In this document: positions 1-64,000 of the stretch, one piece after another
Numbering within the stretch: position 1 is the first letter of the stretch
Layout: every line of letters starts with the position of its first letter
Origin: Aquimarina macrocephali JAMB N27
GTDB taxonomy: Bacteria > Bacteroidota > Bacteroidia > Flavobacteriales > Flavobacteriaceae
NCBI RefSeq assembly: GCF_000520995.1
Contig: NZ_JACA01000001.1
Location: 310,001-374,000, forward strand
Length of the DNA stretch: 64,000 nucleotides
Reading direction: 5' to 3'
Program-made: the position numbers and the translations under genes
Notes under the pieces: generated by a model
Seen by the model: only the letters and a program-made list of their open reading frames with translations
Told to the model about the DNA's origin: nothing
Databases searched by the model: none

Positions 1-398
1 TATATTGTTTTGTTTTCTATAAGACCACGTAGGATACAGGTAAAACCTGGGCTGTCTTTACCTCTAAAAGGATTCTTTTTTTTGGGTTTTGCGATCAACT
101 CCCCGAACAAGCGATCTTTTAATACTTTATCTTTTTGGACTTCTACTACCAACGTATATAGGACATTTTGATCTTCTGGATCCATATCATTCACCTTATC
201 CAAGGCATTGGAATATTCATCATTGGTGAAATTAAAATATTCATAGATGTCTAAGTAGTTGTTTTCTCCTTTTTCATCTTCCTGCACCTCTTCTTCACTT
301 TGTATTTCTTCTTCATTCTGGTACCCTTCTTCGCTTTCCTGGCTTACTCCTTTGATCATGGATACTATTAATATAACAAAAATGGGTAGCCTCTTCAT
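1..398 (-). CDS. Secreted acidic hypothetical protein, 3' end outside window
   Basis: A reading frame on the minus strand starts at ATG 396-398 and stays open to the window edge, so about 132 N-terminal residues are visible and the C-terminus is missing. It starts with Lys-Arg and a hydrophobic stretch ending near Val-Ser-Gln, which looks like a Sec signal peptide. Then comes a low-complexity Glu/Asp/Gln-rich linker (about residues 20-48) and a more ordered segment with Tyr, Phe and Lys. I do not recognise the family. The acidic linker after a signal peptide suggests an exported protein. Codon use matches the neighbours. Being cut by the edge, it cannot be assigned a function. Confidence 0.6.
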   Translation of the reverse strand, partial: MKRLPIFVILIVSMIKGVSQESEEGYQNEEEIQSEEEVQEDEKGENNYLDIYEYFNFTNDEYSNALDKVNDMDPEDQNVLYTLVVEVQKDKVLKDRLFGELIAKPKKKNPFRGKDSPGFTCILRGLIENKTI

Positions 399-698
399 TT
401 GTTCTAAAGTTTTAAATTAATTGGTATAATAAACGTTTGGTAACGTCCTTTTGTTACTTGCTTTCCTTATTTTTATATTTTTATATAAAAACAGTATGCT
501 TTTTCATTATATGCATAATTAAGGATTTTATTTTTGTTTACTAAATACGTGGCATGCTTTTTGGTTTTTATCAAATAAATTACCTATTTTGAGGCAATTT
601 TTAAGGTTATTTTAACAATAAAATAAATTTTATCACGTTCTGATAACCGGTGTAATTAACCTATAAACTATAATACATTATTTTAACACCCAAACATT
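399..698. other. Divergent intergenic region, no gene seen
   Basis: About 300 very AT-rich bases between the minus-strand partial gene and the plus-strand gene at 699. It should hold promoters for both directions. I see no perfect TAnnTTTG box close to either start, no hairpin with a T tract and no coding frame. Confidence 0.5.
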
Positions 699-1103
699 AT
701 GAAAAAATTATTTCTACTTGCATTTGTACTATGCGCAGGATTATCACTTCAAGCTCAAGAAGATTGGAAAACCCAAAAAGTTGTATTTGATAGGGTATAC
801 TCCTTAGCTACTGATCTTGGTGAACAAACTGATAAAGTGGCTGCAGCAGGTAATGTGATTTCTGTTATTACTGGTAAAGGAACTATATCGGTACAAAAAA
901 AATTAGATCCATCTAAACCTAAGCATTTAAATCACTTTGAATATCATCTATTGACTACTGCAGGTAAGGATATTTTATTAGATAAAATGAATGCTGAACG
1001 TGTGATTGAAACTTTTCATGCCAAGCTTTTAAAACTAAAGACATCATTAGCAGAGAATCAAGATGTTGATGTAGAGAATATTTTGAAGGATTTATTTAAT
1101 TAA
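699..1103 (+). CDS. Small secreted protein of unknown function
   Basis: 134 residues. The N-terminus has two lysines, a hydrophobic core and a Leu-Gln-Ala-Gln end, a typical flavobacterial Sec signal peptide cleaved near residue 20. The mature part is about 115 residues, mixed charge, with no cysteine and no motif I know. It is probably a small periplasmic or exported protein. It stands alone and is followed by a strong terminator at 1127-1155. The ATG is preceded by an A/C-rich stretch rather than a Shine-Dalgarno site, as is common in Bacteroidota. Function unknown. Confidence 0.65.
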   Translation: MKKLFLLAFVLCAGLSLQAQEDWKTQKVVFDRVYSLATDLGEQTDKVAAAGNVISVITGKGTISVQKKLDPSKPKHLNHFEYHLLTTAGKDILLDKMNAERVIETFHAKLLKLKTSLAENQDVDVENILKDLFN

Positions 1104-1126
1104 AATACAATTCTTTTTCAAACAAA

Positions 1127-1155
1127 AGAGCGACACAATGTGTCGCTCTTTTTAT
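1127..1155. terminator. Rho-independent terminator, probably bidirectional
   Basis: A perfect 10-bp stem, AGAGCGACAC against GTGTCGCTCT, with a 3-base loop, has A residues before it and a T tract after it. It lies between the convergent gene at 699-1103 and the OmpA-like gene ending at 1169, so it can serve both. Confidence 0.85.
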
Positions 1156-1168
1156 ATTTAATTACTTC

Positions 1169-2128
1169 TTATATATCATTCAACAGCTTAGTGATTTCAT
1201 CCAATTTTGGAGTTAGGATCACTTCTATTCGTCTGTTTTTACTTTTTCCTGTACTATTATCATTAGAGGCTACAGGGGCAAACTCTCCTCTACCAGCCGC
1301 AGTAATGTTTTGCGGGTCAATTTTCTGGTTTTGCAACAAAATATTTACAATGGCAGTAGCTCTCTTGGTAGACAAATCCCAGTTACCAGATAGCTGCCCA
1401 TTTCCTGTATACGGTACATTATCGGTATGTCCTTCTATCAAAACAGCGATATCGGTATTATCACCCAATACTTTACCTAATTGTTTTACCGCTTTTTGTC
1501 CTTGGGCTCCTACTGCCCAACTACCAGATTCGAACAGTAGTTTGTTTTCCATAGAGATATAGACTTTACCATTACGCTCTTCTACAGTAAGACCTTTGCC
1601 TTCAAAATTTCGTAGTGCTTTGGATATTGCATTTTTAAGCGCCTGCATTTTGGCATCTTTGGCGGCAATCAATCCTTCTAATTCATCTACTCGTTTAGAA
1701 CGAGAAGCCAGATCTCTCTGTAATGCATCCAAACGATTACGTTCTTCGGCCAGAGCTCTTTCTTTTTCTTCCAGTTGTTTTAGCAGTTCTCTGTTTTTCT
1801 TACTATTTGCTGCTATAGCCGCCGAACTGTTCTTCTCTAACGCATCATACGAATCTTTTAAGTTTTCATAATTGGCTTGTGCAGCATTATATTTTCCTTG
1901 TAAATCATCTCTTTCGGTTTTAACCTTTTGATATTCGGCATCTAATTGTTCTAATGCCTTTCTAGTGGCATCACTTGTTTTTTCTAAAGCTGCTAATTCG
2001 TCTTTGGTTTTACGATTTTCTCGCTTCAGACGGGCATACTTGCTTTCCAATTCTTTGTATACTTTAGAAGAAACACAAGAAGTCATAAGAGTACCAACAA
2101 GTATAACAGATACAATTCTTTTTATCAT
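1169..2128 (-). CDS. OmpA-family lipoprotein with coiled coil
   Basis: 319 residues. A lipoprotein signal ends at Cys18 (motif LMTSC), so it should be anchored in a membrane. Residues about 25-170 are a long charged heptad-type coiled coil. Residues about 195-310 form an OmpA_C domain, with the peptidoglycan-contact patterns EGHTDN and SKNRRIEVIL. Coiled-coil plus OmpA_C lipoproteins tether the outer membrane to peptidoglycan in Bacteroidota. It is a single gene downstream of exoIII on the same strand (48-base gap) and shares the terminator at 1127-1155. The family call is secure; the exact cellular role is inferred. Confidence 0.9.
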   Translation of the reverse strand: MIKRIVSVILVGTLMTSCVSSKVYKELESKYARLKRENRKTKDELAALEKTSDATRKALEQLDAEYQKVKTERDDLQGKYNAAQANYENLKDSYDALEKNSSAAIAANSKKNRELLKQLEEKERALAEERNRLDALQRDLASRSKRVDELEGLIAAKDAKMQALKNAISKALRNFEGKGLTVEERNGKVYISMENKLLFESGSWAVGAQGQKAVKQLGKVLGDNTDIAVLIEGHTDNVPYTGNGQLSGNWDLSTKRATAIVNILLQNQKIDPQNITAAGRGEFAPVASNDNSTGKSKNRRIEVILTPKLDEITKLLNDI

Positions 2129-2176
2129 TTTATGTTGTTTATGGGGTTACTATATTTTTAATCTCGTCAACAAAAT

Positions 2177-2941
2177 CTACACATCTAATTCGACTACAAT
2201 AGGGCAATGGTCACTATGTTTGGCTTCTGATAGAATAACGGCTCTTTTTAAATTATCTTGTAAAGGTTGAGATACCATACCATAATCCAAACGCCATCCT
2301 TTATTATTCGCTCTGGCATTAGCTCTATAACTCCACCATGAATATTGATGTGGTTCTGTATTAAAATGCCTGAAAGAATCTATAAAACCACTATCCATAA
2401 AATTACCTATCCACTCACGCTCTACTGGCAAAAACCCTGATACTTTTTTATTACGTACTGGATCATGAATATCGATTGCTTTATGACAGATGTTATAATC
2501 TCCTAGTATCACCAGGTTGGGATGCTCTTTTTTTAATTCATTTATATAGGTTTGAAAATCTGCCATATATTTTAGCTTATGTTCCAAACGATCCATATTG
2601 GTGCCACTGGGTAGGTATAAACTCATTACCGATACTCCATTAAAATCAGCTCTCAGGTTACGACCTTCAAAATCCATATAATCAATCCCGGTACCATACT
2701 CTACATGATCAGGTTTCGTTTTTGATAGAATAGCAACACCACTATATCCTTTTTTCTGAGCACTGTACCAGTAATTATGTGGATATCCGGCTTCTGAAAA
2801 CAGATCGAGATCTAACTGTTCTTTATTTGCTTTTATTTCCTGAAGACAGATCACATCGGGGTCAGTTTGCTGTAACCATTCTAAAAACCCCTTGTTTATT
2901 GCTGCTCTAATTCCGTTTACGTTATAGGAGACGATTTTCAT
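2177..2941 (-). CDS. xth: Exodeoxyribonuclease III (AP endonuclease family)
   Basis: 254 residues, the usual length for bacterial ExoIII/ExoA. It shows the exonuclease-endonuclease-phosphatase fold signatures: MKIVSYNVNGIRAA at the N-terminus, CLQEIKA (metal-binding Glu), LGDYNICH (Asp/Asn of the active site) and SDHCPI near the C-terminus (catalytic Asp-His). It cleaves DNA 5' of abasic sites in base excision repair and has 3'-5' exonuclease activity, in the cytoplasm. It may be co-transcribed with the downstream OmpA-like gene, which starts 48 bases after its stop. Confidence 0.95.
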   Translation of the reverse strand: MKIVSYNVNGIRAAINKGFLEWLQQTDPDVICLQEIKANKEQLDLDLFSEAGYPHNYWYSAQKKGYSGVAILSKTKPDHVEYGTGIDYMDFEGRNLRADFNGVSVMSLYLPSGTNMDRLEHKLKYMADFQTYINELKKEHPNLVILGDYNICHKAIDIHDPVRNKKVSGFLPVEREWIGNFMDSGFIDSFRHFNTEPHQYSWWSYRANARANNKGWRLDYGMVSQPLQDNLKRAVILSEAKHSDHCPIVVELDV

Positions 2942-3088
2942 TGAATTGTGGTTTAAATTTTAGTAAAAATAAAAAATGAAGTGTCATATCGATACATTTT
3001 AATCATCTATTATGAATTTAAATTGGTATATAAATCCCATCATATTGTAATAATTTTTTATGATCTTTATAGTAAACAACCACAAATC

Positions 3089-3457
3089 ATGAAAAACATG
3101 CTTAAAATGGCCTGCTTGCTTCTACTATTTAATGCATACAATTGTGTTCCTGCAAAGGGAGTAGATGCTAAGAATACTTCGGATTCAAAAAGTGACACTC
3201 AACTTATAACATCAAAAGAAATGGTAGAAAAAGGGTTTAGCAAAGGCACTATAGTGAGTAGTAAATCTGAAGGGTGTCCTTATATTCTAAATGTTGAAGA
3301 ATATAAAGATAATCTGGATCCTATTAATCTTAGTGAGTTTTTTAAAGCCGAGGTTCCCAAACATGTTTGGGTAAAATTTGGCAGCCTTAGAATGGCAAGT
3401 AGATGCAACAATGCTCGTCCGGTTTCTATTACAGAAATCAATACACGTAAAGAATAA
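3089..3457 (+). CDS. Small lipoprotein of unknown function
   Basis: I start at ATG 3089, giving 122 residues. An open frame extends upstream to 2981, but the ATG at 3089 begins a clear lipoprotein signal (basic start, Leu-rich core, Cys near residue 19), which an upstream start would bury. The mature part is about 100 residues, with a repeated GCPY/Cys pattern and a C-terminal segment with a Cys-Asn pair (MASRCNNARP). No family recognised; similar small lipoproteins occur in Flavobacteriia. It converges on the T9SS gene, with only 5 bases between the stops. Confidence 0.65.
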   Translation: MKNMLKMACLLLLFNAYNCVPAKGVDAKNTSDSKSDTQLITSKEMVEKGFSKGTIVSSKSEGCPYILNVEEYKDNLDPINLSEFFKAEVPKHVWVKFGSLRMASRCNNARPVSITEINTRKE

Positions 3458-3462
3458 GTGTA

Positions 3463-6456
3463 TTATTGTACAACAAACCTCGTAGCGTCTGCTTTTCTAT
3501 TGTTACCAAATCGTGCAAAATAGACTCCTGATCTCGCATAGGACATATCTAAATCGTATACAAATCTACCATTAGCATCTTTTCTCACTATATTAGAAAC
3601 GATAACTTGTCCTAAAATGTTAAATATATAAAGTCTCGTTTCAGTTTCTGAGCCTGAGTCTGATTTGGTGATCAAGAATTGATTATCGGGTTCTGTAATT
3701 ACAATCAATCCGGTATCCAGTTCTTTATTTTCTCCTAACTCTACTGTATAGTCATGGGTCGTACCAAAGTCCATCGAACCACATGAATTATTAAGAGGGG
3801 CTCCACTATTGGTATTAACATCACCTGCACGAATCCTAAGCAAATGGCTTCCTAACACAGCATCGTCAGCAATTGATATAGTAAACTCCTGATCTGTATT
3901 AGCAGCTTCAATAATCTGGTTATCTACCAACAATTCTGATTCTTCAAAAACAATATTGTCATTAAAATCAATCCACATAGATACTCGCTCTGATCCATTA
4001 TTGTCTGCAAACCCTGTTTGTACGGTTAATGTATAGTTTCCTATAGATCGATTTAAATTGATGGTAAAATCATTCCTGAAATCCTCATACCCTGTATCAC
4101 AAGTAATTTGAGTATTCGTAACATTTGCCAATTCGAAAGACTTAATTCCGTCCTCAAATCGAGTGCAATTTGATGTTGGTCTACAAAACGTTCTTTCTAT
4201 TGTTCGGGTAATCATATCGTTCCCCGTATTCTCATCTGTAGCTAAAGCTGTTCCTAATTGAAATTCGAAAGTTCCTGTTCCTGTAATATCTACCAAAGTG
4301 GTAAATGTATAACTTGCTTCTGCTTGTGGTTGCAAGGTGCCTGTAAAAACTTCTTCTATTCTGGTTCCGTTATTTAAAGTATAAAAAACCGGAATATTAG
4401 TTTGCGCAGTAGAACCAAAATTATACAATGTAACTGTAATTGCTTCTTCAGAAGCTGTAATTCCACTATCAGGAGCGGGGGATAATAATTCTCCTACTCC
4501 TACATCAATAGGAAATAAATTATTGAGTGTTACTTCGCTACAATCATTTTCTGGATTAGTATCTCCCGCCGCATTAGTTTCTGCTGTTATAGTATATACT
4601 CTTTCTGTACTAAGATCTGCATTGGTAGCAAATGAAAAGGAAGCTGTTCCTAACGGAGCTATAGGACCTGCTAATAACTCATTAACTACTGGCCCTCCAT
4701 TAATAGAGTATGTAACCTGAATATTACTTTGAGCTGTAGATCCAAAATTCTTAACTGTTACAATAATGTTTTCAGAATTGGTAAAAGTAGCATCATTTCC
4801 TGGGGTATCTATACTTACTACTCCCACATCGGTAGTAACTGTACCAGCCACTTTAAAAACACCTACTACATTTCTTGAGTTGTCTCCTGTATTTTCAAAA
4901 TATTCTGCAATGTGCCAAAATGTTTGATCATCAACAGGGTCTACAGTAAGTTGCGCATAATCTCCATATCGTTGCGGATCTCCTTCGCGTTGTATATCGG
5001 TTCCTATTTTGATATCTTGTTCTGCTATGGTCATTGTTCCTAATGGGTCACCTGCAAGTCTACCAGTATATCGAATTGAGGCAAAACTATCTGCACTTGC
5101 TCCGGTACTGGTTGTACCCATTGTAGTATATCCCATACCAATATTACCATAAATATCCATAGCCATACTCCCGCACCATGCACTTTTACCATCGGGAGAG
5201 GTATAGGTTCCTTCCTGAAATACAGTCCAGGGTTGACCATCTCCACTTTGTCGTAGTTCATACCAACGTATTCCTGCTACATCATCTGCATCTGCATCTA
5301 TATCTACTACATGATTAAGTACTACAGAGTTATAATTACAAAATCTCCTGTAATTACTGGCAAACATAACTGCACCTTGTAATGCATCAATATTTCGATC
5401 ACTACCTGGTTGTGGTAAGTTACCAAAAGACCCACCATCAAAAGTAGAGTCAAAAATTGTTACTGCAAGCTCTTCGGCCTCTGTAATTGTTGATTGACTG
5501 GGAGAAACCCAGTCTACATCAATTTTCCATAGTTTTAAAATATCCTGATCGACACCTTCCCATTCATCATCCTGAAAATAAACAATTCTCGCATCACCAT
5601 CGGGAGGTAACGTTTTTCCTAAAGCATTAAATGATGCCGGGCTGTAAAACCCACCTATTCTAGCTCCTGGAAGCGGAAAACCTACCATTTTTACATTTTC
5701 TTCTGCTGCTCCCTGTAGCATTTTTTCTCTTTCGATCACAAACACAATTTCACTGGTTTGTACCGAATTCTGATCTTTATTTGCCGTTACATAGTATCCA
5801 TCAGACCAAATTGAAAATTTTGTGTAATCAGGAAATCCTTCTGTATTAAATCTATATGTAAACCATCCATCATTTACAGGGTCTGGCCCTTGACCTACAG
5901 CTACCAAAAATCCGTTTGGAGTATTAGAAAACTGAGTAATCACAAATCGATCTGCAAAACTATCATAAAATACAATTGGATCTCCAAGAGTTTCTCCTGG
6001 GAATATATTGGCTAATGATGATGAAGCCACTAACTCATTACCACTTCTATCGTGTATTGCAAAAGCAAAGTTTTTGGCACTTACATAATGATTAGGACCA
6101 ACAGCTCCTGTAGGATCTGAAGGAGCTCTATTGCTAGAATTTACCTCAAATGTAAGAGAAGGAGCTTTACCAGCTCTCATCATCTGATTGCTCTTTTGTT
6201 TTGCAAGTAAAGGATCCATTCCTTTTGGAAAACCTTTTCCCGGAACAATCTTATTCGCATCTGTTCTTCTAGGATTAATCTTACCTTCTCTTGGTTCACC
6301 AGGTAATAATTTTTTTCCTGCCAATGGCTCTATTGCCCTCATATAAGCAGCAGTAGTTACCATACTAGCATTCATGGTTTCTTTCTTTTGCGAAAATCCT
6401 ATGGCAACAAAAAATAGAAAAGAAACTACTACAATTTTCTTTAATAGCATAAGCAA
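3463..6456 (-). CDS. Large secreted protein with T9SS type A sorting domain
   Basis: 997 residues. Signal peptide at residues about 1-22 (hydrophobic core, then GFSQ). The long N-terminal half has a beta-propeller-like composition (DPTGAVGPNHYV, DPIVFYDSFADRFVI), as in secreted hydrolases of this phylum. Two CARDB-like beta domains follow (VTVKNFGSTAQSN and VTLYNFGSTAQTN). Next is a GEVED-type domain (WIDFNDN, LRIRAGD), and last a type IX secretion C-terminal signal (YIFNILGQV, SGVYFARF). It should cross the outer membrane through the T9SS and stay on the surface or be released. Substrate or enzymatic activity is not evident. An alternative start lies two codons in. Confidence 0.85.
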   Translation of the reverse strand: MLMLLKKIVVVSFLFFVAIGFSQKKETMNASMVTTAAYMRAIEPLAGKKLLPGEPREGKINPRRTDANKIVPGKGFPKGMDPLLAKQKSNQMMRAGKAPSLTFEVNSSNRAPSDPTGAVGPNHYVSAKNFAFAIHDRSGNELVASSSLANIFPGETLGDPIVFYDSFADRFVITQFSNTPNGFLVAVGQGPDPVNDGWFTYRFNTEGFPDYTKFSIWSDGYYVTANKDQNSVQTSEIVFVIEREKMLQGAAEENVKMVGFPLPGARIGGFYSPASFNALGKTLPPDGDARIVYFQDDEWEGVDQDILKLWKIDVDWVSPSQSTITEAEELAVTIFDSTFDGGSFGNLPQPGSDRNIDALQGAVMFASNYRRFCNYNSVVLNHVVDIDADADDVAGIRWYELRQSGDGQPWTVFQEGTYTSPDGKSAWCGSMAMDIYGNIGMGYTTMGTTSTGASADSFASIRYTGRLAGDPLGTMTIAEQDIKIGTDIQREGDPQRYGDYAQLTVDPVDDQTFWHIAEYFENTGDNSRNVVGVFKVAGTVTTDVGVVSIDTPGNDATFTNSENIIVTVKNFGSTAQSNIQVTYSINGGPVVNELLAGPIAPLGTASFSFATNADLSTERVYTITAETNAAGDTNPENDCSEVTLNNLFPIDVGVGELLSPAPDSGITASEEAITVTLYNFGSTAQTNIPVFYTLNNGTRIEEVFTGTLQPQAEASYTFTTLVDITGTGTFEFQLGTALATDENTGNDMITRTIERTFCRPTSNCTRFEDGIKSFELANVTNTQITCDTGYEDFRNDFTINLNRSIGNYTLTVQTGFADNNGSERVSMWIDFNDNIVFEESELLVDNQIIEAANTDQEFTISIADDAVLGSHLLRIRAGDVNTNSGAPLNNSCGSMDFGTTHDYTVELGENKELDTGLIVITEPDNQFLITKSDSGSETETRLYIFNILGQVIVSNIVRKDANGRFVYDLDMSYARSGVYFARFGNNRKADATRFVVQ

Positions 6457-6621
6457 TAATTTATATTAAGATCTGGCTCTTTACTTAGAGACTAAAATAC
6501 AACTAAACTTCAAAATACGATAACCATAAGGCACTTTATCCTTAGTATTGATAAAAAAACGGTTAATTTTAAAAAAAATTATCAATAATTGTCAATGATT
6601 ATATCTTATCTATGTTTTTAT

Positions 6622-6657
6622 TAAAATAAAAAAGCTGCCTCATAATGAAGCAGCTTT
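6622..6657 (-). terminator. Terminator of glyS
   Basis: Read on the minus strand, AAAGCTGC pairs with GCAGCTTT, with further TCAT/ATGA pairing inside, and the stem is followed by a T-rich run. It lies just past the glyS stop at 6681. Confidence 0.8.
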
Positions 6658-6680
6658 ATCATGGAAAACCTATCCCAAAA

Positions 6681-8216
6681 TTATTTTAACCAATACTCGG
6701 CATCTGTCTTTTCAGAAATGATGGCTTTAAGCTCTGTAATCGCCACTCGTTTCTGCTCCATAGTATCTCGATCTCGTATCGTAACCATGTTATCTTCTTT
6801 AGTATCATGATCTACTGTGATACAAAATGGGGTACCATTAGCGTCTTGTCTTCTATATCGACGTCCAATAGCATCTTTTTCGTCATAAATGACATTAAAT
6901 TTCCATTTTAGATCATCAACAATCTGTTCTGCGATCTCTGGCAGGCCATCTTTTTTAACCAAAGGAAGTATTGCTGCTTTTACTGGCGCAACAACTGCAG
7001 GTAGTTTCAATACCACCCTACTGCTACCATCTTCTAATTCTTCATCTTGTAATGCGGTAGAGAATACAGCTAGGAACATTCTGTCTAATCCAACCGAAGT
7101 TTCAACAACATAAGGAACATAGCTTTCTTTTAACTCTGGATCAAAAAATTGTAATTTTTTACCTGAGTGTTCTTCATGGGCTTTAAGATCAAAATCTGTT
7201 CTAGAGTGAATTCCTTCTAATTCTTTAAATCCAAATGGAAAATCAAACTCAATATCGGCTGCGGCATTCGCATAGTGTGCTAGTTTATCATGATCATGAA
7301 AACGATAGTTCTCTTTACCTAATCCTAGTGATAAATGCCAGTTTAATCGGGTTTCTTTCCAGTATTCGTACCATTTCATTTCTTCACCAGGACGTACGAA
7401 GAATTGCATTTCCATTTGTTCAAACTCCCGCATCCTAAAGATAAACTGGCGCGCTACGATCTCATTTCTAAATGCTTTTCCGGTTTGGGCAATTCCAAAC
7501 GGTATTTTCATTCGTCCCGTTTTCTGAACATTCAAGAAATTCACAAAAATACCTTGAGCGGTCTCTGGTCTTAAGAATAAATCGGTAGCAGATTCTGCAG
7601 ATGCTCCTAATTTAGTACCAAACATTAGGTTAAATTGTCGCACCTCTGTCCAGTTTTTAGAACCAGTCTCTGGATCAGCAATTTCTAATTCTTCTATTAA
7701 TGCCTTTACATCTGCAAGATCTTCGTTATCCAAAGATTTTGCCATACGCTGTATAACCTCTTCTTTTTTAGAAAAGTATTTTACCACTCTCGGGTTAGTA
7801 GCTACAAATTGAGCTTCATCAAAGTCATCTCCAAAACGTTTTTTTGCTTTAGCGATTTCTTTTTGAGCCTTTTGATTAAGCTTCTCTGCATAATCCTCAA
7901 TAAGTACATCGGCTCTATATCTTTTTTTAGAATCTTTATTATCAATAAGAGGGTCACTAAAAGCATCTACGTGCCCCGAAGCTTTCCAGGTTGTAGGGTG
8001 CATAAATATTGCAGCATCAAGACCAACAATATTCTGGTGCATATTTACCATACTTTTCCACCAATATTCTCTTATATTTTTTTTAAGTTCTACTCCATTT
8101 TGACCATAATCATATACCGCACTCAGTCCATCATAAATTTCACTAGAACCAAAAATATACCCATACTCCTTAGCATGGGCAATAACCTTTTTAAATTTAT
8201 CTTCTTGCTTTGCCAT
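6681..8216 (-). CDS. glyS: Glycyl-tRNA synthetase, dimeric (alpha2) type
   Basis: 511 residues, the size of the single-chain class II GlyRS of Bacteroidota. The start (AKEYGYIFGSSEIYDG) matches the N-terminal catalytic region. Class II motif 2 is FRNEIVARQFIFRMREFEQM and motif 3 is near VGLDRMFLAVF. The C-terminal anticodon-binding domain has KDAIGRRYRRQDANGTPFC. It charges tRNA-Gly in the cytoplasm. A perfect TAnnTTTG box ends four bases before the ATG, so the mRNA is probably leaderless. A terminator follows at 6622-6657. Confidence 0.97.
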   Translation of the reverse strand: MAKQEDKFKKVIAHAKEYGYIFGSSEIYDGLSAVYDYGQNGVELKKNIREYWWKSMVNMHQNIVGLDAAIFMHPTTWKASGHVDAFSDPLIDNKDSKKRYRADVLIEDYAEKLNQKAQKEIAKAKKRFGDDFDEAQFVATNPRVVKYFSKKEEVIQRMAKSLDNEDLADVKALIEELEIADPETGSKNWTEVRQFNLMFGTKLGASAESATDLFLRPETAQGIFVNFLNVQKTGRMKIPFGIAQTGKAFRNEIVARQFIFRMREFEQMEMQFFVRPGEEMKWYEYWKETRLNWHLSLGLGKENYRFHDHDKLAHYANAAADIEFDFPFGFKELEGIHSRTDFDLKAHEEHSGKKLQFFDPELKESYVPYVVETSVGLDRMFLAVFSTALQDEELEDGSSRVVLKLPAVVAPVKAAILPLVKKDGLPEIAEQIVDDLKWKFNVIYDEKDAIGRRYRRQDANGTPFCITVDHDTKEDNMVTIRDRDTMEQKRVAITELKAIISEKTDAEYWLK

Positions 8217-8220
8217 TGCG

Positions 8221-8228
8221 CAAAAATA
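8221..8228 (-). promoter_or_regulatory. Flavobacterial -7 box of glyS
   Basis: TATTTTTG on the minus strand fits the TAnnTTTG consensus exactly and is separated by only CGCA from the glyS ATG. With transcription starting a few bases past the box, the transcript would begin at or next to the start codon. Confidence 0.6.
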
Positions 8229-8340
8229 ACTGAATTTAAATGATTTGAAAACGAATCTGATTTTGTTTTTATTAAAATCTTCATCAGTTGCTAATGCAGG
8301 GGTTACTCATCGAAAGTAATTTCTGACAAAAGCATAAAAA

Positions 8341-8373
8341 AACCGTCATATTTTAAGCAATATGACGGTTTTT
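8341..8373. terminator. Rho-independent terminator
   Basis: A perfect 12-bp stem (AACCGTCATATT with AATATGACGGTT) and a 6-base loop, flanked by A-rich sequence on one side and T-rich on the other. It follows the minus-strand gene that ends at 8393. Confidence 0.85.
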
Positions 8374-8392
8374 AATTCTGTATCTAAAAAAA

Positions 8393-9274
8393 TTATCTTA
8401 GTTCAAACTGAGTGTTTGAGATCATTTTTGGTCCAGAGAATACATTTACAATATAGTTTCCTTTAACTAGTTCACCTTCTGCTGCATCTACTAATACACA
8501 AACATCCAGTGCTTCATTTTCATAGAATACTTTATTAGTTCCACTATAGGTAAGTGTAGCACTATCAAAGTTTATAGCTATTTTATCTCCTATCAAAACA
8601 TTATCAGGATTAACTACCTGTACATAAAGGTTTTTATCTCCTTTTTCTGTTAATTTATTTGGTGCAAGTGTAAAACAAACTCTTACTTTTTCTGCTCTAC
8701 TTGCTTTAGAAGTTGTTGATATTTTACCACTGTTACGTACACGTACTCCTTCTGCTTTGATATTTGCTGCCGTAAGCGCCGAACCTCTTTCTACAATATC
8801 AGCAAGTTTACTGTTTTGAGTTTGTAACGAATCTGATAAGATTATTCTTTTATTTAATGCAACAGAAGTACTATCTAAATCTGTAGTTAATTGCGTATTT
8901 GCAACCGTTAAACTATCTGCAAGCTTAAACAATCTTTCACGTTCCTTTTTAAGTTTACCTACTTCTCTTCTGTATCGAGAGATCAAAGCCAGATTAGCAT
9001 CATTATCTTTTACACTATCTAATAAGACTACAATACGTTCTTTAGCCTTAAGTAAATGATCATCCATTACTTCATTAAGAGCAATAGCATTGTCATACTT
9101 TGTTATCAATTCTCCTAATTCACTTTCAATAAGATCCTTTTCTTGTTGCAAAATTGCTTTATTTTGCTTCTCTTCGTTGTAAAACTTATACGTAAATATC
9201 CCTAGAATAAGTAACAGTGCTCCTAGAACACCGATAAGAATCTTAAGGGTTAAGTTATTGTTTTGAGTTGTCAT
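8393..9274 (-). CDS. Membrane-anchored coiled-coil protein of unknown function
   Basis: 293 residues. A short polar N-terminus is followed by one transmembrane helix (about residues 10-28), then a long coiled coil (about 30-165) and a C-terminal beta-rich domain of about 110 residues (KVRVCFTLAPNKLTEKGDK, IAINFDSATLTYSG, VNVFSGPKMISNTQFEL). The topology suggests an inner-membrane protein with its main part in the periplasm. Similar proteins are widespread in Flavobacteriia without an established function. It stands alone, with its own terminator. Confidence 0.75.
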   Translation of the reverse strand: MTTQNNNLTLKILIGVLGALLLILGIFTYKFYNEEKQNKAILQQEKDLIESELGELITKYDNAIALNEVMDDHLLKAKERIVVLLDSVKDNDANLALISRYRREVGKLKKERERLFKLADSLTVANTQLTTDLDSTSVALNKRIILSDSLQTQNSKLADIVERGSALTAANIKAEGVRVRNSGKISTTSKASRAEKVRVCFTLAPNKLTEKGDKNLYVQVVNPDNVLIGDKIAINFDSATLTYSGTNKVFYENEALDVCVLVDAAEGELVKGNYIVNVFSGPKMISNTQFELR

Positions 9275-9347
9275 AATTAAGATTTATAATTTTTGATGGT
9301 TATTTTAATAGCTAAATATAATAATTAATGTTAATCTCCCTAATAAA

Positions 9348-10028
9348 ATGCTAAGAGACTTAGCGTATTTATTCTATCCTATATATTGTGCTGCCTGTGA
9401 CAGCCCTCTATATACTAATGAAAGGTTACTGTGCACTTCTTGCAGACACGAGCTTCCTTTGGGCAATTTCCATAACGTAAACGCAAAAAAAATTGAAAAA
9501 GTATTTTATGGTCGCGTCAAAATTGAAAATGCTACTGCTTTATTTGTATTTCATAAAGATAGCTTAGTACAAAATTTAATTCATAACTTAAAATATCGAG
9601 GAAGAGAAGAGATAGGAGAAGAGCTAGGAAAATGGCTCGGCGAGGAGTTAATTCAAACATCTGGATACCAGTTTATTGATTCTGTAATCCCAGTTCCTTT
9701 ACACAAAAAGAGATTACAGGAAAGAGGATATAATCAAGTAGGAAAATTCGGAGTCGAAATTGCCAAAAAACTAAATGCCGAATATGTTGATTCTGTTTTG
9801 AAAAAAATTTCCTACAATAAAAAACAATCCAAACACGGAAGACTTAGCAGATGGATAAACACTGTTGAAACATTCGGGATTCAAAATGAGTCCTTACTTG
9901 TAAACAAGCATATTTTGTTGGTTGATGATATTGTTACAACAGGTGCAACAATAGAATCCTGTGTAAATGCGTTAAAATCTATTCCTGGTATCAAAATAAG
10001 TGTCGCCACAATAGCTATAACAGAGTAA
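9348..10028 (+). CDS. comF: ComF-family phosphoribosyltransferase-like protein
   Basis: 226 residues, usual for ComF. A four-cysteine zinc site (Cys14, Cys17, Cys29, Cys32) opens the protein, and a type I phosphoribosyltransferase fold follows with the PRPP loop LLVDDIVTTGAT near residues 190-200. The segment VIPVPLHKKRLQERGYNQ is the ComF hallmark. In naturally competent bacteria ComF takes part in DNA uptake or the processing of incoming single strands; its substrate here is unknown. It is monocistronic and divergent from the coiled-coil gene at 8393-9274. Confidence 0.92.
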   Translation: MLRDLAYLFYPIYCAACDSPLYTNERLLCTSCRHELPLGNFHNVNAKKIEKVFYGRVKIENATALFVFHKDSLVQNLIHNLKYRGREEIGEELGKWLGEELIQTSGYQFIDSVIPVPLHKKRLQERGYNQVGKFGVEIAKKLNAEYVDSVLKKISYNKKQSKHGRLSRWINTVETFGIQNESLLVNKHILLVDDIVTTGATIESCVNALKSIPGIKISVATIAITE

Positions 10029-10206
10029 TTAGAATAAAGTCTGATATACAATAAATTTACATTTGAAACCTTTTATACAAGTGAGATTGATACAAAGTAT
10101 TTCTATTTATATGCCAATTTTGAATTCGCTCTTAAATAGAATTTCATTAAGTTTTTTGTTTTTTAAATATAGTTGTTTCTTTGTGTCCTAAAATTATTGC
10201 GGAGAT

Positions 10207-11820
10207 ATGAGCAAAAGAATAAATATGATATTGCTTACCTTGGCGTCACTTGTCATCGTGGTTAGTTGTGCCAAAAAAGGTTCTATAACCGGTGGTCCTA
10301 AAGATGAGACTCCTCCGGTTTTTATAAAAGCTATGCCTCCCAATTTCTCTACAAATTTTGACAAAAACGAGATCAGAATTTATTTTGATGAATATGTAAA
10401 ATTAAAAGATCCGCAAAAACAAATCATCGTTTCTCCTCCTATGGATCCTAAACCAACCATCACTCCTTTGGGAGGAGCCAGTAAATACATAAAAATTAAA
10501 TTTCTTGACACCTTATTAGAAAACACAACCTATAGTATTAATTTTGGTGAAAGTGTAGTAGATAATAACGAAGAAAACCCTAATTCTTTTTTTAGATATG
10601 TTTTTTCTACAGGAGACTCTCTTGATTCTTTAAGTATAAAAGGTACTGTTGGTGATGCCATTCAAAAAAAGGTAGATCCTTATATTACAGTAGCTTTATA
10701 TGAAATTGATGAAAACTACTCAGATTCACTAGTATATAAGACTGTTCCCAGATATATTACTAATACCTTAGATAGCTTAGCTTTTAGTCTGCATAATCTG
10801 AAAGAAGGAAAATTTAAACTCATTGCTTTAAAAGATGTTTCTAATAACTATATCTATGAACCTAAACAGGATAAAATAGGGTTTTATGAAGAGATAATAT
10901 CACTTCCTGAAGATACCGCTAAAGTCTTTAATCTTAATATATTTAAAGAAACCCTGGATTTTAAAGCGCTAAATCCTAAACAAGTCTCAAAAAACAAATT
11001 TATTTTTCCATATGAAGGTGAAGTAGATAGTATGAAAATTAAGTTGCTAAGTGACGCACCAGATACATTTGAAACTCGAATCTTTCCCGATAAAAACAAA
11101 GATACATTGCACTATTGGTTTAGACCATTTTTTAAAGCTGATTCATTATTATTTGAAGTAACCAATGTCAAAAAATATCGAGATACTGTACTTACCAGAT
11201 TTAAAGATCAGTATAAAGATTCTCTTGTAGTATCCTCTTACATTGGAGCTACACTTCCACCTAATAAAGATTTTGTTTTTACAGCAAATACTGCCCTGGA
11301 CAGCATTAATGAGCAACTAATCTCTCTAACTGATAAGGATACACTTGAGGTTCCTTTTTCTATCAAATTAGATATCGCAAAAAATGAAGCACAACTAACT
11401 TTTGAAAAAACAGAAAATAATGCCTACAGTTTACAGTTTTTGCCAGAAGCTATTAAAGATTTCACAGGCAATGTTAATGATACTATAAAAATCAATTTCC
11501 GGACAAAGAAATTAACCGATTACGGGACTATTTTCTTAACACTCCAAAAAGTAGAAGCTTATCCAATTTTGGTTCAAGTCACTAATGAAAAAGAAGAAGT
11601 GATTTCAGAAAAAAATGTGCAACGTCAGGAAACTTTGGTTTTTGATTATCTCGACCCGTCTAAATATTACATCAGAATCGTTTTTGACCGTAATAATAAT
11701 GGCAAGTGGGACAGCGGTAATTTTTTAAAAGGAATACAACCTGAAGAAATCCGCTACTTTGCAGAACCAATAGATGTTAGAGCAAACTGGGAAATAAAAC
11801 AAACCTTCACATTAGATTAA
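10207..11820 (+). CDS. Ig-like domain lipoprotein
   Basis: 537 residues. The lipobox ends at Cys22 (IVVSC). It is followed at once by a proline-rich, glycine-rich entry (SITGGPKDETPP) and a bacterial Ig-like (Big_5 type) domain, recognisable from the pattern PNFSTNFDKNEIRIYFDEYV. The rest is beta-rich, with further Ig-like or transthyretin-like folds and a C-terminal NNNGKWDSGNF calcium-like loop. Such lipoproteins are conserved single-copy genes in Flavobacteriia; their role is not known. The stop overlaps the convergent amidase gene by 9 bases. Confidence 0.8.
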   Translation: MSKRINMILLTLASLVIVVSCAKKGSITGGPKDETPPVFIKAMPPNFSTNFDKNEIRIYFDEYVKLKDPQKQIIVSPPMDPKPTITPLGGASKYIKIKFLDTLLENTTYSINFGESVVDNNEENPNSFFRYVFSTGDSLDSLSIKGTVGDAIQKKVDPYITVALYEIDENYSDSLVYKTVPRYITNTLDSLAFSLHNLKEGKFKLIALKDVSNNYIYEPKQDKIGFYEEIISLPEDTAKVFNLNIFKETLDFKALNPKQVSKNKFIFPYEGEVDSMKIKLLSDAPDTFETRIFPDKNKDTLHYWFRPFFKADSLLFEVTNVKKYRDTVLTRFKDQYKDSLVVSSYIGATLPPNKDFVFTANTALDSINEQLISLTDKDTLEVPFSIKLDIAKNEAQLTFEKTENNAYSLQFLPEAIKDFTGNVNDTIKINFRTKKLTDYGTIFLTLQKVEAYPILVQVTNEKEEVISEKNVQRQETLVFDYLDPSKYYIRIVFDRNNNGKWDSGNFLKGIQPEEIRYFAEPIDVRANWEIKQTFTLD

Positions 11821-12594
11821 TTTAAAATTATCTTTATCATCAAGAAAAGGTAATTTATTTCTTATTTTTTTAACATGAGAAATATCTAATGTTGCATATA
11901 AAATAGCTTCTCTCTCGACAGGGTTTTCTTCTAAAACCGAATCTCCTAAAACATTATATACTCCAGAGTGACCATTGTATTCATATCCTTTACCATCAAG
12001 ACCAACACGATTTACCCCGATACAATAACACATATTTTCGATAGCTCTTGCTTTTAGCAATGCATCCCATGCATCAATACGAGGTTTTGGCCAACTGGCA
12101 ACATATAGCAATACATCATATCCCGAAGTATTTCTTGCCCATACCGGAAATCTGAGATCATAACAAATTAGAGGCTTAATTCTCCAACCTTTATATTCTA
12201 TAATCACATCTTTTTGGCCTGCGGTAAAAACTTCTTGTTCTTTGGCTAGTGTAAATAACTGATGTTTATCATACATCTCATAAGTTTCATCAGGAAGCAT
12301 AAAGACCAATCGGTTATAATAGTTTCCTTTTTCTTCAATAATAATACTTCCCACAATTGCACAATCCCCCGATTTGGCCATTTTCGCTAGCCATTGTAAA
12401 GTATCATCACCCATTTTTTCTGCTACTTCGATAGCATTCATTGTAAACCCTGTAGTGAACATTTCGGGTAAAATAATTAGATCTACTTTCTGGGATATCG
12501 AATTAATCTTTTGAGTAAAAGCCGCACGATTCTGTACTGGGTTTTCCCATGCCAGATGAGATTGGAGTAATACAATATCTAGAGTTTCTTTCAT
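11812..12594 (-). CDS. Nitrilase-superfamily amidohydrolase (omega-amidase-like)
   Basis: 260 residues. The nitrilase catalytic triad is complete: Glu44 in LPEMFTTGF, Lys110 in MYDKHQLF and Cys144 in PLICYDLRFP. The FTTGFTMN pattern and the length fit the YafV/Nit2 omega-amidase branch, which hydrolyses 2-oxoglutaramate or 2-oxosuccinamate and so repairs by-products of transamination. Cytoplasmic, with no signal peptide. Tail-to-tail overlap with the Ig-like lipoprotein gene. The superfamily is certain; the exact substrate is inferred. Confidence 0.88.
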   Translation of the reverse strand: MKETLDIVLLQSHLAWENPVQNRAAFTQKINSISQKVDLIILPEMFTTGFTMNAIEVAEKMGDDTLQWLAKMAKSGDCAIVGSIIIEEKGNYYNRLVFMLPDETYEMYDKHQLFTLAKEQEVFTAGQKDVIIEYKGWRIKPLICYDLRFPVWARNTSGYDVLLYVASWPKPRIDAWDALLKARAIENMCYCIGVNRVGLDGKGYEYNGHSGVYNVLGDSVLEENPVEREAILYATLDISHVKKIRNKLPFLDDKDNFKLI

Positions 12595-12922
12595 CTGTTT
12601 ATACTATATTTAGAGATCAGATCTGTATTGAATAGATCAATACAAAATCACATGTAATTATTTCGTCGCCTAAAAATACTAAAATCTAACCGCTGGCAAA
12701 TGATTTTAAAAAGAGATCTCATTATTCGACATTACATATCGTTTATTTCAAAATTAATATTACTACTACTAGGTGTGTTTTCGATAAAAATTCAATGAAA
12801 AATTGAATTCTATGTTAAAAAATCATATTTACCTAACAATTATTTCATATCACATTCCAAATTCACCCTTCTTTTTTCCAGAAAATCCTTATTTTCGCAC
12901 ACTTAATAGAAAGAACGATCAA
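12595..12922. other. Intergenic region upstream of ileS
   Basis: 328 bases between divergent genes. A TATTTTCG sequence near 12890 matches the TAnnTTTG -7 box with one mismatch and is a likely ileS promoter. A 32-codon open frame at 12700-12798 would encode a short hydrophobic peptide, but nothing else supports it. Confidence 0.45.
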
Positions 12923-15900
12923 ATGAGCACGAAGTTTCCTGAATATAAAGGACTTGACTTACCTAAAGTAGCTGACGAAATACTGGATTTCTGGCAACAG
13001 AATACCATATTTGAAAAAAGTATTAGTGAACGAGATGGAGCAAAACCGTTTATCTTTTTTGAAGGTCCTCCTTCAGCAAATGGATTACCGGGAATTCATC
13101 ATGTAATGGCTCGTGCAATTAAAGATATATTTTGTCGCTATAAGACACAAAAAGGATATCAAGTACAACGTAAAGCCGGGTGGGATACACATGGACTTCC
13201 GATAGAACTTGGTGTAGAGAAAGAATTAGGAATTACCAAAGAAGATATTGGTAAAAAAATCACTGTAGAAGAGTATAATGAAGCTTGTAAAAAAGCCGTG
13301 ATGCGTTATACCGATATCTGGAATGATCTTACACAAAAAATAGGATATTGGGTAGATATGGACGATCCATATATTACCTATAAATCTAAGTATATGGAAA
13401 GTGTATGGTGGTTGCTTTCTCAGATTTATAAAAAAGGATTATTATACAAAGGATATACGATACAGCCGTACTCTCCTAAAGCAGGCACAGGACTAAGCTC
13501 ACACGAACTTAATCAACCTGGCACGTATCAGGATGTTACCGACACAACAGTTGTAGCTCAATTTAAAGCTAAAAAAGAAACATTGCCTTCGTTTTTGCAG
13601 GAGATAGAAGAAACTATTTATTTTTTGGCTTGGACGACAACTCCATGGACTCTTCCTTCGAATACAGCATTAACAGTAGGTCTTAAAATTGATTATGTAG
13701 TTGTAAAAACATTTAATCAATATACTTTTGAGCCGATTCATGTTGTTCTTGCAAAAAATTTGGTAGGAAAACAATTTGCCGGCAAGTTTGTGCAGGCAGA
13801 AACTAAAGAAGAACTAACTACATTCAAAGAAGGAGATAAAAAGATTCCTTATTTCATCTTAAAGGAATGTAAAGGAGCAGATCTGATAGATATTCGTTAT
13901 GAGCAACTTATAGATTATGTGCAACCATACCATAACCCAGAGAATGCCTTTAGAATCATTGCAGGTGATTTTGTAACTACCGAAGATGGAACCGGGATAG
14001 TACATACTTCGCCAACTTTTGGTGCAGATGATGCACTAGTAGCCAAACAAGCAAAGCCCGAAGTACCTGCATTATTAGTAATGGATAAAAATGATAACCT
14101 TGTACCTACTGTTGATTTACAAGGGCGATTTATCTCGCAAATGGGTGATTTGGGTGGTAAATATGTTAAAAATGAATATTACGATGATGGTGAAGCTCCA
14201 GAGAAATCTGTTGATGTAGAAATAGCCATTAAACTAAAAATAGAAAATAAAGCCTTTAAGGTCGAGAAATATGTACACAGTTACCCAAATTGCTGGCGTA
14301 CCGATAAACCTGTTTTATATTATCCTTTAGATTCGTGGTTTATAAAAGTAACCGATTTTAAAGATCGTATGCATGAGCTTAATCTGGGTATCAATTGGAA
14401 ACCTAAAGCAACTGGTGAGGGCCGTTTTGGTAACTGGCTGGCTAATGCTAATGATTGGAATCTATCTCGATCTCGATTCTGGGGTGTTCCATTACCAATC
14501 TGGAGAACAGAAGATGGTAAAGAAGAACTTATCATCGGCTCTGTTGAAGAATTAAAAACCGAAATGAGTAAAGCGGTTAAGGCAGGGGCACTCGAAGCAG
14601 ATATATTTGCAGACTTTGCAGTTGGCGATATGAGCGAAGAGAACTATGATAAAATTGATCTTCATAAAAATGTGGTAGATCAAATTACCTTAGTATCTCC
14701 TACAGGAAAACCTATGAAACGCGAAAGCGATCTTATCGATGTATGGTTTGACTCTGGGTCAATGCCTTATGCGCAATGGCATTATCCTTTTGAGAATAAA
14801 GAAAAGGTAGAAGCAGGAGGAAGAAAAGCCGATTTTATAGCCGAAGGAGTAGATCAAACTCGTGGATGGTTCTATACACTTCATGCAATAGGAACCATGA
14901 TCTTTGATGATGTTGCCTATAAAAATGTAGTATCTAATGGTCTTGTATTAGATAAAAATGGACTGAAAATGTCTAAAAGACTAGGTAATGCAGCTGATCC
15001 TTTCGAGACTTTAAAAACTTTTGGACCAGATGCTACCAGATGGTATATGATTAGTAATGCCAATCCTTGGGATAACTTGAAATTTGATTCTGAAGGAATT
15101 GCAGAGGTTCGCCGTAAATTTTTTGGCACACTATATAATACGTATTCATTCTTTACTTTATATGCCAATATCGATAATTTCACTTATACTGAAGCCGACA
15201 TCCCATTAGCAGAACGTCCTGAGATTGATCGTTGGGTTCTAAGCGAGCTACATACCTTGATCAAAAATGTAGACACCTATTATAATGATTACGAGCCTAC
15301 AAAGGCAACCAGAGCAATCTCTGATTTTGTTCAGGAAAATCTAAGTAACTGGTTTGTACGCTTAAGTAGAAGGAGATACTGGAAAGGCGATTATCAAAAA
15401 GATAAAGTTTCTGCCTATCAAACATTGTATACCTGTATGTTAACCATTGCTAAATTAGGAGCACCGGTAGCACCATTTTTTATGGATCGATTATATAAAG
15501 ATTTGGTAACAGGGACACAAAAAGAAGATTTTGAAAGTGTTCATTTAGCGCATTTCCCTGAGTATAATCAGGATTTTGTAGATACACCTTTAGAACACAA
15601 GATGCAGAAAGCGCAGACTATATCTTCTTTGGTACTTTCTCTTCGTCAAAAAGAAAAAATCAAAGTTCGACAGCCATTACAGCGTATTATGATTCCTGTG
15701 CTAAACGAAGCCGAAAAGAATGAAATCAATGACATTGCAGATCTTATAAAAAGTGAAGTTAATGTTAAAGAAATAGAGCTTATAGATGATGCATCGGGTA
15801 TTCTGGTAAAGCAAATCAAGCCTAATTTTAAAACATTAGGCCCTCGCTTTGGCAAAGATATGAAACTGATTTCCAGTAAGATACAGTCATTCGATCAAGA

Positions 15901-16327
15901 AACCATTAAAATTCTTGAACAAACAGGGCATTTTGATGTAGAAATTAATGATAAAATTATTACATTAGGTACCGATGATGTAGAGATAAGCTCTCAGGAT
16001 ATTGAAGGTTGGTTAGTAGCAAATTCTGGAACTTTGACTGTAGCATTAGATGTAACGATAAGTTCTGAGCTTAAAAAAGAAGGAATCGCCAGAGAGCTTG
16101 TAAATCGTATTCAAAACATTCGTAAAGATAGTGGTCTTGAGGTGACTGATAAGATAAAAATTGTTTTCCAAGAAAATGAAGCTATTAAAGAAGCTATCGC
16201 CACTAATGAGAATTATATTAAAAATGAAACCTTAACCGAGACAATTGAATTTGCATCAGATGTAATAAATGGTACAGAAATTGCGTTTGACGACATTGCA
16301 ACCCAATTGATAATAAAAAAACATTAA
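12923..16327 (+). CDS. ileS: Isoleucyl-tRNA synthetase
   Basis: I start at ATG 12923 (1134 residues). The frame stays open back to 12803, but the probable promoter box lies in that extension, and MSTKFPEYKGLDLPKVADEI is the normal beginning. Class I signatures: a HIGH-like site in PPSANGLPGIHH, WTTTPWTLPSNTA of the editing domain, DWNLSRSRFWGVPLPIW, and the KMSKS loop as LKMSKRLGNA. The C-terminal anticodon-binding region and a tail with no zinc cysteines fit the long IleS of this phylum. It charges tRNA-Ile. The traR/dksA-like gene starts 5 bases after its stop. Confidence 0.96.
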   Translation: MSTKFPEYKGLDLPKVADEILDFWQQNTIFEKSISERDGAKPFIFFEGPPSANGLPGIHHVMARAIKDIFCRYKTQKGYQVQRKAGWDTHGLPIELGVEKELGITKEDIGKKITVEEYNEACKKAVMRYTDIWNDLTQKIGYWVDMDDPYITYKSKYMESVWWLLSQIYKKGLLYKGYTIQPYSPKAGTGLSSHELNQPGTYQDVTDTTVVAQFKAKKETLPSFLQEIEETIYFLAWTTTPWTLPSNTALTVGLKIDYVVVKTFNQYTFEPIHVVLAKNLVGKQFAGKFVQAETKEELTTFKEGDKKIPYFILKECKGADLIDIRYEQLIDYVQPYHNPENAFRIIAGDFVTTEDGTGIVHTSPTFGADDALVAKQAKPEVPALLVMDKNDNLVPTVDLQGRFISQMGDLGGKYVKNEYYDDGEAPEKSVDVEIAIKLKIENKAFKVEKYVHSYPNCWRTDKPVLYYPLDSWFIKVTDFKDRMHELNLGINWKPKATGEGRFGNWLANANDWNLSRSRFWGVPLPIWRTEDGKEELIIGSVEELKTEMSKAVKAGALEADIFADFAVGDMSEENYDKIDLHKNVVDQITLVSPTGKPMKRESDLIDVWFDSGSMPYAQWHYPFENKEKVEAGGRKADFIAEGVDQTRGWFYTLHAIGTMIFDDVAYKNVVSNGLVLDKNGLKMSKRLGNAADPFETLKTFGPDATRWYMISNANPWDNLKFDSEGIAEVRRKFFGTLYNTYSFFTLYANIDNFTYTEADIPLAERPEIDRWVLSELHTLIKNVDTYYNDYEPTKATRAISDFVQENLSNWFVRLSRRRYWKGDYQKDKVSAYQTLYTCMLTIAKLGAPVAPFFMDRLYKDLVTGTQKEDFESVHLAHFPEYNQDFVDTPLEHKMQKAQTISSLVLSLRQKEKIKVRQPLQRIMIPVLNEAEKNEINDIADLIKSEVNVKEIELIDDASGILVKQIKPNFKTLGPRFGKDMKLISSKIQSFDQETIKILEQTGHFDVEINDKIITLGTDDVEISSQDIEGWLVANSGTLTVALDVTISSELKKEGIARELVNRIQNIRKDSGLEVTDKIKIVFQENEAIKEAIATNENYIKNETLTETIEFASDVINGTEIAFDDIATQLIIKKH

Positions 16328-16332
16328 GAAGT

Positions 16333-16716
16333 ATGGCAGAAGATATCAAAGTAAGGTACAGCGACGCTGATTTAACGATGTTTAAGGAAATCATCGTAGA
16401 AAAAATGGAAAAAGCACAGAAAGATTTAGAATTAATAAGAAGTGCTTACAAAAATGACGGAAATAACGGTACAGATGACACTTCACCAACGTTCAAGGCA
16501 TTTGAAGAAGGAAGTGAAACTATGTCTAAAGAAGCAAATACACAACTTGCTATTAGACAAGAAAAATTTGTACGCGATTTAAAGAATGCTTTATTACGTA
16601 TTGAAAACAAAACATATGGTATTTGTCGTGTAACAGGAAAATTAATTAATCCTGATCGATTAAAACTGGTTCCGCATGCTACATTAAGTATCGAAGCAAA
16701 AAATATGCAGAGTTAA
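16333..16716 (+). CDS. TraR/DksA-family protein, Bacteroidota type with lost zinc cysteines
   Basis: 127 residues. The N-terminal half is a charged helical hairpin and the C-terminal half carries the DksA-type segment YGICRVTGKLI followed by INPDRLKLVPHATLSIEAKN. The canonical zinc finger needs four cysteines; only one is present, with Thr, Ser and Glu elsewhere. This reduced form is what I expect in Flavobacteriia. DksA proteins enter the secondary channel of RNA polymerase and work with (p)ppGpp; whether this form does so is not shown. It is tightly coupled to ileS and followed by a strong terminator. Confidence 0.85.
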   Translation: MAEDIKVRYSDADLTMFKEIIVEKMEKAQKDLELIRSAYKNDGNNGTDDTSPTFKAFEEGSETMSKEANTQLAIRQEKFVRDLKNALLRIENKTYGICRVTGKLINPDRLKLVPHATLSIEAKNMQS

Positions 16717-16747
16717 ATACAAAAAAATAATCTATAATTTTAGATTT

Positions 16748-16787
16748 GACCTCACCGGTTTTTAAACCAGTGAGGTCTTTTTTTTTA
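16748..16787 (+). terminator. Terminator of the ileS-traR operon
   Basis: GACCTCAC pairs with GTGAGGTC, with an inner GGTTT/AAACC stem and one mismatch, followed by a run of nine or more T. The same GACCTCAC palindrome motif recurs imperfectly near 49112. Confidence 0.9.
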
Positions 16788-16905
16788 TCTTATATTAAAT
16801 AGATTATAAAATGAGACTAAAAGAATTTGATTTATCTGATATTAAATGTAACCTTTTTAAAAAAACAAGGTATTAGTAATAGAAACCAACCAAAAGAGTA
16901 ACATC

Positions 16906-17439
16906 TTGAAAAATCTAACTGACGAAGAATTAATGATTCTGGTATCCAATGGTAATCTGGATGTAATGAGTGTCCTTTTTGAAAGATACCATATCAAAAT
17001 CTTTAATTTCTTATTAAAAATGACGAGAGATCGGGAGATCAGCCAGGACATTACGCAAGAAGTTTTCTATAAGGCGATTAAATATAGATCCTCTTATAAA
17101 AAAGGAAAGTTTTCATCGTGGATCTATACCATTGCCAGAAATATATTTAGCGATCATTATCAAAGTCAAAAAACAGTCGCTCAACGCTTTGAAAATGTCG
17201 AATATAAAATAGAACAAAAAGAGCAAGATAATATCGAAATAAAGGAGACTAATGAGGAATTATATCGAGCATTAAATCAACTTAATAAAACTGATAAAGA
17301 ACTCGTTGTTATGAATCGATATCAAGGAATAAAGTATCAGGAAATAGCCGAGATCACGGGCTCTACAGCAGGAGCTGTAAAAACAAAAGTTCATCGCGCT
17401 ATCCATAAACTAAAAGATTATTATTTACAAAACATATAA
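16906..17439 (+). CDS. ECF-type RNA polymerase sigma factor
   Basis: 177 residues from a TTG start; no in-frame ATG lies upstream within the open frame. Region 2 has DITQEVFYKAIKYRSSY and FSSWIYTIARNIFSDHYQ; region 4 has NRYQGIKYQEIAEITGSTAGAVKTKVHRA, split here as YQEIAEITGST and AVKTKVHRAI. Regions 1.1 and 3 are missing, as in extracytoplasmic-function sigma factors. Its stop is 5 bases before the ATG of a zinc-finger membrane protein, the typical sigma/anti-sigma pairing. It probably drives this local operon. Confidence 0.92.
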   Translation: MKNLTDEELMILVSNGNLDVMSVLFERYHIKIFNFLLKMTRDREISQDITQEVFYKAIKYRSSYKKGKFSSWIYTIARNIFSDHYQSQKTVAQRFENVEYKIEQKEQDNIEIKETNEELYRALNQLNKTDKELVVMNRYQGIKYQEIAEITGSTAGAVKTKVHRAIHKLKDYYLQNI

Positions 17440-17444
17440 CTGTT

Positions 17445-18239
17445 ATGAACTGTAAAGACATACAAAATCAACTGATTGATTATATAGATCATAATCTGGA
17501 TCAGGAAACATATCAAAAAGTAGAAGTACATATCAAAAGCTGTAAGCAGTGTGAAACAGCCCTACAAGAACTTCAAACCGTTTTTGAAGCTATACATAAC
17601 ACTTCTTCTCAGGAACTACCGGATCAAAGTTTACAAATGAACTTTGAGGAAATGTTGAAGAAAGAAAAAGAGGGAGTCAATGATCCTAAGATTGTATCCT
17701 TAAATCCAACAACCAAAAGCTCCTGGAAAACAGCTTTGCAGATCGCTGCAACTATTGCACTTGTTCTTTCGGGGTATTTCTACGGAAAACTAGAGAATAC
17801 CGCATCACTTTCTGAAGAAATGGCAGTATTAGAAAAAGAAAAATATCAAATGAAGCAAACGATGACTATTTCTTTAATAGAAAATGAATCTGCAAGCAAA
17901 CGCCTACAGGCTGTAAACTATGCAGAAGAATTTGAAAAACCAGGAAATGACATCTTAAACGCTTTAATCAATAAAATGCATTATGACGATCATACCAATG
18001 TGCGATTAGCTGCAGCAGAAGCACTGGCAAAATTTTCGGATTCTGAGATGGTTCGTAAAGCATTAATCAATGCCTTGGATATTGAACAAGATCCAGGTAT
18101 ACAAATTGAATTAATTCAAATATTAGTTTCTATTCAGGAAAAACGCGCAGTTCCTTCTATGGAAAAATTACTTCAGAATGAAGAAACACCAGATTATGTA
18201 AAAGATCAGGTAAAAATTGGGTTGCCCAATTTAATTTAA
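17445..18239 (+). CDS. Membrane anti-sigma factor with HEAT-repeat C-terminus
   Basis: 264 residues. The N-terminus is a zinc-binding anti-sigma domain with His29-x3-Cys33-x2-Cys36. One transmembrane helix lies at about 95-114. The part beyond the membrane starts with a short coiled coil and continues with HEAT-type helical repeats (about 160-255, for example NVRLAAAEALAKFSDSEMVR). It should hold the sigma factor at the inner membrane and sense an envelope signal. The HEAT sensor is less common than the usual unstructured or RseA-like tails. Directly downstream are two DUF4097 proteins likely controlled by the pair. Confidence 0.88.
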   Translation: MNCKDIQNQLIDYIDHNLDQETYQKVEVHIKSCKQCETALQELQTVFEAIHNTSSQELPDQSLQMNFEEMLKKEKEGVNDPKIVSLNPTTKSSWKTALQIAATIALVLSGYFYGKLENTASLSEEMAVLEKEKYQMKQTMTISLIENESASKRLQAVNYAEEFEKPGNDILNALINKMHYDDHTNVRLAAAEALAKFSDSEMVRKALINALDIEQDPGIQIELIQILVSIQEKRAVPSMEKLLQNEETPDYVKDQVKIGLPNLI

Positions 18240-18264
18240 AAGTACAATCAAAAAACAAATAGTC

Positions 18265-19020
18265 ATGAAGAAAATAGCAATCGCATTACTAGTATTTATA
18301 GTAGCAGGAAATCTAACCGCACAAGATTATAAACACTCTCTACAAGGAGTCAAAAAAGTAAGAATAGCTTCAGAATCTGGAGTTATCGCAAAAACTCACA
18401 GTCAAAATGAAGTATTGATCAAAGGAGAAGGAAGAAAAACTCCCGAAAAAGCCAGAGGATTAAAGGCCGTGTATTCTGGCGGAAGCGACAACACCGGTAT
18501 AGGGATTTATATTCAAAAAGAAGGAGAAACGCTTATTATCAGAAACTTAAAAGGTATGCATAGCGAGACCTTAGAAATCTATCTCCCAAAAGAGATCAAC
18601 ATCACTACAGAGAGTAGTAATCTGGGAAGCTTATCTTTTAATGGGTTTTCTGCCGAAATAGAAGCAAGAACCAATGTTGGAGGTATTACATTAAAAAATG
18701 TTACAGGTCCAATTGTAGCCAAAACTGCAACAGGTGAAATTAATATTGTATTCGACAAAGTAAGCCAAAGTTCACCAATTTCTATTGTATCTGCTACGGG
18801 AGCGATCGATGTAAGTCTGCCATCTAGCACTCCTGCAAACCTAGAATTAAAAACTTCTATGGGAGAAATCTATACTGATTTTGATATAAAATTCCCCGTT
18901 GAACATAAAAATATGAAGGTAATCAGCGGTAGAAGAGCTATAAACACCAAAATAAATAATGGTGGAGTTGATATTACCCTAAGGTCATCCACAGGAAATA
19001 TTTACCTGAGAAAAAAATAG
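18265..19020 (+). CDS. DUF4097-family secreted beta-repeat protein
   Basis: 251 residues. Signal peptide at about 1-19 (ending NLTAQ). The rest is a succession of short beta strands with repeated patterns such as ESSNLGSLSFNG, ARTNVGGITLKNVTG and ASTGEI-like turns, which is the DUF4097 (adhesin-like beta-helix) fold. It should be periplasmic or surface exposed. It lies 25 bases after the anti-sigma gene and is followed by a second member of the family, so this is one operon. Function is not established for the family; an envelope-stress or adhesion role is inference. Confidence 0.83.
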   Translation: MKKIAIALLVFIVAGNLTAQDYKHSLQGVKKVRIASESGVIAKTHSQNEVLIKGEGRKTPEKARGLKAVYSGGSDNTGIGIYIQKEGETLIIRNLKGMHSETLEIYLPKEINITTESSNLGSLSFNGFSAEIEARTNVGGITLKNVTGPIVAKTATGEINIVFDKVSQSSPISIVSATGAIDVSLPSSTPANLELKTSMGEIYTDFDIKFPVEHKNMKVISGRRAINTKINNGGVDITLRSSTGNIYLRKK

Positions 19021-19057
19021 TAGAGGTCATCAATTAATCAAAAAAAAAAAAACGAAC

Positions 19058-19774
19058 ATGAAAACTGTATTAAAACTCATCCTATTGTGCTTTGTTTCAT
19101 TACAAATAAATGCACAGAAAGTAATCCAAAAAGAACTTACCACTTCTGCCGATCTAATCAAAGTAGAATTTAAATTCGCTCAAGACATCGTTATCAAAAC
19201 ATGGGACAAAAGCAACGTATCTTTAAAAGCCAGTGTAAGTATTAATGGCGGTGAATTTGACGATTATTTTAACTTAAAAATAAAGAACACCTCATCTGTT
19301 CTGGATATATCATCAGACTATGGTGATCTATTCGACAAGTGGAAAAAAGAACGTGGTGGATCAAACCGTAAAAACAATTGGGGTCCTTGTAATAATTTAG
19401 ATATTGATGCTATGTACACCTTGTATCTTCCAAAAAATTCTACTCTAAGAGTAAAAAGCATTTCTGGAAACGTACAGTCTGAAAATTATCAGGGAGAATT
19501 AATTGTAGATATTATTAGTGGAAATATCGATATAAAAAGCTACAATGGAGATCTTAATCTTAAAACCATAAGTGGTGATATAGACATCAATGTTTCAAAA
19601 TCGAGATTAAAAGCTGAAACAGTTACCGGAATGATTTATTCTGATAAAGACATGAAATTTGATCATGGTAAAAACAGAGTAGTAGGGAGTAAAGTAACAG
19701 GTACTTTTGGAGACGTAAGAAGCGAGCTAAAACTTGGAACCGTGAGTGGAAGTATATTTATTAGAAAACAATAA
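19058..19774 (+). CDS. DUF4097-family secreted beta-repeat protein, second copy
   Basis: 238 residues with a signal peptide (about 1-19, ending INAQ). The beta-helix repeats are regular: VKSISGNVQSENYQG, VDIISGNIDIKSYNG, LKTISGDIDINVSKS, AETVTGMIYSD, then GTVSGSIFIRKQ. The first and second copies are clearly diverged in sequence but alike in architecture. A GGSNRKNNWGP loop interrupts the first half. It ends the sigma/anti-sigma operon; a perfect terminator follows at 19787. Function unknown. Confidence 0.83.
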   Translation: MKTVLKLILLCFVSLQINAQKVIQKELTTSADLIKVEFKFAQDIVIKTWDKSNVSLKASVSINGGEFDDYFNLKIKNTSSVLDISSDYGDLFDKWKKERGGSNRKNNWGPCNNLDIDAMYTLYLPKNSTLRVKSISGNVQSENYQGELIVDIISGNIDIKSYNGDLNLKTISGDIDINVSKSRLKAETVTGMIYSDKDMKFDHGKNRVVGSKVTGTFGDVRSELKLGTVSGSIFIRKQ

Positions 19775-19786
19775 TGAGAAGAATAT

Positions 19787-19828
19787 GAAAACAATTGCCT
19801 TAGAAAAATAAGGTAATTGTTTTCTATT
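19787..19828 (+). terminator. Terminator of the ECF sigma operon
   Basis: GAAAACAATTGCCT pairs with AGGTAATTGTTTTC (14 bp, one G-T wobble) around a 10-base A-rich loop, followed by T-rich sequence. It separates the sigma operon from the S41 protease gene. Confidence 0.8.
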
Positions 19829-19852
19829 ATACAACAGCAAATATCCAATGTA

Positions 19853-21301
19853 ATGAAACCAGTATTTCTTTTATTCTTTTTCACTTCATTTTTTACTTTT
19901 TCACAAAATTGTTCTTGCGAAGATAATTTCAACTGGTTAAAGAAAACATTTGAAGAAAACGATGCTGGTTTTCTTTATACATTAGAGCAAAAAGGAGAAG
20001 ATCTTTATGCAAACCATAATAAAAAATTTAGAGCTAAAATAAAACCTGTTAAAACCATTAAGGAATGCTCTTCTGTACTAAATGACTGGCTTCGGTTTTT
20101 TAGATCTGGGCATATAGGAGTACGGATTAATAATCAACAAAACAAAGTTCAAAATGGATCTTCTGATACTGAAACTTTGGATCAATTTAAGGATTGGGAA
20201 AAATATGATATAGGAGAAAAAGAATTTGAACACTATATTTCTAAATTAAAAAACACTACTTATGAAGGAGTATGGGAATCAAAACCGTATAAAATTGGTG
20301 TCATAAAAACCAAAAACGAATATATTGGATTTGTCCTTGAAGCTGATGGAGTTTACTGGAAAAAAAATCAAATCAAATTTAGGATCAAAGTTTCTGAAAA
20401 TGACCAGAAAGAAGCTATTTATTACATGAAAGATCATTCTGCCAGAATATTTAAAGATATAAAATTGGTTGGAAAAAATTACCTGCAAATGGGCTTTATC
20501 GCTTTAAAAAGGTTAAAACCGTATTTTGAAGTTGATAAAACAATAGAAGAACATTTCGCGTTAATCAAAGCCCAAAACCCTATGATTAAAGAGTTAAATG
20601 ACAATACCATTCTTCTTAGAATTCCATCATTTTCATATTCTAACAAAAAATATATAGACAGCTTGATTATGGTTAATCACGATCAGTTGACTCGTAAAAA
20701 AAACCTCATCATTGATGTAAGAAATAATGGTGGAGGAAGTGATGCTAGCTATAAAAAAATCATTCCTTATTTGTATACTAACCCTATACGCACAGTAGGT
20801 GTTAAACTGCTATCGACACCACTTAATAATAATCGAATGAAGAAATTCATGAAGGACCCTAGCTGGTCTGCTGAAGAAAAGAAATGGGCAAAAGAAGGAT
20901 TGGAAAAATTGAATAAGCATATTGGTGAATTTGTAAATCTTGATGACACCATAATAGATATCAAAAAAATAGATACTATCTACCCTTACCCAAAAAATGT
21001 TGCTATTGTAATTAATAAAAATAATGGCAGTACAACAGAACAATTTTTATTAGCAGCAAAGCAAAGTAAAAAAGTAAAACTCTATGGCACTACTACAACC
21101 GGTGTTTTAGATATTTCAAACATGAATTTTGTTGATTCTCCCTGTAAAGATCTACAATTGGGATATAGTTTATCCAAAAGTATGAGAATACCAGAAATGA
21201 CAATTGATAATAAAGGTATTCAACCAGATTATTATATCGACAAGAGCATTCCTGATTATCAATGGATCAAATATGTTGAAAAAATACTAAAAGAAGACTA
21301 G
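19853..21301 (+). CDS. S41-family (tail-specific protease-like) peptidase
   Basis: I start at ATG 19853 (482 residues), because a signal peptide begins there (KPVFLLFFFTSFFTFSQ); the frame also opens at 19817, inside the terminator. The N-terminal part contains two Cys just after the signal. The C-terminal half is an S41 catalytic core: LIIDVRNNGGGSD substrate pocket, then INKNNGSTTEQFLLAAKQSK, holding the nucleophile Ser, and VKLYGTTTTGVLD. No PDZ domain is obvious. It is likely a periplasmic or secreted serine protease. It has its own transcription unit between the sigma block and lspA. Confidence 0.85.
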   Translation: MKPVFLLFFFTSFFTFSQNCSCEDNFNWLKKTFEENDAGFLYTLEQKGEDLYANHNKKFRAKIKPVKTIKECSSVLNDWLRFFRSGHIGVRINNQQNKVQNGSSDTETLDQFKDWEKYDIGEKEFEHYISKLKNTTYEGVWESKPYKIGVIKTKNEYIGFVLEADGVYWKKNQIKFRIKVSENDQKEAIYYMKDHSARIFKDIKLVGKNYLQMGFIALKRLKPYFEVDKTIEEHFALIKAQNPMIKELNDNTILLRIPSFSYSNKKYIDSLIMVNHDQLTRKKNLIIDVRNNGGGSDASYKKIIPYLYTNPIRTVGVKLLSTPLNNNRMKKFMKDPSWSAEEKKWAKEGLEKLNKHIGEFVNLDDTIIDIKKIDTIYPYPKNVAIVINKNNGSTTEQFLLAAKQSKKVKLYGTTTTGVLDISNMNFVDSPCKDLQLGYSLSKSMRIPEMTIDNKGIQPDYYIDKSIPDYQWIKYVEKILKED

Positions 21302-21385
21302 TCATAAATTTTATCTTAATGCTGAACAAAAATTCATAAATCTTGTAGCTAAAACAATAAGTATCTATAAAACAAAATAAAACAC

Positions 21386-21393
21386 TATTTTTG
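21386..21393 (+). promoter_or_regulatory. -7 box upstream of lspA
   Basis: TATTTTTG fits TAnnTTTG exactly and lies 37 bases before the lspA ATG. No clear TTG element is seen at the expected distance upstream. Confidence 0.45.
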
Positions 21394-21430
21394 TCCGTCG
21401 CTTTTAACAGCCAAGCAAATTAATACTTAT

Positions 21431-22033
21431 ATGTCTTTAAAGAAATCTATTTTAGTTATAATTTTAGTGTTACTTATTGATCAGATCACCAAAATTTATA
21501 TTAAAACTCATTTTACTCTTCATGATAGTGTCGAAGTATTCGGTTGGTTTCGCATCATATTTGTAGAAAATAAAGGGATGGCCTGGGGATTTGAACTTCC
21601 GGGTAATTATGGAAAACTTATTCTTACTTTATTTAGAGTAGTTGCCATTACAGGAATCGGATATTGGTTGTACGATTCTGTTCGCAAAAACAGCCCTACT
21701 ATTCTTACCTTCTGCATTGCATTAATTTTTGCTGGTGCTTTTGGAAATATTATTGATTCTATCTTTTATGGTATCTTATTTAGTGAAAGCACACTTGTGG
21801 AGATTGCAAGTTTCTTACCAGAAGGTGGTGGTTACGAAAGTATTTTTTATGGTAAGGTAGTCGATATGATTCAGTTTACCTTCTATGATGATATTCTGCC
21901 AGATTGGATTCCGTTTATGGGAGGCAAACATTTTTCATTCTTTGATCCTGTATTTAATATTGCCGATTCTGCAATAAGTATTGGTGTATTCTTATTGATT
22001 GTTTTTAACAAAAAAGCATTTCCGAAAAAATAA
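21431..22033 (+). CDS. lspA: Lipoprotein signal peptidase (signal peptidase II)
   Basis: 200 residues. Four hydrophobic helices; conserved DQITK near residue 17, NKGMAWGF (NxG segment), GAFGNIID, then VVDMIQF with Asp145 and FNIADSAISIG with Asp179, the aspartic catalytic pair. It cuts the signal peptides of prolipoproteins after lipidation, in the inner membrane, and is needed for the many lipoproteins of this window. The periplasmic insertion around 115-140 makes it longer than the roughly 165-residue proteobacterial enzyme, as usual for Bacteroidota. Confidence 0.96.
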   Translation: MSLKKSILVIILVLLIDQITKIYIKTHFTLHDSVEVFGWFRIIFVENKGMAWGFELPGNYGKLILTLFRVVAITGIGYWLYDSVRKNSPTILTFCIALIFAGAFGNIIDSIFYGILFSESTLVEIASFLPEGGGYESIFYGKVVDMIQFTFYDDILPDWIPFMGGKHFSFFDPVFNIADSAISIGVFLLIVFNKKAFPKK

Positions 22034-22052
22034 AATAAGTATTAAATTCTAA

Positions 22053-22454
22053 CTATATCAATATTCTCTCGAAGTCATCTAACTTAATGGGTTTGGTAAG
22101 ATAATCCGACACTATATCAATAGATTTGGCACGTTCTATATCTCTGGAATCTATAGAAGAACTTACTACATAAAGGCTAATTTTTTTTCTAATTTGATTT
22201 TTGATTTTAGAGAATTCATTCAAAAATTCCCAACCATCCATAACTGGCATATTAAGATCTAAAAAGATAATCTGTGGCACCTCTTCGTTTTCTTCTTTCA
22301 GTAAAGACTGTAGAAAAAAATCTAAAGCTTCTTTACCATTGTTAAAAACTAAAACAGACTCTGATAGTTTTTTTAATTCAATGATCTTGCTTAGTAGATT
22401 AATATAAATATGGTCATCATCAATGATGCAAACACTTTCTATATTTTGGGGCAT
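22053..22454 (-). CDS. Single-domain response regulator
   Basis: 133 residues, only a receiver domain. Acidic pocket Asp12/Asp13, phospho-acceptor Asp66 in IIFLDLNMPVMDGW, Ser/Thr switch near VVSSS (97-100) and Lys121 in YLTKPI. There is no output domain, so it works by protein contact in a phosphorelay. No histidine kinase lies next to it, so the partner cannot be named. Such small receivers with long loops are common in Flavobacteriia. Confidence 0.9.
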   Translation of the reverse strand: MPQNIESVCIIDDDHIYINLLSKIIELKKLSESVLVFNNGKEALDFFLQSLLKEENEEVPQIIFLDLNMPVMDGWEFLNEFSKIKNQIRKKISLYVVSSSIDSRDIERAKSIDIVSDYLTKPIKLDDFERILI

Positions 22455-22519
22455 TTTTTAGAGGATACAAGTTAAAATATCTAATATACAAAAGTATTCT
22501 TTATTTCAGAAAATCCTAT

Positions 22520-23089
22520 TTACTTCTTAATAGAGTAAACCTCTGTTGGAGTAACACAAAAATCAAGTGGTATATCTGCTGTCGTTACATTTTCTATTTC
22601 TTCTTCAGCAGAAAAAAAAGAAAGGCCAATTTTTAAAGTATTGGGATTACATTTTGCCAAAAACTTATCATAAAACCCTTTTCCATAACCTACTCTATTC
22701 CCATTTTGATCAAATGCTAATAAAGGCACAAAAACTACTTCTATTTTATCTTCGGGGATTGGGATCCCATCAATTGGTTCCGGAATTCCCCAAGAATTCA
22801 CTTTTAACGCAGTGGTATCTGTAAGTAAAAAATGCTGCAATGTATTCTCTTTAAAATTACTTTTTGATACGATGACATTTTTATCCTTTCCCAGGAGAAT
22901 ATTCAACAAAAATTCTGTGTTGATCTCTTTCTTTTGATCAATAGATAAAAAAATATGATAATACGACTTTTCCCAAATAGGTAATTCGAGCAATCGATTT
23001 GCTATATCAATGCTTAAATTCTCAACTTCTTCGTTACTTAAATGAGATCTAAGGGTTTTATATTTAGCTCGTAGTTCTTTTTTATTCAT
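22520..23089 (-). CDS. 5-formyltetrahydrofolate cyclo-ligase
   Basis: 189 residues, normal for the family. N-terminal KKELRAKYKTLRSHLS; ATP and substrate segments LPIWEKSYYHIFLS and VVFVPLLAFDQNGNRVGYGKGFYDKFLA, the last being the diagnostic GxGxGFYD motif. It turns 5-formyl-THF into methenyl-THF using ATP, in one-carbon metabolism. Its start overlaps the end of the upstream deacylase gene by 8 bases, so it is the last gene of a four-gene minus-strand operon. Confidence 0.93.
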   Translation of the reverse strand: MNKKELRAKYKTLRSHLSNEEVENLSIDIANRLLELPIWEKSYYHIFLSIDQKKEINTEFLLNILLGKDKNVIVSKSNFKENTLQHFLLTDTTALKVNSWGIPEPIDGIPIPEDKIEVVFVPLLAFDQNGNRVGYGKGFYDKFLAKCNPNTLKIGLSFFSAEEEIENVTTADIPLDFCVTPTEVYSIKK

Positions 23090-24062
23090 TGACTAATTCT
23101 TTAGTTATACGAAAAATAGCATCTCCTTTATATACAATTGAAGATTCATTTACATTTATCACATACCCTTCATTATTCGCTTTAACCACATGCCTCATCT
23201 TACCATAAGGGTCTGTAATTGTTGCCATAATCTCTCCTTTTTCTATATGTTTTCCAATGGGTACTTTAATATGCAATAAACCACTATATTTTGCGCGCAT
23301 CCATACGCTTTTTATGACAATTTGAGTATCCGATTTCTGAACTAGAGATTCAAATTCGGTGTTCAGCATTCCCAGATGATCTAGTATCCGCATGGTTCCC
23401 TGTACTCCCTCTCTGGCTATTTCTTTACTACTGTTTTGGGATTTCCCTCCTTCAAATAATAATATATCTTTTCCTTTTTTGGCACAGGTAGCTCGATATG
23501 ATCCTTCAAGATTCTTAGAAAAAAGAGTGAACGGAGCATTAAAAATTTTTGCCAAAGCTATCAATCTTTCATTTTTAGGATCCACTCTGATGTGTGGAGC
23601 ATTAAATCTACTGGCCCCTCCGGTATGAAAATCTAAACAAAAATCTGCTGCTGGTAAAATCTCATTTATAAATTGATAAGCAAAGCGACTGGCTAGAGAT
23701 CCATTTTTGGTTCCTGGAAAAACCCGATTAAGATCTCGACCATCAGGAAAAAAACGATCCATACTCAAAAAACCAAATACGTTAAGTACAGGAATACATA
23801 TGATACTACCTTTTGCAGGCTTATTGATTTTTTTTGCAATGATCTGCCTCACAACTTCTACTCCATTGATCTCATCTCCATGAATTCCTGCAGTAATAAG
23901 CACTGTAGGACCTGGTTTTTTTGATCTTTCTATAATTATAGGTATTTCTACCTTGGTAGAAGTATATAACTTGGCTATATTAAAATTTATTGTTGTACTT
24001 GTCCCGGGCAATACTTCTTTACCAAGAATATTAAGTATATTTTTTCCTGTTACTTTGGTCAT
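23082..24062 (-). CDS. Succinylglutamate desuccinylase/aspartoacylase-family protein
   Basis: I start at ATG 24062 (326 residues), four bases past the RimK stop; the only alternative is a TTG at 24083 inside that gene. Zinc ligands of the M14-like deacylase fold are visible: His and Glu in TAGIHGDEINGVE, and His in CLDFHTGGASR. The C-terminal part carries a biotinyl/lipoyl-like hammerhead (IGKHIEKGEIMATITDP). Members linked with RimK-type ligases are common and may remove acyl groups from a peptide-like substrate; the substrate is not known. Confidence 0.87.
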   Translation of the reverse strand: MTKVTGKNILNILGKEVLPGTSTTINFNIAKLYTSTKVEIPIIIERSKKPGPTVLITAGIHGDEINGVEVVRQIIAKKINKPAKGSIICIPVLNVFGFLSMDRFFPDGRDLNRVFPGTKNGSLASRFAYQFINEILPAADFCLDFHTGGASRFNAPHIRVDPKNERLIALAKIFNAPFTLFSKNLEGSYRATCAKKGKDILLFEGGKSQNSSKEIAREGVQGTMRILDHLGMLNTEFESLVQKSDTQIVIKSVWMRAKYSGLLHIKVPIGKHIEKGEIMATITDPYGKMRHVVKANNEGYVINVNESSIVYKGDAIFRITKELVNE

Positions 24063-24066
24063 TGTG

Positions 24067-24939
24067 TTATAAACTTCTTTCAATATAACGAATAATGGTT
24101 TTTGCGATATCTTTTCCTGTAGCTTTTTCTATACCTTCTAATCCCGGAGAAGAATTAACTTCGAGAATGAGAGGCCCTCTATCACTTTGTAGCATATCTA
24201 CACCTGCTACACCCATTTTTAAAGCTTTCACTGCTTTTATAGCAGCTTGTTCTTCTTCTTCACTAAGAGTAATCACCGATGCGCTACCTCCTCTATGTAA
24301 ATTAGATCGAAACTCACCTTCTTTACCCTGTCTTTTCATAGCTCCGACTACTTTTTCATCAACAACAAGAACTCTTATATCTGCTCCTCTGGCTTCTTTT
24401 ATAAACTCTTGTACAATTACACGAGCCTGTAATCCATTAAAAGCTTCTAACACAGATTCTGCAGCAGTTTTAGTTTCGGCCAACACAACTCCTAATCCCT
24501 GGGTTCCTTCTAATAATTTAATAATTAAAGGCGCTCCTCCTACATGAGATATAACTTCAGAAACATCTTTAGAATAATTGGTAAATACTGTTTTCGGAAG
24601 TCCCAATCCTGCTTTAGATAATATTTGTAAACTTCTTAGTTTATCCCTAGATTGCAGTAACGCCTGTGATTTAAGTGTAGTAAAGACATTCATTAACTCA
24701 AACTGTCGTACTACCGCAGTCCCGTAAAAAGTAATAGAAGCTCCAATTCTGGGAATCACAGCGTCTACATGATCTAATTTTTTACCTCGATAATAAATTT
24801 CAGGCTTTTGTTTTTCAATAATAATATCGCAATTAAGAGGGTCTATTACCTGTACATTATGCTTTCGTTTTACTGCTGCCTGAACCAGGACATTAGTAGA
24901 ATACAAATTTGCACTACGCGACAAGATTTTGATATTCAT
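24067..24939 (-). CDS. rimK: RimK-family ATP-grasp alpha-L-glutamate ligase
   Basis: 290 residues, full ATP-grasp length. Landmarks: [14 protein letters not shown] (substrate region), [18 protein letters not shown] (nucleotide-binding loop), [20 protein letters not shown], then [11 protein letters not shown] and [13 protein letters not shown] (magnesium-binding Glu/Asn). RimK adds glutamates to the C-terminus of ribosomal protein S6 in enterobacteria; other members build poly-glutamate or peptide products. Gene context here, between a retropepsin-like protein and a deacylase, is a repeated theme. The ATG overlaps the preceding stop codon. Confidence 0.92.
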
Positions 24940-25409
24940 TACCGTTTTCTATTATAAGACTGATTTTCTAATTGGGGGTCAACCAAAAATTTACCACTTA
25001 AAAATTTACGGCCAATTAACACTGGAAAACGCATATCATCACGGGGAGATAATGTAAGAGTTATAGGATACGTTTTATCAAATACAATAATTTGTGTTCT
25101 AATGGCATATCGCACTTCTACTTTTCCATTATTACTTTTTACTGCGGTAATGTCATAATTTTTAAATGTAAATCTTTTGCCATTATGTTCTGAATGCGCT
25201 ATATCAAGAAGATTGCATTGCAATGTTTGATCCACCTCTCTTATATCAATACAGTGAATAGATGAAGTATATACTCCTGTATCGATTTTGGTATCGATAT
25301 CTTTCAATTCTAAAAGAGGAAAATCCACTTTATCAGTCCTGCCAATTATTTTCTTTTCTTTCTCCAAAAGATATGATTGATATTGCGCTACTAATGTAAT
25401 AAAAATCAA
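24939..25409 (-). CDS. RimK-associated retropepsin-like (DUF785) protein
   Basis: Up to 156 residues. No ATG fits; the frame opens at a TTG (25409), and another TTG (25367) starts nearer the conserved part, so the true start is uncertain. The family core begins [15 protein letters not shown] and includes [13 protein letters not shown], the retropepsin-like Asp-Thr-Gly motif, and [20 protein letters not shown]. Annotation often reads ATP-dependent zinc protease, but the DTG motif argues for an aspartic-protease fold. It is first in the rimK operon and may cut the ligase product; that is inference. Confidence 0.82.
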
Positions 25410-25534
25410 TAAGCATTGTATTACATCCTCACTATTTAATAGAAAACCATAACACTAAACAGTACTTAACAAAAATTTAAACTCCTAATATTCGTATTAC
25501 AATTGAGGTAAACTCTTAACTTTACCATTCGAAT

Positions 25535-27334
25535 ATGCAAGAAGCTACTTTAGACATACAAATTAAAATATTACCTACCAGTCCTGGAGTATATCAATAT
25601 TATGATAAAGACGATACAATACTCTATGTAGGAAAAGCAAAGAATCTAAAAAAAAGAGTCTCTTCTTACTTTACAAAGAATCATGATAACTATAAAACTA
25701 AGGTTCTTGTAAAGAAGATTCATACTATAAAACATATTGTTGTTGAAACAGAAACAGACGCACTCTTATTAGAAAACAATCTGATTAAAAAATATTTACC
25801 CAGGTTTAATGTCATGCTCAAAGATGATAAAACATATCCTTGGATTTGTATCAAAAAAGAGCGTTTCTCCAGAGTATTTCTTACTCGTAATCTTATCAAA
25901 GATGGCTCAGAGTACTATGGCCCTTATACTTCGGTAAAAACAGTACATGTCCTATTGGATCTTATTAAAGAACTATACCAGCTTAGAACATGCACTTATG
26001 ATTTATCCCAGGAAAAAATAAATAATGGAAAATATAAAGTCTGTTTAGAATATCATTTAGGTAATTGTAAAGGACCTTGCGAAGGGTTACAAGATGAAAA
26101 AGAATATCTCGAAAACCTTGAAGCTATTCGTCAAATTGTAAAAGGAAATTTTAAAGATTCTCTTAATCGCTTTAGAGGTCAAATGATGATACATGCAGAA
26201 AAAATGGAGTTTGAAGATGCCCAGCGGATTAAGGAAAAAATACAAATACTAGAAAACTACCAGGCAAGATCAACTGTAGTTAATCCTAAAATAAGTAATG
26301 TCGATGTGTTTTCTATCATATCAGATGAATCCTATGGGTATATAAATTTTCTTCAACTATCCTATGGTGCGATAATTAGATCACATACTACAGAGGTTAA
26401 AAAGAAATTGGACGAATCTGATAAAGAACTTTTGGAACTTGCCATTATCGAACTCCGACAGCGTTTTAACTCTACATCTAAAGAAATATTTGTTCCTTTT
26501 AATGTAGAAGTAGGAGAAGGTCTAAAAATCACAATCCCGCAATTAGGTGACAAAAAAAAGATTGTAGACTTATCTTTAAGAAATGCAAAATACCATAGAC
26601 AAGAACGTTTTAAGCAAATCAAGATCATGGATCCTGATCGACATATAAAACGCTTGATGGCACAAATGAAAAAAGACTTGAGGTTACCCGAAGAACCAAG
26701 ACATATCGAATGTTTTGACAATTCGAATATCCAGGGGACTAATCCAGTCGCTGCCTGTGTAGTATTTAAAGACGGAAAACCCAGTAAAAAAGAATATAGA
26801 AAATTTAATATAAAAACGGTAGAAGGTGCCAATGATTTTGCTTCTATGGAAGAAGTCGTATATCGACGATATAAACGATTAACAGAAGAAAATCAACCTT
26901 TACCTCAACTAGTGATTGTAGATGGAGGGAAAGGACAGCTTTCTTCAGGATTAAAAGCTCTGGACGCATTGGGTTTAAGAGGAAAAATAACCATTATTGG
27001 TATTGCAAAACGATTAGAAGAAATTTATTATCCAGGAGATTCTATACCACTATATTTAGATAAAAAATCAGAATCCTTAAAGGTCATACAACATTTACGA
27101 AATGAAGCACACCGATTCGGAATTACTTTCCATAGACAAAAAAGAAGCAAAGCCGCTTTAGATACCGAATTAGATTTAATTCCTGGGATTGGAGAAAAAA
27201 CCGTAATAGAATTATTAAAAAACTTTAGATCTGTAAAAAGAATAAGTGAAGCTTCTAAACACGAATTAAGTGAAGTGATAGGGGATTCGCGCGCAACCAA
27301 AGTGTATAATTATTATCTTTCTAAAAAAGAATAA
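25535..27334 (+). CDS. uvrC: UvrABC excinuclease subunit C
   Basis: 599 residues. The N-terminal GIY-YIG nuclease has SPGVYQYYDKDDTILYVGKA. A cysteine cluster near residues 145-185 (YKVCLEYHLGNCKGPCEG), the UVR motif (MEFEDAQRIKEKIQILENY) and the RNase H-like endonuclease half (HIECFDNSNIQGTNPVAACV) follow. Last comes a helix-hairpin-helix (LDLIPGIGEKTVIELLKNF). It makes both cuts in nucleotide excision repair. It starts a plus-strand pair with the patatin gene, which begins 2 bases after its stop. Confidence 0.97.
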   Translation: MQEATLDIQIKILPTSPGVYQYYDKDDTILYVGKAKNLKKRVSSYFTKNHDNYKTKVLVKKIHTIKHIVVETETDALLLENNLIKKYLPRFNVMLKDDKTYPWICIKKERFSRVFLTRNLIKDGSEYYGPYTSVKTVHVLLDLIKELYQLRTCTYDLSQEKINNGKYKVCLEYHLGNCKGPCEGLQDEKEYLENLEAIRQIVKGNFKDSLNRFRGQMMIHAEKMEFEDAQRIKEKIQILENYQARSTVVNPKISNVDVFSIISDESYGYINFLQLSYGAIIRSHTTEVKKKLDESDKELLELAIIELRQRFNSTSKEIFVPFNVEVGEGLKITIPQLGDKKKIVDLSLRNAKYHRQERFKQIKIMDPDRHIKRLMAQMKKDLRLPEEPRHIECFDNSNIQGTNPVAACVVFKDGKPSKKEYRKFNIKTVEGANDFASMEEVVYRRYKRLTEENQPLPQLVIVDGGKGQLSSGLKALDALGLRGKITIIGIAKRLEEIYYPGDSIPLYLDKKSESLKVIQHLRNEAHRFGITFHRQKRSKAALDTELDLIPGIGEKTVIELLKNFRSVKRISEASKHELSEVIGDSRATKVYNYYLSKKE

Positions 27335-27336
27335 GC

Positions 27337-29619
27337 GTGGCCAGACACAATACATTAAGATTTTTTTTATCTGGAATACTACTTTTAGTGTTCCTCACTC
27401 CCGATATAATTTGGTCGCAAGAAAAACAATCCTTAGAAGTTCACGATAATCCTGCTACAGAAGATCTAAAGATAGGATTAGTCTTAAGTGGCGGTGGTGC
27501 AAAAGGACTTGCTCATATTGGTGCTTTAAAAATAATAGAAGATGCAGGAGTACGTATCGATTATATTGGTGGTACCAGTATGGGAGCTATTGTAGGAGCT
27601 TTATATGCTTCTGGATATCGTGCGGCAGAACTCGACTCTATCTTTAGGGTTGTTGACTTTGATGCATTTATACAAGACGAACTTCCGAGAAGTGCTAAAA
27701 CTTTTTATGAACGAGAAGATTCAGAAAAATATGCCATAACCCTTCCTTTTGATAAATTTAAAATCGGTTTACCCAAAGGGCTATCTAAGGGACAAAATTT
27801 TTATAACCAATTCTCAAGATTTACAGCTCATGTAAGTGAAATACGTGATTTTAATGATCTGCCAATCCCTTTTTTCTGTATGGCTACTAATATTGAGACT
27901 GGAGAACAAGTACTGCTGGACAAAGGATATTTGCCCGATGCTGTTGCTGCTAGTGGTGCATTGCCTTCAGTTTTCAGCCCTGTAGAATTAAATGGAATTT
28001 TAATGACAGACGGAGGAGTGACCAATAACTATCCTGTTAAAGAAATTAAAGAAAAAGGAGCAGAAATAGTAATAGGGATTGACGTACAAGACAGCCTAAT
28101 GTCTAGAGACCAACTAACCTCGGTAACTAATATCATGCTTCAAATCAACAATTTCAGAACTTATGAAGCCATGAAAAATAAAGCTTCTGAAACAGATTTA
28201 TACATTAAGCCTTCGATAACGGATTTTTCGGTAATCTCTTTTGACCAGGTTGATAAAATTATTGCTAATGGAGAAAAAGCTGCCTTTGCAAATTATGAAA
28301 AGCTCAAAGCAATTGCAATGCGTCAAAAACCTCGATCAAAGAAACCTGTAATTGCTAAAAGCTCAGAAAACATATTAGTCAGCAGTTTGGCCATTTCAGG
28401 AAATGAAAGATATACAAGAGCTTATATCAAAGGAAAGCTAAAACTAAAAACTCCTAGAGTTACTACCTATGGAAAATTAAATGAAGGCATTAACAACTTA
28501 TCGGCAACGGGAAATTTTGATCGTGTAAGTCACAAACTCATTGACACAAAAGATGGCAAGCATCTAGCACTTAATGTAAAAGAGAGTGATAACAAAATGT
28601 TACTACGTTTTGCACTTCATTATGATGATCTATATCAAACTGCAGCCCTAATTAATGTTACCAGAAAAAGCCTGTTATTTGATAATGATGTACTTTCTGC
28701 CGATGTAGCTTTAGGTGATAATATTCGTTATAATCTGGACTACTATATAGACAAAGGTTTTTATTGGAGTACCGGGCTAAAAGTTCGCTATACCAATTTT
28801 AAAAAAGCGATTGATTTTGATTTTATAGGAAGATTTGGAGAAATCCCTGATTTAGATATTAATACTATCGATGTAGATTATACCGACTATAATGCACAAA
28901 TCTATGCAGAAACCTTATTACAACAAACCTTTTCTGTTGGATTAGGTGCAGAATATAAACGCCTTAGCATTATTTCTGAAACGTTTGGAGAAGATGAAAA
29001 TCAAATTCCAAGAACCGTATTTGATGACAGCGATTATTGGAGTGTCTTTGGGTATATTAAACTAGATACTTATGACAACAAATATTTTCCAAAGCGTGGA
29101 TTTTTATTTGAAGGTGATATCCATACCTATCTCTTTTCTTCTGATTTTACAGAAAGTTTTGATGAATTTTCAATTACCAAAGCGCAACTAGGGTTCGCTA
29201 CACCATTATATAATGATTTTTCTATGAATATTAGCCTGGAAGCAGGCACTAAAATTGGAAATACTTCCCTAAGTTCTCTCGATTTTCTACTTGGAGGTTT
29301 TGGCGCTAAAACTATTAATAATTTTATTCCTTTTTATGGATATGATTTTTTCGGAATGACAGGGCAAAGTTTTGTGAAAGCCTTACTATCTGTAGATTAT
29401 GAAATATTTAAAAATAACCATATTAACGCATCTGCCAACTTTGCAAATGTAGGCAATAAGCTATTTAGTACCGGAAAATGGTTTGAAGACCCAGAATTTT
29501 CTGGTTATGCTTTGGGTTATGGCTTGGATACCTTTGCTGGACCCGTACAAGTTAAATATTCTTATTCTCCAGAACTAGACGAAAGTAGCTGGTTTTTTAG
29601 TATTGGTTTTTGGTTTTAA
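27337..29619 (+). CDS. Patatin-like phospholipase with Omp85-type barrel
   Basis: 760 residues from a GTG, 2 bases after uvrC. A signal peptide (about 1-28) precedes the patatin domain: oxyanion loop SGGGAKGLAHIG, nucleophile in GGTSMGAIVGA, and Asp in TDGGVTNNYP. A POTRA-like domain (about 345-420) and a C-terminal beta barrel ending in FSIGFWF follow. This is the architecture of PlpD-type proteins (type Vd secretion), in which the lipase domain is carried by an Omp85-like barrel in the outer membrane. Role: probably hydrolysis of phospholipids; not shown here. Confidence 0.9.
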   Translation: MARHNTLRFFLSGILLLVFLTPDIIWSQEKQSLEVHDNPATEDLKIGLVLSGGGAKGLAHIGALKIIEDAGVRIDYIGGTSMGAIVGALYASGYRAAELDSIFRVVDFDAFIQDELPRSAKTFYEREDSEKYAITLPFDKFKIGLPKGLSKGQNFYNQFSRFTAHVSEIRDFNDLPIPFFCMATNIETGEQVLLDKGYLPDAVAASGALPSVFSPVELNGILMTDGGVTNNYPVKEIKEKGAEIVIGIDVQDSLMSRDQLTSVTNIMLQINNFRTYEAMKNKASETDLYIKPSITDFSVISFDQVDKIIANGEKAAFANYEKLKAIAMRQKPRSKKPVIAKSSENILVSSLAISGNERYTRAYIKGKLKLKTPRVTTYGKLNEGINNLSATGNFDRVSHKLIDTKDGKHLALNVKESDNKMLLRFALHYDDLYQTAALINVTRKSLLFDNDVLSADVALGDNIRYNLDYYIDKGFYWSTGLKVRYTNFKKAIDFDFIGRFGEIPDLDINTIDVDYTDYNAQIYAETLLQQTFSVGLGAEYKRLSIISETFGEDENQIPRTVFDDSDYWSVFGYIKLDTYDNKYFPKRGFLFEGDIHTYLFSSDFTESFDEFSITKAQLGFATPLYNDFSMNISLEAGTKIGNTSLSSLDFLLGGFGAKTINNFIPFYGYDFFGMTGQSFVKALLSVDYEIFKNNHINASANFANVGNKLFSTGKWFEDPEFSGYALGYGLDTFAGPVQVKYSYSPELDESSWFFSIGFWF

Positions 29620-29667
29620 AAAATTATACTGCAAAAGAATAGAAATATTTACGATATTTGTATTGTT

Positions 29668-29738
29668 ATGAACTTGTTTTGGCAGGATTTACTATTATTA
29701 CTACACTACCTTATTAAGCGCAATCCCGAATAAGGTAG
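29668..29738 (+). promoter_or_regulatory. Hairpin with a short overlapping open frame before hmgA
   Basis: CTACCTTATT (29706-29715) pairs with AATAAGGTAG (29729-29738), a perfect 10-bp stem. A 21-codon frame (29668-29733) runs into it. No strong T tract follows, so it may be the uvrC-patatin terminator or an attenuator for the aromatic catabolic genes. Confidence 0.4.
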
Positions 29739-29783
29739 ATCTGCTATTTATTATTGTCTTATTAAAAAAAGTAGTTAATATTA

Positions 29784-29791
29784 TAAATTTG
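29784..29791 (+). promoter_or_regulatory. -7 box of hmgA
   Basis: TAAATTTG matches TAnnTTTG and ends seven bases before the hmgA ATG, so the message would start at or very near the start codon. Confidence 0.5.
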
Positions 29792-29798
29792 CAACATC

Positions 29799-30956
29799 AT
29801 GCCTTTTTATCATACTCTCGGGGAAATACCCCCAAAACGCCATACCATCTTTAAAAAACCCGATGGTAATTTATATTATGAGCAATTATTTGGAACAATC
29901 GGTTTTGACGGAATGTCAACCAATTCATATCATTGCCATAGACCGACACAAGTAAAAGAAATTAAAGGAAGTTATAGTGTAGCTCCCAAAGTAGCTATTA
30001 AAAATAATATCAAATCCTATAGACTCCACGGCTTTAAAGTCAATCCGGAAAAGGATTATTTACAGAGCAGAAAAAATGTACTAATCAATAGTGATGTAAG
30101 TATTATTTTATCTGCCCCTCAGGAATCCACTACCGATTATTTTTATAAAAACACAGATGCCGATGAGTTAATTTTTGTACATCGCGGAAGTGGAAAATTT
30201 CGTAGCCACCTTGGCAATCTCGATTTTAAATATGGAGATTATATATTGATTCCCAGAGGAACTATTTATAAACTTGATTTTGATACTTCTGATAATCGCT
30301 TGTTTATTGTAGAGTCAAGAAGACCAATTTATACTCCAAAAAGATATCGAAATTGGTTTGGGCAATTGCTAGAACATTCTCCATTTTGTGAGCGTGATAT
30401 CAGGACTCCATACGAATTAGAAACTAACGATGAAAAAGGAGACTTTTTAATCAAGGTAAAAAAGCAGGACGAAATTTTTGATATGATCTATGCTACACAT
30501 CCGTTTGATGTGGTAGGATATGATGGATTTAATTTCCCTTATGCCTTTTCGATACACGACTTTGAACCTATCACTGGTAGAATACATCAACCACCACCAG
30601 TGCACCAAACATTCGAAACTGATGCTTTTGTGATTTGTTCTTTTGTACCAAGACTATATGATTATCATCCAGACAGTATTCCTGCTCCCTACAATCATAG
30701 TAACATAGATAGTGATGAAGTATTATACTATGTAGATGGTGATTTTATGAGTAGAAACGATATTGATGCAGGACATATTTCCTTACATCCTGCAGGAATA
30801 CCTCATGGTCCTCATCCTGGAGCAGTAGAGCGAAGTATTGGGAAAACCAAAACTGATGAATTAGCCGTTATGGTAGATACCTTTAAACCTCTTATGGTTA
30901 CCGAAGAAGCTATGAAAATAGCCGACGAAGACTATCATAAATCCTGGCTTGAGTAA
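29799..30956 (+). CDS. hmgA: Homogentisate 1,2-dioxygenase
   Basis: 385 residues. Signatures: KKPDGNLYYEQLFGTIGFDG near the N-terminus, RGSGKFRSHLGNLDFKYGDY of the cupin-like region, and the iron site in HPAGIPHGPHPGAVE. It opens the ring of homogentisate to maleylacetoacetate in tyrosine and phenylalanine breakdown, cytoplasmic. It is followed by HPPD and a fumarylacetoacetase-like gene, so the pathway steps sit together. A maleylacetoacetate isomerase gene is not in the window. Confidence 0.94.
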   Translation: MPFYHTLGEIPPKRHTIFKKPDGNLYYEQLFGTIGFDGMSTNSYHCHRPTQVKEIKGSYSVAPKVAIKNNIKSYRLHGFKVNPEKDYLQSRKNVLINSDVSIILSAPQESTTDYFYKNTDADELIFVHRGSGKFRSHLGNLDFKYGDYILIPRGTIYKLDFDTSDNRLFIVESRRPIYTPKRYRNWFGQLLEHSPFCERDIRTPYELETNDEKGDFLIKVKKQDEIFDMIYATHPFDVVGYDGFNFPYAFSIHDFEPITGRIHQPPPVHQTFETDAFVICSFVPRLYDYHPDSIPAPYNHSNIDSDEVLYYVDGDFMSRNDIDAGHISLHPAGIPHGPHPGAVERSIGKTKTDELAVMVDTFKPLMVTEEAMKIADEDYHKSWLE

Positions 30957-31080
30957 CACATCAGGAAATGTTTTATAACCAAAATAGCTTTAAAAAAGAT
31001 AATTTGTTATGCTAAATTACAGGAAAGATATTACAGCGCATTTAAGAGCCATGTGGTAATGTTTTTAGACTACCCTATTC

Positions 31081-31107
31081 GAGAAAAATCATGAATATAT
31101 TTTTCTC
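31081..31107. repeat. Inverted repeat upstream of HPPD
   Basis: GAGAAAAAT and ATTTTTCTC form a perfect 9-bp inverted repeat with a 9-base spacer, 39 bases before the HPPD ATG. No T tract follows. It could be an operator or a leader hairpin. Confidence 0.4.
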
Positions 31108-31145
31108 ATTGACTCATTTATTTAACTATAAAAATTAAAAGCATT

Positions 31146-32285
31146 ATGTCGACCAACATAACACCTCAGAATTTAGAAAAAGTAGTTCCACAAGCAGAAG
31201 ATTTCTTGCCGCTATTAGGAACAGATTATGTAGAACTCTATGTAGGTAATGCCAAACAAGCGGCCTATTATTATCAAGCAGCATGGGGGTTTCAAATTAT
31301 AGCCTATGCCGGATTAGAAACAGGACGCAAGGATAGTGTTTCTTATGTACTACAACAGGATAAAATAAGATTGATTCTTACTTCTCCTCTACAACCAGAT
31401 GGAGATATTAACAAACACATAAATGCCCATGGTGATGCAGTAAAAGTAGTAGCTCTTTGGGTTGATGACGCTACCAAAAGCTATCAGGAAACCGTAAAAC
31501 GTGGTGCCGAATCCTATATGGAACCCACCATTGAAGAAGATGAAAACGGTCGTGTTGTGTTTTCGGGAATCCACACTTATGGAGAAACAGTACACATTTT
31601 TGTAGAACGAAAAAATTATCACGGAATATTCTTACCCGGCTATATGGCTTGGAACAAACCCTATAAAACAGAAACTACAGGTCTTAAGTTTATTGATCAT
31701 ATGGTAGGTAATGTAGGATGGAATGAGATGAACAAATGGTGCGAGTTTTATGCCAAAGTTATGGGGTTTGCACAATTAGTATCTTTTGATGATAAAGATA
31801 TTTCTACAGAATATACAGCCTTAATGAGTAAGGTAATGAGTAATGGTAACGGTCGTATTAAGTTTCCTATAAACGAACCTGCAGAGGGAAGAAAAAAATC
31901 TCAAATTGAAGAATATATCGATTTTTATAATGGTGCCGGAGTACAACACATAGCATTAGCTACCGATAACATTATTGAAACCGTTTCTTCACTTCAGAAT
32001 CGAGGAATAGAATTTCTTACTGTTCCTTCTAGTTATTATGAAACTGTTTTGGATCGAGTTGGAGAAATCGATGAAGATCTTGCACCACTTAAAGAATTAG
32101 GAATTCTAATCGATCGGGATGATGAAGGATATCTGCTTCAGATTTTTACTAAACCAGTCTTAGATCGCCCAACAATGTTTTTCGAAATTATACAACGTAA
32201 AGGAGCTCAGTCTTTTGGTAAAGGTAATTTTAAAGCATTGTTTGAAGCTATCGAGAGAGAACAAGAACAAAGAGGTACGCTTTAA
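31146..32285 (+). CDS. hppD: 4-hydroxyphenylpyruvate dioxygenase
   Basis: 379 residues. Two vicinal-oxygen-chelate halves: the first with YYYQAAWGFQIIAYAG; the second holds the iron ligands His in KFIDHMVGNVGW, His in GVQHIALATDN and Glu in MFFEIIQRKG. QIFTKPVLDRPTMFFE is the usual C-terminal signature. It turns 4-hydroxyphenylpyruvate into homogentisate, the substrate of the preceding gene product. Cytoplasmic. It has its own 189-base upstream region with an inverted repeat at 31081-31107. Confidence 0.96.
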   Translation: MSTNITPQNLEKVVPQAEDFLPLLGTDYVELYVGNAKQAAYYYQAAWGFQIIAYAGLETGRKDSVSYVLQQDKIRLILTSPLQPDGDINKHINAHGDAVKVVALWVDDATKSYQETVKRGAESYMEPTIEEDENGRVVFSGIHTYGETVHIFVERKNYHGIFLPGYMAWNKPYKTETTGLKFIDHMVGNVGWNEMNKWCEFYAKVMGFAQLVSFDDKDISTEYTALMSKVMSNGNGRIKFPINEPAEGRKKSQIEEYIDFYNGAGVQHIALATDNIIETVSSLQNRGIEFLTVPSSYYETVLDRVGEIDEDLAPLKELGILIDRDDEGYLLQIFTKPVLDRPTMFFEIIQRKGAQSFGKGNFKALFEAIEREQEQRGTL

Positions 32286-32340
32286 AAAGAGCATAACACT
32301 ACATTTTAAGAAAATAGACTTATTATTTTCTTACCATTTT

Positions 32341-32382
32341 TATATACCAATTATTTAGAACTTATCTTTTAATTGGTATATA
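32341..32382. repeat. 13-bp inverted repeat upstream of the fumarylacetoacetase gene
   Basis: TATATACCAATTA and TAATTGGTATATA match perfectly around a 16-base spacer, 109 bases before the ATG. No long T tract follows. It may be an operator for a dimeric regulator, or a hairpin ending hppD transcripts. Confidence 0.45.
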
Positions 32383-32490
32383 ATGTATGGTATAGTATTT
32401 CTAAAAAATCAAACAAAAGTTTCCCGTAAAAATAGTTTCCTCGAAATGAAATTATAATACAGGTTATGAACTTCAAAGAAAAACGATACA

Positions 32491-33483
32491 ATGAAATTAG
32501 CAACAATAAAAAATAACAGCCGAGACGGACAACTAGTGGTAGTAAGCAGGGATCTAACCAAAGCAATAAAAGTTCCTGAAATTGCTCAAACAATGCAAGA
32601 AGCCTTGGATAATTGGGATGATATTTCTCCTAAACTAGAAAAAGTGTACGATCAGTTACAAAATAATACATTACCAAATACTTTTGATTTTGATTCGACC
32701 GAAACCATGGCTGCAATTCCCAGAGCCTATCATTGGGCAGACGGTAGCGCCTATGTTACTCATGTAGAACTAGTAAGAAAAGCAAGGAATGCCGAATTAC
32801 CAGAGACTTTCTGGACCGATCCCTTAATGTATATGGGAGCTTCTGATGCATTCATTGGAGCAAATGAAGATATTGAAATTGAAAAAGAAGAGTGGGGAAT
32901 AGATTTTGAATCTGAAGTCGCTGTAATAACAGATGATGTTCCTGCTGGTGTAAGTGCAAAAAATGCTCAAAAGCATATTAAACTTGTGGCAATCATTAAT
33001 GATGTTTCATTAAGAAATTTAATCCCTAATGAGCTAGCTAAACAATTTGGGTTTTATCAATCTAAACCATGGACTACATTTTCTCCGGTAGTAGTTACAC
33101 CAGATGAACTAGATGATGCCTGGAGTAATGCCAAAGTACATCTACCATTAGTCTCTACATTAAATTCTAAAGTTATAGGATCACCTAATGCAGGAATAGA
33201 TATGACTTTTGATTTTGGCCAATTGATTGCTCATGCAGCTAAATCAAGATCTTTAATGGCTGGATCCGTAATAGGCTCAGGCACTGTTGCTAACCAAGGG
33301 AGTCCAGATGGATCAAGTTGTTTGGCAGAAGTTAGATGTTTAGAAATTATAAAAAACGGGAAACCATCCACTCCTTTCATGAGTTTTGACGATCGTATAG
33401 AAATCGAAATGAAAAATAAACAAGGAGAAACAATTTTTGGAAAAATAGATCAGGTAGTAAAACAATACGAACCTATAAATTAA
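32491..33483 (+). CDS. Fumarylacetoacetate hydrolase-family protein
   Basis: 330 residues, similar to the bacterial FAH of tyrosine-degrading Flavobacteriia. Family marks: PLMYMGASDAFIGANEDIE, IDFESEVAVITDDVP (metal-binding acidic residues), NDVSLRNL and VIGSGTVANQGSPDGSSCLAE, the last being the catalytic-site region. It would split fumarylacetoacetate to fumarate and acetoacetate, the final step after HPPD and HmgA. Context makes that assignment likely; the superfamily also includes decarboxylases and pyruvate hydrolases. Confidence 0.88.
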   Translation: MKLATIKNNSRDGQLVVVSRDLTKAIKVPEIAQTMQEALDNWDDISPKLEKVYDQLQNNTLPNTFDFDSTETMAAIPRAYHWADGSAYVTHVELVRKARNAELPETFWTDPLMYMGASDAFIGANEDIEIEKEEWGIDFESEVAVITDDVPAGVSAKNAQKHIKLVAIINDVSLRNLIPNELAKQFGFYQSKPWTTFSPVVVTPDELDDAWSNAKVHLPLVSTLNSKVIGSPNAGIDMTFDFGQLIAHAAKSRSLMAGSVIGSGTVANQGSPDGSSCLAEVRCLEIIKNGKPSTPFMSFDDRIEIEMKNKQGETIFGKIDQVVKQYEPIN

Positions 33484-33714
33484 ATAAATTGTGAATTTAA
33501 CATTTTTAATCAAAGACAAGTTAACTCAAGTTATCGACAAGCAGATCAAATCTCCTTTTTAAGTTTAAAATGGAAAGAATTTTGGTTAAAAAAAATAACT
33601 GAAATAGGCTCTTTTTTATGGATTAAAACTACTTTTTGATTTTTGAGAAAAATGCAATTTTCGTAGCAATCGATATAAACTTTTGTTAAATTTCATAATA
33701 AAAAAACGTTTTCG

Positions 33715-33746
33715 TTTGATAATTATTCAAAAAAAGTCCATTTTTG
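33715..33746 (+). promoter_or_regulatory. Candidate promoter of the 33753 ncRNA
   Basis: TTTG (33715-33718) is followed after 20 bases by CATTTTTG (33739-33746), one mismatch from TAnnTTTG. The spacing equals that of the tRNA promoter at 52624-52655. Confidence 0.4.
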
Positions 33747-33752
33747 CATATA

Positions 33753-33864
33753 ATAGGTGGAGTGGTTACCGCCTATATCTAAAACAATAATTATTCTCAT
33801 AATTTAAGTTTTTAGTTGGTTAATAAAAGTAAAGAAGAGAGCTGTGGTGGCTCTCTTTTTTTGT
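33753..33864 (+). ncRNA. Candidate small non-coding RNA of about 110 nt
   Basis: This region lies in the 507-base gap between the fumarylacetoacetase gene and the DUF3108 gene and has no coding frame. It opens with a hairpin (ATAGGTGG with CCGCCTAT, one G-T pair, 33753-33776) a few bases after a promoter-like TTTG-N20-CATTTTTG. It ends in a terminator (AAGAGAGC with GCTCTCTT, 33835-33857) with a T run. The middle is AU-rich and unpaired by eye. I could not match it to a known RNA; it does not show the SRP RNA or 6S landmarks I know. Confidence 0.5.
33835..33864 (+). terminator. Rho-independent terminator of the ncRNA candidate
   Basis: Perfect 8-bp stem AAGAGAGC/GCTCTCTT with a 7-base loop and a following run of T. 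It lies 350 bases after the fumarylacetoacetase stop, too far to be simply that gene's terminator. Confidence 0.85.
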
Positions 33865-33990
33865 TTATATTTTTAGATTAGATAACAATATTCATTTTTA
33901 TCTCTTCATATTAAATAGTATTTTTGGAATGGATATTGTAATTGCATATTCAATTAATATGTATATCAAATAATAACAATGCCCTAAACT

Positions 33991-34770
33991 ATGAAAAAGT
34001 ATATCATAATATTGCTTTTGATAACAAGTATAGTTCCTGCTTTTGCGCAAGAGAACCATAAAGCATTCGATTCTGGAGAATGGTTTAAATTCAGAATTCA
34101 TTATGGTCTTTTTACAGCTAGTTATGCTACACTTGAAATTAAAAAAGAGCAGTTAAATGGGAAACCAGTACATCATATAATTGGTACAGGTAAATCATCT
34201 GGTTTTTTAAGTGTCTTTTTTAAAGTAGAAGACTATTATGAAACTTATATTGACATGGATAGAGTAAAACCATATCGTTTTATTCGAAAAATAAATGAAG
34301 GAGGGCATACCAAGAATATAGAAATTAACTTCGATCATAATGAAAACAAAGCATTAGTTTTCAACAAAAAACACAACACAAAAAAATCTTACCCTATACA
34401 ATCTGATGTACAGGATATGATGTCTTCTTTTTACTACTTGCGTAATAGCATTAATACATCTTCTCTAAAAAAAGGAGACGAACAATATGTAAATATGTTT
34501 TTTGATAATGAAAGCTATCGTTTTAAGTTAAAATTCTTAGGAAGAGAAGTAATTAAAACCAAAATGGGTAAAATTGCATGTTTAAAATTTAGGCCATATG
34601 TCCAAGCAGATCGAGTTTTTAAAGAAGAAGAAAGTATGACTGTATGGGTAAGTGATGATGATAATCGTATGCCTGTAAGAATAAAAGCAGATATTGTTGT
34701 AGGCTCGATAAAAGCAGATTTAGATGCATTTAAAGGACTTAAACACCCATTTAAAATTATAGTAGATTAA
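33991..34770 (+). CDS. DUF3108 secreted protein
   Basis: 259 residues with a signal peptide (about 1-20, ending AFAQ). The pattern GEWFKFRIHYGLFTASYATLEI opens the DUF3108 domain. Other pieces are SSGFLSVFFKVEDYYETYID and RVFKEEESMTVWVSDDDNRM. The family is a beta-rich periplasmic protein of unknown role. Its TAA overlaps the ATG of kynA (TAATG), which implies translational coupling, a link seen often in this group. A TATTTTTG box at 33919-33926 is a possible promoter. Confidence 0.85.
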   Translation: MKKYIIILLLITSIVPAFAQENHKAFDSGEWFKFRIHYGLFTASYATLEIKKEQLNGKPVHHIIGTGKSSGFLSVFFKVEDYYETYIDMDRVKPYRFIRKINEGGHTKNIEINFDHNENKALVFNKKHNTKKSYPIQSDVQDMMSSFYYLRNSINTSSLKKGDEQYVNMFFDNESYRFKLKFLGREVIKTKMGKIACLKFRPYVQADRVFKEEESMTVWVSDDDNRMPVRIKADIVVGSIKADLDAFKGLKHPFKIIVD

Positions 34771-35735
34771 TGAATGAATCTATAAAACCAGAGATTGCTG
34801 AAAAAATAAAGCAACTAGAAAAGAAATTTAAAAATTCTGGCCAGGATTTGGGATCATATTTGGATGGCTTGCTTCATGATCGATATTTAACCTATTGGGA
34901 CTATATACATCTGGACACCCTATTAAGTTTACAAATTCCAAGAACGCATTTTCCCGACGAAGAAATTTTTATTACTTATCATCAGATTACAGAACTTTAT
35001 TTTAAGCTCATTATACATGAGTTAAAACAAATTATTGATGATAAATTACAAAATGCAGCGTTTTTTACCGCTAAAATTGATCGAGTAAATCGTTATTTTA
35101 GAGTTTTGATCAATTCTTTTGATGTCATGATTAGAGGAATGGACAAAGAACAGTTTCTTAAATACCGAATGTCTCTTCTGCCAGCAAGTGGTTTTCAATC
35201 GGTGCAATTCAGGTTGATCGAAATATATTCAACTCCCCTTGCAAATCTTGTAAGTGCTAAAGAAAGAAGTTTATTTTCTGAAAAAGATGTCCTCGAAGAA
35301 GTATTCGAACATTTATACTGGAAATCTGGTGCTACTGATAAAGAAACTGGTGAAAAAACACTTACCCTTAAGCAATTCGAATATCGATATACACCAAGAA
35401 TGATGCGTATTGCTCACCAGGTACAACACAGCACTATTTTTCATAAATACCTCGAACTACCAGAAAAAGAGCAAAATAATGTGCTCCTTATCGAAGCTTT
35501 GCGTACTTTTGACATTAATGTGAATGTTAATTGGTTATTAATGCACATGGGTGCCGCCTATAGGTATCTCAATAAAGAGAAAGGTGAAGTTTTGGCCACA
35601 GGAGGAACGAACTGGAAAAGTTTCTTGCCTCCAAGTTTTCAAAGAATTATGTTTTTCCCTAATCTTTGGACCAAGGAAGAAAAAGAAAACTGGGGCCAAC
35701 AATGGGTTGCTCATCAATTTAATGCCGCAAAATAA
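34770..35735 (+). CDS. kynA: Tryptophan 2,3-dioxygenase
   Basis: 321 residues. Family signatures: YLTYWDYIHLDTLLSLQIPR, IFITYHQITELYFKLIIHEL, RMSLLPASGFQSVQFRLIE and, near the C-terminus, WLLMHMGAAYRYLNKEKGE with TGGTNWKSFLPP. The haem-ligand His sits in the latter half (MRIAHQVQHSTIF segment). It oxidises tryptophan to N-formylkynurenine. Other kynurenine-pathway genes are absent from the window. Coupled to the DUF3108 gene in front and followed after 12 bases by an M23 peptidase. Confidence 0.93.
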   Translation: MNESIKPEIAEKIKQLEKKFKNSGQDLGSYLDGLLHDRYLTYWDYIHLDTLLSLQIPRTHFPDEEIFITYHQITELYFKLIIHELKQIIDDKLQNAAFFTAKIDRVNRYFRVLINSFDVMIRGMDKEQFLKYRMSLLPASGFQSVQFRLIEIYSTPLANLVSAKERSLFSEKDVLEEVFEHLYWKSGATDKETGEKTLTLKQFEYRYTPRMMRIAHQVQHSTIFHKYLELPEKEQNNVLLIEALRTFDINVNVNWLLMHMGAAYRYLNKEKGEVLATGGTNWKSFLPPSFQRIMFFPNLWTKEEKENWGQQWVAHQFNAAK

Positions 35736-35747
35736 AATAGTCGTCAG

Positions 35748-37010
35748 TTGAAGCAAATAGGTTATTTACTACTTATAGCGGTAGTATTATTTTCATGTCA
35801 GAAAGAAAAAAAAGAAGCAAAAATTATTGTTCCTGAAGTTATCGAGGAAGAAAAAGCACCCCCCGTTATAACCGAATTTGGTTATGTCCTAAATGATTTT
35901 AATGTTGTCAAAGATACCATACGCCCCGGAGATAGTTTTGGTGCCATTATGGATACTCATGGTATAAGTAGAACTAAAGTATTCGAAATCACCAATACAA
36001 TTAAAGATACTTTTAATGTAGCCAGAATTCAGGCAGGAAAACCTTATATGCTTCTTAAAACAAAGGATACAACAGAAAAAGCACAGGTGTTTGTATATCA
36101 AAATAACAAAATCGATTATACCGTAATTGATTTTAGAGATAGTATCATTGCCAAAAAAAGTAAAAAACCGGTAACACTGGTTGAAAAAACTGCTTCTGGA
36201 ATCATAAATAGTAGTTTAATGCAAACATTTGATGATATGGATCTCAATTTTCTGGTTGCATATAACATGGCAGATATTTATGCCTGGACTATTGATTTTA
36301 CAAGATTACAAGCAGGAGATAGATTTAAGGTAATTTATACCGAAAAATTTATTGACGATACTATTCCTGCAGGAGTTGACCAGATCAAAGCATCCTATTT
36401 TGAACATAGAAGCAAACCTATTTATGCCTTTAGATTTATAGATGATTCAATTAACAATTCTATAGATTATTACGATGAAGAAGCTAATAATTTGCGTAGA
36501 GCATTTCTTACTGCTCCGGTAAAATTTAGTAGAATTTCTTCGAGATACAACCTTAAACGTAGAATCAAATACTATGGCAATAAAGTAAGACCACATCGAG
36601 GCACCGATTTTGCCGCTCCTATTGGCACACCGATATTAGCCACTGCAGACGGAGTCATAACCAAATCTGAGCGAAGAGGTGGAAATGGTAAATATGTAAA
36701 AATAAGACATAATGCCACTTATGACACTCAATATCTACATATGAGCAGACAAGCTGTAAAAGTAGGTGAGTTTGTAAAGCAAGGAGATGTTATAGGCTAT
36801 ATTGGGATGACTGGTAATACAGGAGGTCCCCATGTATGCTACAGATTCTGGAAAAACGGAAAAGAAGTAGACCCATTTAAACAAGATCTTCCGGCTTCAA
36901 AACCACTAGCCGATAGTCTTAAACAAGGATTTTATAACCATGTCCAGCCTTTAAAGACCGAATTAGATAGCATTCCTTTTAAACCACAAAAACCCCTGGA
37001 AATTTTATAA
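35748..37010 (+). CDS. M23-family (LytM) peptidase lipoprotein
   Basis: 420 residues from a TTG start. Lipobox Cys17 in VVLFSC. A LysM-like/OapA-like N-terminal section precedes the M23 domain: HRGTDFAAPIGTPILATAD holds the first zinc His and Asp, DTQYLHMSRQ a catalytic His, and TGGPHVCYRFWKNGKEVDP replaces the usual HxH with His-Val-Cys. This cysteine at the third zinc position may still bind metal. I believe the variant is common in this flavobacterial family. It probably cuts peptidoglycan cross-links or activates amidases at the envelope. It is tightly packed between kynA and pgi. Confidence 0.88.
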   Translation: MKQIGYLLLIAVVLFSCQKEKKEAKIIVPEVIEEEKAPPVITEFGYVLNDFNVVKDTIRPGDSFGAIMDTHGISRTKVFEITNTIKDTFNVARIQAGKPYMLLKTKDTTEKAQVFVYQNNKIDYTVIDFRDSIIAKKSKKPVTLVEKTASGIINSSLMQTFDDMDLNFLVAYNMADIYAWTIDFTRLQAGDRFKVIYTEKFIDDTIPAGVDQIKASYFEHRSKPIYAFRFIDDSINNSIDYYDEEANNLRRAFLTAPVKFSRISSRYNLKRRIKYYGNKVRPHRGTDFAAPIGTPILATADGVITKSERRGGNGKYVKIRHNATYDTQYLHMSRQAVKVGEFVKQGDVIGYIGMTGNTGGPHVCYRFWKNGKEVDPFKQDLPASKPLADSLKQGFYNHVQPLKTELDSIPFKPQKPLEIL

Positions 37011-37013
37011 ACC

Positions 37014-38663
37014 ATGACGTTACCAACTATTAACCCAACCACCACAAAAGCCTGGGAAGCATTAAAATCTCATTACGAAACCATAAAAGAAACACATCTT
37101 AAAGATCTTTTTGAACACAATCCGGATCGTGCAGATTTTTTTTCGATTGAATGGAAGGATTTTTATGTAGATTATTCTAAAAACAGAATCGATAAAACTA
37201 CAAAAAAACTGTTATTAGATCTAGCCAGAGAAGTAAAGCTCGATGAAGCGATACAACATTATTTTGATGGAAGTACCATTAATGAAACAGAAAATAGAGC
37301 CGTTCTACATACCGCCCTCAGAACACCATCAACACATCAAGTTAATGTTGATGGTAAAAATGTAATTCCGGAAATTACAAACGTAAAAGAAAAAATAAAG
37401 TCCTTTAGCCATCAGGTTATTTCGGGAAATCTTAAAGGATATACAGGTAAAGCTTTTACCGATATTGTAAATATTGGTATTGGAGGATCTGATCTTGGTC
37501 CTGCTATGATTACCGAGTCCTTAGCTTATTATAAGAATCATCTTACTCTACATTTTATTTCTAATGTAGATGGAGATCATGTTCATCAAAGCCTAAAAAA
37601 ATTAGATCCAGAGACTACCTTATTTGTAGTCGTATCTAAAACCTTTTCTACTCAAGAAACTATATCAAATGCTACAACAGCAAGAAATTGGTTCACCAAA
37701 AATGCGCCAAAAGAAGCTATAGAGAAGCATTTTGTAGCCGTATCAAGTAATATTCCTAATGTTACTAATTTTGGGATTGCAGAAGAAAATATTTTCCCGC
37801 TATGGGATTGGGTTGGAGGTCGTTTTTCTTTATGGAGTGCAGTAGGACTATCTATAAGTTTATCCGTAGGCTATGAAAATTTTGAAGCCCTGCTAGCAGG
37901 TGCTCATGAGATGGATGAGCATTTTAAGAATACTCCTTTTGAAGAAAATATTCCTGTAATTTTAGGAATGCTTAGCATATGGTACAATAATTTTTTTAAT
38001 GCAGAAAGTGAGGCTGTCATCCCTTATTCTCAATATTTACATAGATTACCAGCGTACCTACAGCAAGGTATTATGGAAAGTAATGGAAAAAGTATAGATC
38101 GCAATGGTAACCCTATTAACTACCAAACTGGTACGGTTATCTGGGGAGAACCAGGAACCAATGCCCAGCATGCATTCTTTCAATTAATTCATCAGGGGAC
38201 AAAATTGATTCCAGCAGAGTTTATTGGTTTTAAGCACTCTTTATTTGATGATCTTGATCATCAAAATAAATTAATGGCCAACTTTTTTGCACAAACAGAA
38301 GCCTTGATGAATGGTAAAACCCAAGACGAAGTGCTTCGGGAATTAAGTGCTAAAAACACCGCTAAAGAAAAGCTGAAAAAACTGCTACCTTTTAAAGTAT
38401 TTGCAGGTAACAAACCTACGACCACTATTTTAATCGACACCCTTACCCCTAAAAGCCTAGGGGCATTAATATCGATGTATGAACAGCGTATTTTTGTTCA
38501 AGGTATTATATGGAATATTTTTAGCTATGACCAATGGGGTGTAGAATTAGGTAAGCAATTGGCTACTACTATTTTATCTGAGATCGACACTCGTGAGATT
38601 AAAGAACATGATTCTTCAACACATACTCTTTTACAACGGTATTTAGGGAAATCTGAATACTAA
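37014..38663 (+). CDS. pgi: Glucose-6-phosphate isomerase
   Basis: 549 residues. PGI signatures: [50 protein letters not shown] and, near the end, [21 protein letters not shown]. The [12 protein letters not shown] stretch holds active-site residues. It interconverts glucose 6-phosphate and fructose 6-phosphate in the cytoplasm. It starts 3 bases after the M23 peptidase stop and is followed by a terminator at 38689. Confidence 0.98.
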
Positions 38664-39123
38664 ATCTATTTTCAGATAACATAAAAAAATAAGTCTCAAA
38701 TCGGTTTATGATTATAAATTGATTTGAGACTTATACTCTTTTTTTGAAAATAGTAATGTGTTAATATTAATCTATTTAGAGGCTGTTTTCCAAGCTCTAG
38801 ACGTTTTTTTTACTCAATGTTGCAAGATTGAATCAATTTTTAATTAACAATTTCTTAGTTAATAACTTTTTAATATCTTCAATTAATTAATAATCAATCT
38901 GGTACAAAAAAAAATTATCTTAAAAACTATAATATAAATCTGTATAAAATTTAACATTTTAATAAACTATGCACGCATAAAGATTCGTTCTTTTGCGAAG
39001 ATTATTAACTCTATCAATTATTTACGAAACTGTATACGATTTAAATGATTTTAAACCTTTTAGTGTAATTATTTTAATCGTTAAGAGTTTCATGAGACAA
39101 TTAAAAACTATTAAAACACACTC
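38664..39123. other. Intergenic region between pgi and the TonB receptor
   Basis: 460 bases. The first part holds the pgi terminator (38689-38746). The rest is very AT-rich, with many AATTAAT runs, and must contain the promoter of the TonB receptor gene. A sequence TTCTTTTG near 38987 resembles a -7 box. I see no gene. Confidence 0.5.
38689..38746 (+). terminator. Terminator after pgi
   Basis: ATAAGTCTCAAATC pairs with GATTTGAGACTTAT (14 bp, perfect) around an 18-base AT-rich loop, followed after ACTC by a T tract. Confidence 0.85.
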
Positions 39124-42100
39124 ATGAAAAAGATTACATTTTTATTTGTTGTAATCCTTATGGCAGTCGTTGGGGAAACGTTTGCGCAAGGGGTAACTAA
39201 GTCTTCCATTAATGGTAAAATGACTGATAATACAGGAGAAGCTCTTCCTGGTGCCAATGTAGTTGCGATCCACACTCCATCTGGAACAAAATATGGCGCA
39301 ATTACTGATTTTGATGGCTTTTACAGAATAGCAAATATGAGAACTGGTGGACCATACAAGGTTACTATCTCATATGTTGGTTTTAAGGATTATGTAAAAG
39401 ACAATGTTTTTCTTCAATTAGGGGATTCGCAAAATATAAGCACTCAAATGATTGAAGAAGCTAGTGCACTTGAACAAGTTATAATTACAGTAACTAACAA
39501 TAGTGTATTTGATTCTGGTAAAACGGGTACAGAAACTACGGTGACCGAGAGACAAATTAATTCTTTACCCTCGGTATCAAGATCTGTTGCCGACTTTGTA
39601 AGAATTACTCCTCAAGCTCAAATAACTGAAGGAGATGATGGCTTTTCAGTTTCTTTAGCTGGGCAAAATAACAGATACAATGCTTTGTATATTGATGGGG
39701 GAGTAAGTAATGACGTATTTGGTCTAGCTGGTTCTGGTACTGATGGTGGTCAAACAGGGGTAAACCCATTCTCAATCGATGCGATTGAAACTTTTCAAAT
39801 TAACATTGCTCCTTTTGATGTAAGACAATCAGGATTTTCTGGTGGTGCTATAAATGCAATTACTCGATCAGGAACAAATAGCATCGAAGGATCTGCCTAT
39901 ACATATTTTAGAAACGAAAGTCTTTCAGGAAAAACTCCTCCAGATTTAGTAGGAACTGGCGATTCAAGGGAAAAATTATCTGATTATTCTGCAAAAATTT
40001 ACGGAGCTCGTATTGGTGGTCCAATCATAAAAGACAAATTATTTTACTTTGTTAATTATGAGAGAGAAGAACAAGAAACTCCACAGCCGTTTAATTTTAG
40101 TAATTACCAAGGAAATTCTACTTTGGCTGATATCCAAAATCTATCTAATTTCTTACAGACTACATATGGCTATAACCCTGGTGGGTTTGACAATAACACA
40201 AGAACATTAGAAAGTGATAAGTTAACAGTTAAACTAGATTGGAATATTAATGATAACCATCAATTAAGTGTAAAGCACAATTTTGTAAAAGCTGATAATC
40301 TAGAAGCAAGAAATAGTGGAAACAGAAATATTGGTTTTATTAATGGTTCTGAGCTTTTTGAAAGTACTAAAAATGAAACTACTTTAGAATTTAGTTCGTC
40401 TATAGGAAGCTGGGCTTCTAACAACTTACTTATTGGTTATAAATCAGTAAGAGATGATCGTGATCCTTCTGGTAACCCGTTTCCAACTGTTGATATTCGT
40501 GATGGTGGAGGAACAATTTCTTTTGGAGCAGAACCATTTTCTACTGCAAACCTATTAGATCAGGATATTGTTAATATAGCCGATAATTTTGAGATTTATA
40601 GTGGTAAACATACTGTAACTATAGGTACTCAACATGAGTTTTCAAAAATTAAAAACTTATTCTTTGCTTTTAATTACGGAGATTACACCTTTAATAACTT
40701 AAGTGACTTCTTTAATGGTGTTATTGATGAATACCAAAAAGGATATTCTCTAGTAGGTGGTACTGCAGTAGGTGATGAATCTGCCGGAGCATCAGAATTT
40801 AAATTATACCAACCGAGTTTTTATGTTCAGGATGAAATAAGTGTAACTGATAATTTTAAACTAACAGCTGGATTAAGAGTTGATGTTCCTATTTTTGATG
40901 CTGGTGCTGAAAATGCTGATTTTAATGACAGAACTATTCCTCTTCTTGAAGCTGCCGGAAAAGATCTTCAAGGAGCAAGAGTAGGTAAAAAAATAAGACC
41001 TTCTGCACATTTATCTCCTCGTGTTGGATTTAACTGGGATGTAAAAAATGATAAGACTACTCAAGTACGTGGTGGTTTTGGTATTTTTACTTCAAGAATT
41101 CCGTTAGTATGGCCTGGTGGTTCATATAACAATAATGGTATTACTGGTGGATTTACTGGCGGATTTAATCTAGATCCTTCTACAATAACGTTTAACCCAG
41201 ATGTTAATCAACAACCTGTAGCTGTAACACCAGGAACAGGAGGAACAGCAGGAAATATCGATATTTTCACTCCTGACCTAAAATTACCTCAGGTAATGAA
41301 ATATAATATCGCTATTGATCAAAAATTACCACTTTGGGGATTAATTGCAAGTGCAGACTTTTTATATACTGATGTTATTACTAATATTTATTATCAAAAC
41401 TTAAATATTCGCGGCCCAGAAGGAGCCTTGAATGGTGCTGATAACAGACCATACTATAGTGATAGTTTTGGAGACTTAATTGATAATACTTATGGTAGAA
41501 TAACCCTTGGAACCAATACTGGTGAGGGATTCTCTTATAATACATCTTTTACCCTAAGAAAACCTTTTGACAATGGATTTCAGGGAAGTGTATCTTATTC
41601 TTATGGTGAATCAGAAGCTATTTTTGATGGTACTTCTTCACAAAACAGTTCACAGTGGAGAGGTATTCAAACGGTAAATGGTAAGAACTCATTCTTACCA
41701 ACATCAAGATCTGATTTTTCACAAGGGTCTCGTTTTTCTGCTAATGTTAGTTATGAAAAAGAATACCTAGGGTTTATGAAATCAACAATTGCATTATTTT
41801 ATGAAGGTACACAAGGTGCTCCTCACTCTTTTGTTTACAGAGAAGGTAGAGACCTTTTAAATGATGATTCTAGAGATAATGCTCTTATCTATATTCCTTC
41901 AAACGCAAGTGAAATTAACCTTGTTCCTTTTAGAGATCGTGACGGAGACATAATCCCAGGATCAGATACTCCTGCAGAGCAATGGGCTGCACTAAATGCT
42001 TTTATAGAAGGAAATGATTATTTAAGAAAAAGAAGAGGTGGATATGCAGAACGTAACGGAGACAGAGGTCCTTGGAGTCATGCTATTGATTTAAAATTCT

Positions 42101-42378
42101 TACAGGATTTTTATATCAAAACCGGCGAAAAGAAAAATACGCTTCAGCTTTCTCTTGATATCTTTAACTTCACTAATCTTTTAAATAAAGATTGGGGAAA
42201 ACGTAAATTCATCCCTGGAAATGTTGCATTAATTGAAACTGTAAGAGGTGGAACAGCAGATCCAGAGTTTACCTTTGACGCTAGTTCTTTTGAAGATGGA
42301 ATTGAACAAATAGATGATAATGGTCTTCAATCATCAAGATGGCAAATGCAAGTTGGATTACGTTATATATTCAACTAA
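39124..42378 (+). CDS. Oar-type TonB-dependent outer-membrane receptor
   Basis: 1084 residues. Signal peptide at about 1-21 (ending TFAQ). An N-terminal carboxypeptidase-like regulatory domain (about 27-115: MTDNTGEALPGANVVA, DFDGFYRI) is followed by a plug (about 130-260, SRSVADFVRITPQ) and a large barrel ending in WQMQVGLRYIFN, whose final Phe-Asn is a barrel end signal. No clear SusD partner follows. It imports an unknown large substrate or acts in adhesion, as Oar does in Myxococcus. The AA-rich start lacks a Shine-Dalgarno site. Three hairpins follow the stop. Confidence 0.92.
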   Translation: MKKITFLFVVILMAVVGETFAQGVTKSSINGKMTDNTGEALPGANVVAIHTPSGTKYGAITDFDGFYRIANMRTGGPYKVTISYVGFKDYVKDNVFLQLGDSQNISTQMIEEASALEQVIITVTNNSVFDSGKTGTETTVTERQINSLPSVSRSVADFVRITPQAQITEGDDGFSVSLAGQNNRYNALYIDGGVSNDVFGLAGSGTDGGQTGVNPFSIDAIETFQINIAPFDVRQSGFSGGAINAITRSGTNSIEGSAYTYFRNESLSGKTPPDLVGTGDSREKLSDYSAKIYGARIGGPIIKDKLFYFVNYEREEQETPQPFNFSNYQGNSTLADIQNLSNFLQTTYGYNPGGFDNNTRTLESDKLTVKLDWNINDNHQLSVKHNFVKADNLEARNSGNRNIGFINGSELFESTKNETTLEFSSSIGSWASNNLLIGYKSVRDDRDPSGNPFPTVDIRDGGGTISFGAEPFSTANLLDQDIVNIADNFEIYSGKHTVTIGTQHEFSKIKNLFFAFNYGDYTFNNLSDFFNGVIDEYQKGYSLVGGTAVGDESAGASEFKLYQPSFYVQDEISVTDNFKLTAGLRVDVPIFDAGAENADFNDRTIPLLEAAGKDLQGARVGKKIRPSAHLSPRVGFNWDVKNDKTTQVRGGFGIFTSRIPLVWPGGSYNNNGITGGFTGGFNLDPSTITFNPDVNQQPVAVTPGTGGTAGNIDIFTPDLKLPQVMKYNIAIDQKLPLWGLIASADFLYTDVITNIYYQNLNIRGPEGALNGADNRPYYSDSFGDLIDNTYGRITLGTNTGEGFSYNTSFTLRKPFDNGFQGSVSYSYGESEAIFDGTSSQNSSQWRGIQTVNGKNSFLPTSRSDFSQGSRFSANVSYEKEYLGFMKSTIALFYEGTQGAPHSFVYREGRDLLNDDSRDNALIYIPSNASEINLVPFRDRDGDIIPGSDTPAEQWAALNAFIEGNDYLRKRRGGYAERNGDRGPWSHAIDLKFLQDFYIKTGEKKNTLQLSLDIFNFTNLLNKDWGKRKFIPGNVALIETVRGGTADPEFTFDASSFEDGIEQIDDNGLQSSRWQMQVGLRYIFN

Positions 42379-42400
42379 GAAATTTATAAATCAAATATCA

Positions 42401-42437
42401 AAAACCTCATTCGAAGATCGAATGAGGTTTTTTTTAT
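42401..42437 (+). terminator. Terminator of the TonB receptor gene
   Basis: AAAACCTCATTCGA pairs with TCGAATGAGGTTTT (14 bp, perfect) around a 3-base loop with a T tract after it. Confidence 0.92.
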
Positions 42438-42454
42438 CTCCTCAACTTCTGATC

Positions 42455-42548
42455 TTCATTATTCTCCATAATAATGAATACTAAATCATAGTAAAAACCG
42501 TTGTAAATTTCTGATATCGAAATATTTACAACGGTTTATTTTTTTTTC
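42455..42548 (+). ncRNA. Second terminator with a preceding hairpin; possible small RNA
   Basis: Past the receptor terminator lies another hairpin (TTCATTATT with AATAATGAA, 42455-42478), then a perfect 14-bp stem (42495-42508 with 42524-42537, AAACCGTTGTAAAT type) followed by a run of T. No reading frame lies in this stretch. It may be a backup terminator or the end of a small structured RNA. Confidence 0.35.
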
Positions 42549-42642
42549 AAAAAAACACCATTTTATCTGTAAGTATCTCCATATGATAACGACAGTAAAA
42601 AATCCAACTTTAACATATATATATTAACACAAAAAAAACACT

Positions 42643-43695
42643 ATGAAAAACGTACTTCAATGGGGTGTAATCCTTGCAATATGTATAGGATGTAAAAACG
42701 ATTCTAAACAAAAAGACAAAGATTACGTTCCAGTTTCTTCAGTCGGAAATAAGGCGGTTGCAGTATCAGAAATTGACAAGAAAGCTCGAGAAATTTTTGG
42801 TATATTACCCGAAATAGCAGAAAACCCAGACAATCCAATAACCCAGGAAAAAGTAACTCTGGGGAAAACACTTTATTATGACAAACGACTTTCTAAAGAC
42901 AATACACAAAGTTGTAATACCTGCCATAATCTAAAAACATATGGAGTAGACAATCTGTCTTTTTCAATAGGTAACGATGGCAAACCAGGAGGACGTAACT
43001 CCCCTACAACTTTAAACGCTGCATTACATATGACTCAATTTTGGGATGGACGAGAACCTGATGTAGAAGCACAAGCCGGAGGCCCCATATTAAACCCAAT
43101 AGAAATGGCAATGCCTAACGAAGCAGTAGTGGTAGACCGAATATCAAAAATCGATGAGTATATCGAGCTTTTTGCCAAAGCTTTTCCAGAGGAGAAAACC
43201 CCTATAACATATAGAAATATAGAAAAAGCTATTGGTGCTTTTGAACGAAAACTGATTACTCCCTCTAAGTTCGACAAATACATGGCTGGAGATGGTTCTG
43301 CACTAAACAAATACGAAAAGAAAGGTATGGAAACCTTTATAAGTGTTGGTTGTATCACCTGCCATACTGGAGCATTACTAGGAGGTAATATGTATCAAAA
43401 ATTTGGGCTTACCGTAAATTATTGGGAGTATACAAATAGTGAAAAAGTAGATAATGGCAGGTTTGATCTCACCAAAAATGAAGCTGATAAATACGTCTTT
43501 AAAGTTCCTTCGCTACTTAATATTGAAAAAACCACACCTTACTTTCATGATGGTAGTATTAAAGACCTTAAAAAAGCGATCTCAATTATGGGAGAAACTC
43601 AATTAAATCAAAAATTAAATCCACAGCAAATTAATGAGATTCACTTATTTTTACAAACCTTAACAGGAGAGGTCCCAGAAGAAGCTTTAGAATAA
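42643..43695 (+). CDS. Di-haem cytochrome c peroxidase, MauG-type
   Basis: 350 residues. A probable lipoprotein signal ends at Cys17 (AICIGC). Two haem-binding CxxCH sites: Cys91-Asn-Thr-Cys94-His95 and Cys237-Ile-Thr-Cys240-His241. The rest fits the CcpA/MauG fold (GKTLYYDKRLSKD, RNSPTTLNAALH, FKVPSLLNIEKTTPYFHDGS). It should sit in the periplasm, attached to a membrane, and reduce hydrogen peroxide with electrons from a cytochrome. No partner gene lies next to it. Confidence 0.92.
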   Translation: MKNVLQWGVILAICIGCKNDSKQKDKDYVPVSSVGNKAVAVSEIDKKAREIFGILPEIAENPDNPITQEKVTLGKTLYYDKRLSKDNTQSCNTCHNLKTYGVDNLSFSIGNDGKPGGRNSPTTLNAALHMTQFWDGREPDVEAQAGGPILNPIEMAMPNEAVVVDRISKIDEYIELFAKAFPEEKTPITYRNIEKAIGAFERKLITPSKFDKYMAGDGSALNKYEKKGMETFISVGCITCHTGALLGGNMYQKFGLTVNYWEYTNSEKVDNGRFDLTKNEADKYVFKVPSLLNIEKTTPYFHDGSIKDLKKAISIMGETQLNQKLNPQQINEIHLFLQTLTGEVPEEALE

Positions 43696-43815
43696 AACTG
43701 GTATGTTATATATAGCTATGACTAAATAAATTTTCAATAGAGCAAACACTTTGTAGAATAAGTCTAAATAAAGACTCCTGTGCTCGTAGGATGAGGCTTT
43801 TTTATGCATTATATG

Positions 43816-43823
43816 TACCTTTG
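43816..43823 (+). promoter_or_regulatory. -7 box upstream of the four-helix membrane protein
   Basis: TACCTTTG matches TAnnTTTG exactly and lies 22 bases before the ATG at 43846. Confidence 0.5.
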
Positions 43824-43845
43824 AAAAAATTAAACACATCATTTT

Positions 43846-44286
43846 ATGTACGAAGCTATTCAAATCGTCCATTCATATTGGGCTTATCTTGTTGTTCTTA
43901 TCGTTACACTAGCAACTATTAATGCCCTAGCTGGATTTTTTACCAAAAGAGAATATGCTCCAAAAGATTTTAGAGTCTCTCTATTTGCGCTTATCGTTAC
44001 CCATATTCAGCTTTTAATCGGTATTATTATCTTCTTTGTTTCCCCTCTTGTAGTTTGGTTCTCGGGAACTCACAAAATGGGAGAAATTATGAAGGACGCT
44101 ACTTTACGATTATATAATGTAGAGCATCCTATGGTAATGATCTTAACCATTGTTTTTATCACAATGGGATACTCTAAACATAAAAAGAAACTTACTTCTA
44201 CACCTAAGTTTAAAATGCTAGCTATTTTCTATACTATTGCCTGGATTCTTATGTTATCAAGAATACCTTGGGCACAATGGTTCTAA
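43846..44286 (+). CDS. Small four-helix membrane protein of unknown function
   Basis: 146 residues with four hydrophobic helices (about 10-30, 42-66, 90-110, 122-140). Histidines lie at or near helix ends (HSYW, VTHIQLL, EHPMVM), an arrangement that might bind haem or metal, though this is only suggestive. It is a member of a family conserved in Bacteroidota. A good -7 box lies upstream. I cannot name a function. A palindrome follows at 44338-44369. Confidence 0.75.
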   Translation: MYEAIQIVHSYWAYLVVLIVTLATINALAGFFTKREYAPKDFRVSLFALIVTHIQLLIGIIIFFVSPLVVWFSGTHKMGEIMKDATLRLYNVEHPMVMILTIVFITMGYSKHKKKLTSTPKFKMLAIFYTIAWILMLSRIPWAQWF

Positions 44287-44337
44287 ATCAAAAGTGTTTT
44301 AATTATAGCTAAACTAGGCTTGTAAAAACCTATAATG

Positions 44338-44369
44338 CTTGTCATTCTGGTCTACGCTAGAATGACAAG
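44338..44369. repeat. Palindrome with the TGTCATTCT motif
   Basis: CTTGTCATTCT pairs perfectly with AGAATGACAAG around a 10-base loop (GGTCTACGCT). No T tract follows. It resembles the dispersed intergenic hairpins of Bacteroidota in which TGTCATTC flanks a GC-rich loop. Part may serve as a terminator. Confidence 0.6.
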
Positions 44370-44431
44370 TTTAATTAGTATAAAACCAAAATGGTTTTGT
44401 TATAGAAGTAATCTCGATTAACTTATAGTCT

Positions 44432-44854
44432 CTAAGATCCATAAGCTGTTAAAACCAGTTTTCTGGGGCCTCCAGAATCTCTATGTTCACAGAGGTAAAT
44501 ACCTTGCCATGTTCCCAAATTTAATTCTCCGTTAGTAATAGGAATCAAAACAGAAGTACCCATCAAAGAAGCTTTGATATGGGCAGGCATATCATCAGGC
44601 CCTTCGTAGGTATGAATATAATACGAAGCATTTTCTGGAACCATAATATTCATATGACTTTCAAAATCCTGTCGTACTGTGGGATCCGCATTCTCATTTA
44701 TAGTAAGACTAGCAGATGTATGCTTAATAAACACTTGTAATTGTCCCATTCGTATCTGTTTGATTTCTGGTATCTTGGCAAGAATCTTAGAAGTAATCAA
44801 ATGAAACCCTCTGGGATATGATGGTAATTGTATTTCTTTTTGAAAAAATTTCAT
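44432..44854 (-). CDS. YjbQ-family protein (secondary thiamine-phosphate synthase type)
   Basis: 140 residues, single-domain YjbQ/UPF0047. Signatures: VFIKHTSASLTINENADP and TWQGIYLCEHRDSGGPRKL, both with conserved His residues. Members form trimers and can catalyse a thiamine phosphate synthase side reaction; the main biological role is unsettled. Convergent with the preceding gene and divergent from the HAD phosphatase gene. Confidence 0.92.
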   Translation of the reverse strand: MKFFQKEIQLPSYPRGFHLITSKILAKIPEIKQIRMGQLQVFIKHTSASLTINENADPTVRQDFESHMNIMVPENASYYIHTYEGPDDMPAHIKASLMGTSVLIPITNGELNLGTWQGIYLCEHRDSGGPRKLVLTAYGS

Positions 44855-45030
44855 GGTATTGTCCTAGTACGACTCGGGATTTTTTTAATTAGTATTTAAT
44901 TTACTTTGGCAGGTAATATCAAACCGATCAAAGCTCTTTATTTACTAGCAATTTAATACAAATTTTACAGTTATAATACCCTGTATTTATTCTAACTCTA
45001 ATACCTTTACAATTAAAATTATACACTACT

Positions 45031-45843
45031 ATGGATCTATCCCAAATCAAAATGGTTGCTACAGATATGGATGGCACACTTCTTAACGCTAAAGGTGAAG
45101 TAAGTCGTCATTTTTTTGAGCTTTTTGAAGAGCTAAATAGCCTGGGCGTAACTTTTGTTGCTGCTAGCGGAAGACAATACTATAGTATTATTGATAAACT
45201 AAAACCCATTAAAGATGACATTTATGTCATTGCCGAAAATGGAGCTTTAACCATGCAACAAGACAAAGAACTTCAGATTACAGAAATCGATCATAAAACA
45301 TACCTGGAACTCCTTGATATTACTAAAACATTACAAGGTTCACAAGTAATCGTTTGCGGAAGAAAACGAGGGTATATTGAAGACTACGGACAAGATTTTG
45401 TCGATATGTTTAGTGAATTTTATGACCGGTATGAGATTGTAGAAGATCTTTCTGAAGTAATCGATGATCAATATCTCAAAATTGCAATTTGTAATCAAAA
45501 GGGAGCAGAAGAATATCTCTATCCTGCTTTAAAACATCTGGAAAACAAATTGAAAGTAAAAGTGTCTGGAGAAATCTGGTTGGACCTTTCTCATAACCTC
45601 GCTAATAAAGGTCATGCGCTACAACAGTTGCAAAAAAATAATGATATATTACCTGAAGAGACTATGGTTTTTGGAGATTACAACAATGATCTTGAAATGA
45701 TGACCAAAGCAACGTATAGCTTTGCTATGGAAAATGCCCACCCAAACATAAAAGCAATTGCCAATTACTCGACAAAGAGCAATAATGACAATGGTGTAGA
45801 ATATATGTTACACAAAATGATTGAAGCCAAAAAAGCTAACTAA
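45031..45843 (+). CDS. HAD-superfamily Cof-type phosphatase
   Basis: 270 residues. HAD motif I is VATDMDGTLLN (nucleophile Asp12), motif II is in FVAASGRQ, and motifs III/IV are NKGHALQQLQ and VFGDYNNDLEMM. A C2B-type cap lies between. Cof-type enzymes dephosphorylate sugar phosphates or cofactors such as FMN or pyridoxal phosphate; the substrate cannot be chosen from sequence. Cytoplasmic. Tail-to-tail with the HExxH lipoprotein gene, 5 bases apart. Confidence 0.92.
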   Translation: MDLSQIKMVATDMDGTLLNAKGEVSRHFFELFEELNSLGVTFVAASGRQYYSIIDKLKPIKDDIYVIAENGALTMQQDKELQITEIDHKTYLELLDITKTLQGSQVIVCGRKRGYIEDYGQDFVDMFSEFYDRYEIVEDLSEVIDDQYLKIAICNQKGAEEYLYPALKHLENKLKVKVSGEIWLDLSHNLANKGHALQQLQKNNDILPEETMVFGDYNNDLEMMTKATYSFAMENAHPNIKAIANYSTKSNNDNGVEYMLHKMIEAKKAN

Positions 45844-45848
45844 ATCTG

Positions 45849-46925
45849 CTATTTTATATTAGCCTGAGAAATATCAATCTCTATAGTAGCTTTTTCTCCT
45901 GTAGCCTGCCAAAAATTAAAGAAAAAATTACCCCAATCAGGAGTTCCTTTTTTAGTAAAGTTATCTAGATCCATATTAATAGATGCAATCCTTTCATCAC
46001 TTAATTTTGAAGTAGAAATAACTACGGTAATTCCTTTAAAGCTTTTTTGAGAATTCTCTTCAGAAGGTACACGAGCTCCATTCTTTGTAATAAGGTCTGC
46101 TGCTGTAAAAGTTGTAATTTTATCTGCTGCAAATTTACCTCCACTTGCTACTGCTTGTGGATTCTCAGCCACTTGAATCGATTCGAGTTCGCTTTCTTTT
46201 ATTAGCCCCATAAGGTATAATTCTAAATTACCATACGGCAATGTGTTTCCTCCATTAGCAAAAGTTCCAAATCCATTTTCACCATCCCGTTTTCCTTGAT
46301 AATTATTACCTCCTAAATCAATAAGTTCATCAAAACCACCAAGTTGCCCTCCTACGCTAGAATATCCCCAGTGACCACCAACCGTAGTTGGGATAAAATC
46401 ATAATTCCCCCAATAATGCATTATTTCATGTAAAAAGGGGCCATTTTTAATATATTCGGCCCTTGGCATATGAATAATACTCTTCAATGTACCCTGAGAT
46501 CCATATGCAGCAGTATTATTATATATGGACGAACCTATACCTTCTACATCGTTTTTAACCTTTTGAGTAACTCCATAATACAAATCATTAGGTTGTTCTG
46601 TTTCAACAGAGAGTATAAAAATAAAATCAAAATTGTCATTTAAATGCTCATACACCTTTTTAGACACCATAGCAAAATCACCATTTCCGGCAATAAACTT
46701 ATTATAATCAGCTTCTGATAAAACATAGTTTATAAGTTTGTTGTCTTTGCCTAAAATAAAATCTTCTGAAAAAACAGTTTGTTCTCCTGATGGATCAGGA
46801 TCAGGATCAACTCCTGTATCTGTAGAGCCGGTAGTATCATCTTTACTACAGGATAAAAAACAAAAAACAAATAAACCTACAAAAGATAAGATCTTTAGGC
46901 TCTGCTTTGGTTGGGGCTTTAGCAT
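45849..46925 (-). CDS. Lipoprotein with an HExxH metalloprotease-like motif
   Basis: I start at ATG 46925 (358 residues), because a lipoprotein signal begins there and ends at Cys26 (CFLSC); the longer frame from 46991 would bury it. A Pro-Asp-Gly-rich linker (about 30-50) follows. The mature part carries FLHEIMHYWGNY (His166, Glu167, His170), a zinc-metallopeptidase-type motif, with GGHWGYSSVGG (His185) after it as a possible third ligand. I do not recognise the family; no M-family label is safe. It probably acts outside the inner membrane. Confidence 0.75.
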   Translation of the reverse strand: MLKPQPKQSLKILSFVGLFVFCFLSCSKDDTTGSTDTGVDPDPDPSGEQTVFSEDFILGKDNKLINYVLSEADYNKFIAGNGDFAMVSKKVYEHLNDNFDFIFILSVETEQPNDLYYGVTQKVKNDVEGIGSSIYNNTAAYGSQGTLKSIIHMPRAEYIKNGPFLHEIMHYWGNYDFIPTTVGGHWGYSSVGGQLGGFDELIDLGGNNYQGKRDGENGFGTFANGGNTLPYGNLELYLMGLIKESELESIQVAENPQAVASGGKFAADKITTFTAADLITKNGARVPSEENSQKSFKGITVVISTSKLSDERIASINMDLDNFTKKGTPDWGNFFFNFWQATGEKATIEIDISQANIK

Positions 46926-47031
46926 GATATAAATTCTTAAGTTATAAAAAAACAACGCTATAATAGACACTTTATTTGAATTATACAGCAAATAAATTGA
47001 ACCTATTTATAAGGAACTGATAACAAAATTT

Positions 47032-48828
47032 CTAGTCATTTAGCTTTAATACCGCCATAAACGCTTCCTGAGGAATCTCTACATTTCCTACCTGACGCAT
47101 TCGTTTCTTTCCTTTCTTCTGCTTTTCTAATAATTTACGCTTACGAGAAATATCACCACCATAACATTTGGCTGTTACATCTTTACGAAGAGCTTTTACC
47201 GTTTCACGAGCTATAAACTTAGCTCCAATTGCTGCTTGTATCGGGATATCAAATTGTTGGCGAGGGATTAATTCTTTTAATTTCTCACAGATTTTTTTAC
47301 CAATATCATAAGCATTATCCTTGTGCAATAATGCAGATAACGCATCTACAATATTTCCGTTAAGTAATATATCTACCTTTACCAGTTTAGAAGCACGTAA
47401 ACCGATCGGCGTATAATCAAAAGACGCATATCCTTTTGATACTGTTTTTAAGCGATCATAAAAATCAAATACGATCTCTGCCAATGGCATATCAAAAGTA
47501 AGCTCTACTCGTTCTGTAGTTAAATAGGTCTGATTAGTAATCTCTCCACGTTTCTCAATACATAAAGACATTACAGATCCTACAAAATCAGATTTGGTAA
47601 TAATAGAAGCTTTGATATATGGTTCTTCTACTCTGTTCATAGAAGAAGGGTCAGGTAAATCCGATGGGTTGTTTACAATTATGATATCATCGGGATTTTT
47701 ATTAGTAAACGCATGATAAGATACGTTAGGTACTGTAGTAATCACAGTCATATTAAACTCACGTTCTAATCGCTCCTGGATAATCTCCATATGTAACATC
47801 CCTAAGAATCCACATCTAAAACCAAAACCTAATGCTGCAGAACTCTCTGGTACAAAAACCAGAGAAGCATCATTAAGCTGTAATTTTTCCATAGAATTAC
47901 GAAGCTCTTCATAATCTTCTGTATCTACAGGATAAATCCCTGCAAATACCATGGGTTTTACATCCTCAAAACCTTCGATTGCATTTTGTGTAGGTGTTTT
48001 AGCATCTGTGATAGTATCTCCTACTTTTACTTCTCGAGCATCTTTGATTCCTGTAATCAGGTATCCCACATCACCTGTTTTGATTACTTGTTTAGGTTCC
48101 TGATTTAATTTCAATGTTCCTACCTCATCAGCAAAATAGTTTTTCCCGGTAGCCACAAACTTAATCTGTTGCCCCTTCTTAATCTCACCATTAACTACCT
48201 TAAAATATGTTTCTACGCCTCTAAATGAGTTATATACCGAATCAAAAATCAGGGCTTGTAATGGCTCTTCAGGATTTCCTTTTGGTGAGGGAACGCGCTC
48301 TATAATTGCAGTAAGAATCTCTTCTATTCCAATTCCTGTTTTAGCACTTGCAGGAATTACATCCTCTGCATCACATCCTAAAAGATCCACAATATCATCG
48401 GTAACCTCTTCTGGATTAGCACTTGGTAAATCTACTTTATTGAGTACCGGAATAATTTCCAGATCATTTTCGAGAGCCAGGTATAAATTAGAAATTGTCT
48501 GTGCCTGTATACTTTGCGCTGCATCTACAATTAGCAATGCTCCTTCACAAGCTGCAATAGAACGAGAAACCTCATATGAAAAATCAACATGGCCAGGAGT
48601 ATCAATAAGATTAAGGATATACTCCTCTCCTTTATGCGTATATTCCATCTGGATTGCATGACTCTTGATGGTAATCCCACGCTCGCGCTCCAAATCCATA
48701 CTATCAAGTAATTGCGCCTGAGCTTCGCGTGCGGTTACTGATCCGGTAAAGTCCAATAATCGATCTGCCAGTGTACTTTTACCGTGATCAATATGTGCGA
48801 TAATGCAAAAATTTCTAATATTTTTCAT
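47032..48828 (-). CDS. lepA: Elongation factor 4 (LepA)
   Basis: 598 residues, standard length. G motifs: [18 protein letters not shown] and NKVDLPSA; the switch region has RERGITIKS. The C-terminal EF4-specific part has [10 protein letters not shown] and [11 protein letters not shown], ending [20 protein letters not shown]-like. It is a ribosome-bound GTPase that remobilises stalled elongating ribosomes. A TAGATTTG box lies 23 bases before the ATG, with GAGAGAG in between as a possible ribosome-binding site. Confidence 0.98.
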
Positions 48829-48851
48829 GTAGTCTCTCTCTTGTATACCGT

Positions 48852-48859
48852 CAAATCTA
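48852..48859 (-). promoter_or_regulatory. -7 box of lepA
   Basis: TAGATTTG on the minus strand matches TAnnTTTG, 23 bases before the lepA ATG at 48828. Confidence 0.5.
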
Positions 48860-48940
48860 ACATAATCATTTATAAAGGTATATCAATCATTTTTAAATAC
48901 CCATTATGGGTCTCATTCTTCTTTTTCAATACGTTTTAGG

Positions 48941-49011
48941 GCGTGACCCGTCATTACATTATGGGGCGGGCTATCTGCGCTACATGGTAGCTTGCTCCTA
49001 TCCCTAACGCA
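48941..49011 (-). repeat. Dispersed intergenic element, copy A (short form)
   Basis: Read on the minus strand it begins GCGTTAGGGATAG and later has GATAGCCCGCCCC, then a GGGTCACGCCC tail. The same two end motifs occur in the plus orientation at 50195-50291, on the far side of dusB. GC-rich compared with its surroundings. This kind of element recurs in intergenic regions of Flavobacteriaceae, from memory. Confidence 0.6.
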
Positions 49012-49111
49012 ATTTTCACACTCTTAATAACTTGCAAATATAATCGATTTTAGAAGCTTTATACTATCTCTCCCTGTATTTTTAGATCTTACTCATTTCA
49101 AAAAAATAAGG

Positions 49112-49138
49112 CCTCACAGATCTCAGAGACCTGTGAGG
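49112..49138. repeat. CCTCACAG palindrome
   Basis: CCTCACAG and CTGTGAGG form a perfect 8-bp stem with an 11-base loop. No T tract follows on the plus strand. It resembles the traR terminator at 16748-16777, so it may be a mobile or dispersed terminator-like palindrome. Confidence 0.55.
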
Positions 49139-49177
49139 TCTTAAAGAATTTGTATTTTTACCAAAAAAATAGTTGCT

Positions 49178-50170
49178 GTGACCAAAATAGGAGACATAGA
49201 TGTAGGAGAATTCCCATTATTATTAGCCCCGATGGAAGATGTAAGCGATCCTCCTTTTCGTGCATTGTGTAAAGAGCAAGGAGCCGATGTAGTGTATACA
49301 GAATTTATTTCTAGTGAAGGACTAATACGTGATGCTGCCAAAAGCGTCATGAAGCTTGATATTTATGAAAAAGAACGCCCGGTTGGTATTCAGATTTTTG
49401 GAGCTAACTTGGATTCTATGCTTAAATCTGTTGAGATTGTAGAAGCATCAGGCCCTGATATTATTGATATTAATTTTGGGTGCCCCGTAAAAAAAGTAGT
49501 GAGCAAAGGTGCCGGAGCAGGAATTCTTAAAGATATTGATCTTATGGTTTCTCTTACCGAAGCCATGGTTAAACATACCAAATTACCTGTTACCGTAAAG
49601 ACCAGATTGGGTTGGGATCATGACTCTATCAGAATTGTAGAAGTTGCAGAGCGACTACAGGATGTGGGAGCCAAAGCCATTTCTATTCATGGTCGTACCC
49701 GGGCACAGATGTATAAAGGCAATGCAGATTGGAAACCTATTGCCGAAGTAAAAAACAATCCGAGAATGCACATTCCTGTATTTGGGAATGGTGATGTAGA
49801 TACACCCGAGCGTGCTATGGAAATGAGAGATCAATATGGTCTTGATGGCGCTATGATTGGCCGTGCCAGTATTGGTTATCCCTGGTTTTTTAAGGAAGTA
49901 AAACATTATTTTAAAACCGGTAAGCTTTTACCACCACCAACTATAGAAGAACGAGTAAATGCAGCACGTAGACACTTACAAATGGCAATTGATTGGAAAG
50001 GTGAAAAATTAGGCGTTTTTGAAACCCGAAGACATTATACCAATTACTTTAAAGGAATACCTCATTTTAAAGAATATCGGACCAAAATGGTAACCAGTGA
50101 CCTCCCCGAAGATGTATTTGCTGCTTTTGATGAAGTACAGTCTACATTCACCGGATTTGAGTTTGTATAA
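49178..50170 (+). CDS. dusB: tRNA-dihydrouridine synthase (DusB type)
   Basis: 330 residues from a GTG start, chosen since KIGDIDVGEFPLLLAPMEDV is the normal start of this family. Signatures: LAPMEDVSDPPFRALCKEQG, INFGCPVKKVVSKGAGAG (FMN site and catalytic Cys), RTRAQMYKGNADW and GAMIGRASIGYPW. It reduces uridines in tRNA D-loops with FMN. It is flanked on both sides by copies of a dispersed intergenic element. Confidence 0.95.
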   Translation: MTKIGDIDVGEFPLLLAPMEDVSDPPFRALCKEQGADVVYTEFISSEGLIRDAAKSVMKLDIYEKERPVGIQIFGANLDSMLKSVEIVEASGPDIIDINFGCPVKKVVSKGAGAGILKDIDLMVSLTEAMVKHTKLPVTVKTRLGWDHDSIRIVEVAERLQDVGAKAISIHGRTRAQMYKGNADWKPIAEVKNNPRMHIPVFGNGDVDTPERAMEMRDQYGLDGAMIGRASIGYPWFFKEVKHYFKTGKLLPPPTIEERVNAARRHLQMAIDWKGEKLGVFETRRHYTNYFKGIPHFKEYRTKMVTSDLPEDVFAAFDEVQSTFTGFEFV

Positions 50171-50194
50171 TTTTAAAAAACCAAAAGGCATTGT

Positions 50195-50291
50195 GTTAGG
50201 GATAGTAGTGATTACCCCACAGAAAAGCTGCTATTCTGAGCCCAGTCGAAAGATCAACATATCGAGGAGTAAAAACGGATAGCCCGCCCGA
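50195..50291 (+). repeat. Dispersed intergenic element, copy B (long form)
   Basis: Starts GTGTTAGGGATAG and ends GGATAGCCCGCCC, matching the ends of copy A but in opposite orientation. The interior carries CTGAGCCCAGTCGAAAGATC, a motif typical of Bacteroidota intergenic repeats. It lies between dusB and the convergent permease gene. Confidence 0.6.
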
Positions 50292-50324
50292 ACACCCATA
50301 TCTTTATCTATAATAATGACTACA

Positions 50325-51527
50325 CTAATTCACCAATTTCTGATTAATTCTACTAGAAGCTAAAAGAGAAGCTATAAAACCGATAATAGTAATCGTAAAA
50401 AACACCACAACAAAACTAATCATGGTAATACGAGTTGGATAAGGTAACGAAGGTGTGATCATTAATAATTCAAATTGCTGTTGCAATACAATAAGTATAA
50501 ACCCTAATAACAATCCTAATACTGTACCCAAAACGGTCATAAGTGAACCTTGAAACAAAAATATTTTTCTGATACTCGGCAGAGAAGCCCCCACATTATA
50601 GAGTGTTTTTACATTGTTTTTCTTATCGATAATCATCATAATAATGGCTCCGGCGACATTAAACAGGGCAATAATGGCAATCAACGTGATCACCAGATAG
50701 GATACTAAATTCTCGGTATTTAACATCTTATACAATGTATCATTAAGCTGTACCCTGTTTTTTACAATCACATTATGATCAAAAATCTGCTGTAATTCAT
50801 CTATCACTACTTCTTCATTAGCTTGTGGTGATAGTTTAAGCTCTATATGAGTCACTTTATCTTCTGGTAATTCCAATAATTTTCGTACTAATCCCGTAGT
50901 TGCAAAAATATATTTTTTATCAAGTTCTTCATTTACACTATACACCCCAATATTTACTGCTTTCTCTGATCTAAATGCTTTTGATGGGTCGCTGGGAATA
51001 CCTTTACCCGGTTTTGGTACATAAATACTTAGCAGGTTTGTATACGTTTGCTCAACTCCCATATTAAGTTCCCTGCTAATGCCATTACCCGCAACTACCT
51101 GAAAATCATTATTGGTTAACCAATCCCCGAATACCAGTATACTATCGGCATGAATAACGTTATGATAATTAGCATCTACTCCTTTGATATAGGACATCTT
51201 TTGTTTATCCATAAACTCTAGGAAAACACGCTCTTCTACAATTTCAGAAAAATTGGCAACCCCATCAAGTTTAGCTAGTTTTTCTTTTTGGGTATCGGTA
51301 AATGTAAATGTCTTTCCGCTTGACGGAAAAATCTTAAGATCGGGATCAAAATATGAAGAAAACTGAAGGCTAAAATCCTTAAGCCCTGCAAATCCCGATA
51401 ACACAAGAAATAATGCCATCGCTCCTATGACTACACCGGTCGCAGCAATAATTGTAATAATATTAATAGCATTGCTACTACCAGGAGAAAACAGGTATCG
51501 CTTTGCGATGTAGTATGAAAAATTCAA
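50325..51527 (-). CDS. ABC transporter permease of the LolC/E (MacB/FtsX) type
   Basis: 400 residues. One N-terminal helix (about 20-45), a large periplasmic domain (about 50-260) and three C-terminal helices (about 270-395, for example LVITLIAIIALFNVAGAIIMM). This is the layout of lipoprotein-releasing permeases. SYYIAKRYLFSPGSSNAIN at the N-terminus fits LolC/E. It would extract lipoproteins from the inner membrane together with an ATPase encoded elsewhere. It lies downstream of rbfA on the same strand. Confidence 0.88.
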   Translation of the reverse strand: MNFSYYIAKRYLFSPGSSNAINIITIIAATGVVIGAMALFLVLSGFAGLKDFSLQFSSYFDPDLKIFPSSGKTFTFTDTQKEKLAKLDGVANFSEIVEERVFLEFMDKQKMSYIKGVDANYHNVIHADSILVFGDWLTNNDFQVVAGNGISRELNMGVEQTYTNLLSIYVPKPGKGIPSDPSKAFRSEKAVNIGVYSVNEELDKKYIFATTGLVRKLLELPEDKVTHIELKLSPQANEEVVIDELQQIFDHNVIVKNRVQLNDTLYKMLNTENLVSYLVITLIAIIALFNVAGAIIMMIIDKKNNVKTLYNVGASLPSIRKIFLFQGSLMTVLGTVLGLLLGFILIVLQQQFELLMITPSLPYPTRITMISFVVVFFTITIIGFIASLLASSRINQKLVN

Positions 51528-51646
51528 ATCCTTATGATGAGCATTAGATATGTATGAAATTTTAATTCTGCAATAAAGATAAGAGAAAAGAAAATTCTAT
51601 TTCTTCTACTTTCTATGATTTTTCTATTTTATGGCACTACCTAAAA

Positions 51647-52039
51647 TTACTTCTTTTTACGTTTTTCGAGAAGTTCGGGATTATTAATCGGATCTTCTTT
51701 CCCTTTTACAGCTTCTTCTATATTAGAAATATACTCAAGAGAATCATCAATAAAATAGGATAATTCTGGCATACGGCGTAACTGATTTCTGGTACGCTGT
51801 GCTACCTGATGTTTTATTTGTGATCTTACCTGGTTTACTTCTTTTAGCACTCTTTCTCCTTCCTGATGCGGGAATACACTCATATATACTTTTGCAATAG
51901 ATAGATCTGTAGTCACACTTACTTTGGTAACGGAAACCAAAATCCCCTGTACTCCCGCTTCACGTAATGCAAGTTGTATCACATCGGCTACATCCCGTTG
52001 TAATACTCCTCCAATTTTTTTCTGTCTGTTTGTTTCCAT
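51647..52039 (-). CDS. rbfA: Ribosome-binding factor A
   Basis: I start at ATG 52039 (130 residues). A longer open frame reaches 52150, but it would span the promoter box and overlap the divergent epimerase gene. The sequence matches RbfA: TNRQKKIGGVLQRDVADVIQ at the start, then VTTDLSIAKVYMSVFP and RTRNQLRRMPELSYFIDDSL. It binds the 30S subunit during late maturation of 16S rRNA. The perfect TACTTTTG box four bases before the ATG points to a leaderless transcript. Confidence 0.93.
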   Translation of the reverse strand: METNRQKKIGGVLQRDVADVIQLALREAGVQGILVSVTKVSVTTDLSIAKVYMSVFPHQEGERVLKEVNQVRSQIKHQVAQRTRNQLRRMPELSYFIDDSLEYISNIEEAVKGKEDPINNPELLEKRKKK

Positions 52040-52043
52040 GGTG

Positions 52044-52051
52044 CAAAAGTA
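52044..52051 (-). promoter_or_regulatory. -7 box of rbfA
   Basis: TACTTTTG on the minus strand, matching TAnnTTTG, ends 4 bases before the rbfA ATG. This fixes the start and indicates a leaderless mRNA. Confidence 0.6.
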
Positions 52052-52062
52052 CAATTTATATG

Positions 52063-52070
52063 TATTTTTG
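52063..52070 (+). promoter_or_regulatory. -7 box of the epimerase gene
   Basis: TATTTTTG on the plus strand matches TAnnTTTG and ends 23 bases before the ATG at 52094. Back to back with the rbfA box. Confidence 0.55.
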
Positions 52071-52093
52071 CCACATAGTGATAAAAGTATATT

Positions 52094-52525
52094 ATGAATC
52101 ATATCAATAAAATAGAACACCTGGGCATTGCAGTCAAAGATATCGAGCAAGCAAATACATTATATGAGAAACTTTTGGGAGTCGCTCCATATAAGCAGGA
52201 AGCCGTAGAAAGCGAAGCTGTAATCACCTCTTTTTTTAAAGTGGGAGATAGTAAAATAGAATTACTGGCCAGTACCCGGGAGGATGGACCTATCGGAAAA
52301 TTTATTACCAAAAAGGGAGAAGGTATTCATCACATCGCTTTTGATGTCGATAATATCGAACTAGAGCTGGATCGATTAGAAAAAGAAGGGTTTCAATTAA
52401 TCAATAAAACACCAAAACCTGGTGCTGATAATAAATTAGTTGCTTTTCTTCATCCTAAAAGCACAAATGGGGTTTTAATAGAGTTATGCCAGGAAAAACC
52501 TATTGATCAGGATATTACAAAATAA
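52094..52525 (+). CDS. mce: Methylmalonyl-CoA epimerase
   Basis: 143 residues, a two-module vicinal-oxygen-chelate protein. Metal ligands fit His in KIEHLGIAVKDIEQ, Glu in DSKIELLAS, His in GIHHIAFDVDN and Glu in GVLIELCQEK. It interconverts (2R)- and (2S)-methylmalonyl-CoA between propionyl-CoA and succinyl-CoA. Mutase genes are not in this window. Divergent from rbfA with a short shared promoter region. Confidence 0.94.
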   Translation: MNHINKIEHLGIAVKDIEQANTLYEKLLGVAPYKQEAVESEAVITSFFKVGDSKIELLASTREDGPIGKFITKKGEGIHHIAFDVDNIELELDRLEKEGFQLINKTPKPGADNKLVAFLHPKSTNGVLIELCQEKPIDQDITK

Positions 52526-52623
52526 ATACTATCGTTTTTATAGCTCTTTTTTCCTTTTTTAAAGAGGAATCAAAGCCATTATCTGGCTTAGGAATAAAAG
52601 ACTATTAAAATAATAGAAAAATG

Positions 52624-52655
52624 TTTGGCGTGTTTATATCAAATCCTTAAATTTG
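52624..52655 (+). promoter_or_regulatory. Promoter of the tRNA gene
   Basis: TTTG at 52624-52627 and TAAATTTG at 52648-52655 are 20 bases apart, fitting the flavobacterial sigma-A consensus (TTG near -33, TAnnTTTG near -7). The tRNA begins 12 bases later. Confidence 0.75.
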
Positions 52656-52667
52656 CCCTCCGTTTTA

Positions 52668-52741
52668 GGTCCCATAGCTCAGCTGGTTAGAGCACCTGAC
52701 TCATAATCAGGGGGTCCTTGGTTCGAGCCCAAGTGGGACCA
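52668..52741 (+). tRNA. tRNA with CAT anticodon (Met or Ile2)
   Basis: 74 bases folding as a cloverleaf: acceptor GGTCCCA/TGGGACC, D arm GCTC/GAGC, anticodon stem CCTGA/TCAGG with loop CTCATAA (anticodon CAT), T stem CTTGG/CCAAG with TTCGAGC loop. Discriminator A; the CCA end is not encoded. CAT could be elongator Met or the lysidine-modified Ile2; the anticodon alone does not decide, and the acceptor stem is closer to what I recall for neither clearly. A good promoter precedes it and a terminator follows. Confidence 0.97.
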
Positions 52742-52752
52742 CCTTAATAATC

Positions 52753-52790
52753 AAAGAGTTACGATAATAAAATTTCGTAACTCTTTTTGT
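52753..52790 (+). terminator. Terminator after the tRNA
   Basis: AAAGAGTTACGA pairs with TCGTAACTCTTT (12 bp, perfect) around a 10-base loop, then T-rich sequence. Confidence 0.85.
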
Positions 52791-52811
52791 TTTTATACCT
52801 TTTTGCAACAA

Positions 52812-52833
52812 TTTGCTCGGTTTTTGCTCGGTT
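52812..52833. repeat. Tandem 11-bp direct repeat beside the tRNA
   Basis: TTTGCTCGGTT occurs twice in direct succession (52812-52822 and 52823-52833). It lies between the tRNA terminator and the first gene of the accessory block. Short direct repeats beside a tRNA can be integrase-binding arms, but no integrase gene is in the window. Confidence 0.5.
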
Positions 52834-52937
52834 TTGGTGGTTTAATACAGGCTCAAATATCCTTAAACACAAACTAAATGAGTCTTTATTATTATTCTTT
52901 GTAATTTAATTTTAAGCCTTGATCCAAAGAATTAAAA

Positions 52938-54470
52938 TTATAATTCATTGAAAATATCAAAAGCATGGTGATAAAGTCTTTTATACGAAGCATGGTTATT
53001 TTTATTGTTTTCTTCATATAGTGCTTTCAACCTCTCCGCTATTATAGAACCATCAATATTTGGATTATTTATTATCAAATTATTTTTATTGTCTTCATCT
53101 TCCTTTATTTCAAATTCTTGATTTTTCAAAAAACTTGGCAAACTGATTATATCCATTTTTTTATTATCATCGACAGGTATATAAAAAACATCAAAATGAA
53201 ATTTATTGGGATTTCTAATATTTTGAAGTAAATCAGATGTTACTCTTGCATCAATCACATACGAATTGTCAAATAAAAAATATTCTGAAGAATTTTGTGC
53301 GTCTTTGCTAATTCCTGGAATCTCCCAACGGTTATATCTATCAATATTAAACTTTCTTAAAAACTTCTTCTCCTCTTTTTGAGCTCGATAATTAAACAAG
53401 TGTAATTCTACTAAGAAACTTTCTTTTAAAGAGAAATTATTAATATAACAAACTGAACACTCCAGACGTTTTGAAAAAGACGTACTATAATTCATCAAAC
53501 GAATCAAAGAATAATCAAAGGACAATTCATTAGATATTACATCCTTAAAATAGATTGTTTTGATAAATGATCGTGACAAATTTAAACTATCAAAAAAACA
53601 CTTTCTAAATCTTATGTATTCGGAAGATAAACCACTAAAGTTAGGATTCTGAAAAACACAATCTTCAAAGGCAATATTATCCATAACAGAATTCTCTAAT
53701 TTGATATTCCCAAAGTCTTTATTTTTAAAAGTGTAATTTTTCAATTCTGAATAGGAAAAATCTCCGCTTTCAAATATCTTTAAATAAGTTTCTTGACCTA
53801 GATTAGCATTTGTCAAATTAATAAGTAATTGACCTCTTTCTGGACTTCTAAGAAAAGTTAATGAGTCATTTTGAAGGTATTTATAGGGTTTTAAACTTCT
53901 CGACAATGATATAATTCTTCCAATTAATTGACTTGATAGCTCTCTCTTGGTGTTTAAATTATTACTTAATTCGGAAGCAATTGCATCCATCACATTGCTA
54001 AAAAGAAAAACAATAGAGCTTCTTCTGCCAGCTTCTTGCAAATATGTTTGCTGTTCCAGTCTAATATTTTGATTATTAATCAATTCATTCTGTTTACATA
54101 TAAGTACATTCTGATTATCAATTTTTTCATTTTGTTTCCCTAGATATTGAGTCTGAATAATTAGAAAACAAGTAGGAATCAAACCTATTACTATTGCAAA
54201 TATTCCAACTCTCGTCAATCGCCAAATAACATGTGTGCCTAGATTAGAAATTGAATCAACTGAAATTTTTTCTTCTGTATTATATTCTTCAATTGTTTGT
54301 TTAATGGCAGATTTTAAACCTTTCCCAACAAAAATCGAGACTCCTTGCCTAATAATCCATTTAATTGTACCTGTTTTTCTTTTTTTGGATTGCTCAACAT
54401 CTTCTAATTTAGATTTTAGAAGTTTATTTTCAGATTCTAATTCTCTGTAGTTTGATTTCTCTTCGCCCAA
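52938..54470 (-). CDS. Membrane-anchored pentapeptide-like repeat protein
   Basis: 510 residues. A charged coiled coil (about 8-32), an amphipathic segment (33-62), one clear transmembrane helix (about 86-106), then a Gln-Asn heptad-like stretch (KQNEKIDNQN, KQNELINNQN; about 107-145). A helical part leads to a beta-helix-like region (about 240-340) with degenerate pentapeptide repeats (AFEDCVFQNPNFSGL, RKCFFDSLNLS). The C-terminal 150 residues are charged and unknown. Pentapeptide domains mediate protein contacts. It lies alone between the tRNA and dndC, in the opposite direction, in a low-GC accessory region. Function unknown. Confidence 0.72.
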   Translation of the reverse strand: MGEEKSNYRELESENKLLKSKLEDVEQSKKRKTGTIKWIIRQGVSIFVGKGLKSAIKQTIEEYNTEEKISVDSISNLGTHVIWRLTRVGIFAIVIGLIPTCFLIIQTQYLGKQNEKIDNQNVLICKQNELINNQNIRLEQQTYLQEAGRRSSIVFLFSNVMDAIASELSNNLNTKRELSSQLIGRIISLSRSLKPYKYLQNDSLTFLRSPERGQLLINLTNANLGQETYLKIFESGDFSYSELKNYTFKNKDFGNIKLENSVMDNIAFEDCVFQNPNFSGLSSEYIRFRKCFFDSLNLSRSFIKTIYFKDVISNELSFDYSLIRLMNYSTSFSKRLECSVCYINNFSLKESFLVELHLFNYRAQKEEKKFLRKFNIDRYNRWEIPGISKDAQNSSEYFLFDNSYVIDARVTSDLLQNIRNPNKFHFDVFYIPVDDNKKMDIISLPSFLKNQEFEIKEDEDNKNNLIINNPNIDGSIIAERLKALYEENNKNNHASYKRLYHHAFDIFNEL

Positions 54471-54995
54471 AACAACAAGATGTTAATTAAAAAATATAAT
54501 TATGACGAAGGGTAATTAAATTAGAATATAAATATAGTAAAAATAGATGCAGAAAAACAAACATTATTTACAAGGTCAGCAATATAGATATAAAGCAAGC
54601 TAAATTAAATGAGAATCTTTTTCAACAGGAATAACGTTATCATATTTCTTGTTTTTTTACATAAATCTACACTATCAATCTACTCTAATCAAGACAAACT
54701 TAGATGAGAATAGATACTTTCTACTTCAAACTTAATCCAGTTGGATTCTGTATAACGAAGTGATCTCATACTATTTAAATCAAACATTTTAAATCACAAT
54801 TTTGATAGTTAAACTTCAATTTACAAATTCTATTTATCTTCCTTTGTTTATGATCTATAATTACTTATGTTGGCTGTGTAAAAAAAACGATCAATTAAAT
54901 CTAAAATGTTTATAATTTTTTAATAACAAAACTTTGATAAAGTCTTTAATCAAAGACATTTGGATTAATTTTAGAAAAAGTTTTGGAGATAAATA
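54471..54995. other. Divergent intergenic region before dndC
   Basis: 525 AT-rich bases without a credible gene. An inverted repeat CTTTGAT-N10-ATCAAAG lies at 54932-54955, 41 bases before the dndC ATG. A TTTTGGAG sequence just ahead of the ATG provides a Shine-Dalgarno-like site, rare in this window. Confidence 0.55.
54932..54955. promoter_or_regulatory. Inverted repeat upstream of dndC
   Basis: CTTTGAT and ATCAAAG flank a 10-base spacer (perfect 7-bp arms). The position between the divergent genes suggests an operator, but the arms are short and AT-rich, so chance is possible. Confidence 0.35.
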
Positions 54996-56360
54996 ATGTT
55001 GAAAATAAAAAGCAAAAAAGTAGAAGGGATTATACCAGAAATCATTGATCAATATGCATATACTGATACTTCTGAAAGACCTTGGATTATTGGTTTTAGT
55101 GGAGGGAAAGATTCAACAGTACTTTTGACTCTAGTATGGATAGCCCTAGAAAGGATTCGTAAAGAAATGCCGTATCCTTATCAATTAAGAAGGCCAGTTT
55201 ATGTAGTTTCCAATGATACAATGGTAGAAAATCCAATAATTTCTAGTTATGTAGATGATGTTCTTGATAAAATACAAGAAAGTGCTAGAGATCAAGGGTT
55301 ACCTATTTTTGTTCAGAAAACAGTTCCTAAGCTTGAAGAAACCTATTGGATTAATGTAATAGGCAAAGGATATCCTGTGCCTAATAATGCATTTAGATGG
55401 TGTACTACTAAGCTAAAAATCAAACCTACCTCAAATTTCTTGTTAGAACAAATAGATCGAAAAGGAGAAGCTATTGTTTTACTGGGCACAAGATATGAAG
55501 AAAGCGCTGCTAGAGAACGTTCGATGCGAAAGCATGAAGTAGAAGGTAAACGATTATCAAAACATGAAGCCACTGCAAATACATATGTATATGCTCCCAT
55601 TAAAGAAATGATGCTTGAAGAAATTTGGTATATAATCAATGTGGTTCCTTCTCCTTGGGGTTTTGATAACTCCATCCTTTTTCAAATTTATTCTGATGCG
55701 AGTGCAGATGACTATGAATGCCCCACTGTGGTAACAAGTGAAGAACACAAATCTTGCGGGCAAAGCAGATTTGGATGTTGGACTTGTACTGTCGTTAAAA
55801 AAGACAAATCCATGTCTTCACTAGTAGAGAATGGGCAACATTGGATGAAACCTCTTCTTGATTTTAGAAATGACCTTGTTGAACAGAGAAATGTTAGTGA
55901 AAACAGAATGTCTACAAGAAGAAATGGGCAAAAAGCAGTTAGAGAGGATGGTACGTTCAATGGAAATTATACCCCAAAATACAGAGCTTCTATTCTTAAA
56001 GATTTGCTTACTTTTCAAAAGGAAATTCAAAAGGAAAGACCTCATATAACACTGATTACAAATCAAGAATTAATCGCTATTCAAGTAACTTGGAGTAGAG
56101 ATATGATATTTGATTATAACGTAGGGGAGATTTACAGAGAAATCTATAATAAAGAGATAAGTACAAATAACATTAAATCGCTTGATAATACTGAGAGAAG
56201 GATTTTGAAAGATGTCTGTAAGGATGATATTCAGTATTACCATCTAATAGATAATTTAATTTCTTTACAAGAAACTAAGACATTGATGATTTCTAAATAT
56301 GGTTTACACAATGATGTAGAAAACAGAATAGAATCTTTTGTAAATGATAACGAAATATGA
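54996..56360 (+). CDS. dndC: DNA phosphorothioation protein DndC
   Basis: 454 residues. ATP-pyrophosphatase P-loop SGGKDS (residues 35-40) in IIGFSGGKDSTVLL. Iron-sulfur cysteines: Cys136 in RWCTTKLK, then Cys254, Cys261 and Cys264 in SCGQSRFGCWTC. GTRYEESAARERSM and NTYVYAPIKEMMLEEIW are typical of DndC, a PAPS-reductase-like enzyme that activates the DNA backbone for sulfur insertion. The sulfur donor DndA may be replaced by IscS from elsewhere. The downstream dndD gene overlaps by 4 bases (ATGA). No dndB is found upstream. Confidence 0.93.
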   Translation: MLKIKSKKVEGIIPEIIDQYAYTDTSERPWIIGFSGGKDSTVLLTLVWIALERIRKEMPYPYQLRRPVYVVSNDTMVENPIISSYVDDVLDKIQESARDQGLPIFVQKTVPKLEETYWINVIGKGYPVPNNAFRWCTTKLKIKPTSNFLLEQIDRKGEAIVLLGTRYEESAARERSMRKHEVEGKRLSKHEATANTYVYAPIKEMMLEEIWYIINVVPSPWGFDNSILFQIYSDASADDYECPTVVTSEEHKSCGQSRFGCWTCTVVKKDKSMSSLVENGQHWMKPLLDFRNDLVEQRNVSENRMSTRRNGQKAVREDGTFNGNYTPKYRASILKDLLTFQKEIQKERPHITLITNQELIAIQVTWSRDMIFDYNVGEIYREIYNKEISTNNIKSLDNTERRILKDVCKDDIQYYHLIDNLISLQETKTLMISKYGLHNDVENRIESFVNDNEI

Positions 56361-58261
56361 AGATAAGTAAAATAAACTTAACAAATTTCAGAATATACAA
56401 AGGTGAAAACAAGTTAATATTCCCTTCTAATGGAGAAAAAAACATCAGTATAATAGCAGGGAAAAATGGTTTTGGGAAAACAACTTTTTTGACTTCTTTA
56501 ATTTGGGTTTTTTATGGAAAACTAATGGCTCAAGTTGAAGATAAATACAAAAAAGACATTAAAAATTCTGGTGGTTATGAAAAGTATTTGAAATCACTGA
56601 TTAATCGAAGTGTAAAAAGAGATTTCGAGCAAAATGATTCAGAAATTTCTAACTTTTCTGTTGAAGTTGAACTACAAGATTTATTCATACCATCTATCCC
56701 TTGCAGAACTGTAACTATAAAAAGATCTTTTGATTTAAAATCTGAAGAAGAAAACCTGATTATCTTAATAGATGGAGATGAAAATGAACTAACCAAAGAC
56801 GTAGGTTACGAGGTTTTTATCGATGACTTTATTTTACCTAGAGAGATAGCCAAATTCTTCTTTTTTGATGCAGAAAAAATAGTTTCTCTTGCCGAAGCTA
56901 AATCAAATAGCGAATTAAAGAGTTTGAGTAAGGCGTATTCTGAAGTATTGGGTATTAAAAAGTATGAAGAACTTAAAAATAATCTTGAAGTATTACTTTC
57001 AAAACTTCGAAGACGAGGCGGATCTGAATTCGAAAAATCCAAATTAGATGATTTAATTTCTAAAGAAGAAGAACTTCAAAAACGTATCGATCATAATCAA
57101 GATAAAAGAGATGATATTGATAAACAAATTACTATTCTAAAGAGTAAAAGTGATAGTCTTCAAGAAAAGTTAATCAGAGAAGGAAATGCTATCACTTTAG
57201 AAGAATTAAAAGAATTAAAATCTGAAAGAAATATTCTAAAAGAAGAATCTATTGGAATCAAAAATAAACTTAAAAAGCTTTTAGATATAGTTCCTCTTGT
57301 AATTGCTGGAAAACAATTGGTAAAACTTCATGATCAATTGGCTCTAGAAAGTAATGTCCTAAATGGAGTATTAAATTCTCAATTATTGAGAAAGGAAATA
57401 GAATCTTTTTCAAAAAGTGTACTTGAAAACATTGATGCTCTAATCTTAGACACTGATTCAAAGAAGAAAGCTAAAGAAGCTCTCAATCTATCATTAGAAA
57501 CTAAATTCAAAAAGAAAAATACTTCTGAAAATGATAAAAAAGTATTGTTAGATTTTTCTGAAGAAAGATTTAGAGATTTTGAAGCCATTTACACAAATAT
57601 CAAAACGACTTATGTAAGTCAGTTTAATGCTATTGTTCAGGAAGAGAAAAACAACAGAGTACTACTGTCAAGAGTTACAAATAAAATAAAACAAGCCGAA
57701 GCTCGAAAAGATAAGCCATTAGCAAAACAATTTAGAGAAGAAAAAGCTGAAACGGAAAAAAGTATTCAGGAATTTATTGAGCAGAAAAATAAGCTTATAG
57801 AAGAATTAGGAGGACTTAATACAAATCATTCTTCAACAAGAAAAGTACGTTCAGAATATGAAAAGAACTTTAATTTGGCTAAAACTGATAGAAAAAAACA
57901 CCAAGTCACTGAACAACTACTATTAAAAATTAATGATGTTATTAAGAAAATTAAGCAAGACAAAAAATTCTCATTACAGAGGTCTATGATTTTAGGTCTT
58001 AAAAGATTAATGCACAAGAATGATTTCATTATAGATGTAAGGGTAAACATCAAAGAAGACATTATGGATATTGATTTATTAGATAAAGAAGGTAATGTTA
58101 TAGATAAAGATTCTTTGTCTAAAGGAGAACAGCAATTATATGCTACAGCACTGTTAAAAGCATTGGTTGACGAATCTGGCATTAAGTTTCCCGTATTTAT
58201 TGATAGCCCGTTACAGAAATTTGATAAATTTCACTCTAAAAATATTATTAAAGAGTTCTAA
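56357..58261 (+). CDS. dndD: DndD SMC-like ATPase, 3'-truncated
   Basis: 634 residues. Walker A GKNGFGKT at 35-42, two long coiled coils (about 205-340 and 360-545), ABC signature LSKGEQQLYATALL near 587-600 and Walker B VFIDSP at 613-618. It stops after NIIKEF, just where the family continues with a Tyr-Pro segment and the H-loop. The lost part should be a few dozen residues. The stop is created by sequence belonging to the opposite-strand hydrolase gene. DndD gives the ATPase drive of phosphorothioation; without the C-terminus it may not work. No dndE follows. Confidence 0.9.
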   Translation: MKISKINLTNFRIYKGENKLIFPSNGEKNISIIAGKNGFGKTTFLTSLIWVFYGKLMAQVEDKYKKDIKNSGGYEKYLKSLINRSVKRDFEQNDSEISNFSVEVELQDLFIPSIPCRTVTIKRSFDLKSEEENLIILIDGDENELTKDVGYEVFIDDFILPREIAKFFFFDAEKIVSLAEAKSNSELKSLSKAYSEVLGIKKYEELKNNLEVLLSKLRRRGGSEFEKSKLDDLISKEEELQKRIDHNQDKRDDIDKQITILKSKSDSLQEKLIREGNAITLEELKELKSERNILKEESIGIKNKLKKLLDIVPLVIAGKQLVKLHDQLALESNVLNGVLNSQLLRKEIESFSKSVLENIDALILDTDSKKKAKEALNLSLETKFKKKNTSENDKKVLLDFSEERFRDFEAIYTNIKTTYVSQFNAIVQEEKNNRVLLSRVTNKIKQAEARKDKPLAKQFREEKAETEKSIQEFIEQKNKLIEELGGLNTNHSSTRKVRSEYEKNFNLAKTDRKKHQVTEQLLLKINDVIKKIKQDKKFSLQRSMILGLKRLMHKNDFIIDVRVNIKEDIMDIDLLDKEGNVIDKDSLSKGEQQLYATALLKALVDESGIKFPVFIDSPLQKFDKFHSKNIIKEF

Positions 58262-58834
58262 ACCATTATAAGTAGGGTTAGAATACTTAAAACGCTCACC
58301 TGGCTCAAAATAAAGGCTATCTACTTTTTTAAGAGGAGCAAAATTTTGTGTATCTCTAGCGGTAAGATAAAACTCTCGATTTTGTGATACTTTACGAGAA
58401 TCAGGTATTCCCGATGTATGAGATAACCAATGTTTAATCTTTATTTTGTTAGCAATCTCTTGATTGGTAAAATCATTAAAATATTTAACTATAGAGTCTT
58501 CTATTGACAATAAACCTTGCTGCTGTAATATTAGAATACCGTTAGCTACAAAAGTCTTAGAGATTGAACTGGTATTGAATAAGGTGTGTTCTGTGTTTTT
58601 ATCTCCTGTTTGCATATCGGCAACCCCATAACTATGTAAAAAAAGGGTTTTCTCTCCTTTTTTAATTAAAACAGTACCCCCAGGTTGATCAGGATTTGGA
58701 AACTGTTTAGTATACAAAGAATCGAGTTGAGTTTGTAATAGTGTAGCTTTAGTTACTGTTTGTTTGTTTTTACAGGAACTTAATGAAGCGATGAATAAAC
58801 AACTCAAAACAAATAAAAGAACTGATGTTTTCAT
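58211..58834 (-). pseudogene. Serine hydrolase (beta-lactamase/class C-like) lipoprotein, 3'-truncated
   Basis: 207 codons, of which about 193 are native. Lipobox Cys21 (SLSSC). Nucleophile site Ser90-x-x-Lys93 in SSISKTF, and Tyr184-Ser-Asn186 in KYSNPTYNG, so two of the three catalytic motifs are present. After GLE (residue 193) the protein runs into a frame made of dndD antisense and stops within 14 codons; a complete member is about twice as long and ends with an HxG-type motif. It follows the S9 peptidase gene on the same strand after 65 bases, so both were probably one operon. Its loss is part of the 58253-58260 junction. Confidence 0.85.
58253..58260. other. Rearrangement or assembly junction with 8-base microhomology
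   Basis: GAGTTCTA here fits both partners: dndD needs GAG TTC TA(T/C) for Glu-Phe-Tyr, and the hydrolase, on the other strand, needs TTA GAA CTC for Leu-Glu-Leu. The two truncated genes meet tail to tail at this point. No mobile-element end or longer repeat is visible. Confidence 0.75.
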
Positions 58835-58899
58835 TAAACGATTGATATAATATGGATTTTTATTTTGGATAATTATATCAGTAAAATTGATCTAGGATT

Positions 58900-60930
58900 T
58901 TATAAGTTAATGTATTTATTAATAAAATCTAGTTCAGCTTTCACTTTAGCTAATTTGTTTGAAGGTTTCCTGTATACATGTCCTTCTCCTTTAAAAATTA
59001 GAAGTTCTGTTTTTACACCCAAATCTCTTAAAGTATAATACATCGCATATGCATTACTTGTAGGCACTCGCGAATCTTTTTCGCCATGAGTAATCAAAGT
59101 AGGCGTTTTTATTTTCGTAGCATTATAGATAGCACTTTCTTTTCTGTAGAGCGTAGGGTTTTCCCATACTTTTATATTATTAAAAAGAATATTTTTATTT
59201 ACATCCCCATCATTAGTGCCAAAATTTGCAATTTCATTCCATATCCCACAACTGGTTAACGCAACTTTAAATAAAGTTGTTTCTCCAATAATCATATTAG
59301 TTAAGTTCCCTCCATAACTAGCCCCTTTAACTACCATTCTATTTCTATCAACCCACTTTTCATTTATTACATATTCAACACCTTTCAAGACATCATCTGT
59401 TGGTTTAGTTTTAGGGTTTCCGATAATAGCATCAACAAATTCTTGTCCTCTACCTGTACTACCTCTATAATTAGGTTGTAAAACTAAAAAACCTTTAGAA
59501 GCTAATAAGGAGGCGAAATAATAATATTGTAATTTATTAACTGTAATAGCTTCAGATCTACTTGACATGGGCCCTCCATGTATGTCAACAACAAAAGGTA
59601 AGTTTTTAGACCCTTTTTTACCCGGAGGCCACATAAGTACACCTTCAATAGTCTCTCCAGTTGAATTTTTCCAAATAATTTTTTCTATTTCAGGTTTAGG
59701 GTAGCTATTTAGTTTTTCATTAAAATTAGTTATTTTAATTGGAGTTTTCAACCCTTCTGTTGACCTAGCTATATATACTTCTTCAAATGAGTCATTTTTA
59801 ACCATAGAAAAAGCGAAGAGTTTTTTTTCGTTATTATTCGTCGTAAAATTATTAATAGTCCCTTTAAAATCACTTATTTTTTTAAAAGAATCTTCCTTAT
59901 AGATAAAAAGGTTTGATGACGTAGATTCTTCAGCATTAATAAGAACTGTTTTATCTTTTAATGTGACAAAACCTTGTATTTTACCTTTAAAGTTTTTAAT
60001 CAATTTCTTTGTATTATTATCTAACCCTATAAAATATAATTGATCAAAAGATCTATTATTCTTATTTTTCTGTGGATCTCCAGTAAACATAGAGATTACT
60101 TTATCGTTTGTAAACCATCGTGATCGATCCCAAACCATATCTTTTGTCAATTGTTTTATTAATGAACCATTTTTACTATTAATGATATAAGTGTGGGATT
60201 CAGAATAAACATCATTACTAAAATAACTTTTAGTTTTATAATTAGAGTATACTATATTTTCTTTATTTGGTGAAATTTCAAAATATGAAACATTTGCTTT
60301 AATGGTAAATAAAGAATCTATAATTTTTGACCCTAACTTAAAGGTTTTAAATACCGTATGTCTAATTAAGTTCTCTTTTGGAAGTTTAATGAAACTTGAA
60401 TTGGTTTTAGGCTTTATCACGGAAATTTTTTCACAAAAAACAATTTGATTATTATCAAGTACTGAATAAGAGTATAATTTCTTTAACCTTTCTTTTGAAT
60501 TAATTACAGGAGTAATAATAAGTGGGTTTTTAGGAGATATTTTGAATAAGTTGTAACCTATATTATCTTTTGATTTAAATAATAAAAAATCGCTATTACT
60601 TGTCCATTTTAGTTGTGAGATTGTGTTTTTAAATATTGGGACTTCTATTTTAGCAATTACATTATCTTTTTCATCAATTTCATATTGCCATAATCTTTTT
60701 TGAATTTTATTTTCCTTAAAATCATTTTCATTCGTAACAATAGCTATATATTTCCCATTTGGAGATATGGAAATATTTGAGATATTTATTTGGGATAAGT
60801 ATTCTTCAACTGGATATCCAACTTCTATTGTAGATTTTTGCCCATAAACTAAATTATTGTAAGCTAGAATTATTATTGCTAATATAATTAAATTCGAACT
60901 GATTGTTTTTTTAAAGACTAAATTATTCAT
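58900..60930 (-). CDS. Secreted S9 prolyl oligopeptidase-family peptidase
   Basis: 676 residues. Signal peptide about 1-30 (ending LVYGQ). The N-terminal propeller (about 45-390, repeats such as ISISPNGKYIAIVTN and DRSRWFTNDKVISMFTGD) precedes an alpha/beta hydrolase domain. The nucleophile Ser is in VVKGASYGGNLTN, Asp in THGEKDSRVPTSNAYAMYY and His in KGEGHVYRKPSN. It looks like a dipeptidyl/acylaminoacyl-type peptidase that trims short peptides in the periplasm. It follows the small precursor gene after 170 bases containing two hairpins, and so may act on that product; this is inference. Confidence 0.93.
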   Translation of the reverse strand: MNNLVFKKTISSNLIILAIIILAYNNLVYGQKSTIEVGYPVEEYLSQINISNISISPNGKYIAIVTNENDFKENKIQKRLWQYEIDEKDNVIAKIEVPIFKNTISQLKWTSNSDFLLFKSKDNIGYNLFKISPKNPLIITPVINSKERLKKLYSYSVLDNNQIVFCEKISVIKPKTNSSFIKLPKENLIRHTVFKTFKLGSKIIDSLFTIKANVSYFEISPNKENIVYSNYKTKSYFSNDVYSESHTYIINSKNGSLIKQLTKDMVWDRSRWFTNDKVISMFTGDPQKNKNNRSFDQLYFIGLDNNTKKLIKNFKGKIQGFVTLKDKTVLINAEESTSSNLFIYKEDSFKKISDFKGTINNFTTNNNEKKLFAFSMVKNDSFEEVYIARSTEGLKTPIKITNFNEKLNSYPKPEIEKIIWKNSTGETIEGVLMWPPGKKGSKNLPFVVDIHGGPMSSRSEAITVNKLQYYYFASLLASKGFLVLQPNYRGSTGRGQEFVDAIIGNPKTKPTDDVLKGVEYVINEKWVDRNRMVVKGASYGGNLTNMIIGETTLFKVALTSCGIWNEIANFGTNDGDVNKNILFNNIKVWENPTLYRKESAIYNATKIKTPTLITHGEKDSRVPTSNAYAMYYTLRDLGVKTELLIFKGEGHVYRKPSNKLAKVKAELDFINKYINL

Positions 60931-60963
60931 TCTGTTCTTAATTTTTAATAAATTATGAGCGAT

Positions 60964-60992
60964 AAAGACAGGTGTTTTTTACACCTGTCTTT
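60964..60992 (-). promoter_or_regulatory. Hairpin between precursor and peptidase (proximal to peptidase)
   Basis: AAAGACAGGTGT pairs perfectly with ACACCTGTCTTT (12 bp) around a 5-base T loop (A loop on the minus strand). It lies 34 bases before the peptidase ATG. It may attenuate transcription or occlude the leader. Confidence 0.6.
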
Positions 60993-61003
60993 AAAAGATT
61001 TAA

Positions 61004-61032
61004 ACAATTAAGAGTCATTAACTCTTAATTGT
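61004..61032 (-). terminator. Hairpin after the precursor gene
   Basis: ACAATTAAGAGT pairs with ACTCTTAATTGT (12 bp, perfect) around a 5-base loop. On the minus strand it is followed by TTTAAATCTTTT, a weak T tract. It sits 67 bases past the precursor stop and could partly end transcription, leaving more precursor than peptidase mRNA. Confidence 0.6.
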
Positions 61033-61099
61033 TCTTCTAAAATATAAAATTAAAAAGTTTCTGGTTTTTTAACTCTGTGAATCGAAACTTTTTAAAAAA

Positions 61100-61270
61100 T
61101 CACATGGTTTCATCAGTAAGTATAGTACTATTTTCTGGATCCGGACAATCACTTCCTCCTCTAATTATTTTGGGATTATTAATTTTACTGATATGTAATT
61201 TTTCTAAGGTTAAATTTTTTTTAGAATCTTTTATTTTTTTTGTGTTAGAATCTTTCATTTCAATATTCAT
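61100..61270 (-). CDS. Double-glycine-leader peptide precursor (Bacteroidota RiPP type)
   Basis: 56 residues, too short for a standard gene caller and hidden under a shadow frame on the other strand. The N-terminal 19 residues are Lys/Asp/Ser-rich. Residues 20-31 (LTLEKLHISKIN) show the LxLxKLxIxKL spacing I know from leaders of Bacteroidota natural-product precursors, and Gly38-Gly39 is a cleavage site. The core is 17 residues (SDCPDPENSTILTDETM), with one Cys, several Ser/Thr and many acidic residues. A TAAGTTTG box 20 bases before the ATG supports expression. Neighbours: TPR-AraC regulator upstream and S9 peptidase downstream. No lanthipeptide dehydratase or peptidase-transporter is in view. 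Confidence 0.78.
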   Translation of the reverse strand: MNIEMKDSNTKKIKDSKKNLTLEKLHISKINNPKIIRGGSDCPDPENSTILTDETM

Positions 61271-61290
61271 TTTTAATAATTATACATCGT

Positions 61291-61298
61291 CAAACTTA
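61291..61298 (-). promoter_or_regulatory. -7 box of the peptide precursor gene
   Basis: TAAGTTTG on the minus strand, a perfect TAnnTTTG match, ends 20 bases before the precursor ATG. The TTAAAA just ahead of the ATG is typical of Bacteroidota starts. Confidence 0.5.
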
Positions 61299-61335
61299 AC
61301 AAAAATTATACTTTTAGAATTATTAATAATTTTAG

Positions 61336-61367
61336 TTATGGTCGATATTTATGAATGTCGACCATAA
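61336..61367. promoter_or_regulatory. Perfect inverted repeat at the end of the regulator gene
   Basis: TTATGGTCGA and TCGACCATAA match exactly around a 12-base spacer, across the stop codon of the regulator gene and 66-97 bases before the precursor ATG. No T tract follows on either strand, so an operator reads better than a terminator. Confidence 0.5.
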
Positions 61368-63097
61368 TTCTGTTTGTTTTTTTTAAGCTCTTTTATAAAA
61401 AAAGAAGGGTAAACACCTGTATTCTTATAGAATGCCTTAGAAAAAGATTCAGCATTATTGAAGCCAATTTCATTTCCAATTGCTTTGATTGAATATGATC
61501 TAATTTTTTTATCTTTTTTTAGCTTTTCAATTATATAGTCAATTCTTAAATCATTAATGTAGTTACTAAAACTTTTATTCTTAGATGAGTTGACTATTTT
61601 AGAGAGATATGATGAATTAGTTTTAAACTTTTTTGCAGTACTAATTAAGGTTATATCGTTGGAGAGATAAGAATGATGTTTTTCAAATAGTTCTAGTTTT
61701 GAAATAACATTTTCAACTACAGATTTTGATATACCCAGTTTTTCAGAATCTGTACTTTGAAAACTTTTCACATTTATGTTGTGGTTAGTACTTTTAACAT
61801 TACTATGTAGTAATTTATCAACACGTTTTTGGTAAGTTTTATGTTTTAAGTAAAGCCGATAAATTACAATTAGAAAACTTATAGCTATTATTACAAAAAT
61901 GCAGACAAGAATATAGGCTCTTTTTTGCTTATTTCTTAATTGACTTATAATTAACTCTTTTTCTAAAATTAGCTGTGGAGTTTCATAATTTGTCAAAATA
62001 TTTTTAGATAATGTTTTTTCATTCTTAGTTAACACACTATCTACATGTAATAATCGCTCTATATATTTTAATTGTTGCTCCTTATTATTATTTTTCTTAT
62101 AATAATCAATAAGTAGTTCGTAGGTAGGTCTCATTTCTTGAAAAATAAGACTTTTTTCTAACCCTATTGAATCGGTTTTTTTTAAATACTTAATACTTTT
62201 CCCTTCTAAACCTTGTTCTTTTAATGTTTTACCTAAATGAAGATAAGTTACCATTAAATTTGTATATTTTTTGTTTCTTATTTGCTCTTTTTCAGCTTTT
62301 TTAAAAGCATCAATTGCTTCATTATAGTTTTTATTTGCATGATTAACGATTCCTAATATCAGAAGAAAAGAAGAATGTAATTTTTCTCCAGATGTTTCAC
62401 TTTCAGCAATTCCTAATTCAGCAATTTTTTTTGCAGAATCATAATCATCCATTTTACTATAAGCATCTGCCAAAGCAATAAGAGAAACTAAATACTCTCT
62501 TTGGTGGGTCTTTTTATGATGTTTAATGAAATCATAATATTCTTTAAAAAGTTGGAGAGCTTGATCTTCTTCTTCACTGGCATTTTTTAACAACCCTATA
62601 GAATGTTTTACTTTGTATTGTTGAAAAAGATTATTGTTTTTCTTTGCATATTGATCCATTTTGAGATAATTATCTAAAGCTAAATCATATTTTCCATTTC
62701 TATAATAGTAGGCAGCTTTTAAAAAGAAGCCTCTTGCTGGGTAAAGACTATCTTTGATTTCAATAGTTAATTGGATTATGCTATCAGCATAATTTAATGA
62801 TGAACTTTTGTTTCGATTTATTTTATAATATAACTCATAAGCATTTACAACTTTCATTTTCCTATTAAGTCTCTTAGCTTTTTTTAAATATGTACTTAGG
62901 TATAATTTAGCTAAGTTAAAATCATTTCTTTTTTTGTTATGGTTAAATCCCTTTTCTAATTCTTCAAATGTTTTATTTTTTAATGAATCCAAAACCAAAT
63001 ATTCTGATTTCTCCTGATATGCAAAACAACTATAAACTCTAAGAGTTAATAACCCTAAAGTCAAAAATACTGCTATTTCTTTTTGGTACTTTTTCAT
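61349..63097 (-). CDS. TPR and AraC-type HTH membrane regulator
   Basis: I start at ATG 63097 (582 residues), as KKYQKEIAVFLTLGLLTLRVYSCFAYQ is an export signal; an ATG at 63157 would add 20 residues before it. TPR-like helices fill about 60-390 (NYNEAIDAFKKAEKEQ, YLHLGKTLKEQGLEG). A transmembrane helix lies at about 395-415, then a cytoplasmic tail with an AraC-type HTH (about 480-575: LISTAKKFKTNSSYLSKIV, KAIGNEIGFNNAESFSKAFYK). The periplasmic TPR sensor may bind a peptide and change DNA binding. It precedes the precursor gene on the same strand. Confidence 0.88.
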   Translation of the reverse strand: MKKYQKEIAVFLTLGLLTLRVYSCFAYQEKSEYLVLDSLKNKTFEELEKGFNHNKKRNDFNLAKLYLSTYLKKAKRLNRKMKVVNAYELYYKINRNKSSSLNYADSIIQLTIEIKDSLYPARGFFLKAAYYYRNGKYDLALDNYLKMDQYAKKNNNLFQQYKVKHSIGLLKNASEEEDQALQLFKEYYDFIKHHKKTHQREYLVSLIALADAYSKMDDYDSAKKIAELGIAESETSGEKLHSSFLLILGIVNHANKNYNEAIDAFKKAEKEQIRNKKYTNLMVTYLHLGKTLKEQGLEGKSIKYLKKTDSIGLEKSLIFQEMRPTYELLIDYYKKNNNKEQQLKYIERLLHVDSVLTKNEKTLSKNILTNYETPQLILEKELIISQLRNKQKRAYILVCIFVIIAISFLIVIYRLYLKHKTYQKRVDKLLHSNVKSTNHNINVKSFQSTDSEKLGISKSVVENVISKLELFEKHHSYLSNDITLISTAKKFKTNSSYLSKIVNSSKNKSFSNYINDLRIDYIIEKLKKDKKIRSYSIKAIGNEIGFNNAESFSKAFYKNTGVYPSFFIKELKKNKQNYGRHS

Positions 63098-63360
63098 TGA
63101 AAATTTCCAATATTTTAGTTTTACTTTCTCAAGTATTTTCAGAATATTAGGGAACATTGTTTTTTAATAAATAGAGTTATAAATATTTATAAAATAAATG
63201 TGTATTGCCTAAGTTCAGATTTTGAAGTTGTAAATATAATATTCTTAATACTTTAAAAACACCTATAAATGACTTATTGTTAAGCTCTTAATTTAAACAG
63301 AGTATTACTCGAGATTTATAAAAATAGATCACGATATTCATCAATCTCGATATATCTCCC

Positions 63361-63392
63361 TTGCATTAACGCAATTCTCCCCGTTATATTTG
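63361..63392 (+). promoter_or_regulatory. Promoter of the gene at 63414
   Basis: TTG at 63361-63363 and TATATTTG at 63385-63392 are 21 bases apart, close to the spacing of the tRNA promoter. The box lies where a TTG start at 63390 would fall, so the ATG at 63414 is the better start. Confidence 0.55.
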
Positions 63393-63413
63393 ACTCAACA
63401 AAAAACAACCAAC

Positions 63414-63665
63414 ATGGAATATATAGAATATAACAGCAAACACAAGTTCATGTCCGATATCTTAAAAATGTTACACCTTAAAATGGATACTTTTATGTAT
63501 AACCTGGCACATCATACCCCTTATGAGATGGTATTGTATAATTGGATTGATAAACTATACAGTAAAGGAACATCTATAGATGATGCCATACAATTGATTT
63601 ATAAAGCACGTAATATATTATTGCTTAACCCCAAAAATGGTTTGTGTAGTACCCCAACTTCCTGA
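63414..63665 (+). CDS. Small hypothetical protein
   Basis: 83 residues from ATG 63414, preferred over a TTG at 63390 that sits on the promoter box. Mostly helical composition, with two His-Lys-Met-rich stretches (SKHKFMSDILKMLHLKMD, HHTPYEMVLYNW) and no signal peptide or Cys pair. No family recognised. Probably cytoplasmic. The second small gene at 63701 begins 35 bases past its stop, so the two may be co-transcribed. Confidence 0.6.
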   Translation: MEYIEYNSKHKFMSDILKMLHLKMDTFMYNLAHHTPYEMVLYNWIDKLYSKGTSIDDAIQLIYKARNILLLNPKNGLCSTPTS

Positions 63666-63700
63666 GTTTACCAAAGGATCAATCCAGAACTTTTCTACTT

Positions 63701-63922
63701 ATGCACACTTATTATAATAATTTAAACCTTGATCAAAAAAAACGTACGGATAGCAAAATTGCATTATGGAGTAATAGTTCTATAGGGGAGGTTAAAAAAG
63801 TGCTATCTAAAATGAATCCCCCAATAACCATTACAGATGGTGAAATAGCCTTACATGCAAATACCCTAAAACGAATAGAGAAAAACATACGTAATTCACC
63901 TCATAATTGTAATGAACATTGA
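63701..63922 (+). CDS. Small hypothetical protein
   Basis: 73 residues, charged and polar, with a Lys-rich middle (GEVKKVLSKM) and a C-terminal Asn-rich tail ending CNEH. No transmembrane helix, signal peptide or known motif. It may be the second gene of an operon with the gene at 63414. Nothing in the last 78 bases of the window is coding. Function unknown. Confidence 0.5.
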   Translation: MHTYYNNLNLDQKKRTDSKIALWSNSSIGEVKKVLSKMNPPITITDGEIALHANTLKRIEKNIRNSPHNCNEH

Positions 63923-64000
63923 AAAGAGTCGAGAGTCAGAAGTCAGTTCGAAGATAAGGGTACCAAAAAAAGACTAAATAATAATATATATACCACGGTA

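Follow-up and report, generated by a model that had tools for sequence, protein, structure and literature searches.

The small ORF on the minus strand at 61100–61270 of the window (the entire 64,000-nucleotide stretch of Aquimarina macrocephali DNA analyzed here) is a real GG-leader precursor peptide gene and is part of one copy of a module that recurs in flavobacteria. The order of the genes in this module is a membrane regulator, which consists of a TPR superhelix, one transmembrane (TM) helix and an AraC-type helix-turn-helix (HTH) domain, then the GG peptide and, in many cases, an exported serine peptidase. The new observation is a palindromic site that in 34 of 75 modules lies at a fixed distance of 53 bp from the -7 box of the peptide gene. 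The window contains the following features of the module:

58900–60930, minus strand: S9 serine peptidase of 676 aa with the motifs GASYGG, HGEKD and GEGH and a hydrophobic N-terminus, not a member of the S9A branch found repeatedly in other modules
60963–60993: second inverted repeat in the interval between the peptide and peptidase genes
61002–61034, minus strand: terminator-like hairpin in the same interval
61100–61270, minus strand: GG-leader precursor peptide gene, 56 codons, supported by the leader model described below and by the family alignment
61154–61270, minus strand: leader, residues 1–39, LTLEKLHISKI...GG, from the family alignment
61103–61153, minus strand: core, residues 40–56 (17 residues, Ser40–Met56), SDCPDPENSTILTDETM, with one Cys and five Ser/Thr
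61291–61298, minus strand: -7 box in the promoter of the peptide gene, TAAGTTTG, starting 28 bases before the ATG and 53 bp away from the operator center
61336–61367, no strand assigned: palindrome, putative operator, with 14-nt arms that are 93% complementary, GGTCGA...TCGACC at 61340–61363, overlapping the stop codon of the regulator gene
61349–63157, minus strand: membrane regulator of 602 aa, with a hydrophobic N-terminal segment (28–46), a TPR superhelix (about 55–388), a TM segment (410–439) and an AraC HTH domain (PF12833)

The preliminary description of a 56-codon minus-strand ORF with a Gly-Gly site and a 17-residue core containing one Cys is accurate in all coordinates and residues; the site is Gly38-Gly39, and the sole core cysteine is Cys42. 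The leader type given there, LxLxKLxIxKL, is right overall, except that the last position is occupied by Ile rather than Leu (LxLxKLxIxKI). The gene was also said to be absent from a plain ORF view, which is true for a cut-off near 60 aa, but at 30 aa the peptide ORF is listed, with a 96-codon opposite-strand ORF appearing beside it. In the alignment of 17 peptides from the same genome, the common start corresponds to Met5 (61258), and therefore the window protein may be 52 aa long.

A search with a hidden Markov model (HMM) of foreign leaders, built from 63 of the 65 peptides of other genomes, identifies the window peptide with a score of 22.7 bits (E-value 8e-7), compared with 3.0 bits for the runner-up among the 166 window ORFs and 13.3 bits for the best of 2000 residue shuffles of the peptide; this test is nearly, not fully, independent because the 63 peptides were found with a model of the 17 peptides of the A. 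macrocephali genome, the window peptide included. Scans of the single peptide detect no NCBIfam or Pfam model (0 families at E-values up to 10), and the check by curated precursor profiles that had been proposed earlier turns out negative for the window peptide, NF038153 included. No close ortholog is found in 66 genomes, the best match being 49% over residues 14–52.

The context of this gene recurs both within and beyond the genome. There are 17 aligned GG peptides in A. macrocephali (18 by profile match), 10 of which are encoded directly downstream of a regulator of this kind. The regulator profile has 23 matches in the genome, 17 of them near full length; inspection of the ORF lists by eye identifies no such peptide directly downstream of the seven more distant regulators (0/7). 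For the survey of other genomes, 79 loci were taken from the best 80 matches by regulator similarity alone, to avoid circularity, and their small ORFs were scored with the leader model from the A. macrocephali genome. Among 1979 ORFs of 30–129 aa in the 79 loci, leader matches of at least 10 bits number 64 within 700 bp downstream of the regulators versus 2 elsewhere; five loci with an unresolved regulator ORF were excluded from these and the core counts and were rescued, stop to stop, for the total of 65 loci with a GG peptide out of 79. This fraction is no rate for TPR-AraC proteins in general because the 79 loci represent the regulators nearest to the peptide-associated ones. By genus, the 65 loci include 49 from Aquimarina, 6 from Kordia, 2 from Chryseobacterium, one each from Flavobacterium, Tenacibaculum, Dokdonia and Sinomicrobium, and 4 without a genus name. 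Thus, homologs with a conserved leader and Gly-Gly, which the earlier description called for, do exist (17 in the same genome, in 50 of 66 Aquimarina genomes, A. macrocephali included, and in the 65 foreign loci), and the expected copies next to TPR-AraC genes in other flavobacteria are those same 65 loci, where the peptide follows the TPR-AraC gene. On the regulator tree, the peptide label requires 12 changes (10 forced by starred branches) versus 19 in shuffles, so that the pairing of regulator and peptide is clustered on the tree.

In the 65 loci, the ORF that follows the peptide on the same strand encodes an S9A prolyl oligopeptidase 23 times, an S8 subtilase 7 times and another regulator 4 times; the S9A gene of locus L144 is 1236 bp and the following regulator of L113 is 685 bp away from the peptide. 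An export-like N-terminus is present in 29 of the 30 S9A/S8 peptidases according to a simple hydropathy/lipobox test. Several variants of this arrangement were noticed as well. In L103 (4036–5694), a TPR-AraC regulator without a GG peptide has an S8 subtilase (PF00082) behind it, and L151 is perhaps alike, as judged by eye. A second type of GG peptide, with an LNGV... leader, is encoded in L049 (6978–7172), near and further on from a distant regulator, and in L005 (165–362), where one of the main type lies nearby. In the A. macrocephali locus L044 (C20:59030–60506), a regulator copy that is apparently broken, with pieces and stops, lies beside an intact one.

The peptides of this family evolve under purifying selection. 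For 12 orthologous pairs (of 16, four that share members being left out of the totals), dN/dS is 0.20 in the leader and 0.46 in the core at nearly equal dS; this is evidence for the peptide family, measured on relatives, because the window peptide has no close ortholog. In the cores of 60 relatives (of 61, L155 being dropped for lack of a GG site, and the A. macrocephali peptides not being counted), Ser or Thr is present in all, and the number of Cys is none in 10, one in 17, two in 18, and three or more in 15. Given the 10 cores without Cys, lanthionine rings are not the rule for all the peptides; some of the cores of relatives are acidic as well as Cys-free.

The claim that the peptide gene is flanked by a regulator and a secreted-type peptidase is borne out by both neighbors: upstream is the gene for a protein with TPR, TM and AraC-HTH regions, and downstream is that for a peptidase of the S9 family whose N-terminus is hydrophobic. 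The HTH domain of the window regulator matches PF12833 (HTH_18) with 45.0 bits versus the cut-off of 33.6. A TM-like segment equivalent to residues 410–439 is present in all 75 peptide-paired regulators, and an N-terminal hydrophobic segment in 58 of the 75. In the regulator tree, the sister of the window protein is a Kordia protein (L087), with a support of 86 and long branches. The window S9 peptidase belongs to another branch, and its role in the module is less sure, since no match (E-value up to 1e-4) is detected among the genes downstream of other modules' peptides; it also lacks the match to PF02897 that the S9A protein of L030 has. Close to the module, the plus strand carries two consecutive genes at 54996–58261, the first with a PAPS-reductase domain (454 aa) and the second similar to an SMC/AAA ATPase (634 aa); we take this pair to resemble DndC-DndD of DNA phosphorothioation systems. 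The end of the gene at 58211–58834 overlaps the convergent ATPase gene; it encodes a 207-aa protein with the beta-lactamase fold (PF00144) that covers under half of the profile and looks truncated.

The -7 box attributed to the peptide gene in the preliminary description is indeed present as TAAGTTTG at 61298–61291 on the minus strand. On the same strand, the palindrome reads GGTCGACATTCATAAATATCGACC, and the spacing from it to the -7 box is 53 bp. Across the modules, the palindrome has the core TTYNNRAA, and the box is TAnnTTTG-like. In 34 of the 75 modules, the window included, exactly 53 bp separate the palindrome center from the -7 box downstream of it, compared with at most 4 modules at any single distance in 300 shuffles that moved dinucleotide blocks. 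A spacing of 52–54 bp is found in 45 modules, and one of 42–44 bp, about one helical turn closer, in 10; in the remaining 20 of 75, no palindrome is detected at the tested spacings. The best palindrome alone, regardless of spacing, scores on average 7.8 of 10 versus 7.2 in shuffles of single bases (maximum of 7.4 in 200), and a search of this type was rejected as a site locator: it misplaced the sites of many modules, that of the window among them, which the spacing test located. Even when up to 3 mismatches are allowed, the window palindrome matches nowhere else in the genome. With respect to other promoter elements, a -33 TTG shows no preferred offset (TTG is found 15–25 bp before the -7 box in 12 of 54), and a sigma-70 scan gives no excess (3 versus 3.7 expected). 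The fixed geometry would be expected if an activator bound the DNA directly near -60, and it suggests that the regulator binds the palindrome.

The operators can be classified into types by 52 of the 55 spaced palindromes, three being at odd places (L146, L147 and L162). Operator type is associated with residue 516 of the HTH domain, which is Lys in 25 of the 29 C-type modules and in 0 of the 23 T-type ones; the window, with Ser516 and a mixed core, is one of the 4 C-type exceptions. Of the 50 best operator associations, 29 come from the HTH (189 tests) versus 21 from the TPR part (799 tests). This covariation is supportive of, not proof for, recognition by the HTH because the tree includes about five changes and a test of operator type against HTH residues by independent pairs has 3 pairs, too few to reach significance.

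The A. macrocephali genome encodes one split LanB (PF04738 for the N-part and a separate PF14028 gene for the C-part), one LanC (PF05147) and three C39 peptidase domains (PF03412), all of them outside the window. Neither LanB (C1:250490) nor LanC (C11:38793) is clustered with the window peptide (C1:371103). Of 66 Aquimarina genomes, 48 have both the peptide and LanB and 14 have neither, with 2+2 discordant; in the 58 genomes that are at least 90% complete, the respective numbers are 47, 9 and 1+1. For the regulator (E-value up to 1e-150) and LanB, they are 45, 15 and 1+5 in the 66 genomes. LanC is found in 47 of the 66 and is missing from four that possess LanB (G012, G030, G036 and G059). The counts of peptides and regulators correlate with rho of 0.92 (66 genomes) and 0.91 (58 genomes); shared ancestry inflates these co-occurrence tests. 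In the LanB-bearing genomes, the median number of GG-peptide matches is 11 and the highest is 41, in a genome with one LanB. NF038153 matches 6 of the 17 A. macrocephali peptides (E-value up to 0.01), not including the window peptide. At the A. macrocephali locus L041 (C1:239500–255500), the only LanB of the genome adjoins one of the ten modules, the peptide of which ends in Ala-Gly, not Gly-Gly. Its relatives L088, L096 and L111 have a second regulator after the peptide, and within this clade the HTH (0.92–0.97) and the leader (0.92–0.98) are alike, and the TPR part (0.76–0.89) and the core (0.21–0.65) diverge.

These observations (the peptide family, the gene order, the geometry of palindrome and promoter, the purifying selection in relatives and the co-occurrence with LanB) are probably best explained by a regulator that activates its own peptide gene, the product of which is modified by shared machinery, exported by C39 and trimmed or degraded by the neighboring peptidase. 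The TPR-TM-AraC protein would act as a one-component activator in the membrane: as the fixed geometry suggests, it would attach to the palindrome, about 60 bp ahead of the transcription start, and turn on the adjacent gene. The precursor may then be modified by the split LanB and the LanC that are encoded elsewhere in the genome and would be common to the modules of the cell. Cleavage after Gly-Gly and export of the window product, as proposed earlier, are plausible because the genome encodes three C39 peptidase domains, any one of which could belong to the transporter involved. Finally, the exported serine peptidase next door might trim or degrade the exported core; this is the weakest step for the window since its S9 peptidase is of another branch. 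Counting against this explanation are the hairpins between the peptide and peptidase genes and the lack of clustering of LanB and LanC with the peptide.

One alternative, that the window ORF is a chance ORF or a decayed pseudogene, could appeal to the lack of a close ortholog, but the leader model, the position, the palindrome and the promoter geometry all agree with a real gene, which makes this exceedingly improbable. Hardly more probable is the reading of the palindrome as a mere hairpin serving the regulator gene in termination or processing, with the peptide co-transcribed with the regulator. The palindrome does receive a terminator-like call on the opposite (plus) strand, but it is not flagged on the strand of the regulator, and a terminator has no need of the 53 bp to the -7 box that are fixed in 34 of 75 modules. 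A different function of the products is conceivable, namely antagonism, where the peptides would be bacteriocin-like lanthipeptides under local sensors of envelope stress, competitors or nutrients and the peptidase would serve as a leader protease or in self-protection. The presence of LanB, LanC and C39 in the genome and the co-occurrence of peptide and LanB favor this, as does the existence of known leader proteases among the serine peptidases, namely NisP of the S8 family and FlaP, an S9 prolyl oligopeptidase (PMC10885120). Nevertheless, a non-systematic look at the listed module neighbors recognizes no immunity gene, cores that are acidic and lack Cys occur, and up to 41 peptide matches accompany one LanB, so that we view antagonism as possible and somewhat doubtful.

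A bolder reading extends the preferred explanation, that of a regulator activating its own peptide gene, and is compatible with it. The TPR part, predicted to lie outside the inner membrane, may act as a receptor that recognizes the neighboring peptide's core once exported; the HTH would then activate the peptide gene, the peptidase would mature or reset the signal, and the whole would be a private pheromone circuit, RRNPP-like but across the membrane. This reading has weak positive support, and we entertain it tentatively. Much the same applies to its general form, in which each TPR receptor would recognize the core of the adjacent peptide and act via the cytoplasmic AraC domain at the 53-bp operator, with the enzyme set and export common to the peptides; this, too, may be true but should be regarded with some skepticism. 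The TPR folds are generic, given that APPBP2 (26.6), LGN (24.2), APC/C (23.4) and MalT (22.7) score alike, and the N-terminal hydrophobic segment is found in only 58 of 75 regulators. In tests that took in 73 of the 75 modules, the covariation of core and TPR is weak (0.136 when the TPR part is reduced to the HTH column number, 0.079–0.133 in single TPR stretches and 0.102 in the 24 most diverse modules), and leaders likewise follow the TPR part (0.140 in one subset and up to 0.183 in C-terminal TPR stretches). An association of leader and HTH does not emerge clearly from the non-redundant set (53 of 1000).

Among known systems, the closest are the class I precursors (LanA) of Bacteroidetes, which, in the excerpts of Walker et al. 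2020 (PMC7268733) used here, have LxLxKx5L leaders with GG, and C39. The window peptide shares with them, and with NF038153, the leader motif, with the last Leu replaced by Ile, the Gly-Gly site, and Ser/Thr and Cys in the core, and C39, LanB and LanC are present in its genome. It differs in being unmatched by NF038153 and unclustered with LanB/LanC; moreover, 10 of the 17 A. macrocephali peptides are paired with regulators, and 10 of 60 cores lack Cys. The assignment of the window peptide as a plain class I lanthipeptide is rejected given that the curated model does not match and some relatives have no Cys. Within the titles and abstract openings of the matches listed, in a literature coverage outside of which most subscription journals fall, there is no description of regulator-paired GG peptides of this kind.

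We know of no prochlorosin system with paired regulators. These systems resemble the one proposed here in that many precursors are served by one promiscuous enzyme (PMC10783134), with the difference that the leaders are of the Nif11 type and the enzyme is ProcM, as opposed to LanB/LanC here. The RRNPP systems, to judge from part of PMC10075063, similarly combine adjacent propeptide and receptor genes and a similar TPR fold, but their receptors are intracellular and come from Firmicutes, unlike the TM protein with the C-terminal AraC HTH and the GG leader found here. Peptidases of the NisP and FlaP families are encoded beside a precursor in both settings (PMC10885120, in part), but the modules reside in Gram-negative cells, their GG leaders should already be cut by C39, and the window S9 belongs to another branch. 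In a study of Bacteroidales RiPPs, TPR genes are found near GG precursors in two clusters, and TPR proteins that bind pheromones in other bacteria are mentioned; these clusters contain enzymes, and the sections of the article consulted (PMC10352776) make no mention of dispersed regulator-peptide pairs or an operator. Two surveys of Flavobacteriaceae give counts of lanthipeptide clusters; in neither main text does the word "precursor" appear (PMC10734526, PMC7440613).

Thus, a single hidden ORF leads to a general, testable system of many GG peptides, many of which come with a membrane regulator of their own and an operator at a set position. The succession of regulator gene, palindrome, 53 bp, -7 box and GG peptide provides a rule for finding peptides that would be missed by cluster-based mining, and it offers a direct route to test peptide signaling in Bacteroidota. 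If the peptide-sensing reading is true, these modules would be a transmembrane counterpart of RRNPP signaling that uses modified peptides, and flavobacteria would operate many parallel, self-contained circuits of this kind.
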